Shown: piece by piece, positions 1 through 64,000 of the stretch
How the letters are laid out: every line of letters begins with the position of its first letter
How positions within the stretch are numbered: the first letter of the stretch is position 1
Program-made: the position numbers and the translations under genes
The notes under the pieces: generated by a model
What the model was told of the DNA's origin: nothing
What the model saw: the letters and a program-made list of their open reading frames with translations, nothing else
Database searches by the model: none
Origin: Opisthorchis felineus
Lineage: Eukaryota; Platyhelminthes; Trematoda; Opisthorchiida; Opisthorchiidae
Assembly: GCA_004794785.1 (NCBI GenBank)
Contig: SJOL01005868.1
Location: 88,116-152,115, forward strand
Direction of reading: 5' to 3'
Length of the DNA stretch: 64,000 nucleotides

Positions 1-3000
1 AAGCACTAGCTCCCTGTCTGCACTCGCTGAAAAACCCGAAATAACGCTGAGATCTGCCTTCCAAATTGAGAAAATTTAACTTCGTGACTGCTTAAATTCA
101 TAAGTCTTTTTCAATCAACACAGTTACGACTCCCATGCATAGCAGCATCATATGGCCTGACTGGAAAGCATGATTGAGGGGTTCAGTCTGTCGAAACCAA
201 ACTTTACTAATTGTTACATCTAACTTTTTCCAGTAAATCAGCCCGTTAGTTTGCACAACTTAGTTTAAACGGCCAATTTTATTATGCTAGGATGCTCTTC
301 CGTCTTCTGAGGAGTGGTAAGTGCACACAATAACGTTTACGCGGTCCCTGACAGAGCTAGGATTAGCCAACAGTTTGGGTTCGGCTGAAATGTCGTCAAG
401 CGGCTGTTTGTTACGCGCCCCCCATCTAGGACTGTTGTAGACCAGTATTCGGACCTCTAGAGGGCTGCCCTCGAGTACGAGCTCGATTTGAAGGTAGATG
501 ACCGCAGTGTAACTGACTCCTAGACGTGTGGTGCTGTAAGGGATAACTACCGCTTCTCAGTAGTGACTAAATCATAACCCCATAAAATCCCTCCGGCCTT
601 AATGCGGAATCCAGTCATCACGTAACCAGACTGACAAGCCGAAGACACTTAAATGAAGTTAGCTTCACCTACCTTTCGCTGAAGCCTTGGCCAGTTAACT
701 GAGACACACCTATATTCCCCGCTGGATACCAGTTCTAAACTCACACTTACCAGGCCAACCGGCGTTATCCACGGTCGAATCTTTCTGCGAAATACAGGTT
801 ATTTTTGCGAGTTAATCCTACTAAACGTTTCACGCAATGTTGTCTTCATTTGGGGACCAGTTTGAAAATTTCGAGTCCTTTGGATTCTGTTGTTTGCCCA
901 TACATTCAATCTCGCTGAAGTCGGACTTCATACAAACTCTCATATCCGCCTTCAAATTTGCTTACGTGCTGCATCAGGAGATTCGTTTCACTTTAGTCCA
1001 CTGTGAATGAATGGTCTGAAAATTTTGAAAGCCAAGAATGTTTACCATTTGCGAGAGTTACCCAGGGGTACCAGAGCTGCTCCGGAACACTGCTTCGGCG
1101 AACTGGAAGTTCAGCCGGCGCGACCACTAAGCTGGTCTAGAACATAGTATTCTGCATATAGTAGATCTCCATGAGATGATCTGAACACGCTCGAAATGTA
1201 TAAACGCATTTAAGTGTTTTCAGGCATTTTTTCGATTTGCAGTGGCGAGGTGGATTTCCTGAAGCCCTCTACTTGCAGTAAATAGAATATGCATTAGAAA
1301 TCGAGAGGCGCCATATTACATGAAATTAATCAATCACTGTTAGGTTTGCGTGCTCCCGCATGCCAGTGCTCACTCGATTAGAACGATCCGATGATAAGAA
1401 CACGCACGACGCACAAAACCATAAACACGATCCACTGACTACCAGCTGCAAAAGAGCGGCTGCATTAAACATCACCTGGGCTCTTTGGAGACCACAGAAC
1501 TTTTAAACTGCGGTGCCTAAAAGCGCGATGTTCCTATTTCCTTTGAAAAATAAAGCCATAGGTGATTTGCATGCTCGCTATAACATGCTGTGCTTTGGTC
1601 TGAAAATTATTTTACTCTTGCACTGTCAGTTCATGTGCTTAAACCGAATAGGACAGAAGACAGTTCCTCAAGATGAAGACACTAGTCCCGTATAATTATG
1701 CTTGCAAACGCATCCTCCGCGACTTTCCGTGAACATTATGTTGATGCATCATTTAATCCTCACCTAAGGACTGATGACACCACCATAAATATGCAGCATA
1801 TAATGGGACTTTTTTGCGAGAATTTGTTGAATGGTTGTCGTTCCAACTCGGAACATTCTTGTCCTCCGAAGCTTGCATTATGCTCATGCAATTCAAGTGT
1901 CAACTCCTAGCCATATTTTGTCATCGATAAACCTAAATGTTTGTTCATGCCTGCACGTCGTCATAGTCAAACGGAAATAGCGGATATGTATTTGTGCGTG
2001 GTTCATTTCGTTCACACGAAATACAAAAACGCATAACTGTTGGATCTGCACATCACCATTTTAATGAGGGCTGAAGTTGCTTGAACTCGTTTAATGGCAC
2101 CAGAGTTGGATTGCGCGCGCTGCGCCTAACCGAAATATATCAGCTTATTTAGTTTTATTACAACAGAATAAATGCAGTTTTGAGTACACACAGAGTTAGA
2201 AATGACATTGTCCCGATGAACATATGTCAGTGCAGCTCCCGACAGAAATCTTGCCAAGAAACAAGTCTTGCATAGTCAGACAATACCAGGAATACAAGTG
2301 GAAAATAGCTCTTTAAATAACGGCGAGCAGCAGCACTATGGCAAACTGTATTGCGAGGTTGGCTTAAGGTAAATTTGCATCGTCTTCTGCAATCTAAACC
2401 TGAAGCTATCAAATTGTTTTGGCTAGGTAACCAGAATATCCATTTTTATGAAAACGGCCACGCTGAATTTCTCAGAACCCGGTATGTTTGGAAACTGTCG
2501 GCTCTAACAAATGCACAGCCTGATCACACAACAAATTCTCGTGGAGTTTAGGACTGACACTTAGCAATGCTAAAAACAAGGCGCCGCGTTAAGGCTGATA
2601 GGTACGTATCTCACTCCCGGAAGCCTGGCTCCACGGAGGCTCTCTAAAATCAAGAGGCAAAATGACAGAGCCATCGGCCGCTAGCTGGATACCCAAGGAA
2701 CTTTCTCAAAACGCTATATTGTAGTTCAAACGTCTTAGTTAGAGGCAAGTGAAGATGCACCCGGGGAAAAGCAAATACTAATCCACTGTCTTCTCTGTCA
2801 GACCATTTCTGCGACCGCTCGGTTTGCGCTTGCTCAACCGAGAACTTATTTAGCCTAGGTAACTGGGTAAAACCAGTCAATTTCTGCACTTTAACCGCTC
2901 CCTCTTAGCTGCACCCCAAAAGACTCCTGCTCTTATATTTTAAGTTGTAGATCGAGCAACCGATGCTCCGTATTTGAGACACCTCACAGAAGGTAAAAGC

Positions 3001-3365
3001 AACATAATCCGTTTTAGCTTCAACGAATTTTTTACATGTTGCCGCTTTCGAATTTCGCAACCAACATGAAACTGGACGAAAGTTAGCATTTGATTGAACA
3101 TGGTTACAGTTTGCTGCTGAAATATGTTGTGTCCCGAAAACGCGCAAGGAGGATCTCGGTTCTGTCGTACGTCACAAAACGCTCCGGGCTAGTGCAGACT
3201 CCTCAAATGTTGTTGTAAGCATCTCCGATGCTCGTGATGCAGACGTTTAGGGTATCCAAAACCTGAGGGCCTTGTTTAGCCCCGGGACTGGGTGTGCATT
3301 ATGGAACCAGATTTCAGTCAACAGTCGCCTGTGCACTGTTGAGCTGACTGGTTAAACCGAGATCA
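1..3365. other. no recognisable gene
   Basis: Open frames here are 80 codons or shorter on both strands, and none gave a family I recognise. Two adjacent minus-strand frames (2650-2889 and 2905-3147) are the longest but have no motif. I see no tRNA, rRNA or simple repeat. Treated as unassigned intergenic DNA. Confidence 0.5.
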
Positions 3366-3560
3366 ATGCATCCCACCGCGCAGGCTGTGTTTGTCTGTTT
3401 GTTTTCCCAGCAAATGCTCCCTCAGAATGGATGGATAACATGGATGCTGCAGTCAACAAACACGACCGATATTGCTATCTGGGCAGGTGACATGAATCAT
3501 CAAGTTGGCCTACTCACTTCTGAGGTGTCTTATTGGAACACAAGTTCTTTGCACATGTAA
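3366..3560 (+). mobile_element. RTE-like retrotransposon relic, APE endonuclease fragment
   Basis: A 64-codon open frame contains TTDIAIWAGDMNHQVG at 3462-3509. This matches the conserved strand of apurinic/apyrimidinic-type endonucleases of RTE-like non-LTR retrotransposons of flatworms, where a GDMN/GDFN motif carries a catalytic Asp and Asn. This domain nicks target DNA so that reverse transcription can start. After the stop at 3558 the expected histidine motif (SDH) is not readable in one frame. A short IDH-like stretch near 3690-3720 and open frames to 4038 could be more of the same domain after frameshifts. No reverse transcriptase follows. The call rests on one motif plus spacing, so a chance match is possible; if real, it is a dead 5' fragment. 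Confidence 0.45.
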
Positions 3561-6500
3561 TAAGAATGGTTTATGCCACTGGGGCTCTGAAAATCATGCG
3601 TTGTCGGCCGGCTCAAGCGTTCGCCAAACATTGTTCATTCAATTTGATTTTGGAGCCACCAAGTGCAAAATAGATGTAGACTGAGCAAAACCGATTGACG
3701 GTTATCATCGCAGCGGTCGTGTTTTAATTTGGAAGACGCCATATTAGCCCGGTCGTTACACCGTGAGACTGTGAATGGCATTAGATTCCCATTGGAAAAA
3801 CGGTAGTTATTTCCGAAACATCCAATTCGTCATCCGTAGCTCAACACTGGCAAGTTGCTCTTCCCGAAATGTTCAGGGTCACGACGGATGCCCTGAAAGC
3901 AAAGAAGATTTCGATGGTTGTTCGGAGAAAAGATATCATGCTCAAACATGTAAAATCATCTGTCCGAGTTCGTGTCCACAGCCTCAGGAACAGGCAGATC
4001 ACGATAAATTGTATGAGGAGGGGCAAGAGCATGTGTAGATAGCATGCACCTGCTAAACGGCAAACAAATTTTCAAGCAGGGTAAATCGCACCGTGTTTCA
4101 GATAATCCGAGTGGAACATCAGTACCAGCTTGTCTTCTAGAACGGAGATCCAGCCTCTAACCTCGTTGCTTCAGATCAGCAAATCACCTACTCCAAAGGG
4201 TTTGCATCATGGATTGTCCTCGAAAGATGGAGGTCAGGGGGCTTTGCTTTAATGCATGCGGGGTAAGGAGATTATACAACACGAAGTTAGCAACTCGATT
4301 GTTGTATTCATTCAAAGTTGGTGCCAGATGGCCACGTGAAAGCCACTGGAACAATTGGTTGCCATTTTATTTGTGTCCTCCAGTATTCTCTGCGGCGTTC
4401 CGTTATATCACGGGAAGAATGAGACTCATGAGGCTCGTGTCCTTCGTTCTAGTCATGCTTACTTCTAACATATTTCCACGTTGCACCAAGTTTTGCAATT
4501 CAGCAGCATATTCCGGTGTGTGTTTGATATCATGATTTGTTTCTTGTTTGCTGGCTTTCATTTCATCGGGATTGAAGTGCGACTAAATATTAGCTGAAGG
4601 GCACTGAGTGCGCCGGCAACACTTCCCGCTTCGGATCAAACGATTTGTAAGTGCGAATTATTTTAAACAGTAATTGTTTCAAATTGGCAGGTAGCAAGGC
4701 GCTTCCCAACGTTAAAACATAAGTTCATAAGATGCTACGAGCAGGTGTCCGGACCAGCACTTCATTCTTGCAGAAGAAGAGATGGAACTGGCAAATAAAT
4801 TTGTTTGCCTGTGTAGCGCTACAGCCTCAAGCCGACTGATGAATGAATAAACGACCTCCCGAATTGGGAAGGACAGACGAGCGTTCGCTAACCTCCGACA
4901 TTTGTTGCGCCGTCATGACGTTGGGTTGATTCTCATGGGTAAAGTGTACAGTGTCGTGGCCCCATGTGTCCTATTTTCTGGATCAGAGGCGTGTCGCCTG
5001 CTTGTCGGGGGGCTTGCAGTGTCTCCGTGATTGGCTACCCGTGTCCCGAAAACCTCGCGGCCTAGTGAGAGCGTGAGATCAGGAACACGAGTGTTTCTCG
5101 GATAACGTTTGGAAAGGATCACTCTCGCTCGGAAGCCCACGGTACACGCTCCATAGGTGTGGATGCTTGGGCCAAGCATATGATTTGCGATGGAACTGTC
5201 GGATTTGTGGAGTTGATTTCACCCAAAGTAGATGTGGAATTGTAACGACTCAACGCCAACCACTGAATGAGCGCATGAGGAATTATCAGTGTCCTTATCC
5301 GCAACGTCATTCACGCTGCCAACTGCCCCCTATCAGAACCGACTGAGAGAGGAGATTCGAAGCACTTAGATGACGCTGATATTCGGCCTTATCAGTTTGT
5401 CAATGCCAGCCTTTAATGAAAATTTAAAATCTGAGCTTGGCTGGGAAAGCCATAACGGATAGGATTCGAAATGGACGCAACTGAACGCAGCGGAAATAAA
5501 AGCGATGACAAGCAACGGGGCGAAACTGACCTGGAAGGGAATACTATGAAATAACCTTAACCATTTAACCATTTTTGTGATACTCTATTGAAACGGATGT
5601 GTGCTCTGGAGTGGTGTACGCTCTACTGCACTGAAATTCTTGCCTAATTCTTGGTTAATCAGCCATGGACAAAGGAGTGCGAAATTTGCTCATTGTTCTT
5701 TAGTCTTCCTTCGGGCCTTAGCAACAACCAACGATCAGCGGCCATGGTGTGTGAGAAAAACAAAATTCCTCTCTGAGGAGTATACTCCTTGTGCGCTACT
5801 AATAAACATCGGTTCCGGTGCAGTTAGCTACATTTTGCAGGCCAGCCACACGAAGACCTCTAGTTTTATGCGCCTCGCTAAACCGTGCATATGACTTTCA
5901 GAGAGAATTGCGCGATTCCGCCTGCGACAGTCACCAATATACGGCTACGTACATTTCGGCACGTTGGTTCCAGCTTCCAGACTTTGTTAAGGAAATTATG
6001 GGCTTCAAGGTGAACACATCCTTAGTCGTCAGCATGCTTGCCTCGATTGCAATTTCTTGTTACTTTATTCGGAGTCCCGACACACTAGCGGGACCTTAAG
6101 TTTGTGGCAGGCGTTAACCGAAACGCGATTTGCACGGATATCCAATCAGATGATATAGTAGAATGGTAGGTCCATTTTTCAAGCATAAACGTGAAAGAAC
6201 CATACTCTCATATCGCGGGGTATGTAATTGTCTGTAATGTTTGGAAAGTGTGTGACCGATAAACAAAAACATGCTAAATTCCGAGAAGTCAGTTACCGCC
6301 TGAAGTCATGGCTCAGATTGCGGTCTACCACTAGGTGACATTTACCATTAACTACCTCAAATTCGTGTGCCATCTTCCAGATCTTATTTAAAGTACTGGA
6401 TTAGCCATTTAAGTCGAGGGAAGATAAATGTTGCGCAGCATTAGACTTGGTACATTACTCACAACGAATTGCAACTAAACGGAGTTGCACATGGAAACAA

Positions 6501-9500
6501 GAGCAGCACAACGGTGTTGGCAAGTTAATGTGGGGTTTGATTTCAGTAAAACAACTGATAGATAACAAAGTCACCGAAGTGAATGCTAAAACGCTTTTGT
6601 TCAATTTACACACGTTCCTTGTAAATGATTGACTGTTTCACGTTGATAAACATCAGGCAGAACAACACCAGTTTTTTCGGCGCAATACTACATGTGAGGG
6701 CGCTCGGATAGATCTGCATGTTATTAAGCTGATCGCGCGGAAACGTGCCTCCATGTACCAACATTTTTTGATATCTGAACCGCATAACGGCGATTATTTC
6801 GAAATAATCTTGCTCCTTTCTTAAATTGCTAACGAGGATCTTGATCACATGAAACCTGTAGTGGTTGGCCGAGAACCCCATAGCAAAAACCACATGACAG
6901 CCGTTCCGTGACAAAGTAATCTGATGGTCAGGTACTTCGTGCTGCACGCGAAAACTCCCTGGGTATCGCAATCCAAGCTGTACTGAGGAAACGATAGGAG
7001 ACGAAGTATGCTCGGTGCACATAGGTGAACGGCATAGTGCAAGGAGTTTGCAGCAGATGGCACGCCATGCGTTGAATGGCAGTGAGACCCCGAAATACTT
7101 ATTACCAGTGGCAATCAAAAGGCCGGCGAGCGCTTATGCAGATCTTTGCCAACAAAATGATAGTTACGTCATCTTGCTGCTGAGAACTACGCTGGCAATA
7201 CAGAGGATGTCATTGTCCACTTAGTAATAACTGTTTAATTCATTTAACTCACTATATAAGTTTTGTTTGAAGGTCTTTCACAGAATATTCAGATTTCAGA
7301 TATGAAACATACGGTGCCAGATATAAAGTCCTTGGCTTCGTCACTGAGCTGGACCAATATATCGCTCAGAACATATTCCACAAGTAACTCCAAACGTACC
7401 GAAATTTCCTTTTGCCGAAAGCACGAGAGGAATAGAGGTTTCTCCGATGTTCCAGATGCTGCGAACAGGCAGTGGCTTCCTGGGTTAGCGTGAAAATTGT
7501 AGTAGTCTCAGAGGGTGCCAAACGAAACTATCGCTTGAAAGAAAAAAGTCATATGTGCGGGGGCTAGTCTCTGCTAATTAAACATCTGCACGGTGACGGG
7601 ATAGATCAGTAAGATGGGCGTGGAGGTTCCAAGCTCGAATTTCACTCCGGTATTTTAACTGCCGCCTAAGAAGCCTAATGTTATCTCAGGCACCACGTCT
7701 ACATGCACAGGATTTAATTTAAAAGCTGGAGAGCACCCCGGGCGGTTATGGCCTTATTTGCTCCACGAGAAGCGCGTAACTAAGACCGGTGTTCGTCAGC
7801 ACAAATTTCCAAAATGACAATGACAATATAGTCATTTCCTGGCCGACAGTCTTGCCAATTATTTAATGTGTACTAACACTACGACCGAAGGACCACCACA
7901 AGCCAAAACGTACGTGGTACCCACGGCAGCTGAGACAATGTGCTTCGATTTGGATATGTGGTTCAATAATATTTTAAGGTTACCGTGACAGTGACAGGCG
8001 AATACCCACAGGCAGCGGTCCATTTATGACGCTAGCACGGTTCGTCTTGTGGGTCCATTTGCAGAAAGTTGGAGGGACGTTGAATTCGGAAACAACTGAT
8101 TTCAAATCGACGCGATGCAGAGAATAAACTTTGCAGTTCTATTTCCTTGATTTGCATGGAGGGTGTGAGCAAATCCCGCGACATTTCCGCCGATTTTTTT
8201 CACCACATTTTGACAGAGGACCGTAAATGCAATAAACAAGGTCTAGGAGAAAATTTGTATATTTCACAAAAAGATTTATATTAACAGTGCAGTTGCTGAA
8301 AGTGCACTTCTATCGTGGAAAAAACACTATAGTTCAAAAGGCGGGCTATAATATCAATATTATCCTAGGAATATCAGTTAGTTATGCACCACATTCAATG
8401 TCTTCCTACACAAATTTTGGTCATGCAATAATTCGTTGCTTCAAGCGCTCGAGAATCGTGACAGGGGCGCGCCATTCCTTTCGGTGAAACTCTTTTGGGA
8501 TTCACTATAAAGTTGAAAAGAATAGAGGAAAGTATCCCCATTACACTTAACGCACGATATAATCCTTCCGTTCTTCCCCATTTGTGTCGAAGTTTGTCAA
8601 TATACACCAATGAGCTAGTGTGATTCGTTCACCTGCTATGCTGATCTGGCGTTGAACACACTCAAATTGTTTTGTCAGGCGTTGGGTATCACTATATCAG
8701 TTGCTGTCTTTGACATAGGATATCTGATTGTGATTACTAGCAGAAGTTTGATTGGCGCTGTCCAAGTTATCATTGTTGGTGAGAAGATTTGAATAATGCT
8801 CGTGTGAGATCCTGTTGGGCCCATATACGCATCTCGTCCACATTTGCTTTTTTATTTGGGTGTAATACCCAATGAGAGTAAACCAAATTTGCTTGGTCAA
8901 AAGAAACCAGAACACATCAAACAGTAATACTGATTTCATAGCTTCATGACTAACTGGAGGTCATCTCTGAAAGAATCCTGGAAATTCGTGTCATTTCCAA
9001 TGATTTTTGGAGTGTTTCGCTGACGTTCATAAAAATGTTTTGGTAACGGTAAGTTTGCGCTTGGTATTGCTCAAAGAAATGACTGCAGAATAGATGTTAC
9101 GTCAAAAATGCCCTGTCACGTAGGCTCTAAAGCAACTCGTGTTGTTCCGTACGGTGAATTTGGTCATTTAGATGAGTTTTCAATTAGGCCGCAAATTGAC
9201 TACCAATTAGTCTCCATTTTCAAGGTTCGTACGACCTGCTAAATGACGGTATAACACCATGATAAGCTAGCATTGAATGCCAAACTGGCAGCCGTAAACT
9301 AAAATCAGTGGACAAATGACATAAACGTACCGATTTTCAAGCTCTCCTAAAGTCAACTGATGTTGGCTGAAACGACACTGACACACGAACATTTCAAGCG
9401 GGTGGGGAAATGCTGCGAAATTACGGAATGAGACAAGTTCAAAATCAACTACGCAAGATTTTTGGGGAGAATTAGACACCCACCAAATTTCTTGGCAAAC

Positions 9501-12005
9501 AACTTAGGAGTTTAGCACAAAACAACACAACTTTGCAAATCCGAAGCAAAAAAAGCACACTCTCACGCATCCCTGATTAGCTCTAGGTCACGAAACCAGC
9601 TCACGTGGAAATGAAAGTAGACTGAAGTGTTAATCAAGATGGGCCATCCGCCAGCGAATATGACTCGAATAAGGGAGCTTGCTTTGAGGTAAACTTTATT
9701 CTGCTCGGATGAAAATATAGCAAGGAATGCCGACCGAGTGCATCTCACTTTCCCGTAGAAGCTGCTGACACCCCCCCCCGTTTTGCGAGTGATTACTTTT
9801 GCAGTAAGCTGCGGAATCTGGCACTAACGGTTTGATTAGGTTCTCTCCAAACCTTGTGTTTAGCCTACCAGTATTGTCCTATATCCTGTTCCACTTGCAT
9901 TTAGGATTGTCACTAAGCTTTCGTTCGATCTTTTCCGAACTCGGTCTGATTCCTTGCTCAGGTTTTGTGAAACATTAATAGTCTACTCAATATTGTTTGC
10001 TGCGTTGCCAGCAAAAATATGCAAAACTACAGTGCTCCTGTAATGATGCACCATTTCACAGCAGAGAAAAATCAGTGTCGTCAAGATTAGTGAAGAAACG
10101 AGTGCAATATTACAATCGGGAACAGCAATAAAATCAACCATGTGAAATAATAGGCTCTGTCCGGAGTTTTCCGGATGCCCATCACCATCATGTGTGGGCC
10201 TTCGGTCTACCATTATACCTTGCAGTCGGAAAAACTAACCACGAAATCAAATGCATTCTTATGGTAGGAACACTGTGAATGGGCAAGAACACCCCACTAA
10301 GAGCCCCGATGGAACGAACCATGTATGTTAAGAAACTGTGTTGGATTTTGAAATCCTAAAGTACGCAGTATACAAAAATTAGAGTGAAGGCGTTTATAAA
10401 AAAACCTAAAATAGCTCAGTGCACCTTGGAGATTAACAGTATAACAACTCCTTCATTTATATCTTATGTTTCAAATTGGGATTAATTTCACGCATGACAT
10501 AATATGCCTTTCACGGTACGTCACCGCGTTCATAGTTAGCAACCCATGCTCCACCCTCAAACACGTCAGAAAAATTGTGTTCATATTTGTAACAGGAGTT
10601 CCGATTTCACTAAGAAGGTATCAATCCACTGGAAACATTAGCGCCTTTCCCTGACAAAGAAAAGTTATCCAAACTAACTGTTTCATTGTGGACATTGTCT
10701 TGTCGTCTTCCGCTTCAAAAGTGCACCTCATCAAGTGGTATGGTTGTTCTGTTTGACCCGATCTCGTTAGATTACAAGTGTCATAAACACAAACTCACAG
10801 TCCCGATCTTCCTTATACAAATAAGTAAAAGTCTGCGACGCCAAAATTTACTGGAATTGTACAAGATGTTGACCATGTGTCAACATTTTTGTACTTTAAA
10901 CATCTCTCAGGAAAACTGCAAAATGTTTGCTAACCGACATTTCCCATGTGCTCTACGAATAAGAATATTTACCTGAAATCGATAAAAATGCAATTCTCAA
11001 GGATTTCGGGAAACTCCGCAAGCACTATTGTATATGATTCGCGGGTAAATTTGCAGCATAGAGAAATGCAAACATCTACCTAGCCAGTCACAGTCCACTT
11101 ACGGCCGCAAGGTATTTTTCACATCTTAGGAAAATTTAACATTGCTAAAAAACACCGTTCGAAGGGAAAACCTGTCCGATGACAAATATCGGAGACAAAT
11201 AAATGACGATGATGCAAGTTAACAACGAAAGGTAATCTAATAGTTGGTCATGATCAAACTTTATGATTATGGCTGTTTATTTATAGCGGTTATGTTACTC
11301 ACTAGTAGTTTAATTATGGCAAACGTTCGAACGACCCGTGTCCAAATAATTCATGTTCATTAGCCTCTCGTTCCAAGACAAAGAGGCGGAAACGACCACT
11401 AATCATCAGTACAGGGAGGTCTCACGTTGTTCTAGGCTGTCCTCCGTGCAATCTAAACATACTGGTGATTTTCCAGCGTTTGTGTATTGCACCAATTAAG
11501 TTGGGAAGGTTGTTCTACAACCATGTTATAATTGTGGTCTACCGAATCAAATTTCTTGAAGCTTGAACTTTTCCACTAACCGTTGGTAATAACACAGCAC
11601 TTGGTCGTTTTCTCTTATGGAAGTAGGCTTGAAGAGTTAGACTACATTTATTGTGGGATGAACAAACATAACCGTGAGAACTATTTACATTTTGGCGCAT
11701 TTTTCCAGGAAGCCGAGGAAAATTACTGAAATCAAAGATCCCTTTATTACCTTACATAAAATTGCTTCTCCAATTTATTGCATTTCCCGAATAATTATGT
11801 CGGCTTCAAATCAGGGCAGGTATATTTCATTCAGTATGCAACATTCAGTAATGTTTCACAATATGGCATGTCGGGAAAATGCGTTATATCAGACCAACTA
11901 TAGGAAAACAGTCTGCCCCATACAGCTCGTACAAATTGCTTGATCATATTGTCAGCCAATAAGGCTTCCGTGGCGGAAATATTACAGGCATTAAGTCAAC
12001 AGCAT
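3561..12005. other. no recognisable gene
   Basis: Contains possible continuation of the endonuclease relic up to about 4040, then unassigned sequence. The longest frame is a 170-codon minus-strand ORF (6606-7118) with no recognisable domain; an ORF this long is roughly what chance gives in 64 kb. Small features are a C10 tract near 9770 and a 7-bp inverted repeat (aaatgac 7812-7818 / gtcattt 7831-7837). The block 4913-5179 looks more G+C-rich than its surroundings, with an 88-codon minus frame I cannot assign. Confidence 0.45.
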
Positions 12006-12020
12006 TATATATATATATAT
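12006..12020. repeat. (TA)n microsatellite
   Basis: Fifteen bases of perfect alternating TA lie about 130 bp upstream of the first recognisable 28S sequence, so they may mark the edge of the block that carries the rRNA fragment. Confidence 0.8.
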
Positions 12021-12149
12021 GATGACTGTCATAAAAACGAGCACGTGAATTCATACTGTGTGGTGGACACTGATCGCACGACGACCCGCTTTATCGAGGA
12101 CGATAGCGAATTCATGTACCACTTTAAGCGTGTATGCGCGATGCACTTA

Positions 12150-13247
12150 TCAAGTGTTGGGCGCAGCGAGTTTATTCGGGCCAGCTCGCCAGTGTACTTT
12201 TGCACAGTGGCCACCATGACCGGCATCGTTGTCTTGCTGTTGCGGTTAAACCGGCCTTGCATTGTCCTTGTGGCTTTGTCTGGTCGGGATGGCAGGTAGC
12301 CCGTTGGCTTGCTTGTGGCTTGCTGCAGGCGTTCGGTCCTCGGGTGTAATCAGCTGACCACATCGGTTATGTGCATTATGTCGGAGACGGTAACTTGTGA
12401 TGTGCGCGTGTGTGCCAGTTGGTCGGCTTGTACGGCTCCGCTTTTTTATCTGCCTGTGTTCGCAGGCTTAATGTTATCTCGGATTCGTTCGGTCGGCGGT
12501 TGAGTTCATGTCACTATTTCCAGGACCAATAGTCGGTGGTAGACTATCCACCTAGCCCGCCTTGAAACACGGACGAAGGAGAGTAACACGTGCGCGAGTC
12601 AGTGAGCACAACAAAACCAGAAGGCAAAGTGAAAGCGAAGCTCTGACTTGTCTGGACTGAGTGAGATCCTGTCGTGCTTCATGCTTGGTATCAACAAGCA
12701 TCGAGCGCCAGCGCATCACTGGCTTATCCCATGGTGTGATGATCCCATACAGAGTTTGTAATCAGGGCCGAGCATAAGCGTACATGTTAAGACCCGAAAG
12801 ATGATGAACTATGCTTGCGCAGGTTGAAGCATGAGGAAACTCTGGTGGAGGACCGGAGCAATTCTGACGTGCACATCAATCATCAGATGTATGTGTAGGG
12901 GGAAAAGACGAATCAAACCATCTAGCAGCTTGTCCCTTCCGAAGTGTCCCTCGGGAAAGCTGGTGTTCATAGTTTTCAACAGGTTTGTCCGGTAAAGCGA
13001 ATGACTAGAGGCCTTAAGAGAGGAACTTCCTCAACCTATTCTCAAACTTTGAATGGGTGAGAAGCCTGACTCGCCCAAACGGAGTCAGGCGTTGAATGTG
13101 AATGCCAAGTGGGCCATTTTTGGTAAGCAGAACTGGCGCTGTGGGATGAACCAAACGTTCGGTTAAGGTGCCTAACGCGACGCTCATCAGATACCACAAA
13201 AGGTGTTGGTTGGTCTAGACAGCAGGACGGTGGCCATGGAAGTCGGA

Positions 13248-13280
<33 letters not shown>

Positions 13281-14311
13281 CCAAAAATTGGATGCTGCTG
13301 GAGTGTCTGAACTATACCGGACCGTCACTGCGAGCTGAGTCGGTAATGTGTGTTGGGGGGGCAGGTCACAGGACTCAGGCAAGGAATTGTGGTGGTGTGT
13401 ATAAGGGTTGCCGTGGTGGGCAGGAAGCTTCGGGCGTGGGTCTGAGTGGGGCCGCCACGGGTGCAGACGTTGGTGGTAGTGAAAAGTACTCAAGTGAGAA
13501 CCATGGGTCAGGCGGTCCTAAGTGATCCGTTAACTCGGAACAGAGACGGGGTGCCTGACATTGTCAGGATTGCTGCTGATGTACCGTTGCAAGGCAGCCC
13601 CCTGTAGCGAAAGGGAATCGGGTTAATATTCCCGACCCTGCCCACGGAGATTGGTGCATTCTGGTCTCGCACCGGTTTGCATCTAGCGCGGTAACGCAAC
13701 CGACCTCGGAGACGTCGGCAAGAGTTCTGGGAAGAGTTCTCTTTTCTTTATTAGGAGTGCATCATCCCCTGGAATCGGGTTGTCCGGAGATAGGGGACTA
13801 GCCTCCGTAAAGCACCACATTTCTTGTGGTGTCCGGAACGCTCTTGTCGGCCCTTGAAAATCCGAGCGAGGCAATATAATTTTCGTGGCAGGCCGTACCC
13901 ATATCCGCATCAGGTCTCCAAGGTGAACAGCCTCTGGCAATTGAACAATGTAGGTAAGGGAAGTCGGCAAACTGGATCCGTAACTTCGGGAAAAGGATTG
14001 GCTCTGAGGGCCGAGTCAAATGGGCTGGAGTCAGATACGTGTTGGTCCAGTTGGAGGCTGGTTTTTCTGTTGCTGCGCCCGCTTCGGTGGATGTGGTTGA
14101 TGGGATTACTGGACTCTGACCAGGCCGATCGTGGGCGATTTCAGCTGTAGTGCTGCTTTGCTGGCAGCGTGCACGGGCAACTGTGTGCGTGTCGACGGCT
14201 TTGCTTCCTTCGTTTGGCGCTCAACGGCTAGCTCAGAACTGGCACGGACCAGGGGAATCCGACTGTCTAATTAAAACCAAGCATTGCGATGTCCGCTGAC
14301 CGGTTTTGACG

Positions 14312-14345
<34 letters not shown>

Positions 14346-14364
14346 TGTGAAGAAATTCAATGAA
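12150..14364 (+). rRNA. partial, degenerate 28S (LSU) rRNA
   Basis: Long stretches match eukaryotic 28S rRNA, the core RNA of the large ribosomal subunit. From 5' to 3' they are: D2/D3 expansion sequence (ggcgttcggtcctcgggtg-like, about 12328); the segment beginning gtggtagactatccacc (about 12537); the gacccgaaagatg region (about 12790); the region that includes gatgaaccaaacg (about 13144) and the atcagataccacaaaagg motif (about 13185); tcgggttaatattcccgac (about 13617); gttgtccggagatagggg (about 13779); cgtggcaggccgtacccat (about 13885); and gaagaaattcaatgaa (14349-14364). The 5' third of 28S and everything after the last motif are missing. The copy is damaged: about 15 nt are lost from the universally conserved stretch after aacaactcacctgcc (13268-13284), and substitutions are scattered throughout. 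It is a dispersed pseudogene fragment, not a working rDNA unit; no 18S, 5.8S or ITS is nearby. The 5' edge is fuzzy by about 100 bp. The expansion sequence suggests a flatworm, probably a cestode, from memory only. Confidence 0.95.
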
Positions 14365-16049
14365 ACTTGCGTATTTTTTTTCCAACCGACACGGTTCTCT
14401 GTCGTGTATATTAGCGCATGAAAAGCCAGTCCGTTGACAGTAAGAATACTACCGTGACCGACGCAATGGACTGCTTTCGCTTATCATTTGGACAACTGGG
14501 TTGACCGGAAGGACGAATCTTTTTGTACATTTCCTGTTATGGCATCCTTTGGAGATCAATCCTTGTGGTGCACTACCGGTAGTGGCAGCCGTTTTGATGG
14601 ATACGGTGCGGCATTCGACTGTCCAAACTTTTGTGGAATGCTCATGCACTCGTGTAAAGCCCCGGAGCATGCATAACGCATGTGTGCCAAACCTGTGGTA
14701 GCTTGTCCGAACAGAGAAACCGCGGGTACTGTTACCGTTCTGAGGCGGAAAGTGGCAACTCATCTGAGTGTAAGTCTGGCAAGCATTGTGTCATACTTCG
14801 TTCCAGGGAACGTCCCAGAAAAGCCCACCATTTCCAAAACAACACCGGGATTTCTTCGTCAACCTTTCCTCACCAATGCAATGAAGCCTGCCCGTCCCAC
14901 CTTCGTCCTTAATGCTGCTTTGACTGCTTCATCTGCACAATCCACGTGAAGTCTGACAGATCCACCAAACTGACGATGACCTTGGGCTAAGAGCCTACAG
15001 AAGGACGCGATGAGTTCGCCGAACAGCCCGTCTTGCCTTTTTTCTCTGGAAGCAAGAGAGAATATTTCTGTCAGATGATTGTTCCACGGAGTAGTTTCAA
15101 CAATCATTGGCGCCGATGTTCTCCGCCAACTGGACGGGTTTATTGAATTAAGATGCCCATTACATTAGTGAGAATGCCACGTCGTAGCCGTGCTTTAACA
15201 CCCACCGGCCGAAATGATCGTCTGCTAAACAATCTAGCAATGGGTCTGTGGGTGAAACGAATGTCCTTGTCGACAAATCAGGCATGCTTCATTGACTATC
15301 ATCTGTGCCGTTCACAATTCCGTTTTTATCCTTTAGATTCTGTTGTTGCGATCAAAGCAGAACGTTGCACAGTTGGGCTGGAAGTTGTATTGGTTGTATT
15401 GGTCCACATGGCTTGCTTAGTCAGTTACGTTCGACTGGACGCACCACTTCGGTTCGTTATTGCCATGCTTAACAATATACTTTTCCCCTCGGTATTTATT
15501 TTCCCTGATGCGTTTAATCTTCGTTTATAAGCGGTTAACGCTCCAATCTTCTGCACAGAGACGTTTGCAGTGGGTTTTTGGATGATCTCACTTATTCTCC
15601 TTTTTCACACTGCATGCTATTAAAGCGGATAGTGCCTGCGGAGAAAACAAATTATTTAGAAAATGCTATCCACATTTCACCAGAATGCTCCTTGAGCTTG
15701 TATGAATGGAGTTTATGCATAATTATCACAGCGACCAGTCGGTAAATGACCTATCAATTGACGTGATTTGAAAAATAATGACCCGCCATCTTAATTGCCA
15801 TGAGCCGCTGTCCCAGCAACCCCCTCAAATGCCCAAGTAAATTGACATCCAATTTAAAGCGCTGCCGCACAACTCACGTGGCTGCAGCGCTGGATTCTCA
15901 GGCTTGGTTTTACAATGAGCATCTAGATTGTCGCACATTTTCAGCACATCCCGGAAGTGAATGACCTGCGTGAGCTGATTCTTCATCTTCCCCCGTTGAT
16001 TCCCCCCCCGTTTGCATAATCCATTTCCCGGTGCTCATGGAGACCATAA
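14365..16049. other. unassigned sequence downstream of 28S fragment
   Basis: Homology to 28S ends at 14364. A Cys/His-rich stretch at about 14680-14750 (VCQTCGSLSEQRN followed by CYRSEAE) resembles a decayed C2H2 finger. A minus-strand frame at 14859-15107 (82 codons) and a plus-strand frame at 15153-15530 (125 codons) look more even in codon use than random frames, but I cannot assign either. A run of C is present at about 16003-16010. Confidence 0.35.
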
Positions 16050-16232
16050 AGCTACTTGTATGATTTTTTTGGAATATACGGCACCAGAAACCATGGCTGT
16101 TTGCATGAACCGTCATATGCTGTCGCATGTGTTAGAAGACGTAAATGACCCGTCGCATGCAGGGCATTTGTCAAATCAATTTGAGCGTCTGGGTGCATCT
16201 TGCGGATTTTCTCGAGGACAGCCGGTCATATC
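16050..16232 (-). pseudogene. C2H2 zinc-finger gene relic
   Basis: On the minus strand a Lys/Arg-rich linker ending MHPDAQ is followed by CPACDGSFTSSN, then, after a frameshift, MRQHMTVH (from 16128). Joined across the shift this has the C-X2-C-X12-H-X3-H spacing of a classical DNA-binding zinc finger. A second finger starts FWCRIFQKNH, with the second cysteine changed to Phe; the FWC start matches the finger FWCHVCQ at about 19855. The remainder is unreadable. This is a decayed fragment of the same zinc-finger family found at 19-20 kb and 46.6-47.1 kb. Classical fingers bind DNA as part of nuclear transcription factors, but this copy cannot encode a working protein. Confidence 0.65.
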
Positions 16233-19028
16233 GTAAATGTTTTTCCATGCCGCTAAATGGATAGTTCTTCACGGTGCATGGGAGATGCTTGTATTCAACG
16301 AAATCATTGAAGATGCACATTAAGTATGAAATACAGGGGAATTTCAAATGAAGGCAAACTGAACATAGCTTTACAAGTTAACGCTTAACGATAAACTGCA
16401 TGCCATGCCGTGTACCTCAAAGAATGTCTTATTCACCTACCTAGGAAATCGGCTTCATCTTGTATTTAACGGAGTGTAGCTGGTGGCGCCGCTTCAGAAC
16501 TACATCTGAGGTGCTTTGATGATCCATGTGACCCAAATATCTTTAGGTTTTCAGGCCATTTTTCTATTAATGGTGTCCTAGTTTTCTGCGGAAAAGATTC
16601 ACATTCTCCTTGAGTGCACCGTTAGTTGCTGACCATCTGCAATATCTATGAAATCTTCTTGAGTCCCTGGTAATTAGAGATTCATCAAAAATATTGAAGA
16701 GGAGAGACAGGGAGCCCTGTTTCATGTCGCTCTGTGTACGGGGGAACGCCGCTGATTCGATGTACCCCTCGGGGTGGGGAAACCTTGATTGGCCTGTTGG
16801 TAACTCCTTTGTTTGATTGTTATCCGATCTGATATGTGAAATATAGAATTGTTGCGTGCCAGAGACACCTCGTATCCATGTTCATCAATGTTTGTTTTTA
16901 CAGATACAACTGACATTGATATAACGGACATGACAATAGTAGAAATGTTGAAACTGTTGCCTCCAACCGCTCTCTGTTCGTCAGCTCACGAAGTAAACCC
17001 GAATGCGCTCCATCCGATGGCGATGAATAGCCGTACTGTCCGTACTGTGCTCCAAATGCCATGCAATCGATGGCACATGTTGTTGTGGCCTAATTATCAT
17101 CTTATTGTTCGTGACTATCGTGCACGAAACGGAACCGGTGTGCATTTGTAAACCTGTTGGTATAAGAAGCCCAATTTGGCTCATTATTGGCCGTTTTGAA
17201 TCTTTCTCATTGTAAATCGCATCCCATTAAGTGAGGACACTGTTAACGAGATTCATATAAAAACTAGAATGACACTAATGCTAATGAGTGTGCAAGGGCC
17301 TTTTACTGAACCGATAATCTCGGTCTAGGTATTTGCAGTTTTGAGGGTGGACATGTTTTCTTCCGCCCAGAATCGCAGTATCGCTTTTTTCTACCGCAAA
17401 CCAAGAACAAAGCGCCATTTTGTATTAATTAACATACAACATGCATGCTTTGCCTTCCGTCAGATTCCATTCACCATTTGACTTATATTATGATATTTTT
17501 GGCTAGCTTTCGATTGAGTGTCTTAAGTATTCAGCCTAGTTTCAGACGTCCTTGTCCAGCAGGACGGTCGACTTCCCTGCACGGGTAATCGAATAAGCTC
17601 TGCAGGGTGAGCTTGTATGTCTGTACTTCAAACTGCATCACAGCATTCACTATCGACATCAGTACCAAAAGCCCTCGAGTATGTTTTTCAAACAGGCTTA
17701 ACCTCACATTTTATGGGTGCCAAACGCAAGCGAGTGTCATTACCGATTGTGTTAGAGCAACATAGTGTTATCATTGCTAAATACCACAGACTGATTCGAC
17801 TGCCGGATGGCCGAACGTTGTCGCTGATGTAACAATACCTGTACTGTGCACGGTGGCTTCATATATTCTGCTACATTTCTTGGCGGAAACAGTGCGCCGA
17901 ACCAACAGATTTGAGTCCTTTGGCGTTATCGTATTTTAAAAGTCTTTTGAGGCAAATCGCTGCATGCTAAACCATTTGCAACCCAGGCCTATGCACTTCC
18001 GTTTAGAAAAGCACGGATCGGTGTTCATTGTGACAGAGTTCTTTAAGCTAAACCAAATGGTCAGTCAGGAGCAATGCAGCGCAGTGATGAAGGACTGTGT
18101 GACGGTGCACACAAAATCAGTTGTAGTTGTTCTGTGTGAACCAGTAATACGAGGTGGTTCATTTAGTGGAGCTTATCGGATTCATAGTCATACAGTAGTA
18201 GTGCTCACCCGCTAGGTTGAATTCCCTCTAGTCTAAGGTGGACAAGATGTACCTTGGAATTATAAAGTAGCAACCGCTCCGTCCAACTAACTACTGTTTA
18301 ACCAAAGGATCGGAAATTTATCACTGGGACTTGACTGCTGTTTGTGCGTGCCCATAATTCAAAGCTCTTCAAGAAGTGATTTGATGGCACCTGATTACTA
18401 GGAAGATAAGTGCGTTCCGGTGACAGCTGAGGGAGCGCACGCACAGGTGCAACGTCTGGACACTGTTCTTAGCATAAGTATTGTCTCATTCCGGTCACTT
18501 TCACAGGAAATTCAAACAAAAATACTTCATGGGAGATCGGAAACTGGCCGCAGGACCTCGTTTGCCGGGGAAAGACCACATGTGTAAATGTTGAAATGTT
18601 TATCCCTTGCTTTTATACAGATCAGTGCTCTTGTTGACATCATCCACAAAAAAATTATCTTGATCTTAAGACGAATTTTGGACCTCCGGGAGTTTGTTTG
18701 GTGGTGAACTTGTGGTGCGCTTCAAACCAGCATAATCACCTAACCGGCACACTATACGAAACGGGGTCACTTCATCGCCCTCAACAGTTTTTATTCACCG
18801 ACTGCGACGGTGGACACTCCACAATCTAGGATATTCTTGTTACGACTGGGCAATGGGGCCGCCCGTCTGAATAACTCTTTATATTATGGAGAGCGACTGA
18901 TCTATCATCGAGCATGCACAAATCAGTGTATCTGTGTATATTGTCTGCAGTCCCTACCGGTTTTGCCTGGAGCTTAGTCGGAATGAGAAGTCCTTAGTAT
19001 CCGCGTATCCAACGAGATGTGAGGGAAA
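16233..19028. other. no recognisable gene
   Basis: Holds unassigned sequence. Three plus-strand frames (16849-17151, 17617-17832 and 17964-18215; 71-100 codons) lie upstream of the zinc-finger relic at 19 kb and could be its decayed 5' part, but I see no motif in them. Confidence 0.35.
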
Positions 19029-19244
19029 GTGGAACTACAGTGTTACAAATGTAACGGTGATTTCGGCGGACGTTTTGCTTTCCTGCGGAAAATTCAGAGA
19101 TGTGTTTCGAAAATACGAAACACCCACCAGAAAATGAAAGAAACGATGCGCATTCTTCGTCATCAATATGAACAGAGGACTCGCCGAGTAATGACATTTA
19201 AAATAACCTATCACACGAACCACTGTATATTACTGCTGATTTAA
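19029..19244 (+). pseudogene. degenerate C2H2/C2HC zinc finger
   Basis: The 71-codon frame starts MELQCYKCNGDFGGRF and has C-X2-C-X12-K-X3-C spacing, as in a C2H2 finger whose first His is now Lys and whose last His is Cys. It sits 500 bp upstream of the clearer finger array and is in the same reading phase, separated from it by stops. It is best read as an eroded upstream finger or exon of the same gene. On its own it is weak; its neighbour is what supports it. Confidence 0.45.
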
Positions 19245-19577
19245 ACGGTCCGCAAATGTAGTGCGTAACGAATTAGCATCGGTCACGCGGAAATTGCGAG
19301 CGTATAAGCTGTGGGTTTAAAAGCGGACCACCGAATAAAGTCAGATAAACATAAGATGAATGGTCGTTAGTCTGTTCGCAGAGCTGGGCAAGTTGATTGC
19401 AAAACGTTCACCACCAATCGATAAGACAACAGCAGTGTGCTTTTAGAGGGCTCAGTGGACCAAAACGATGGTATTCTGGTTGTGTGATTCGGCCATGTGA
19501 GTCTTCGGTCAGGTTGATACATTGCGCTATGAAGCACAAAGTATAGAAACAGGTAAGCCTGCCGAGCGAATTCATAC

Positions 19578-20317
19578 TTGTATCCTTTACCACAAGCGTC
19601 TATCATGCACAGTGGACAATCATCTGCCAAGCCACTAAAAAATTATACCAGCGTGGACGAGAAAACAAATCGCGCCATATTAGGCTGCGAACCAGAGAAC
19701 CCGCGAAATTTATCTGTTCACTCAAGAAACCTCGGCAGTCCGATAACTTCTGAGAAAAACGGAAATGTACTCAAATGTTCCGTTTGCGGCAAATCATTTC
19801 GCTTCTTCTCACACTTGCGGGACCACTCCGCAGTGCACTTAAACGACCGTGATTTCTGGTGCCACGTATGCCAAACACCAAACCAGTACTTCCACAGTCG
19901 ACACCAGATAAGGTCTCATCCAGAACAGGCTGCGGTAGACACCGGAGAATCAGTGGATAACGGCTGTGTCCGGAGTGTGGGAAATGTATAAAAAGAAGTG
20001 CCAATCTATGGATTCATGAAGAAACCATACATGGAAAATACGAACAGCGCACATGCGAGCTATGTGGTCACATTTTCAGTCAGAAGGCAAAATATTTCAG
20101 GCATCTGAGAAAGATGCATGGACAGGAGGTTTTCTACAAATGTGAGCATTGCAGAACACTCCGTCTCACCTCACCAGAGCTAGAAGCTCATTTGACGAAA
20201 AGGCACAATGCGCGTTTTGAGGAACTTGTATCAATATGTGTTGGACTGCTCAATAAATATTCGGTTTTATGTGTACTACAGATTCTAATTATTTTGGACG
20301 TACTTCCCCAGATTTGA
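19578..20317 (+). pseudogene. C2H2 zinc-finger protein gene, five fingers, one frameshift
   Basis: Five consecutive zinc fingers are readable. Finger 1 (CSVCGKSFRFFSHLRDH..., about 19776) and degenerate finger 2 (CHVCQTPNQYFHSRHQIRSH) are in the frame that opens at 19578. A one-base shift near 19970 moves to the frame holding three canonical fingers: CPECGKCIKRSANLWIHEE, CELCGHIFSQKAKYFRHL and CEHCRTLRLTSPELEAHL. Each of the three has C-X2-C-X12-H-X4-H spacing. A 41-residue hydrophobic tail follows, ending at the stop 20315-20317. Proteins of this kind bind DNA in the nucleus. The frameshift and the damaged second finger suggest a recent pseudogene, although a single sequencing error could mimic the shift. 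The paralogue at 46579-47060 shares the finger order and linkers. The last finger and tail are duplicated 1050 bp downstream. Confidence 0.85.
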
Positions 20318-20430
20318 ACTTATCGAATCAGCCATCAGTGTCCTTAGTTCTGTGGTAATTCTGGGAGGAGTCCTGCGCCTAAATTCTCAATAGATTTTAT
20401 GCCTAAAGTGTTTTAACTGGGTTTTTCCCG
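20137..20430 (+). repeat. direct repeat, copy 1 (last zinc finger and 3' flank)
   Basis: This segment is repeated at an offset of exactly 1050 bp. From 20137 to about 20350 the copies differ at only a few positions, and the match runs past the stop codon, so it is a DNA duplication and not protein conservation. From about 20360 to 20430 ungapped identity falls to roughly 60%, then fades. Confidence 0.9.
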
Positions 20431-21186
20431 GCTTCGACTAGCGTTTCAAACAAAAAATGTTACAAAGCAGGTCAGGAAGAACCTAGTTACTACCAGATTT
20501 AATTCCCTATATAGCTACGTTTTCGTGCTGTAAGTAAAATATACATCGAAAGCATAATTACGATGGTGGTAACCACTCAGCTGACACCCAACGAAGCTTG
20601 GCGTACTATGCATAATAAGGCAAAATTTTCCGCGCAAAATTTTCCAAGTCACAATCAGTCTTATCAAGTGAATGTGAGCGATGGGTTCTGGACGGTTAAA
20701 CGAGAGAAGCTTGTAGTAGACCGGATAAAAGTCTTGAATTAGCGAGCGAATAATTGGACGTGAGGTAAAACTCGTGCTGATTAGTGAATACCCAAATCGT
20801 ATTGTTAACTCAGATGGGGTCTTTCGATTCTCTCAAAGGTTGGGTTGCGCTCGTTTGCTTGCTAAGCTGGGAAGCATGGGCCGAGGCAGAAACGTACCCC
20901 ACCTAGACAAACCAAAGTTCACGACAAATGAGACATTTTACGAGACCAGGCGAAGCTGTATTCGAACAAGCCGTAAATCGCTTTCTGGATGCAAGTTAAA
21001 CAAGAAAACAAAGCGTGATTCAGGTGCTAATCTAGCGAATGACTTAATTCAAGTAACAAAGAGGGTCGAATCTATGTTAAACCATCAAAGTAAGGCAAGC
21101 TACCATCCGAGTTCGAAACATGTGTATTGAGTAGTGTGAAAAATTCTGAACTAGAATTCCGCAACCCACTGTGACAGCAACTACTG
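20431..21186. other. sequence between the two repeat copies
   Basis: Holds a 118-codon plus-strand frame (20774-21130) rich in Lys, Arg and Ser, with no domain I recognise. It might be a decayed exon of the zinc-finger gene or a chance frame. Confidence 0.3.
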
Positions 21187-21480
21187 CAAATGTGAGCATT
21201 GCAGAACACTCCGTCTCACCTCACCAGAGCTAGAAGCTCATTTGACGAAAAGGCACAATGCGCGTTTTAAGGAACTTGTATCAATATGTGTTGGACTGTT
21301 CAATAAATATTCGGTTTTATGTGTACTACAGATTCTAATTATTTTGGACGTACTTCCCCAGATTTGAACTTATCGAATCAGCCATCAGTCTCCTTAGTTC
21401 TGTTGTAATTTTTGGAGGAATGATGTGTCTATCTTCAATTTGGGTGTCATGCCTAGAATGCTGTCATCTGGTTGTTTCTT
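21187..21480 (+). repeat. direct repeat, copy 2 (isolated last zinc finger)
   Basis: Begins at aaatgtgag (about 21188) and re-encodes the fifth finger CEHCRTLRLTSPELEAHL plus the hydrophobic tail, stop included (21365-21367). Changes from copy 1 include Glu to Lys after the finger and Leu to Phe in the tail. The sequence upstream of 21181 is unrelated to copy 1, so this is a truncated 3' duplicate with no other fingers and no start. Confidence 0.9.
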
Positions 21481-24400
21481 TTTTCCAAAACCATTGCGAC
21501 CAAAATGTACGATGGCATGCAACCTCACCCTGCAATTCGGAAGGAACGCAGTTTAATACAGATATAATTCCTTCGAGAGCAAATTGTGTGTGCTCTAGGT
21601 GAAATGTACATTAAAATCTTACTTATGAGGGTTGTTGCCACCCAGAATTTACACAGCGCACTACATGTGGGATGGTGAAACTTTCGGCGTAAAATTCAAA
21701 AATTTCGTTCAGTATTTTTAGATGAACATAAACCATTGAATGTTGTGAAACCATTCAGTTAGGTAGAAAGGCCAACAGCAAAGGTTAAGAGTGCACGGGT
21801 TAGGATAACCATAATACAATTCAGAAGGTGTATGTACTAATAAGGCTTTACTGTGGTTAACAGTAGTTTACAGAAGCGAGTTGCACGATTTATAAAATAA
21901 AGACAATATGAAATGTGGAGCAAGTCAAAGGGGAACTTATCGCTTGTAAGAGTCCTTTGGTGAAAGTCCGGACTGCGGGAACGTGTTTTCTTCGCAATAT
22001 AGCTGCTACGTGTGGTCCATAATTGTTCGTAGACTTCTGGAATTTGGCTAACTCCTTTCTCCCTGCGCGCGGGTCTGTGTGTCGTGACTGTGTTGTGTCT
22101 TCCTATATTTAGGAAGGTGTGACATGTGTATAATACCCGGAATCGTTCCGGTGCGTACAAGACGGGAACTGACTTGTTTTCGGTCAAGGTTGCGAGCGGG
22201 ACAGTTTGTCACGTGATTTGAGCGCTTGTGGAGCAGGCGAGTCGCGTGATCTAGTGAACACGGATGTACTAGACAGATTAAGTGAAGTTGGTTGAGGGAT
22301 CGTGGTAATGTCCGCTACAACATCGCTTAGTCATTTGGATGTAAATGGCTGCCGAATTCCAGATCATGTTCCATGGGCTTGAAGTTGCGGACACTTTTCT
22401 GGAAGACCGGCAGCTTGTTGGATATCACATTGTTTCGCTTGAGAGCGTTTGTACGAGGAACGCTCACAGGAATCCCAATGTCTTTGCGTGTCGTCTGTCG
22501 AGTGCCTCGTTGGGTAACTAATATGTAATTTCCAACGCAAACTCGCAAATGGTTATGCAAGTGAGGCTCGAAGTAGCACAGAGAAATTTGCTCTGCACAT
22601 GCAAACAAGCATTGCGAGGTGACCTGAAACTCAAGCTATGATATCCTTAATCATGCTGGTAACTCAGGTTGGTTGCTTTGCTTCGCTTGGTGGACGGGTT
22701 CCGTGTGTATTCTTGCCAATCAAGGCGAAATTGTTCCATTCACGTTGTAAAGGGGAGCATTAGAAGAGGAGCACAGGTTGTTCAAACACCTGCAGCAGCC
22801 GGGGAGCAGCGCAGAACGCTTAGGCCAACAAAATTTCTGGAACGTTGAGTTAGTATGCGGGCTAGGACGGAACTGCTTTGAGGCAAGTCCTAAATAGTGC
22901 ATTGAATGCAAGATGCGCAGTCGGTTCAACGCAAGGGTTGCATCAAAAGGTAAACTAGCCGCTCACTGGAAGCACACAGAAGTTATTGTCACGGAAACTG
23001 CAAAGTTTCTGAAGTTGTGACTTTTCCGAGAAGTTAGTCTAACCAGTTTGCCCCTTTCAGTGATATGTCGCTCATGGCATTTTGTTTAACTGAGCGATAT
23101 TTCAAGGTCATGGACCGTCATTGATTCTCATCTTGTTAACGGTTTACGAGAGACATATATCACGAAATCGCACTTTAGCATATTTGGCGTTCTTCGGGGA
23201 TCTTTAAGAATGAGATAACACCTACAAAATATCCTCTGTAAATTCGATCCAGCTGAATCGGTCAGTGACGTTTGTTTGCTTTATGCTCCTCAGATTTATC
23301 AAATGAGATGAGGTTGTTCGGCGAACTTCGGCACAGCTCGACTTATAATAAATATAACAGTGCAAGAAAACTGCATGAATTGTGCAGGGCGATGCGAGGG
23401 CAATCTCTGTGGATGATACCCTTTCCCAGATATGCATAACTAGCCTAAAGATGCTTCGGCTTCACACTCCACAGGTGGACTAAGTCACAAAGGGCACATA
23501 TAACGATTGCAACTAAGGGGATTCATTGCCTGTCACCATGATAACGTTAGCCGATGCCACTCACCTTGGCTACTTATCGTAAATGGTAGGCCCGTGTCCA
23601 TGTGCAGCATTGATTATGAGGATACAGCTATTTATACACATAAATGTACGCAAATCGCAGATTCGGGCACCGACCTGATCTGTTGCAATACGTTCAGTGC
23701 TAGTACAATCTCCAAGATACGCTGTTAAGCTGCACATTATTCTTCCAAGAACACTATGGGTAGGCAGGCAACAGACTTGTCTATTTACAGACAAGAGTGT
23801 ACTCCGCGAACAAGGAGTTGAGTTGCGTAACTGCGACAAAGAACAGTCATATGGTAAGCCAAATCTATCGTCAGACTCATAGACCAAAATACACGGAATT
23901 AAAGGGAAAACTGGGACATGTGAAACGTGCAGGGGTGGAGGGCCAAGTGCACAGTGGGTGAGCCTGGCACAAGTTTAGCTTGTTTGACAACAGAAAAATG
24001 ATACCTCACATCTGATTCAAGGTATGAAAAACTGAGCTTAAACTTACGGCGATTTTGGGCGCACAAAGTCTTCCCCGAGCCGAATAGTACAAAAACCATA
24101 ACCGGAATGTTCGTTGCAGTGAACGTCTGTCTCAGATACGTTGGCATTAGTGTACTTCCGCCTTTTATGTGACTCTCGGTAATAGCGACCCCGGCACGCA
24201 TGCGTATATGATTTACCACTAGAAGGGACGTGGTACTCGTTGAACAATCAGGGCAGTGCAGACATATCGACTGGGCTCTCGAACAAGTGCAAAGAATCAA
24301 TAACACAAATTGACGAGAAGGGACAGCAATACTTGAATTTACAATGCCACAAATGGGTGAAGGCAGAGCGGGAAGAGGAATTGAGGTTAATAGTGCCAGG

Positions 24401-25143
24401 AAGCAGGCAGCCATTTGATTCCATCGTGTGTTTTCAAATTATATTCTTTGTTGATGGCGTTCACCGTCATTAGTTGGGACAGTAATAACTCTACTTCGTA
24501 GACTGATGAAGTGGGCACATTGGGGAGCAGCCATTTTAACCTTCAGACAATCATTCAGTGCGTTATATCACTTCCAGTCATTTTAGTACCGGTAAGCACA
24601 CACAAAAGTGGATATGAAGTGTTGTCGCCGGTATTCGAGAATTGTAGCATGCACACATTAGATAAATCCTTAGCAACAGTAGGTCTCACGTGTCAGGATA
24701 ACAGCTCAATATACCGAGTGGAGAAAAAGTCACCTCCTCACTCGAAAGCTGAACGAGTGGTTATTTGGCTTTTGTACCGTAAGTGAAATGTCGGTAAGAA
24801 CCATGCATTTGTGCGACCCGGATTTCTTCTTTTGTACAATGTTTATTCTCGAAAAAATTCTCCCAATCTAGAAAATAATTTAGCGGAATAGTTAGTCTTT
24901 TAAGCATACGGAGTTAACTAAACTAACCTCAGTCTATCACGGTGAGCTTATTTTCCGTCTTCTGAATAAGGCATACACTGTACACCCTTCCTCATTGAAC
25001 GGATGCGACTTTCTACAGCTGAGGTTAGCATTCAGTGTTCAGTGGTTCAAGGGAATTTAGCACAACGATGATTTGCACAACGATGATGAGCATTCCTTCA
25101 ACAGTCATACTCCTTGGCATGGCGCGCAGTGAATCAGGTTAAC
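21481..25143. other. no recognisable gene
   Basis: Unassigned. A 171-codon minus-strand frame (23899-24414) overlaps a 77-codon plus frame (24240-24473); neither has a motif I know. A perfect 6-bp hairpin (ccggaatcgttccgg) is at about 22138-22152. Confidence 0.4.
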
Positions 25144-25250
25144 AAGACCGAGCGCTGCGCATGCCCGACATGCGATGCAACCTTGTACCACTTCATCAGG
25201 TACACCCGCTGGATGCATCTGAATTGTCAAAAATCAACAAACAATTATGC
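25144..25250 (+). pseudogene. possible single C2H2 finger fragment
   Basis: The frame reads CPTCDATLYHFIRYTRWMH (CPTC at 25162-25173). The spacing C-X2-C-X12 is right, but the first zinc-binding His is Trp. The aromatic residues in the middle resemble fingers CSVCGKSFRFF at 19.8 kb and CPVCDISLRYF at 47.0 kb. It is short and isolated between stops. It may be a fourth scattered copy of the family or chance. Confidence 0.35.
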
Positions 25251-28200
25251 TCATGTTTGAAGCATTTGCCCAGCAAACCCGACACCTCGAAAGACGGACC
25301 AGTAACTCTTCAGATTTTGTCGATCAACTGATTCACCATTCAGAACTTGGAACATAGGTAGGGTCACGGACGCTTGGAGAGGGCCGAAATTTTTTTCATT
25401 AGTCCCAGGAGGTTGCCGGGGTTGGAAAACTGTTCAACTGAGAACAGTGTGTGCGTGCATTTATGCAATATTCTAATGACCTCTCGACCTCAAGTAAGCG
25501 AGCTGTACTGGCGGAGTAGTGGTAATGCTCTGGCCCTACATGAGTTCAGACAGTGGGAAAGCCAATACGAAACGAGATGTGTGTTTGAGTCAAAGTTACA
25601 GACTAACTTTTCAACTTGCTGTTTCCTTTATCGAATTTCGATTCGTTATCCCAGTGCAGTGATGGGTGAGGTTTTATTTGTTAAGCAGGATGACATGGAC
25701 ATTATGATCGACTGTACGTGGAAGTCGAACTGATGACTATGTGGCTGCTGACTTGAATGCAACAGAAACATTCCTTTGCTGCAAACCAGCGAACGTCAAA
25801 TTTTGGACTTATCGTCTTCCATGTGGACAGCAACCAATAAGCGCATAAAATAAATCACTTATGAATATCGTTATTCGATCGTTGAGTAATAAACGGATAT
25901 TGATCGATCACGGATGTTCCAAATGTTTGGGGGCTATAAATCACTAAGGTTGAGATTTGCAAATCTGGGTATTGCACACGAACGATGGTAGAGATTTCAA
26001 CCTTCTTGTTAGTCATATCAGGTGCGGTGACGGTAACGCCCGATAACCATATGCTTCACACAAACGGAAGAATTTTCGGCGTATTTTAATTAAAAGTGAA
26101 AACAAAAACTTTGTTTAAACTGCTTTTTTCCTATATGTAGAGATCCAAAGGAACAAATCTCTCAGTTGCTTAAATCTACCAGGAATTGAACTTCATGCAT
26201 TACGCTGAAATTGCGAGTTGATCATAGAAATGCTAGCAGAGGACAAAGCTGAGCTAAAATAAACTGATTGTAAGAGTTAGTAGGACCTAGGTGTAGGTTC
26301 TCATGTACACGTAACCATGTGCCACATCCTAGGATTTCCCCAAAAGCCCAACCTTCAAACCTAAGTGGGAAACCTTGGTTACACCACGCAGAACTCACCA
26401 TTGTGAGACGTTTTACTTTTAAGAATGCTCCCCCCCAAGGAAACATTTGTCCATTTATGGTGTTCCGACGGGAGTATTGGTTGGCCTAACCACTTTAAGA
26501 TTGGAAGTTTAGGAATCATCGACGGACGAATGAGGCCCTGGTGAGAGTTTGCGTGCGTGTGCGTCCCTCAACTCAACCGTTTGTTATTCATTGCACTACA
26601 GTTACCGTACATGCATCACTATGAGGACTGACAAGTCTGCACACAATTTTGTTCATCTTTTCGGCACGCACGCATGGATATCAAATGTTATGAGACGCCT
26701 CGTGCACCCTGTTTCCACCATGCCACTGGCTCACAAATATCCCTGTATTTTACAATGTTGGTTTATTGCGCAGTGATTTTGAAAACACTACTGGGAGCCA
26801 GCTTCTATTGCGAGGAAGCTGATTACTAATATCGAACACTTTTGGGGGGATAATGATTCATACGACGAAGTAGTCACTCAGAGTAGAACGCAGTGATGAG
26901 CACTCTCCAATTAGGGGTCTTACATTGTATGGGCAATTGTTGACTTTGTCCTTAAGTAACAAACAACTATATGAATACTGTGTAATTAAATAAAAACATT
27001 ATTAAATGTAATGGTCCGTCTATGGCGCTTTTAATTGACATGCAGGTACAAAAACACACTCAAAAGGTGCATTTCATGATTTGAGTTAGAGGGAGCTTGA
27101 AACTCTGTGCTGATCAACCGCACGCGGCCGAGTTAATTAATTTTCATGTGCTAGCTGGGGATTGCGAGTTTGATTCGCCCTGGTGTTTCGTGACATACGT
27201 ACTGTTGATGATTTCCTATACTCACGAAACCGCTGTAATCTGCTTCGGGGGCTTTCTGCATCATTTGTGGGAGACAACCTAGATTGCCACTTGTTGATAT
27301 TTTTTTCGGTATCAGGCAGCAAACTTGTGGCTTGTGCCAACTCAAGGTTGACGTTGATGAGAACTCCGTGATTAATGTGGGCATATCACGCATTCGGTGA
27401 GAAGGTGACCAACCACTGCCAAACACTCCGGAATGTTCAAAGTCGACTCGACCGGTGTCCACAGCCTGTATTTCAGGACTAAACTATTGACTAAGCTATT
27501 GATGAACATGTGCTGACGCTGGCTAAATAATGTGGTGTTAAATTAATTATGTCAATAACCGAAAGTAGTTCAACTAATGTACTACTGCTCATTGGGCGCT
27601 GGTTGACGAACACTTGTGAGAGAAATGAGTTCACGTTTGCGAGTGTCCGATGTTTTCTCCGAAGCTGCTGTTAGCGTGGAATACAATATGCATCCTCATT
27701 GGTCTTTGTGATAGGCGAGTCTTCAAGTTAAAACAGCGTCCATAATATGCTGTTGTTTATTTCCACTGAACATGAAAAGCGAGGGCTCGCATCAACTAAC
27801 CTCCATGTCAGACTTTGCATAGCTCTTACTCAAAACCTTTCAGGTTCGTCTCAGGATCTTAACGCTTTTGTAGCCATTCTCATGAAACAGAAGACGTACT
27901 TTCGTTATGGCAGGTCTAGCGATTATCCTAGGTAGGTTCGGCATACTTCAACGGACTAGTAATTTCTGGTTTCCTCTAGAGCAACCCGTACAATTTTTGC
28001 AGATTTTCGTTCATACTGACTCTCATGGCAACATAGTTATTGTGACGCTAAATTCCATTGGCTTCCATGCATTGCGCGTAAATTACGGCGACTTTTCCGG
28101 TTGATTGCTTCATTTTCTGCTGTAAGTTCTAGGAGCAGCGTTGTAACCAGAAATTTTCCCGCTTTTTCGTCCGCTTCCCTTCTCATTTCTATGACTGTTC

Positions 28201-28299
28201 TACACGGAGTCCTGAATGCGCCCCTCTAGGTATGTGAACGAAGTATATTCATGGGCACAAAATTTGGACGCAAAATGTTTCGCGTGTGGAATCTCTCAC
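25251..28299. other. no recognisable gene
   Basis: Unassigned. The longest frames are plus 25374-25733 (119 codons) and minus 27151-27462 (103 codons), both without motifs. Confidence 0.4.
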
Positions 28300-28430
28300 A
28301 AATGGTTAAGCAAGTACATCCGGCGAGTTTCATTGACAGTAAACTGATAATGATTTGCACCCACTTGCTGAGGTTCAAGAAATACAAAACCGGTCGTGGG
28401 CAGTCGAAGAGTATTCGGTGAACCCATTGA
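28300..28430 (+). ncRNA. decayed hammerhead-ribozyme repeat copy
   Basis: This stretch aligns with the hammerhead repeat at about 38000-38125. The cleavage half ccggtcgtgggc (28390-28401) is identical, and 5-bp stem I is perfect (cccac 28360-28364 with gtggg 28396-28400). The catalytic core is broken: the position of CUGAUGA reads ttgctga (28365-28371), stem II no longer pairs (28372-28385), and GAAA is AAAA (28386-28389). Over the 43 nt from stem I through the cleavage site I count 32 identities with the intact copy. It is an inactive relic that shows the ribozyme belongs to a dispersed repeat family. Confidence 0.6.
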
Positions 28431-28839
28431 TTGGGCATATCACGTAAGGAATAATCTGATAAAATTTGGTTTTCACCATTTGGGCTGTAGGGGGACATCC
28501 TCTATGAGACCCAGAAAAATAACCGCATCCAACAAATTCCTACGGAGACTAAAACTCCTAGGAAGGCGTCAGTCCGGTAACATACCTTTATAGACTCATA
28601 CCTGGCCAAACATTTAAAACTATGCCTCATTGTCAGATAATGCCGCTGCATAAGCTCCCACATGTCCTCCATAGGTATCAGCGAACGTTCCAAAATATTC
28701 CCCAGCCGTAGGCATCCTCCATCTAGACCACTGTCAACAGTGAGATATTAATAACCAAACGACTTTCCAAAAACCATAACACGGGCAAATGGAGCGACCA
28801 AAAGCTACTGCGAAAATCTGAGTGCGGGTCGTTTCTAGT

Positions 28840-28916
28840 TATATATATAACCTTATATATATAATATATATGTTTATATATATATATGTATATATAACCT
28901 TATGTTCATATAACCT
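28840..28916. repeat. AT-rich microsatellite with ataacctt interruptions
   Basis: TA-alternating tracts are broken three times by ataacctt or a close variant. The array lies about 400 bp upstream of the R2-like element. Confidence 0.85.
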
Positions 28917-29350
28917 TGTCTTGGCTCCAAGTGAATTGGAAGTTCAGTACACGGGGTCTTGTTATCTACTTTCATCCATTCCTCTGAACAATTCGGTGAA
29001 TATCTTGTACCTCGAATACCCTTTTTCCATATCCTCCAAACGACGTTGCATTCAGTAGTTTTCAGGGATACCCGAGGCGCTAAACAACGGCGGTCAATCG
29101 CGTTAAGTAGACTGGCGGGATACCCTTTTAAAGAGTCATTTTTTGGTTTGTGTGTAAGAATTAGGTGAAGTGCACATACTTAGCATACATTTTACGTGGA
29201 ACATCTTCCACTTGATCCCTAAACAGTGGATGTTCATCAATAAAGCCTAAACATATTAGGTCCGCTATCTTTGATCTTTTTGAAGCATGTTAATGCATCT
29301 GTCGGAAATTAGTAGTACCAGTAGTAGTCGGTGAGCTGGAAAACATCCTT

Positions 29351-32273
29351 GTGGTACCAAGGCGTACCCTGGACTTCAGTATGGGTGAGCTAAGTGTTCA
29401 GCAGCTCCATACAAGGCTAACCACCCTATTTGGTACCAATTTGCTGGTTGCTTTCGACAACCTACAGTACAAATTTTCTGGCGGCCCCTCACCAGTTTCA
29501 ACCAGTACACAAAAGAGACGCTTATGGCTCACGTGTTTGGAATGTGGTAAGTGCTAAAAATCGAAAGCTGGCTTGGTAACCCACCGTTGAGTTCACGTAC
29601 ATGAAGGTGTTGATACGAACATGGCTGCCCAACTGGCCACCGCCGATTGTTCAAGCCCTTCTCTGACGAAAATTGGCCCTGGCCAAACCATCGGTCAACT
29701 AGCAGCCTAAACGTCAGAAGCCGATGACTATAGCATCTGGTTTAGACAAACCGTGAATTGCTCCTGGTTACGCTTGGAACCCCATGCTGACAGTTTGCTC
29801 TCCGGTGTTGACCTTCTGGTATTTGCCTGAGGGTTGCAGTCTGGCATCATGACGCCGAAGAAGGCCCTGTCGCTTCTGGACCTTTACGTCTTCAACACAC
29901 TGCCACAAACCTGAAAAACTGTATTCCGACGCCTTCGTTGGCTAGCCCATCGGATGGCGGCCAACCTGAAGCAGATCCTCCGGGCCAACTACGCCACCAG
30001 CCAGACCCTTTACCACCAAAGTCGGAAAGGTGCAGCATCTGCTTTGCTCGATGGGTCATGGAAGACCCCATACAAAGGTAACTGTGGCCTACATCTCGAT
30101 GCCGAGAAGTATTGGAAACAGGCGCTCTCTGCTCAAAAACACACGGATAGCCAGCCAAGTCGCGCAGTGCTACCATCCGATTAAAGTTTGATTGAGCCAA
30201 TTAAAGGAGAGGAAGTCGGCCTTACGGTCGGTTTATTGTGCAATTCATCCCCAGTTCTGAATAAGCTCACGCCCAGGATGCACGGCGGTTCGATGCCAAC
30301 GCACTCGCTGGGTATTTCAACTTACTTTTATTATCTATGCGTTGTCTGCAGCATCTATTTCGTGCTCATATTACCGTCCCAACTCCGAATTCACCGGACC
30401 AACTGAGACAGATCTCCGTGCCATCCATTCTTGTCCGATATTTTCATAAGGTACTTGCTGATCACTGGACACGTAGATTCCGACGGCCCTTACTCCAGTT
30501 TGCATTTCTACACCGAAACGGTTGTTTGGGAGCTATTACATGCCCCGTTTCGTCACTTTCCAGCGACCGCCTCTAACCTCAGCTTGGCGTTCGTTGATAC
30601 CTCGAGCGATTTTGACCTGGTTTCGCACGACAGTCGTCAGGTCTGCCGAGGCGTTTGGAGCAATATCACATCTAGTGCAATACATCGCACAGTCCTATGG
30701 GAATGCCGTAGCGGCTTTCAACAATGCCGAGTTTCAGTACCACAGAAGTGTGTGGCAGAGATTTTCACTCTCCTCATTATTGTTCATCATAGCAATGAAT
30801 GGGTATCTAGAATTGTCGATGCCGCAACTAGGATACCAGGTCCATGACAAATTAGTGGATGGTTTTGCCTTCGCTGAGAACTGGATCATATCAGGATCAT
30901 GTCAGGCCCGCCTTAAAGGGAAGCGTGAAGCTGCTGCGGTTGAGTTGTGAAGAGATGGTATACTGAAAAACTCCCAAAAGACGAAAGCGATGGTGATTTT
31001 TTGGGACAGGAAACATCGGGCGACAGCAGCCTCATTTAAACCATTTTGCTTCACCAAGAATCTAATCACTCCTGTGGATCCGACAGACACCGTAACATAG
31101 TTGAGCATCCCGTTTTACTTTCAAAGGGACAGCATCTGCTCAAACTGATCGATGGGGTGACGCGCGCCACGTCGAAGCCGCATCAAAGAATGGAGATCAC
31201 GAGCAACTATCCGATAGCGGGGCTGACATATTCGCTCGTGCTCGACCAAGTCCACCGCAGAACGACAGAACGGTTTAAAAAATACATCATGCTATCTATT
31301 TGTGGCTGGCTACGTCTACCAAAGGGCACCTCGATTAGCTGCATATACACCGGTAAACAACACGGGGGGATGTGTAACCCAAATCTTAGTGCAGCAATCC
31401 CAATGCAGCGGAAAGCGCGTATGGAAAAGCTCCTTTCTACTCATTGCCAAGTAGCACGCAATTTGGTCAACGCTTCCGCATTTGACAAGATTGTTCGCGA
31501 TCTCAACCTTCCAGTCTGTATGCGAACACCAAGGACGAGCTGGCGGCTGCTGGTGGCGATATTCTGCACAACAGCCTTGAGGGTTGCGGTTTAGGAGAGT
31601 TGGACGCTTCGCCTCTTTCGATCGGATGGCTTGCATATCCAAAACGAGTGTTTCCTCGGATATTTATCTGCGCTAGCCAGCTTTGATGCACTTTGCTTGG
31701 GAAGTAAATTAGAAGCGCTTGGTTTGGTCATCATGGCCAGACGATCTTATTTCGTGGAAACTGTGGCCAACCAAAAAGCTTGGTGCATAATTTGCTGTCC
31801 TGCTGGATCACGCATGATTCCAGATAAGCTTGTTATAATCGGATTGCTAGAGAACTCGCTAAACATCTCCGCCGTTTGTTTTACACCACCTTTGATGAGT
31901 TGGAGGCACCTGTGTCAACGCCTTTCATCAAGCCTGACCCAATCTCCGTTCGAAAGCGCCTAAAATACATGATAGACCCAAGCATAGTCTCGGATGGGCG
32001 CGGAATGGCCGTGTGGAAGGAGATGAAGCAGAAGTATGGTGCTGATTACATTCCATCGAAATTATCTGAGTCCAACATGCAACCGATTCCGGTGTCGACT
32101 TTTTGGTCCACCGACCAATGATTACTTCTTATGGAGGGATCTGCTTTTCTCAATCCACCAAGGTTTTTATTGGACTGCAACTTCGTGAGGTCACAGTGAG
32201 TGACTTGTGTTTGCCTGCTATTGTAGGCTTTCCGCGTACCTATTACACTCTTATGCGTGTTATATGCCGTTAA
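29351..32273 (+). mobile_element. R2-clade non-LTR retrotransposon relic (zinc finger - RT - RLE)
   Basis: A decayed single-ORF element is readable across several frame changes. (1) Zinc finger: C at 29534 and 29543, H at 29582 and 29594, exact C-X2-C-X12-H-X3-H, with two internal stops. (2) Linker with LRANYATSQTLYHQSRK (about 29975). (3) Reverse transcriptase: ISVPSILVRYFHKVLA (about 30410), LAFVDTSSDFDLVSHDS (motif A, about 30580), SLSSLLFIIAMN (about 30760) and FAFAENWIISG (30864-30896), where the catalytic FADD is FAEN. (4) Thumb: LVLDQVHRRT and WLRLPKGTS (about 31235-31330), AFDKIVRDLNLPV (about 31480). (5) Restriction-like endonuclease: KPDPISV with P-D at 31933-31938 and the third acidic Asp at 31975-31977, giving PD-X12-D. 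(6) C-terminal VSDLCLPAIVGFPRTYYTLMRV, whose frame ends at the stop 32271-32273. R2 proteins nick a target, normally 28S rDNA, and reverse-transcribe their RNA there. This copy is dead, probably 5' truncated, and not flanked by 28S sequence. Confidence 0.9.
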
Positions 32274-35200
32274 GTGTATATTGTTGCCATTAAATCTTTC
32301 ACCAGACCTAGTATGACCTGCGAGTTCTGACTGTTTTGACCGAGTCTTAAAGAGCATTTAGCGTTGTATGTTCTCTCTTCGGTTGTTGATCTTTACATGC
32401 ATGTTTTCATACCAGACATTCTCACTTACGTTAGATTCATCTTTTCTTACTGAAGCTGGTGATAGCTGACTTCGAATGGAAGCTTTTTTCCCTTTATTTG
32501 ATATTTCCTTGTAACCCCTCCACATCCATCGCTCACATTTACGTTTTATGTTTTTGACCATGCTCCTCAATAATAGACGATAATATTCGTGGGTTTGTGG
32601 GAAGCCAAATGTAGGATGATGTCCGCGTGTTATTCTCGGATTCGGAACGATTTGGCTTGGTTGCGCGATAAGCTTTAACACGTACCATTTGTGTGTAAAC
32701 TGAAAAATCATCAGAATTATCTGGCCAAGTGAGCGCAAATAAGCATGGCATGGTGCACTCCTGTATTAAGGTGTCGATAGTTGCATGCTCTGTAGAATTC
32801 AAATTGATATTGCTTCTATCTAAACAGCTGCCTTGTCGATAAGGGGGAATTCTTCCGGTGAGCATAAACAAAAGAGAAGAAACACAGAACTGAAGTTTTA
32901 ATTTTACTGGGGTTCATCGTTAGCAGGTATTGTTGGCAGTGTTTTCGGTACACTTCGCGCTGCTGACACGCGAGGAGATTGTATCACCACGATTCGACCG
33001 GGGTATATTGCACGCGCATAAACTGTCAGATCTGAAGTGATGAACTCACTCAAGCTTTTACTAGCTGACTGGCATGCTCGACGTCTTGAATGACGATCCA
33101 GTAACGGTATTTTGGCGCCTATTGTTGGTCGCGGGCCCAAAATATCTCTGAAAACCTATTATGAAAGAAATGCAATTTTACGTGAAGTTCTAGTACTTGA
33201 CGGTGTTTATACGCAAATATAAAAACTCGATAGCCAACTGCAGCTTTTATAGAATTAGTATGAGCGAACTCAAGGTTGACTTTGTGTGCGGAATTCATAA
33301 ACTCACTGTCTGTAATGCCTCGGCGTGTCACTTCCATGGTGAAGGCAGGTCATTTTGAGGGGACATTGGTTGGTTCCCACGCTTTCACTTTCAGAGAATT
33401 TGGAAATATCTAAGCGGGTACATGGAGAATGTGTATGCCGATTTTGTCCGCGAAAACACAGTCCTTCGCCACGGGGGTAGCAAACACTTTTAACTAGATT
33501 GTGGACTCAAAATGTGTAAATAACAAAAGACTACGAGAGATTACACTAGGGATTCAGACCGCGGACGTGGGTTTGGATAGTTTTCTTACATTACACGGTG
33601 CGCCAAAAAAGTGCTTACTAAACCTCGAACCTGGCCAACCACAGTACTTAGTTGTTCAAAAGATGTAGGGAGGCTTCAGACGAAGTGTACTTTAATTGCC
33701 TCTGTTATTGTACAAATGAGATAGCATTTTTTACTTTGCTATGGTCGATGTTATGCATCAAGATGCGCGCTAGAGCCGAGGTAACAATTCTTGGGTACGG
33801 GATTGAAGACACATGGAGTACTTGAACTAGTCTATACCACTTAATTCTACGAAAAAATGGTATACGTCCCAATACAGCTTCAACAGCGAAAACTGACATT
33901 GGGAAATCGGTGTAAACACGAATTTTTCATCACTGACAATAAGACTGCTAGAGCATGTGGAACGTGCGTCTTCGTAAACAGGATTATACGTGTATATATT
34001 TTTCAATTAAGGCCCATGGCCGAATGGAAAACGAAAAGAACGGATTACCTATTATGGTTTTACCTGTCCATTCAGGGAAACAACCAGTGGTTGCATCATA
34101 TTTTTTAAGCCCAATCCCTGCAGAGTAACAACACACACACGGCCGTCGTTAGACTTTGGGTCAGATTACCATTCACAGAACGCTCCAGTCAGCGTCGCAC
34201 GTACACACTGCATTTCAGTCGCCATAGGTAGCTATGGTAAGCGGCAACACTGCAGGTTATCGTGGTGGGGAACAACGGCTGTCCTTATTTTCCCACAGGG
34301 ACGTCGTACTAAATGGAATAATTTAGCTAAGAGGCATCATACTTTTCAATATGAAATATATCTCGTTGTTATGTTGATAATTCAAGCGATGTTATTTGTA
34401 TTAAAATGATTATCATTCACAGAGATGAATGTACACAACAAAACTACAGAGCGCATCAGCATGCCGTCGACGGTCATATTGAACTCTAGGCTGGCTTTCG
34501 AAAAAAGTGCCATGCCAAATTTCGGTGAACAAACTCACCTGGTGAGCACAATGCATACACACGTGATTCAGCTACTCCCCTTATTAGCGTTTGCACTGGG
34601 TATTTCGTACATGTTTCATCCTATCAGAATAACATTGCGGAGGTTACAAAAGCTAAGACAGGGTTTCTTGCCCTATCTCGTTAACAGGTATTTGCTTGTG
34701 AATTGGTCCGTAGCCCTGAAGTTTTGGTCGATTAAACACAAAGCTATGAGAAATATACGCACCGTAGGATCACACCTACTCCCGTAAGTTTCGTAGTTTC
34801 AAAAACTCCATAAGTTCGCCAAAATTATTTTCGGCTTGCCGCTGGTTATCGTCAGCACACAACAACTTTTGTGTTTGACTTCGGATATGTTTGTCAGTAA
34901 ATGGGTGGCTGTTCCGCCTCAAAACCTTTTGCGAAAGCATTTGATATAGTGGCAAGTATTGACCAACTATGTGGTATTCACACGTGCAGCATCGATACCA
35001 AGGTCCTTAACACTCAGGACATCTGAGACAACCGCATTTTGTGTGACTGATGTTCTACGAGACTGTCGACGCCGAACTGCTCCGTTTTTAGAGCCAGTAT
35101 TACCATCTATTTATCAACCGCCTGCCTCTTCGTGTAATTGCGGTAAGCGGTTAAGGAAGGCAACTGTTCCCTGAACAGTGTGCACAAAGGAAACCATAAC

Positions 35201-37999
35201 TTTCTCACCAGGACATTTGTCATCGTGAAAACGTCTAACAAAACTCACTTTTAAATCTCATCTAAGATGGGCTGTTTAAACTACATTGTCCAAACAAACG
35301 AGTGCTTGGTAATCGTAGGTTGTATCTGGCCTGTTACCTGATTACATGTAAATTTTGTTCGTGGACTAGGTTTGTATAATGTTCAAGCAACGACAGCGTC
35401 GTTGGGCATATCTCACCAAGAGTTGAAGGGTTCTCCATGATGAAAATGTGGGGTTCAATGGTTGGCACTACAATACGCAGCTCAAATTTCGCACCTTCTA
35501 CATGAAATCACCCGAAAAATGCTTGAGACTGGCTATTTTATTGGAGAGCTCTTCTGCCAGTAACCATTACCCGATTAGCTCTAGGATGATATCGAGAAGT
35601 TTATTTGAAAATTTGACCGATGGACACAGGTCATTTATGATTGAAGACAACATTCACGCACTCTATCGTCTCGACAGCTTATATGCCACATGGCCTGCGT
35701 TCTTCAAACATCACATTAACTGTTACGATGATTACACGGAATAACACTTCTGCGGGTTCGAGAACAAAGGTTTCTACACCCTAGCAGTGGATACCAGGAA
35801 CAAGTTAAATAGGTGAGTTATGCGTTTATTTTGCGTCAAATATTGTATTGTAGGCTATAGTAGTTTCACAATTCACTATAACCGAAAAGCTACCAGTAAA
35901 CGTTGTTCATTCTAATCGACTCATATTTTCCGCCCAGTTGGAATACTTCATTTAATTAACTGTTCTTTCGCAATTCCAGATATATATTAATCTTGAGATT
36001 TTGCTCACTTGAACAAATTGTACATACGGAGAACTTTCAAGCAAACAGATTTGGCTCAAAGTATCCTCCTGTTTGGGAGTGATTCCATCGAACGAAATCA
36101 TTAGATTTTCAGTTAATGAGTGCATAGTGCCCTTCTATGGAATGTCAAGTTCTATCGTTTCTTGCTGCGACCGTTAGCAACATCCACGTTACAACCCTGA
36201 TATTCCGGTTTTATATTTGCTCCCAGGTATCACTGGACCTTGAAATACCCTCGTATGATATCAGAAACACTTGAAGGCCGAGAGATTTAGCCACCCAGGA
36301 TCTTGAGAGTTAGTAACTGTTCAATGTTGCATAAGAAATGAATATACAGACATTCTTTCTGCGTTAAAATAATCAACATTTTCTCGGCAATGCGCGTTGC
36401 TCAAATACACGTTTCGGCTCATGGTTTGTGTGGAGGGTGAAAGAGCTACATACGAAAGTTAAATTCTTTTTACCGTATATCAGTCTAGCCAAGTTGCAGG
36501 TGGTTGCTTGCCATCAGTTACTTTGGCAATTGGGGTTTGGAAAAGAATGACCGAAGCCTGTGTTCTGCGACGTGTGTAGTATGTAACCATGGAATACTTT
36601 GCCCGAAATGTGCCATGTGTGCGGCCGTTTGGGCATGAGATGAAACTTTTTAGGTCGCTTTCCAGTCTTAAGCGTTCAGTGCATGGGTGCGCAATCCGTG
36701 CCTATGATAAACAGGTAATATGGCTTTCGGTTGTAGTGTGAGAAGATTCGAGGTATATTAGTCAAGAAATTGTCCAGTGGTTTAAGCCAATACATTCTGG
36801 GAGGCCGGGAAGACTGTACCGATGTTTATTCTTTGTGGCGATCCATCAGCAAAGTTCATCAGACAAAACTCCGCAATGTTTGAAACATTGATGTTGAGGC
36901 TACAATTTCCAAAACCTAACCGTTTGTGCTGGATTGGATACAGAACGGAGTGATTAGGTAGCGCTTAGACAGGTTACTGAATGATGCAACCATTACCCGG
37001 AAATTCCAGACCACACATCTATCGGCGTGACAAAAAATGCATCACGTTTGGCGCATCAGAAGCGTGCTGAAAGGTGACTACTACACTATTTTTCTAATGG
37101 AAAGCATGGTATGGGGATCACAACTTAGACCGCCTGGAATTATACAGAAAATATTGAAGATCTCATAGGGAAGGTACTCTGGAAAACACTCTAGACCCCA
37201 CCACAATCACGTGTACGCACGGTGACACAGCTGGGTGACAATGTAAAGTACATAGTGCACAAATAAACCTTGCACAAACGAATGGACCATATTCTTCTTC
37301 ATGGAACCATATTACTTTTCAAAACTAGATAGAAACCACGTGTATCAAGAGCAGCCCGATGTCCCAAAAATTTAGGTGCCCACATTAACTCTGTCGACAA
37401 TATAGACCACAGAATTTTAGCCAGTTACTTCGCAACTACTGAGAAGCTGTTTGCCGCCCGGTCTTAGATTCTAGGTGCTTGCTTTGATCCAAGCAGACGT
37501 CACCCAAAAAAAGTTTCCATCGTTCACTGACAACGCGTTTGCAGATTTCGTGCTCATCTCACCCGAAACTTTCCACCGGAAAGGTTCACCATGGGAGCAG
37601 GTGTGCTTGGCTTGAACTACCTGCGGTTCATTATGGCGCCACGTTTTCCACATCTACTGTTCCACTGCCTAAAGAGGCGGATACCCTCTGTTACTGAATA
37701 GTTTTTACCAGGATATCATGAGCAAAGCCCGCGGTTGTTTATTTTTCTTAGTCTGGGTATCCGGCTTCCTAGACGCGACCAAGCCAACAAAGCCTGTTTC
37801 GGGCAGCTGGCGAAGAAAGCCTTTCAAGAAAGCCTTTCCTTCATGAAAATATACCGCGATATCTCGAATATCGTACCAAATGAAACATGAGGCGGCCTGT
37901 GTGCAGTACATTCAGTTGAAGAACTTCATAAAAGAGAGACTCACTCGAGTCTCCCGTGAAAAACAAATTGATTTGCAAATGAGTGTATTTGTCGAAATC
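32274..37999. other. no firm gene; faint transposase-like stretch
   Basis: The first 100 bp are probably the 3' UTR of the R2-like element. The rest is unassigned. Near 36780-37080 a GRP-like motif followed by LLNDATITRKFQ and a Lys-rich stretch faintly recalls a Tc1/mariner transposase, but no DDE motif can be read. A (CA)5 run is at 34131-34140, and a perfect 7-bp hairpin (gagactc/gagtctc) is at 37935-37952. Confidence 0.35.
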
Positions 38000-38130
38000 A
38001 GTCCAATTTGGGTTCAAGTAGAACATAAGGTTGACGGAAACTCGGGGACTGAGCCTACCTGATGAGCCCCAAGAAGGGCGAAACCGGTCGTGGGCTGTCG
38101 AAAAGTTTTCAGCAAACTTGTGAGTAGTTT
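38000..38130 (+). repeat. dispersed repeat carrying the hammerhead (SINE- or Penelope-like)
   Basis: Homology with 28300-28430 extends beyond the ribozyme on both sides: upstream through a ttgac...aaact block and a ggttcaagta motif (38008-38018) that resembles a weak RNA polymerase III B box, and downstream through gtcgaa.ag.ttc. The ends of the element are not visible and no target-site duplication was found. Known carriers of metazoan type I hammerheads are Penelope-like elements and SINE-like repeats such as the schistosome alpha repeat; which applies here is unknown. Confidence 0.6.
38052..38096 (+). ncRNA. type I hammerhead ribozyme, complete core
   Basis: All conserved parts are present in order. 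Stem I 5' strand agcctac (38052-38058) pairs with gtgggct (38090-38096): 7 bp including one G-U. CUGAUGA is at 38059-38065. Stem II is gccc (38066-38069) with gggc (38076-38079) around the six-base loop caagaa. GAAA is at 38080-38083. Stem III is the self-complementary ACCGGU (38083-38088). The cleavage nucleotide is C at 38089, so self-cleavage would occur between 38089 and 38090. Because stem III closes on itself without a loop, a single molecule would fold poorly; such short-stem hammerheads act as dimers or in multimeric transcripts. The RNA would cut its own backbone by transesterification, processing transcripts of the repeat. No protein gene is linked to it. Confidence 0.88.
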
Positions 38131-38171
38131 CCTTCATGAAAAAAACCTTTCAAGCTTTACGCACAAGATTT

Positions 38172-38220
38172 GACGATTGGTTTGGGGAGTAGCAAAAATT
38201 AAAAGCACACACCAATCGTC
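38172..38220. repeat. 10-bp perfect inverted repeat downstream of hammerhead
   Basis: gacgattggt (38172-38181) and accaatcgtc (38211-38220) are exact reverse complements separated by 29 bases. They lie 76 bp after the ribozyme and could form a stem-loop in the same transcript or mark the end of a small element. Confidence 0.75.
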
Positions 38221-41200
38221 GAATTTGTCAAAAAGGTGCCTGATTGTTACGGTGGTCGTTAGTTTTTTCACTGAGTCAGGAAAATTCGATGCAGGCACTT
38301 CGGCTTCAGGTAAGGTGCCATCATTAGTGCGTTATGCCCGAAAGAGAGCTGAAGTAAGAAGTGCTCAATTGTTATTAATGAAACAAAATTATTAGTGATT
38401 AGATAAACCAAGTCTATGGGCTTATGGCATGCGCTAGCCAACTTCATGTATCAAAATATCTTTGGAGCGTAAAATAAATCAAATATGTCATTATCGATTG
38501 CCCAACACTGTCCACCTATTGGCAGCTGCGGAAGTCGTAAATTTTGATTTCACCTGTCCCTTTTGAGCATCTGTCCTTGTATTCTGCCCGAGTTATTCTA
38601 GTGAGTTCACTTTAAGACGGCAAGCAGTGGGATCAAGTTTTGCTTCCATCACAACTCGTCGGCGGCGAGACTTCTGCGTGATTCCGAGGCCTGAACTCCA
38701 GAAATTAGAAATGCTATGCTAGTGTGTTATTCCTAGTCCGGCAGAGCAAGCTGGTTAAGCATTGGTGATCACGCTTCAACAGGCGAACAAATTTACACTG
38801 ACGCTCTCAACATGTGATACACAAGTTGGTAAACACGTGCTTCTAGAGAGCTTGGGTTAATTTGGCTCGTCAAAAATTTAATCTCCCGTGTGTACGTCTG
38901 CCGTGAATTGGAAAGGTTTACCCAAGTGCGGAACGACATGTTTTTTCATAAAAATCTATTCACACCGAAGGCGGCAGAGGATTAAAAATCATGACTGGTA
39001 CCAGTCCATTAACAAGGCACACTAGAACTCTCTCTCTCATGACCCATAGAACTGGGAGTTATATTTGAAACACTGAATACATGGATGCGCCACACAAGCG
39101 ACGGAAATAAAAAGTATTAAAGGAGTTGAAAATGTTGCCACGTGCAGCCCCAAAATGCATCAGCATGGAAGTCGTTTATACATCAAGGTAAGTGCCCAAC
39201 CCAATGTTGGTAGCATAACCGTTTAGTAAATCATACACCATAAACCGTCCGTAAGACGGTCTAAATGTAAAAGCAGGCAGCTCATGTAAATCCCTCACTG
39301 AAAAAACACATCGGTCCATATAGACTTAGGTAGGCGATACGCTGTTACGCAGGGACCCCCTGAAAGTAAAGTGAATATTTTCCGCGCACAAACGATATAA
39401 TTTATCAGAGCGTTTTTGCAAATTATCAGCCGTGATTACACCATATTGCTTTTGAATGCTTTTGAGAAGTTGTAAATTGGAGACTAGGTTCATTCTTGTT
39501 ATCTCTGCAGCGCAATTGGCTGTCTATGAAGATATTTAAAATATTTTGTTCCGCAAGTTACCAAACAGTGGAAGTTACAGAAGCATTCAATAGGCCTTGA
39601 TTCACCAATGCTAGTTTACGTTTATGCCAGTGCTTGGTTTGGCATTCACCTTATGAATGAGAGTAGTGATCAGCGAATAGCGAGCGCTCTCGGTTTGTCT
39701 GTTAGTAGAGAAACCTTTCAGAGAACATAGGTCGACGTTTTGGGTCCACCCTGCTCCAAACGATGTAAAAATGCGTCGCACCTTTTATATTGGTTTGTGA
39801 CAAAATTGGGTGCTGGTTCTACCGGAACGACGAAAAATGTCACTTGTACCCGGAAAGATAGCACTGTCCGTAGAAACTGAGGATCAGACTGGACAAGCAA
39901 GCTACCTAGAACCGAGACAAATTCAGTGAGAATATGAAAGCTCCCGTTACTTTGTCCCAACTCATCGGCGTTGTCAGCGGGGACCATTTGCACTCTATCC
40001 GAGCACTTCTGATGCTGGCTCCCATTCGGCCTTCCCCCAACTTGCCAATCCGAAGAATTTACGCATATCATTCTCCGGAATGAAACATTTCTGATAATAC
40101 GCCAAACAGCGTCTTTATCTGTGCACTTCGCAGTCCGCTCAAGCATGATTCGAGTGAAATGAAATTTAATTCGTCCCTATTACTTTTCAACTTAGTCGGG
40201 CGGTTCCGATGTGAAGTCAAAGTTTGCGAATATTCTCCTTTGAAACTTTCAGCCCCCAATGAGCAACCCTTTAACGTTTCGCCTTCTCTTTTGATGTCCA
40301 AGACATAAGGGCCTGAGGCAAAACGGTAATTTCCCAATACACGGGAACGAAAAACGGGGCCATTAGACCAACAAGCTGGATCAATTATTACTAACTTGGT
40401 CAAGCGCTCGGTACTTTTTGCCTGGGAACCTAGGCCCTTTAAAGGAAGAAAACATTGGCATTGAAGGAAGCAGTGAGAGGAATTTTGCCACTGAAATAAA
40501 AAGCATTAAGGTGACCAATGATTGAAGAAAATCTGGTGACTGACTCAACCACCTCGAGTGCGGTTGTAAATAATCCTTTCTGAATTTAATGGACAGAATC
40601 TAAGCGACACGTGAGAATTACAGACAGCGAGGGAGTTAATCGGTTACGACTGCCTGATAAAGTCCGATGATACCACAAACACCTGCACTATTGCAAAATA
40701 ACGAGGTCACACTAACAACCATCTCGACCACGATCAGTAGTTTAACCAACACGGTTAAGTAGAGAATAGGAAATTAAGTTGACGGGTGACACGAATAACG
40801 TCCAGTGGGGGAAACTTACAGTCCTCGCGAAATAAATCACAGATTAAAGACTACACGTATTACTCCCGCGAGTACAATCTGCGGCTCAAATAAGGTCCGT
40901 GCTGTTAATCCACATTCCGAGGAAGTATTTGATATTTGGCAGCCTAATTCAACGATAACAAAGCATTTCTTTACCATTTCAAACTGTTTTAATTCGTACT
41001 AGGTAAATGGTATCTCGTGGACGACTTTTCAGGCAAAGCTTGGTGTAAACTGATTCAAAAATTCAGGTGACGCGTGAAAGGATTACTTAAGTTTGGTTGT
41101 CGCTGGAATAAAAGTAGAGGCAATATGAACGCAAAAGTCCACAAAATTGTGTTATCACATTGGATGGGTGATTGGAGGGGGCAAGCGTTGACGACTGGCA

Positions 41201-44200
41201 GTTTGCGGAACGTTTGGGACTAGAGAGGTAGGCACTGCTATGTAATGTCCGAAGAAATCATTCAAAGTCTGGGCGCCGACAAAATAACAGGCGCTTTAAT
41301 AGACAAATACGTAAGAAGCCATGTTTACGGTCATAAGGCAAACTTTGTATACGGAAAACTAACGGTTTATACCAGCACACAACCTATCACCGATGTACTC
41401 CAGTGTGTCACCATTAAAGTATATAAAGATAGATAAATACATATCCGTAATAGATATAACATTTGCCTCAAAATATACAGTATTCATTGCAGGAAAGGCA
41501 GCATTTAGAGGGTGGACACACCATAGAATCAAGCACAAATACTCGACGTGACATGACAATATCGAAAGCCTTCAGACCAAAATAGCGATGAATAAGACTT
41601 ACTCAAAAATAAGTTACTGTCTGGCTGTTACTGAAATCAGAATTTCTAGATTCGAGGGAGCGCGCTCGAATTGCTTAGAAGGAAGCTAACATTTTACAGT
41701 GAAATAGATGACAAATAGAGAACTGCCCTAGGTTTATACATTCTAGAGGTACACTCTGCCCCGTCCCTTGTGTTGGATTTTGGGTTTCAACTCTGCTTTC
41801 GTATCAAGACTTTTCAGAACGCTCGGAATACTGCGTCTCAATGAGGGCTGTGCAATTATCGCTGTTCTGGGGCTGCACACAGTCATTTACCCACCGCTGA
41901 CTGCGCAGCATTACTGGTGCCAGATTACATCCATCGTACTTAATGCGGACTAACATAGAGTCGGTTCAGAATTTCATCGAGCACTTAGGACACAGGCACA
42001 GGGACGAACACGTTATCTCCTGTTTTGATAAGCAAGGAGAATGCTTTTCTGACGCAGAAAACCCTAAGTAAGATCATATCATCCGTTGCAGAATTAACGT
42101 TCGTAGATTATTAATCAAAACAGAGCTTTTGGTGTCATTATAACAAGCTTCTACCCGCTGATTCCGGGTCAGCTCTGTTTAACTGCTGCAATATATACAA
42201 TTTCATTCGCGGTTTAAAATTTATAGAAACTCAGCCGGGTGAGAAGCATACGAACGATATCTTGAGACAAACAGCGGAAAGAGACTCATTCGGACACAAG
42301 TTGTTCATATGCAGTGTGATCCCCTTGAAATCAGGCAGGTTGTACAGTCACTAATTATTTGGTTGCATCATTCACTTAACGCATTTGTGGTTGATAAGCT
42401 TCGCGTCCGGTGTGTTTTCAAACAAAAATTCACTCGTTGTGTGAAGTATTCTTCCTTCACATGTACATATTCAACACACTTTGCTGGGCTCGGAAAAGCA
42501 AAAGTACGCATTATCTGAGGAAGCCACTCATCTGCCTCCCATGCTACATTTCATAGGGCGTATTTACTAGGCCGTGTGCTGCATAGCTCCGTTTCACAAT
42601 GTTTTTTTGTTTATGTTGACTGTTCTACCATGGGGCATGTATTTCTCAGTGCTCATTGTGCAAATTTAAGTGAGGTGCAAGGACGGCACAACCGCAAGTC
42701 GATTCAGCGGAAATTTCACGGAAAAAATCTACTACTGAAGTAGTATCAGAATGATCGAAATAATTTGCGTTTAGTCCAATTATTCGTGTGTGAGGGGGAA
42801 ATGTGAGGCACGCTAACAGAAGACCGATGAAGTAAACAGTTAACAAGAACCGGGTGTGTCATTCACATGCACTTAATACTATTTTACACCATGAAAGTTT
42901 ACCGCCTACAAGGAAGAGAATCAGCTACAATATAGAAGGAACCTAATCGCTCTCTTCGCACTGTCACGAGTGAGTGAATGGGGACCCACAATGACCAAAT
43001 TCCAAGTTGACTGAAACCCATTTTGGGCCGATAAACGTTTCACTACCCCTCACATTCAAAGTAAAGTATAATGTGCTAATAAAATCAGTTGACCGCGCTT
43101 CAACGGGAACGATTATCTAACTTTTCACCGTGCGATATTTATCTGAAGGTCATCACAAACTCAGAGATTTGGGCGGCTTTCAGTGAGGTCACAATTCAAC
43201 AACACGTTATCCTCTAGTTTTCGTTTCTACAACAGAACTCATGAAACGGCACTATGTGGAAATGTAACTTCTCGGACCGCCATAACGAAATTTATTTCGT
43301 CAGACTTTAGAATCTCTAACCTAGTCGCAGTTCGTTCATGATCAAGAGCGATCTGCTTTGGAGGGAACACCCATACTTATAACGCACGTTCGGTTCCACC
43401 ATCCGATTGTAGCGTTATTCAGAGTGCATCAGGTTGGCTCCGTCATTGACACCGAATACTTTTCCCATGGGTCGTAAATATGTGAATCGTCATATTCAGT
43501 CATTGAAGATGTCCGTCAGGAGGGGCCGGGGTCGTAGACGACTGTCAGGATCCAACACTTGCCCAGTCATTAGTGCTGGAATGTGGTATATTCACAGGGT
43601 CGTTGTGGAAAGTAGAAGCTTCGGAGCGCTGTTTGCATGCTTTTGTAATCGCTGGGGTTAATATTCGAAGTGTACGGATTCCGTCCACACTTAAAGATCC
43701 CCGTCAGTGCTGACTTGGCCTAGTGGATTCCTTCCTAAATCTCCACACTTATGAAGTTTCCATTCAGTATCCAGTTCTCTGTTGAAATCTGTGAATCCAG
43801 AAGTGAAGTCCGAGGTGGTGTTAGTTTGAAAAACTCCTGAGTTATTTTAGGAAGCCCTCTCTGTAGGTCTTGAGGCCTATGTCCCAGGGAAATTATCCTC
43901 ACGAAAGAAAGCATGGTCCATTTGAACGTATTGTTTTGCTATTATTAAATTATCATTCATCATGACAACACATGACCACCCTGCCAACACCCCGAACTAC
44001 TCTGACCACCCACTGAGCCTGATCACTTCAGATGAACTTCCTGGGCAAATCTTTCCGTAACCATACAGGGGGTAGATGTATTTCTGGTGGAAAATAACTC
44101 GCGTTGTACGCTATCTCCGAGCAGGACTTATTTTATTTACCAATGTCCACAAGATCTGTCTGTATGTGTTTGGTTACTTCAACTATATTTGCGGAAAGAT

Positions 44201-46578
44201 AGAATCTGGTATATATATCTGAATGATGAGGTGTTGAACAAATTTATCGACCGAAGAGATGGATAATTGGTATTCAGGAAGATGGCATTATTGTTTCGCA
44301 ATAATACTTCTTGTCTATGCATTGATGGAACCTCGGGTAGATGCTTCTAGTTTACTAACCGGAGGTTTTTTCGGTTTGCGCAAAATAACTGTTGGCACTG
44401 ATTACCCACCTTAAGAGAATATCTAGTACAATCTGTGGAACCCGGTTCCATGACGTCATATTTTGGCGAAGTTGGAAACGTGTCCCAAAGGCATAAACAG
44501 CGCACTTTGAAGCCCACATTGAGTTATCAACGGCTATTTTCTAACAAATGTGTGCCTGTTTGATGAAAACATTAGTCGACATCTGATTACTGATGCTGCG
44601 TAGATAAGAATTCACCATATTACAGGAGGAAAGTTTTGAGAGATTTTAGGAGAAGCGACGTAAATAAGTATCAGTCGATCTGTAAGACACATTATTTCAG
44701 ACCTTGGATTTTTGTATTCGTGCAAAAATGGCCAGGTGCTCAGTTTTGTATGTAGGAAAATATGGACGTAGCCCCTACATGCGGAGATTTCAACGGACGA
44801 ATTTGATTGCGATGGCAAATGTTGAATCACAAGCTTTAGGTAATTCTTAGGGCTGGAAGATTTGTGAAGGAGTGCTGACAGCAAACCCTGAAAAACTCCT
44901 GGAAACAGACCAATGTACTCGTTTAGCCTAATCCACCGAACCATCCAAATTTTCGACTCACCACACCAGAAAGTGAGTGAGCGTGCTTTTGTAGCTGTAT
45001 TCCATGTCAATGCTTAGCGGGGAGTTAGCATCACATTTGCCTGCAAACGGATTTGTTTGTTTCCTGCGAGATGTTTCTTTCTGGCATGTTATTCTAGATC
45101 CAGGGAAAATTAAACAAGATAGCGGGTATTTTGCGCTTACTCAGCTGTTTTGCCGTCTTTGATGTTCTGTCGAGTGAACCATTTTGGCTGCCCGGGTTAA
45201 TGGAATCCAAATACAAATGTGTTGCCGGTGCATGCCAGGATTAGATGGCTAGAGAGTTATCGATGCAGCCGCTGCCGATGTTGAGGTATATTCTACCAAA
45301 AGTTTGATCGGATACATTGCTCAAAAATTTGTCGGTTCTAAACATTTGAAACAAGCTTTCTAGCCCGTCTAATCACTTGGTTTAATTTTAGGTCACTTTT
45401 CGTCAACTATCTTGGGAATTGAATACAGTTTTTTTAGCTCATTCGGCAAGACCATATTTAGGCGGGGCTTGAACAACCTCCTTAAGCAGTACGCAGTATT
45501 TCGATTTTGGCTAAAGCTCCATCGATTAGTTGATGCTGCTGATTGCCATTTACCTGCTTTATTATTATACTATCCATCTACTATCTGACCGACCCATCTT
45601 TTCGCTGCAGATGTACAAAACCTTCTCTGCTCTGCGCAGTTTCGGTCGCAACGTGTTGCTGAAATTCTTATCAGAATCTCTCAATCTTCCTTTTTTGTCA
45701 CCTGCACCTCATTCGAGCTCGGATAGTTATCTCCATGAGGTTGACTGTTGAATCCTTATTCAACCCTGTTGGTCAGCAATTACTGTCCACCTTCATTAGG
45801 ATACGGGCTAGATGAGCTTTTGACCCAATGCAAGCCACGTTCGCTGGAACGCTTACAAGCTAGTATGAGAGGTCCCAAATTGGATGCCTAATGAGTAGCT
45901 TAACAAATCACCACAAAATGCGCTGTCTGAATTCTGTGAGCGTTTCTCATTTGAAAAATTGTACAAAAAACCCATTCAATATTTAACGGGATATCGTTCT
46001 GTCAGATAAAGTAGCTGACTTTCAAGGCCCACAAAATAAATTGAGTTCGAAATTCTTGAATGCGGAATTTCTCGGCCGATTTTATTATCCCCCTTTCAAG
46101 TTCGAATCTAACTGAACAAATTTACGGCATTCAGTCGTTCAGGTACACCTAAGAAGCCCTAAAAAGACATGAAATGTCTGCGTTGAAAATTCCATTGTAT
46201 CTTGCATGGGGCTTTATCTGGATGCTTACCACCATCGTGAGTACGCGTTTAATGTATATTTTTCTTGAAGCACTGAAAACTGGCCCTAGGGGGAACTTAG
46301 TCTGCAACCAGGTGCGTTCCTTCCAAAGTACAGCTTAATAGGTTGCACCCTTTGCCACATTTGTACCGCAATCCCAGCGGAGGCCAGTCGACAGAATTCC
46401 ACGCGTAACACCCAAGTAGTGTTTTAAACCAGAATTACCCCAGACATTACCCTAAAAACAAAGAGGGTGAGGTCCGATCCGGCCAATCCAAATCTGAGCA
46501 AATACTTCCAGGTAAATTGCAATCTGATTAACACTAAACGAATGTTGGTTAATCAGTTTAACACATACTGATACTAGT
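38221..46578. other. no recognisable gene
   Basis: Unassigned. The most gene-like stretch is two overlapping minus-strand frames (39718-40146, 142 codons, and 40068-40403, 111 codons), which would give about 228 codons if joined by a shift; no motif was recognised. Another minus frame is 44612-45010 (132 codons). A short CT run is at about 39030-39040. No RNA gene was seen. Confidence 0.4.
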
Positions 46579-47060
46579 CATTCAAGATCCACATTGTGTA
46601 CTTCTGCCAAATGGGCTTTTAGTTCAGATGAGTTGGGAAAAATTGCCTGCATTGTTCACATTTGTGGGAAATCTCCTTTCCATGAACCTTCTTCAGATAT
46701 CTGAAATAATTTGTCTTCTGACTGAAGGTATGGCCACATAGCTCACATGTGTGCTGCGCGTAATTCCCACTAATGGTTTCTTCTTGAAGCCGTAGTGTGG
46801 TACTTTGTTTGAAAACTTTACCACATTCCGGACACAGATGCCCATTATTTGCTGGTCCTCGAACTTCGTCCACTGGTTTTTTAGAGTTCCGTGAATGAGC
46901 TTCTCTCTGGTGCCGACGGAGATTACGAGAGTACTTGTATGAAACTTTACATATATGGCATGAAAACCCACGGTTGATTCCATGAGTCAGCAAGTGGTCT
47001 TGCATGCATGAAAAGTAGCGAAGTGATATATCGCAAACAGGACATTTGTGACTCTTCTTT
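46579..47060 (-). pseudogene. C2H2 zinc-finger gene relic, five fingers
   Basis: Read on the minus strand, the fingers are: CPVCDISLRYFSCMQDHLL (canonical), CHICKVSYKYSRNLRRHQR (canonical), CPECGKVFKQSTTLRLQEE (first His replaced by Gln), CELCGHTFSQKTNYFRYLK (first His replaced by Tyr), and CEQCRQFF, after which a one-base shift leads into SSELKAHLAEVHNVDLE and a stop at 46579-46581. Finger order and the linkers KYEQ/NYAQ and GQEVFYK/GKEISHK match the plus-strand relic at 19.6-20.3 kb, so the two are paralogues of one DNA-binding protein family. Loss of His in two fingers plus the shift show that this copy is the more decayed. The long hydrophobic tail of the 20 kb copy is absent. No promoter or exon boundary could be placed. 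Confidence 0.85.
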
Positions 47061-50000
47061 TGCGTGTCAGCGTGCCAGTGGACTGCGTGGGTTCCCTTAT
47101 AGACGGCCTAATATAACGCGATCTGTTTATCTGTTGGCGTGGGTATAATTTGCCATCCGCTGAACAGGCGATTCTCCACTGTCAAATAGAGCGGCTAAAA
47201 TGAACGATATACCTGGAGATGCATGTGAGTTATTTCGATTTTTATGGAGTACCTTTTTCGATGCTCTACTCATTATCCATGATCTTATCAACTTGACCGA
47301 CAAATCGCTTTGATCTAGTATTTGTCTCACTATGATCGGTAGCCTACCCCAGAAAAATGCATCGGCTATCTTTTACGTTCTGCATGAGTTTTAAGTGAAA
47401 ATAATAGATTTGTTACCTGCAAACCGGTTCCACCTCCTATTTTAGATTGTCGTGTGTTTAACACCGCTTAACAAAATCAAATAGCCTACTTTTGCTCAAA
47501 CCGCGTGCTAAACAACCGACAGAAGCCAAGTCACTGAAGGAATAAGATTTGTCCCCAGCAATCAAAAATCGTACATATGTTTGACCAAGATCGCTGAACA
47601 TTTCGGGATTAACCTTCGGTTAAGCAGTACTCCTGTATACAGTGAGTGAAGGGACAGGTTATTATTATCATAATTCGGTTGATGTTTTTTATGGCGACAA
47701 CAAAGAATGCTCATCATTTCCACTAGTGTCCGGTCAGTGGGCCAACTTTTGAAGCAGAACTCTAAATTTTTTGCAGCAAAGCAAAACATTAATAAGAACC
47801 ACTGATCAAAATTTAGAGTTAGCCGTTTGGATTCTTACTTAGGTACATTAATGGCACCGCAGTTGAAGCTTCCCTGGTCTGCTGCTTGCAAAATAGAGTC
47901 CCCTTCTGCCGGCTAAACTTCAAGTAAAAGTCGCTTTCTGTAAAAAAAGATTCATAAATAAACTCATTTCTGTCCGCTTTAAGATACATCTGTCATGTGT
48001 AATGTCCCCTAGGACAACTAAGAAACCACCTTTGGATAAAATGCGTCACAAACCCATAACTCAGCATATGGTCGGAGGCTTTTAATAGCCCCTTATTGAG
48101 GTCGAGGTGATACCAATATCAGTAAGTTTTACGGTCAGCCGGATCTATGCACAAACGATAAGTGAGCATTTTAACACCTATATGGTTGTGGCCGCCCGCT
48201 AAAAAGCGATGCCGTGCGCCATTATCTGACCTGGAAAGAAGTGTGTATTTAAGAGTATCTTACCAATAACCAGACGCACCCAAACCCTTCTCTGAAGCAT
48301 AGACATGCACAAAACGTTGTCGATGCTCAACTACAGTATCTCGATCCCCTGAAAAAATAAAACCAGTTTGAGTGGATGGGTTATTACGTTATCATTCCTG
48401 TGCTAATCCTGGCTATCGTGGCTCCACAGAAAATGCAATCAAGCGGGTGATCACTACGACCATAATTCTCTTTGACTCCACTAAATAACCCGGCTCACTC
48501 CCTAGCAGTTATGGTAAAAAGGACAAATGCAGATGGTTTGGGGTGCAGCGGTTACTCGGGGCGGCTGCTGGCCTTATCTCCTGAAATCATTGGAACTAAA
48601 CACCGGACAGTGGTTTGCCAGATGCAAGTGAGCAGAATGGAATGCACAACGGATTTAACATGCAGCCGAATTCTTCAAACTGCGCTTGGTTTTTGGTAAT
48701 TCCAGAAGAATCATAACTGTTTATTCCAACCACCGCTTATGCCAAGGTGTGTTGCAGAATATATGGAACCTTTTGCCGTTTGACAGTCCAGTCATCTTTT
48801 GGTGGCTGATGGTGACGGCAATACGCCGCTGTAGTTTGACATGTAGAAGCTTTGGGTTTTGATTGTCAACCAGAGAATGCTATTTAGAGCCCGATCAAAA
48901 TTTACTTATGCGGGACTGGTGTTCCAAAATTGTTAGCTAATCATGTACTGCTGGCCGGAGCACAAACACGTTTGCCACCTTACAGCGGTTGAAAAAACGC
49001 CCTTGTCGGCCAGCCGTCTACTCAGCTGAATACAACGCTTTGCATCTATCCTGAATACGTACAACCAACAATCAGTTGTGGGCCTCGAAGAATGTAATAA
49101 AAATGGATGAATTGCCCTCCAAAACGCTCAGAACGCACGGTCAGAGGGGAATATCAAACATTTATTGCACGGTTACTGAACAGTACGCAACATAAAAGTT
49201 CGACCAACTCCTACTACTCAGTGCTGCATTATATGAGGGAGATTAAAATAGCAAACCCACTCATCGCGCCTGTCCTAGCTAAGTCAGAATGGTAGCAACA
49301 TCTGGTATTCGGTTCACCACTTCTAAAATATTTCGTTGAAAACATCATCCCGTCACTTGACCACATATTGCCCAGGAATTTGTTTATTTATAGTTTCCTT
49401 GAAACCGGTACCACAGGACTTTATTACCTTTCTAGACCTAACTTACACCCAGTTGACCACTAATTAGATCAAGCTGTATGGCATAGCTGGCGAGCATCGC
49501 AAGGGCTCCGCAGTATAACTATGGAATACAGAGAAGCCTGTGCGTCATATCCCAAGAATGCAAACTAATAAACACCAATAAGAAACTCTGGAAGAGATTT
49601 TTGCTTACCTTAGTCGTTTCGTACTTAAAATGATAAATTTTCTTGTACCAAAAAACCTAATAATTTCAAAGAAATTGGGCTAGACGTCGAAAGGGTGATC
49701 ACTGGAGGTTAAGTCCGCCAGCCGTTTCAAAGATTACAACGCAAATGGAACTAACAAAACTCCTCTTGTAACAGAAAAAATCCATCAAATAATCCCTTAA
49801 GCAAAACCGTTGGAATATGCTGTAGATGGGCCAAGCAGTCGAACCGCTAATGACCACCGGACCGCAAAAAATACCCTGGCCGAAACAAACTCACGCGAAT
49901 TATCCTATGTTAGCATAGTTGTATCAACAAATGAGCAGACATAACAACGACTGGTTTGAGGAGCCGGGAAAAAAATCACCGCAACAGAACAGCATAATAG

Positions 50001-50295
50001 GGCTGTGGTCTGAAAGGTTTGGAGAGGTAAAATATTCTTGTGTGCACACAGAAACACCGTCAAGTGTTTGGTCCTAAAGCAACGAGTCAGCTACACATGC
50101 TGGGTATGAGCTGTACCTAAATAAAGCTTGGTACGGGAAGCGAATTGAAGCTGCGATTGGCAACAATGACTAGGCCCACAGTTGCTCAAGCAAAGATATC
50201 ATGGCGATAATTAGATAGTTCAAACCAAAAGGAATAAATGTAATAAAACCATTTTAAATTAGGCTTTGAAAATGTGGGTGAGTATATAAAAAAAC
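47061..50295. other. no recognisable gene
   Basis: Unassigned; no open frame exceeds 76 codons on either strand, and there is no motif, RNA gene or repeat that I could support. Confidence 0.5.
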
Positions 50296-50361
50296 TAATG
50301 TAAAATGTCAATGCATTCGCAGAACGCTAAGTCAGATTTTGGAGCAAAATATACATGCTTT
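50296..50361 (+). repeat. 66-bp direct repeat, copy 1
   Basis: Matches 51000-51065 without gaps at about 80% identity (shared blocks include gatgcattcg-like and gagtcag-like stretches). A 106-codon frame starts inside it (50305) but has no motif. Confidence 0.75.
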
Positions 50362-50999
50362 GTAATTATTTTTTGTTTACAAAGTCAAATTTCTGTACGC
50401 TATGCACAATTTCCTCTCTTTTTCTCCACTCTTTCCTTGCCTCTTTCTTGTCTGAGCTCATACTCCCTGACTACAGGAAGTCACTCAAGTCCAAATGAGG
50501 TTTCGGTTGCAATCCGGAAGCCAGACAACAGGCGGTTACAATGCAAAGATTCACTGTTTGCTTCTGTGTCCAAAACGCGAAGCTCCCAAATTCAACACGT
50601 TATTCACGCGTGGACGATCGCGTGATTATGTTATACGCATTTCATTTCGGTATATTCTATTCATGATAACCAGTAAAATTGCCGCAGATGCATCGCTGGT
50701 CGAGGGATCCAAACCTGCCGGTCGCGATATGACCAAGCTACGACACTGGAAGCTATGAGGAATGCCGCATGGTTTGTCGGAACTTAGAGATGATTTTGCA
50801 AAACGTTCAGAATGTTCACCGTCAGGCAGCATCGTTCCGATAAGGAAATTAGGTGAAACCTTTCAACCCTGAACCCTGGAACTAATACTTGGTGCAACGA
50901 GACTAAGCATGCAACTGAAAAAGCTGAGAATGCTTAAAGGTTCACGATAGAATTCCTGGTTGAACACGTGAGTTAAGTTGTTTTTAAATTTACATTTTT
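50362..50999. other. sequence between the 66-bp direct repeats
   Basis: Two overlapping plus frames (50305-50625 and 50495-50758) run through here with no recognisable domain. The block bounded by the repeats is about 640 bp, a size that would fit a small non-autonomous element, but nothing else supports that. Confidence 0.3.
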
Positions 51000-51065
51000 T
51001 AATGTAATATGTAGATGCATTCGTAGCACGCGGAGTCAGCTTTCGGAGCGAAATATGCACTTTTT
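51000..51065 (+). repeat. 66-bp direct repeat, copy 2
   Basis: Partner of 50296-50361 at an offset of 704 bp. Similarity stops sharply after the t-run at 51061-51066. Confidence 0.75.
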
Positions 51066-52689
51066 TAATACCATCCTACTAGCACGCCATAAGACTTGAG
51101 GTATACATAAAATGGCATCATTTCAGACAGATATTTGGTGAATGCAGATTGCACTCAATGTTTGTCGTCAAGTGCCGGACTACTATTGAGTAGAATTCAC
51201 AGCAGCCGCGTTCGTGCACGTCTTTGCAGAGGTGTATTGAAACAAGAATGCCGGAATAAAAGACTTGCTTTAGAATGAACCAAACGCAACTACAGAAAAT
51301 AAGGTTGCGGCCTCACTTATTGGTTATCAGCAGCATCACTCTGTCTTGGCACATGCCTCGAAAACCTCAAGACGGATTCCTCGAAGATCGGAATGTGTGA
51401 CCTGTGTAACTGTACAAATTGATAGTGTTTGAATTCGATGGCTACTCTACTCGACCGAGTCGTTCATACTAAAATGTTTTATCGCTCACCGCCGGGAAAA
51501 TGTAGACGATTCAACGTTTTACAAGTAATTATTCAGTAACGAGAATTGCGTTCACATTTCGGAGTAAATCATTCTTCGTTAGTCCAGGTTGTTTGTACTG
51601 GGAAAGCAAAATGTTATGATGAACCTGAACTTGCTGGATATAAAAGACTACTGCCTCATAAGTGTTTTGAAGGAACGCAGATAGAGGATACATGCTGATA
51701 CAATGGATTGTCTCTAGACAGCTCAGAAAATACACACTATTGGCGCTGGTCAGGTAACTCTATGATGGACATATTATATGCAAGGGCAATCCTGGTATTG
51801 TTTGACTACAATCTGCAATCCGGACGAGCACTGTAGAACTCACTCATCAGTGGCGAAACGTTCTCCGATATCTCACTGATTTCACGGTGCACGTTAACCA
51901 TGCACTTTTCTTATTCCCATCTTACCCTAACGGGTTACAGCGTCCCACTTGAATGCACCATTGCAAAAACGCCTCTGTTTATCACATGCAGGCATACCGA
52001 TTTGCCGGATAAGGACCTGCGCACAACGTGCAATGTGTTCCTATTTTAGATTTTTTCTGGTGCGTGGTCGAGTTGAGTTCACATGAATATTACCACGATG
52101 GTGAGTGAGTTTTGTTTCTAGAATTTGCGTGGCTTTCAGCGATTAATCTTATTTCTGGTCCACATGAAATTAGAGAATGTATGGCTGCTCGTTTTGTGCA
52201 GTCAACGTGTGGAATTATTGATCAGACCAGCGTAACCAAAGTGTCACAGAGTATTCATAAAATGTATCGGGCAGGCGAGCACTTGAAGCTTTCGTTCACG
52301 AAATTTCTCTGCGCTCATACGCAAATTTTGTGAATTCAATCGTCCATCCAGAAAGCAATATCTTAACGGAATTTTCCAGATTAATTCCAAAACATATAAC
52401 AAGATAAGTTTGTGCGATTACCATAGAAAACATTTAAGTACCCAGATAACATAGTATGCTCAATTATTTCAGGTTTAGATACAAAGACATTTTTCTTCGG
52501 TAGTTCCCGTGCAAAGTGGTGTTGCATTTCCGACATTGTTTTGCTTGGGGATACCTTGATATATTCTTCCTTCGTGGCCGATTGAACCATATCAGTATGC
52601 GTTTACAATGTCATCAGCAGCTCGCCAGTTTTGCTTTCATTAATTGGTTAAGCGGGAACTGTCTGATACCAGTGTAATGGATAGGTTCC
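51066..52689. other. no recognisable gene
   Basis: Unassigned; the longest frame is plus 52112-52333 (73 codons), with no motif. Confidence 0.4.
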
Positions 52690-53692
52690 CTTCGACGATA
52701 TTGTAGTATACACGCCTTTGAAGCACCAGGAAACAGTGATTCTTCGGAAAAAGGGTTTCACAACAATTTCTGCGGATGCAAAAGAGGAAGAAAGATCACG
52801 AGCCGAAGCCTAGTAATAAGAGCTGTACAACGCTAATACCTGCGTATAAATCAAACAAACTGGCACCCCTTTTGAAGAAAACCGTCCCAGGTGTACCATG
52901 GCCTACGTGAACTTGTTAGTGTTAGTGGTGTCTTGCTTGAGACTGGTGGTCGTCTGCAGAGGTTGCTGATCAGGGGGCTGTGTCAGCCGGTAATCGGTCG
53001 GCAGCCAGTGACAGATCTAATGGGTGTTGTGCAGCACAATGAGGATTATTCATCCTTCTAGTGAGGAAGTTCTCTTAGGTATAGCAGCTTTCGCAGCTAC
53101 GCGTGTGCGTCTACCGCAACATGTGCTAAAAATGGAAAAAACGTGAACCCACGTACATCGCGTGCTCATTTGAAGATGATGCCTAATTGATTTTTGGGTC
53201 AACAAGGTGAACGTTAAGTCTGGACATTAGGGAATCGAAACGTGTTGCATATGTATGATGGGACCTTATGAGGACGAAGCATGGAGCACATCGTCTTTCA
53301 AGGATCAGCCAATTGTGTTGTCCTCAAAAAATTTTCGAAAACCCTGCTTCTACAAAATTGGTGCAATTGGTTTGGGTTTGTTGTCTGATCCGGTCAGTAA
53401 AGCAGTGCTACTTTGATATGGTATACGGTGGCTATTTATAAAGTCTTCACGAACTAGGAACCTCATAAACCTAAAGGACGCAAACCACTGAACATTTTGG
53501 ACAAGATATCACCAAATAAATCAATTTTGCACACACTTATCAGCACGCTGACGATCTGGGATTTCTGGAGAATTGAACAACACTTTCGTTCTGTAACTGA
53601 AGTCAAGCTGGGCAACAAACATGGGAGAAAAGCTATGAATTTGTCTCTTCCCCACTGCAAATCATCGGTATCCGAAGAATTTCTGCGGAGGT
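52690..53692 (+). repeat. tandem duplication, unit 1; possible topoisomerase II exon
   Basis: This block recurs at an offset of 1140 bp near its start and 1200 bp near its end. Its first part encodes an open stretch KHQETVILRKKGFTTISADA followed by KEEE (about 52715-52810), which resembles the KGLGTSTS-AEAKE segment of eukaryotic topoisomerase II. That segment lies upstream of the part found at 55.4 kb, so order and strand are right. The second part (52989-53692) is long, well conserved between units and unidentified; both units share a stop in the frame before MDKISPN (53497). A 35-bp imperfect direct repeat (52956-52990 and 53684-53718, around gaggttgctgat) brackets that second part. Confidence 0.7.
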
Positions 53693-53825
53693 TGCTGATT
53701 CTGGGGCTGTGTCAGCCGTGTGTGCTTGAGCAACGTGTTGGAACTGAGATATATATGCACATTCGTGGAACCAGAGTCCCTCTGGTAGATCCAACGGTGT
53801 GTGGCAACCATCCTGGCGTGGTCAC

Positions 53826-54857
53826 GGAATATACGGTATGCGCTCTATCGAAGCATCAGTGGACAGTGATTTTCCGGAAGTAGGGTTCACGACAATTTAT
53901 GTGCCTATCAGTGTGACCTGTTCGTCCGAGGTACTAAACGATGGCTCAGTAACCTCCTCGTCACACACTCAGCAACTAAAACGTGGATTTTAACTGTTTT
54001 TCACTATAGACCTAATAATAATGGGAAAATTTATTTTAGTTCGAGGAAAACATTTATTAGCACCGGGTGTTCATAAGGTGTTCAAGCGGTTTTTATTTGA
54101 TGAATTGAAGAAAATGATTCAAGCACCACGTGTACCTTGATATTAGGTGAATTTTAAGATAGTGTGCTTTGAGTTCTGGCTATATCTCGGTAATCAGTTG
54201 GCAGCCAGTGGGGTGTGATTGACAGATCTAACGGGTGTTTTGCAGCACAATGGGGCTCTATTAGGTATAGCAGTATTCGTAATATGCGTTTGCGTCTACC
54301 GCAACATGTGTTAAACAATGAGGAAAAACGTGAAACCACATACATCGAGTGCTCATTTGGAGTTGGTGGCTAAATGATTTTTGGGTCAACAATGTGAACG
54401 CTATGTCTGGACATAACGTATGTATGATTGGACCTATGGGGACGAAACATGGAACGAATCGTTTTATAAGGATCAGTCAACTGTGTTGTCCTAAAAATTT
54501 TTCGAAAAACCTGCTTCTACAAAATTGGTGCAGTTGGTTTGTGTTAGTTGCCTGGTATGGTCAGTACAGCAATGCTACTGTCACATGGTATACGGTGGCG
54601 ATTAATGAGGTATTGGTGAACTAGGAACCTCAAAAACCTGAAAGAGGCAAACCATTGAACAATTTGGATAGGATGTCGCCAAATAGCTCAATTTCGCACA
54701 CAATTACCAGCACGCTGATGAACTGGGATTTTCAGAGTATTGAACAACACTTTCGTTCTGCAAATGAAGTCAAGCTGAACCACAAACATGGGAGGAATGC
54801 TACAAAACTGTCTCTTCCTCACTGTAAGTCTCCGGTTTCTCAAGAACTACTACGGAG
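53826..54857 (+). repeat. tandem duplication, unit 2
   Basis: Counterpart of unit 1. It contains the EYTVCALSKHQWTVIFRK version of the first part (53829-53882), then a stop where unit 1 reads through, then the second part (54189-54857) with MSPNSSISHTITSTLMNWDF, IEQHFRSANEVKL and LSLPHCKSPVSQELLRR. Similarity to unit 1 ends just after cggag (about 54857); the following 54 codons are unique to this copy and open to 55020. I do not recognise the protein family of the second part, and it may be non-coding. Confidence 0.7.
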
Positions 54858-55404
54858 ATGGGAACCTGCCACCTCCCTGTTAGTAGATGAGGGCTATGCC
54901 ATCGGATCATGTGCGATTGGTGAACATTGCAACTACTTCGCACTTAGACAGCTTATGGTGCAAGTGATGTTTCATTTGGCCCATCCAAATAACGTGGTAC
55001 CCTGCTGGCTGTCTCACTGAGTGGCCGGAATATTTAGTCTTCCGCTACCGGTCGGGAGTTTGAGGATTCGCATTTCTGCGATGAAGGGTGAGATGCGCGC
55101 TGCTGATGATTCCGAAGAAGGAAGAAACGGTTGCAAAATGTTTCCATCTCGTTGTGTTACTTCGTTCTATGTATTTGTCAGATAGCGAAGAAACTCATAA
55201 GCACTTACAACGGCAATCCGTGCATTCCACTTATTTGCGTTTTTTCGGACTAAATCTGAATAAAAATAATTTCTAATTTTACTTAACTGCGATAAGTGGT
55301 ATGATAAATTGTAGAAACGGCAACGTTATGTGATCTTAACATTGGTGAAACCAAACAGAGAGACAGTCAAAAATTAGGGACAGAAAACTGTTTGGGATTG
55401 AATA

Positions 55405-55419
55405 ATTTTCTTGCTACAG
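55405..55419 (+). other. probable 3' splice site of topoisomerase II exon
   Basis: A pyrimidine-rich tract ending ttgctacag immediately precedes the first base of topoisomerase II similarity at 55420, as a spliceosomal acceptor would. Its survival argues for duplication of genomic DNA over reverse transcription of an mRNA. Confidence 0.45.
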
Positions 55420-56289
55420 TGATCATAGTTTCGGGAGGATACTGCGTCGTGCGAGGATACGCTGCCCATGTTGCCCAGCTTTCGAGGATTTTGCGGAAAC
55501 ATTCAGGAATTAGAAGCCAACCGGTACATGATCCATGGTGAAGTTGCCGTTCTGGATGACGATATAATTGAGATCACTGAACTTTCTTGGACCCAGTCCT
55601 ACAAAAGAAACGGTGTTGGAACCTATGGTGAATGGGAAAAACAAAATTCAGCCGTGCATCACTGATTATAAGGAATACCACACAGACACCACAGTTTGCT
55701 TCATAGTTAAAATGTCACCGGAGAAGTTGCGAGAAGCGGAGGCTATTAGACTGCACAAAATTTTCAAGCTTTCCAGCGCGCTGACCACAAATGCAATAGT
55801 CTTTTTCGATCTGATGGGCTGTCTAAAGCATTACCGCAACCTGAACTTCATACTAAGGTAGTTTTTCGATATCCGTCTTCAGTGGCATGAGAGACGCAAG
55901 TCGTATCCTTAGAGAATGCTGGCTGCGGGGGCATGTAAACTGGAAAATCAACCTCGCTTTGATCTTGAAAAGATACTGCCTCAGTTCTCAATCAAATAAT
56001 TCGCGTAAAGAGCTAATTCAGATTTTGAAGAATGCTGCATATATGACTTTGCTCCTGTTCCTGCTTGGAAGTAGTGTCTGAACAAGTTGGCCAGTCTGGA
56101 AGAGGGAATGGAATCCGGCTCAGGGAACCCGCTGAACAGACCGAATCAGGTGGTCCTGATAACAACTATGTTTTGGGTATGCCGTTGTGGTCATGCATTC
56201 GAATCTTGTACACGAACATAAACGATAGATCGATTGGCGCGACCATCAGTAATAAGCATTCGGAAGTGTTTGATAGAGGGTTAGTTTAG
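55420..56289 (+). pseudogene. DNA topoisomerase II fragment
   Basis: Eukaryotic topoisomerase II passes one DNA duplex through another in the nucleus. The readable pieces, in family order, are: IVSGRILRR (about 55428); PMLPSFRGF and NRYMIHGEVAVLDDDIIEIT (frame from 55468); a jump to the next frame near 55600; ETVLEPMVNGK, ITDYKEYHTDTTV, VKMSPEKL and FKLSSALTTNAIVFFDLMGC (frame from 55568); a stop at 55859; FFDIRL, RMLAAGACKLENQPRF and PVPAWK with further stops; then, in another frame, NNYVLGMPLW (56161-56190). This is the tower and coiled-coil part of the cleavage-religation core, roughly 290 of about 1,500 residues. The ATPase, TOPRIM and active-site tyrosine regions are absent. The loop after ITEL has lost several residues before WTQSYK. 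At least two shifts and five stops make it a pseudogene. The tandem block just upstream may hold an earlier exon. Confidence 0.88.
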
Positions 56290-59200
56290 AGAAAATCACT
56301 AATAGGCAGATTTCTATGGAGTAATTCACCCTTTTATACAACACATTGGAGTGTGGTGGGGGCTCTTTTATTGCCCTCTCCTTTTGTGCACAATTGCTGC
56401 CGTGAATGCAAACCGATGGAGCTAGAACACATTCTTTTTGTTGAAGTGTGAAATTTTCCAACCCGTAAAATATTTGGGACGCTATCACAAAATGACAATC
56501 TGACCTTAAATTCGATGAGACATGTCCTTCAAAGTGTCCGCCCCCACGACAAATCAAGTGAACTTCGGTTAGCCTAATTGGCCACATGACAATTGCTCTG
56601 GCGTCATGTGATATGGATGGTGTCAGATTCAGAGAAGCGCAGTTATGCGAGAACTTTTGTCCTCAAACGCCAAATGAGGAGGAATCGTTTAATGAAGAAT
56701 GTGGTCACGAGTTTCAGACTGTCAATTGACAGTCCGTTTGCAAACCAAGTAAAACTGGAGTAGGTGTGGTACTTGGTCTAACAAACTGTTGATACTTTCT
56801 TACGTTCTAGCTATCAAACAATGGGGCTTACTAGACCTAAATGCTCGCAGCTATTCGTTCGCATTTATTGCAAATGGTACTGAAATTTATAAGCTACAGG
56901 TTAAGTCGCACCAAATATTTTTAACAGTTTTTAAAGTGTCGTTCATGCTAGGGACAGCGCTAAGCGTTTCTCATGCTGGACTTCAAAACACAATTTTTCG
57001 CTCTTTCATGAAACTGTCACGTCCAGATGTTAAACAGATGTCTAATCAACCCCCTAACATTTCAAAAAAATGTACTGCTGGATTATAACCAAACGACTTG
57101 AGAAGTCATGCCCGTCGACGGCCTGGAACAACTAGAGTGTCACCTTTGAATTTGCAGTTTGTGTGTACATCGCAGACGTCGTGAAATGCAAACCAACGTA
57201 GATCAAACCTGGTTGATGTAATTGTGCTTGGGATGTTAGTATCCAGAAACTGACACCCAAATATCAGTAGAAAATTATGATTAGGCAGTTTGTTTCACTG
57301 TGTTAGTCTTGCAGGGAATTGCCTATATATGCAGCCTGGGTTGTGGACAGCTCATATTCACCGAAACGTGTTTACCATGATACAGCAGGCGGGGTTATTG
57401 GGCACCCTTCCATCAGTTTCACTAGCCTCCGGAAAAGCTTTGGAAGCGTACTATTCGCCAGCTGGACCTTATCGGTGCCCGTAGAACCATGGCATTAAGC
57501 CAAATCTTCCTTGTTCGGTCAGCTGGTGCATCAAATCTTGGACTGATTTCTTAAAAACGTTGCTCGCTTGGTCTTTTCACAGCCGTCATATCACATCGTG
57601 CCGAGCGTTCTGTTCACAGAAATACGAAGTCATGTTATCGATGTAGTTATGGGGAACTGATGGAGTTGGCGTACGCATACTGCGGGCGGGTATCATGAGC
57701 AGCGAAATAAAGAATACCAGGTTCAAATCGTTCCATCTATTTGACCCATACATTAAGCTAGTTATTGAGAGAATACGATGTAGAATGAATTAAACAAATG
57801 AGAAAAAATGCTCTGAGTAACTGTTTCTTGTAGGTGAAACTGTTGTCAAATAACACACCACTTTACTCGGATTTCATAGACAATTCATTGCATATATATT
57901 TTCCTGTACACATTTGTCAGGATTGAACCGCAGAATGTTCGCACGCTGGTGGCGTGTCAGCTTGGTTCATGCACGAATGTAAGGTGGAAAGGCAAACACC
58001 TGCCTAGTCGGCAGATCGACACGGTCCATACGTGCAAACCAAAAAAATCACTGACCGTGATTTTCCGTGGAGAACTTGCCTGATTTTAGGTGGAAGCTTG
58101 CGTCAGTGTGGAATGCTGATTATCAGCCCTGTATTTTGGTGTACCTTCAGTCATTTCTTATCGGCATGCACTTCATAGCCAGGGGTGAAGCAAACGACAG
58201 AGCAAAAGCCTCTCTCGGTTGTGAAATTCAAAACGTAGCGGAGTACGTTCGAGTGTTATTCTGGCAGGAAAGTTTCTCGAAATCCAGCTCTGCCCGTCTG
58301 TCAAATATGAGGATAGAATTAATTCTCAGGACATTCCACCTAGTGTATAAAACCCCAGTGATCCAGGGCTGACTGAAACCGCATCCATCTAGATTTAACC
58401 GACTCTGGAATTCTTGGACAATGTACAAGGCTTATTGAATGTGCACATGCGCTATCGGACTCCCCGTTAAGTGGTCACTCAAAGAACTGATCCTCCCAAA
58501 ACTGTTTGAATGCCCCTACCACATTAAACGTCCAGAAGTACCCGCCCCAATAGGCCCAGGATCGAGACTCACCGCGCATTCGATAATTGCACCTTCTGAA
58601 TGATATGACCAAACATGAGGAAGAAACATGCTGCGTCAACAGAATAGATTGCGGCAGGCGCTGATCTATTCATTGGCCAAACAAGTAAGGAGATAACGAA
58701 AGGGGTCACGTCAAAATCACAGATTGAGTTGAACCGGCCAAGTGGGAGGGTAGCTCACTTTCCCGGGGGTGTGTATTGCGTGAGGTAATCTGGTTTAAAT
58801 TACATGTCTTGCAGCAAACATTTCCATGTCAGTTTATGAGTTTATTCATAAAATGCATTTACGATACGTTTCTTAAGGCATTCGGTCTCTGGGCCAGAAT
58901 GCGTGATTCAGATACAATGAATTCTGAATCGCAGTTTTAGATAGCCTGAACTGTACACCTTTTCCTATCTATCACGCAAAGTTTTCACGCATTAACGGCA
59001 CGATCTACACTACTGTTGTCTGCAAAGTAGCGTTGTGTTAGCTGCGTTATCAGCTGACTCTCGCTGATGATATTCTGGAGGAAGTCACACCAAAATTGTC
59101 CAGTACTTCTTTGCGGCATGATTGATGACGACGTCCGCGAGTGAAAAAAAACGAACAGTTTCGAAAAACAGATATGGTACCCAGAGAAGCTGGGTACTGC

Positions 59201-62200
59201 CTTGAAGGCAAGTAGAATGTGTGCGTGCTGTCAAGCGAGTGGGTGGAAAAATTGGAATGCAATCAGTCCTCATGGTAAAAAGATACGATTACCGCAGCCT
59301 TGTCTTGCTGGCCCTCTTTCTCAAAGAGGACTCTATAAATGCTAAATTGTACGTCATTTTACAGGCCTCAAAAAGGCAGAAGCTTTTTCTTGGCCGCGCA
59401 TTTTGGGGTCATATTACTTTCCTAAATTGAGGCTTCACCTCTGAGTTCCTACGATTATCTGGAGCAAAGGACTCTGAATACCACCTACCAGCCTGTAATT
59501 TGGAGCTCTCTTTAGTAAGTAGCCGGTCAGATGGCACAATGTGAACATAAAAGTGCGTTTACAACAACCCAGATCTTCATCAAACGTCCTAGAGACAGCT
59601 CAAACGTGAAATACGTCTCCGTAGTGAATGTTTGGAAGCCGACCATGATTATTCCTGGACGCGTTTGTGAGGCTAAAATCGGTTTACCCTATGAACCCAA
59701 ATTTGTTTGAAGCAAACCCCATAGACGTGAGTGGTAATTTGTGTGCCAACCTCATAAACGAAAATTATGTAGATAATTTATCTACACTTTTGGTGAACCT
59801 TAGCTTAGCGGAACCGATACACGGACAAAAGAGCATCTAGCCAATTAAACTGCCGGGCTGTTAAATGACTCCAAATCGATTCCTCCGTCACATCTTTTAC
59901 CATGTTACACAGTTTAAGACAAGGCACGAGGTTGCGTTGCTATCATCTTTGAAAGTTCTTACAGGATATGACCAGTTAAGTTGATCTATGTTTTCTGAAT
60001 CATCGCTGATGAATTGACGGACATTGCTGTCATGATCACACAAAACGATCATAGAGTAACCTAGAAATTGTCCTAGTTTATTGAATGATTCACTGATGGA
60101 AAATTCCCCGACATGTTTTACGTAAACCTTCTTACTCCTTTGTGGACGCTTTCGCCAATCGGGAATGTGGCGTATTTTCAGGGTGCACACTGACGATGAT
60201 CCGCAGAATGGTGTGCACTGTCTACGTAAATGAGTCTTCCGTTTGTGCACCGCGTGTGCTTCAAACCGGCATACAGTGCTAGCATAAACCTATAAATCTC
60301 GCGATTAATACATATCCAACGGGACCAATCAGGTGTATTATAGAAAATTTAGACAAAAATTCTGTGTTCGGTAAGACTTGCAACCTGGTACCGAATCCGA
60401 CAGAAGCCGAATAGGCCATAAATATTACCACCAAATTACCTTTCAAAGAGGCCGTTTCAGCAAAAATGAATTCTAGTTCTGCGTATACGTTTGTGGCAGG
60501 CATCCATTATGTTTGCGGCATATCCTGCATTGATAAGAAAACGGAACGTCAGTCAGTTTGCTTTGGTTTTGTAATTTAGGCCGAGAATTTTGCGGCAGCT
60601 GCTCAGACTAGTAATGCACACTAGTTATCACGACGAATTCAAAATTGGAAGACAAAAATATGAACGGACGTGACGACTATTGGGTTGGCATGGATTTGGG
60701 CAGGCAGTTGCCTTGTCAAAAACTCACCTCACATTATTAGAGCTAGCCTCCGGTGACTAGGTTTGCAGATAATTGTCGCGCAATCACATTATAGCAGAAA
60801 CGGTGTGCTGTGCACTAGACCATTTCCGGCCGTCAGCCAGGATGATTCAGACGCACCCATTGTTTCTAGTTTCAGGAGAACGAGGGAATGAAGGTCTCGC
60901 GTTGAAATCAGTGGCCCAATCGGTCCATTGATGTGTTAGTGGGTCTGTTTGTCCCTTGTGGAACCGGGAGATGTGCATTTTAGGCGATAGCTTTGGTGCA
61001 AAATCCCTAGTGGTTGGGTGACACGATCTTAACTGTCAGGGCCAATAACTATTTTTCTCTCTCGTCCAGCTGTCCCCATCCGCAGAGGCGAAATTTACCG
61101 AATGGCGCCTGTTGACTGGGACGGCATTTCATGCTTTTTTGCTAAGGTGCAGACCAACCGCGTTTCGTTTATTCCCATCTGGTACAACGCTTGGAGAAGA
61201 GAGCTCAAGGAGGTAGACGGTCCGCTGGCATATGACGTACACTGCCTAGTCAGAGGGAGTTGTGAACTTTCACTGATAAATATGTAGATATGGAGTGAAC
61301 TTTACCGAGGACAATTTGGCACACCTCAGCAATACTGACCTGATGTTCCCACTGTACACTTTACTCTTCAGAGCCAAGCAGATATCACGTCGGCGTTATA
61401 TGTGTAGGAGTTCGGTAAACACAAACTTATCCTCCTCAATTCTAGAAGTGATTTCGTTTTTCCCAAGTACGCCGCGTCTAATGCAGCTGTCCAGATAGAC
61501 GAAGTAATTTACCACACCGACTGGTTCACCGTCAAGCATGAGATTTGAGTTTGGTCCCATTCACGATCACTACAGGACTTTACACAAAACAGTTGCCAAC
61601 CGCTTGGTTAACCGTACTACATAATAATTAAGGTTAGTTAAAAGGGTGGGGTCTAAAGGTTGCAATATCGTCAAGGTACTCAATATCCGTGAGCAAATCT
61701 TTCGGAAACACTTCGATTCACGAGGTGCTACAGAAAGTAGACGTGACAGAAGGAGGAGATAAAGAGTGATCATGGACACCCTCGACTGACACTAGTGGAT
61801 TTGAAGAAGTCAGAGAATGTGCGTCGGTGAACTGATAAATGTGAAAATTTGACGGAGACACTGAGCACCAGTTGAGTGAATATTGATCTCGACTAAATAG
61901 AAAGCAGAGTTTTTTTGTCCGCTTTGAGGTGGTAGATAAATAGCACTTCTGGACTCGTTGTGGATGAGCAATTATTCCTCAGATTTTTTTAAAATCCGAA
62001 GAATATTGCGGAAACGCGTCGCCCGAATCAGGCACTCAGACGAAGTAGCTTCGGAGGAATTCACCCTAAATGACCGAACTGCACTGCATGATTTCCCTCC
62101 CAGATAGATCGGAGATATTTGGTTCGCGTTTAACTGAACCTGGATATGAGTTCACACAATGTTTCCTGAGACATTTCAAGACTTGTTTCCGGTAATCGCT

Positions 62201-64000
62201 TCTGAGATATCCACAAGTTATAAGCGTTTGGTTCATCGTAGGACTTATCCAGGGGGTTCCAGGTTCGACGCACACGCTTATCATAGGTCGGGTATCCCAG
62301 AAGCTCACCCAGATATTAGGCAAAGGTCATCCTCCTGTCTAAATCCATACCACATGAATCTGATTATAGAATTTGCAAAAGCATTTTCAACTACGAAGTA
62401 ACTCTCTAAAGCCCAGTGTAATGTAATGCCTTGTGACCCGCTCGTTTCTTAACTGTGCATTATTTCGAAAAAGTTAGATCCTTATTCATATTTGTCTCAA
62501 GTATCCCATTTAAAACCACAAAATAAGCCACACTAGAATTTTCTGACGTTAAAATACTGTTGAATTTTGTTGGGAAAGTTGTTCTTGTAAGTCAGGATTG
62601 TTTAGACGCTATCGGGATGCGCACAAACACTGGAGACAGTCACACGATTGTCACTCGAGATTTACGTAGGCCAACGCGTTGCCCGTAATCCGAGCAGTCG
62701 AGATCTGCATTAATGAATCGATTGCTAATGAGCGCGGGTTAACCGGAACGGTCACCCAGATATACTGAAATCATCCACTTGACCATGTTCTACCTCTCAC
62801 AGTCCAAAAACTGGAATCAGAAGTTTCCGACGCCGAATGAGGTAACATTATTAAGCAAATACCAGGATAACAATGAGACGACTGCTTCGTCCTGGTGAGC
62901 TAAGCCGCCTTCAGTGGAGATGAAGACCTCATATTATTTGGGTTTCTCTACCTAAATAATCCTGCTAGTTATTCCGGTAACAACTCGGTTTTCGAAGTCT
63001 GACTCATGCCAAGGGAGGGGGGCAATAGGGGATGAAGCCAAGGAAGAACGGCAAGGACTAGAAATCGTATTACGAAGCTGCCTGGGAATGAAGTCATATC
63101 TTCGAAGCCTTACTTTTATTCGTAATTTATGCAAACTGATTTTCCATTTTGTTGTTTCCGTTTTGCGCCTATAAAGGCTTTCGCTTTTTGACATGACTCT
63201 AAACAGCTCTCTGACGTTTGCATCACACGTCTTGTTTAAACCAACGCGAGATTTTCGCAATCCTGTTGTCGACTTGGCTTAAGTTGGTGTGAACTTTGGG
63301 ATCCCGTCTGAAATTAGCAGTTCCTGAACCGGTGTATAGGAGCCGGAATGATCAAATCTGATTGCTGGAAACAATCAATGAGTGGCCAGAGTCACATTTG
63401 GTACTAGGAACAAAGCCCTGGTAGCTGCATGTCACTGGCTGACATTGGGCTATCTTTCGGAAGCTGGCGTACATTTGGCGGCATCAAGTGACTCGCACAT
63501 GTTAAGCTTTATATCGTATTTCAACCAGATAATAGTGCAGATCACATAATTCCGAACCGCTCTGTGAAAAATATGCTAGGCCGCTTTTCCACATTTTGAC
63601 GTCCAACTGTTTCTTGAAAGCGTTTTACAACGGTCCTTTGACGAAAGTCCCATTCCTCCCCTGTAATTTCACCAGTTTAACATGACCTAATGGGTGCCCT
63701 ATTTTTCATTTCATATATAACAGCATCAAAATCCGGCTACTGCGAATGCTTTCGAAATTATAATTTTGGGTCCAAACCTGGAAAATTCACAGAGCGAACT
63801 GGCGGGGTGCCGCTCACAGAAATCCGGGAGGTCTGCGAATCTTAACACATTAAACAATGTTAGGTGTGACTGGTGTATGAATTGGTGCATCTTTCGCATT
63901 CAGCAGCCTGAAGAGAATTGGACTCTACGGTATTTACCCGGCCGAATGTAGGGCACCACCGAGGGGCCACTGAAGTGATGGACGCAGAGGTCCAGCCACC
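56290..64000. other. no recognisable gene
   Basis: Unassigned to the end of the window. Notable but unassigned frames are minus 56246-56587 (113 codons), plus 56789-57088 (99), plus 58067-58372 (101), minus 59897-60250 (117) and minus 62952-63260 (102). None shows a motif, and no RNA gene, ribozyme core or long repeat was found. Confidence 0.4.

Follow-up and report, generated by a model that had tools for sequence, protein, structure and literature searches.

Is the hammerhead ribozyme predicted in this window a real one, and what kind of element carries it? The window, by which we mean the whole stretch of 64,000 nt analysed here, corresponds to G000:C843:88116-152115 in a genome assembly of 630 Mb and 1,848 contigs. 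The first-pass annotation had placed a complete type I hammerhead in a dispersed flatworm repeat. A flatworm host, more precisely a digenean fluke, is probable, as the only protein match of a zinc-finger frame in the window is to Opisthorchis felineus (46% identity over 88%). No match to mitochondrial COX1 was found in the 630-Mb assembly. In our reading, which we hold to be highly probable, the window contains one copy of a dispersed non-LTR retrozyme of the metazoan type, with the cycle proposed below.

A hammerhead with a loopless third stem

The core positions and the base pairs of stems I and II are all present in the sequence as the first-pass annotation gave them (Table 1). A substitution at 38052 forms an A-U pair in the window copy where the reference unit has a mismatch, and stem I therefore has seven pairs in the window and six in the unit. 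Across the genome there are 1,624 exact copies of the 42-nt ribozyme (796 forward, 828 reverse), which supports the placement in a dispersed repeat. The reversed control pattern gave 0 and 0 copies, so that a chance origin is excluded. On the other hand, the bare core pattern is uninformative alone, being found three times in the window against 1.57 expected and reaching three in 23 of 100 shuffles. The hammerhead at 38052-38096 is real.

Table 1. Features of the window copy and of the arrays (window positions; q, unit positions; L, loci elsewhere)
Feature	Position	Strand	Description
Retrozyme copy	37835-38142	+	308 bp, or 1.05 of the 293-bp units; q39-293, then q1-53
Possible 5' target-site repeat	37826-37838	+	AAGAAAGCCTTTC; by eye; imperfect, 11/13 with the 3' repeat
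Possible 3' target-site repeat	38139-38151	+	AAAAAAACCTTTC; by eye
Hammerhead ribozyme	38047-38099	+	Stem I, stem Ib and stem II; predicted cut 38089/38090
Stem I	38052-38058 with 38090-38096		AGCCUAC with GUGGGCU; 7 pairs, including one U-G
Conserved core	38059-38065, 38080-38083, 38088, 38089		CUGAUGA, GAAA, U16.1, C17
Stem II	38066-38069 with 38076-38079		GCCC with GGGC; 4 pairs; CAAGAA loop
Stem Ib	38047-38049 with 38097-38099		GAC with GUC; 3 pairs; extends stem I past a UG bulge
Palindromic stem III	38083-38088	+	ACCGGU, no loop; a second ribozyme would be its only expected pairing partner
Decayed second copy of the ribozyme region	28352-28424	+	CUGAUGA and GAAA lost
Flanking direct repeat	L020		10 bp
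Flanking direct repeats	L052, L054, L058, L061		13 bp each
Flanking direct repeat	L048		9 bp, three inside the element on one side
Flanking direct repeat	L060		16 bp, partly common to the element's end
Loci with diverged edges	L049, L050, L051, L053, L054, L055, L058, L062, L063, L064

In a search of 601 bases around the ribozyme, the Rfam model RF02275 (Hammerhead_HH9) matches 38049-38105 at 36.6 bits (E 1.2e-7), below its gathering score of 52 bits, and at gathering no hammerhead is matched in the full window. The first-pass annotation had named a covariance-model score below threshold as grounds for giving up the ribozyme, and such a score is what the check returned. However, the cut-off is not decisive for this ribozyme, because it also misses every hammerhead in the arrays of identical units at L052 (~11.6 units) and L061 (~9.8 units). 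A gathering cut-off can thus overlook a ribozyme with more than 1,600 perfect copies if the third stem forms only in a dimer.

The third stem is where the description as 'complete', with 'three compatible helices', fails. Only CCGG (38084-38087) lies between GAAA and U16.1, which leaves no bases for a hairpin loop, so that stem III cannot close within one molecule. Folded freely, the 53-nt monomer reaches -19.7 kcal/mol with a mispairing of ACC and GGU that runs through the core, against -17.1 kcal/mol for a structure with stems I, Ib and II only. The minimum of the two-copy cofold is a double hammerhead joined via ACCGGU (-43.5 kcal/mol). We rejected this dimer energy as evidence, as an equal gain occurs in 181 of 200 shuffles. 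When a two-unit transcript was folded without pseudoknots, the misfold persisted. Given the missing loop and the dimer cases in the portions of the literature drawn on here (PMC6155905, PMC7761336), activity of the predicted ribozyme probably needs two copies. Judging by its sequence, the window insert, with a single ribozyme in 1.05 units, can hardly produce circles by itself.

The repeat unit and its copies across the genome

Unit positions are counted from q1, the first base after the ribozyme cut, which is window position 38090. The window copy differs from the array units by 10 substitutions and is 96-97% identical to units elsewhere (nhmmer E 3.5e-89); its body is 37839-38138 if the imperfect target repeat is counted as outside. 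The claim that it is the one element that looks functionally intact holds for the window. It does not extend to the genome, where the array units are identical and the ribozyme is one among 1,624. The decayed second copy is 75% similar over 64 nt and 77% over 57 nt (nhmmer E 8.8e-8).

Directly before the insert, AAGAAAGCCTTTC stands twice as a perfect tandem 13-mer (37813-37838, first copy 37813-37825), equal in length to several array target repeats. The window also holds part of a eukaryotic LSU rRNA gene at 12573-14245 (+), matched in two pieces by Rfam RF02543 (model 665-2120 of 3401), incomplete at both ends and isolated among other sequence. Two pairs of direct repeats, at 20134-21483 and 53137-54792, are 84-88% alike and 1.05-1.19 kb apart; the former pair adjoins zinc-finger-like frames at 19557-20317.

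By searching the genome with window 37800-38400, we found at least 245 matches, with 40 of 5,745 candidates scored. Most of the matches listed follow one another head to tail at an exact period of 293, and they occur on both strands of many contigs. The unit at L058 belongs to a subfamily of about 307 bp, and a period of 307 also occurs at C14. The 293-bp unit has a GC content of 45.4%, and its circular fold reaches -90.9 kcal/mol against -68.1 (sd 5.0) in 50 shuffles. In the regions 37.5-40.5 and 27.9-30.9 kb, the three plus-strand frames contain no Pfam domain above its cut-off, the sole trace being a weak CxC1 match (E 0.045). Scans of the unit for A and B boxes gave 9-10/11 matches at several places, none of them prominent.

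Conservation of the ribozyme between subfamilies is mixed. In the L058 unit, none of 31 mismatches falls in the 53 ribozyme columns (P 0.0014), and in an L064 unit 4 of 24 do (P 0.55). A genome pattern with a 10-base gap, where the ribozyme has 12, found 13 sites against 1 in the control; the arrays lie outside this pattern, and several loci behind the 13 sites contain older retrozyme pieces.

The search named 39 loci, and the sequence was read for 20 of them and for the window copy (L018), 21 in all; L021-L047 overlap loci already read and were not counted again. Across contigs, 77 of 85 full units in the 21 loci, window copy included, are 100% identical to the reference unit. The largest array, L065, spans 12.1 units. 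The core pattern is passed by 113 of the 134 ribozyme-spanning matches in the loci read.

Array ends, flanking repeats and the proposed cycle

Three loci with N at or right after the 3' end (L049, L053, L062) were dropped, leaving 18 without an assembly gap there. In 15 of these, including the window copy, the 3' end falls in q46-61 or q194-207, ranges that were drawn after the 18 ends were known. None of the 18 ends lies within 9 nt of the ribozyme cut. The boundaries are partly set by hand: the strict end of L057 is q25, and that of L060 was placed at q53 with q58, common to the target, as the alternative. We notice that 11 of the 21 loci carry a head-to-head inverted piece, whose outer end lies inside the same two ranges in seven cases (P 2.7e-5 against an even spread). 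Two further inverted ends are close (q39, q44), and the misfits are L020 (q165) and L062 (q284, near the cut). Here, too, some ends were set by hand (L020 at q165, BLAST q171-174; L049 at q199, BLAST q207). These ends are most simply explained if reverse transcription begins within a circular or multimeric RNA and uses identical start sites for the two target strands. An ATGAGT motif at both 3' hot spots was not significant, occurring in 1,775 of 2,000 shuffles of the 293-bp unit and 950 of 2,000 of the L058 unit.

In 7 of the 20 loci read, the insert is bordered on both outer sides by direct repeats of 9-16 bp, and an acceptable repeat is absent in the other 13. The 13-nt match at L018 reflects an overlap between the unit's own termini and was excluded from the target repeats, as were matches of 9 bp at L056 and 8 bp at L064 that lie off the boundaries. 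At L019 a 6-bp repeat was seen by eye, and the scripted measure fell on an older neighbour piece. In five of the repeat-flanked loci (L020, L048, L052, L060, L061), all pieces between the repeats are 96-100% like the unit. These include L052, where the 13-bp repeat encloses 11.55 units together with an inverted 52-nt piece, and L061, with 9.84 units and an inverted 51-nt piece. Because they are uniform in all pieces, one-step insertion is indicated: the five look like single insertions, of up to ~11.6 units in one step.

On the other hand, edge or inverted pieces are only 74-95% like the unit in 10 of the 21 loci, whose inner units are identical, and L054 and L058 are flanked by 13-bp repeats yet have such diverged edges. 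One insertion does not explain these ten loci, and fresh units must therefore enter older copies later, by insertion or exchange.

We propose the following cycle. An array would first be copied into RNA by read-through transcription; as sequence and folding suggest, neighbouring ribozymes would pair through ACCGGU and then cut. The released unit would be ligated into a circle, as in published retrozymes. Reverse transcription may then be primed at the cut target from one of two internal RNA sites, and several rounds of the circle per cDNA could deposit one to about twelve units per insertion. At times, a second, inverted cDNA would start from the other target strand, a step modelled on the observed ends and repeats. 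Later insertion into old copies, or exchange of units, must also be at work. If the cycle is right, the sites at which cDNA starts can be read from fresh identical arrays, and the insertion of some complete arrays is probably a single event.

Two other origins for the repeat have to be weighed against this cycle. It may be a plain tandem satellite, with the hammerhead as a passenger, in which one or two inserted units were multiplied on the spot through unequal exchange or gene conversion. The ten loci with identical inner units and diverged edges are what local homogenising would produce, but inner units are identical between contigs and not merely within them, the five repeat-flanked loci are uniform, even L052 with its long array and inverted piece, and the 3' ends gather at two sites; we therefore regard a satellite as improbable. 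It is more improbable still, and hardly to be expected, that the repeat is a piece of a Penelope-like pseudo-LTR with a minimal hammerhead and not an independent element. A loopless stem III is described for the ribozymes of Penelope-like elements in the part of PMC7761336 drawn on here, and such elements are plentiful in this genome. However, units abut units with no coding part between them, the plus-strand frames at 37.5-40.5 and 27.9-30.9 kb hold no Pfam domain over the cut-off, and the unit resembles the six GIY-YIG loci weakly, at best 64% over 101 bp, outside the Penelope-like part of L068. The retrozyme cycle is the reading that we carry forward.

Candidate movers

A GIY-YIG search of the genome gave six matches, three of which (L068, L069, L071) translate into decayed Penelope-like elements. 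Pieces of L069 match RVT_1 (E 6.2e-6, under the Pfam cut-off) and GIY-YIG (28.6 bits, over the cut-off), and in this one case the ends carry a 12-bp direct repeat, with an inverted piece of the element's own 3' region lying 25-30 bp away. By searching with a piece of the L069 endonuclease, we obtained 150 matches from the 150 scored of 3,759 candidates. Among the matches listed, 19 score 155.7 bits and 17 score 227.5 bits, and three of the latter lie in 858-aa open frames. From these equal-scoring copies, some with 858-aa frames, it follows that young, open Penelope-like elements exist in the genome. Endonuclease matches also lie in open frames of 5323, 4871, 4497 and 2254 aa (C733:253801, C1498:563186, C366:115326, C1588:308377). 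These frames exceed one element and are perhaps tandem elements joined in frame.

Near the 3' end of L068 (- strand), L069 and L071 we observed the motif CTGATGATGTC..GATGAAA, at ~2167, 2157 and 2171. It resembles a hammerhead core but, as we read it, departs from the usual one, and Rfam gave no hammerhead match in the three loci. The motif TCAGC(G)AAC, common to the retrozyme and the Penelope-like elements, appears in 1,050 of 2,000 shuffles and is not significant. No significant sequence is common to the unit and these three copies.

We tentatively consider that Penelope-like proteins move non-LTR retrozymes, cutting both strands, starting at the two internal sites and circling round the template. 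Duplications of ~13 bp and head-to-head inverted starts might conceivably result, as might arrays that reach ~12 units in one step. The hammerhead could, on the same uncertain footing, make the circle and not be used as the end of the template. That inverted pieces and edges in many cases predate the inner units lowers the odds of a Penelope-like mover. LINEs show 5' truncation, 5' inversions and flanking repeats of such size. A LINE acting by target priming, with twin-primed 5' inversions, is a possible mover in place of a Penelope-like element, though we would stop short of calling it probable; these general traits fit it. Against it, poly(A) or a simple repeat is not seen at the array 3' ends, and the seven of 11 inverted outer ends at the 3'-end sites are unneeded by twin priming. 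Which of them is the mover can now be tested, by asking whether young Penelope-like or LINE copies end as the arrays do.

Comparison with known systems

The comparisons below draw on excerpts of the papers cited. The open-access papers searched on retrozymes in Platyhelminthes and on hammerheads in Opisthorchis yielded nothing on this repeat. We found an intact core, a tandem unit within ~150-450 bp, GC below 50%, a non-coding sequence and flanking repeats above 4 bp, features expected of a retrozyme. The 293-bp repeat is very probably a metazoan non-LTR retrozyme, a new member of a kind already known from many animals. Metazoan non-LTR retrozymes likewise have a type I hammerhead, units of 170-400 nt in tandem copies, GC below 50%, a non-coding and strongly self-paired sequence, and flanking repeats above 4 bp (Cervera and de la Pena 2020, PMC7229834; PMC7761336), and platyhelminths are named in general among their hosts (PMC7229834). 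The two preferred internal 3' ends and head-to-head inverted starts of the present arrays go beyond the excerpts of both papers drawn on here, and the word 'inverted' is absent from PMC7229834. Section 9 of PMC7761336 states that retrozyme repeats bear no motif pointing to an autonomous mover.

The schistosome Sm-alpha and Sj-alpha SINE-like repeats are also short flatworm repeats with a type I hammerhead (PMC6155905, PMC8490949). The stem III loop is absent here, unlike in those repeats, beside which ours is set by description and not by sequence. In most invertebrate type I hammerheads helix III is stable and cleavage takes place in the monomer (PMC7761336), which sets the loopless palindromic stem III apart from them. 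A weak or missing stem III is known from the hammerhead repeats of newt and axolotl, which cut as dimers (PMC6155905, PMC7229834); those hosts are vertebrates, and the likeness is again one of description, not sequence.

Penelope-like elements share with our arrays the tandem copies, head-to-head inverted ends, a hammerhead motif, short flanking repeats and, as proposed here for the arrays, reverse transcription starting inside the RNA on both target strands (PMC3846280, PMC11167929). The Penelopes of Adineta carry pseudo-LTRs in inverted orientation, with repeats of 8-10 bp (PMC3846280), and Anolis PAc in vitro cuts and extends both target strands, starting inside its own RNA (PMC11167929). 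Unlike the non-coding 293-bp unit, these elements encode a reverse transcriptase and a GIY-YIG endonuclease. Relative to the excerpts of the published accounts drawn on here, our findings add an invertebrate case of a stem III without a loop, and the anatomy of the insertions.
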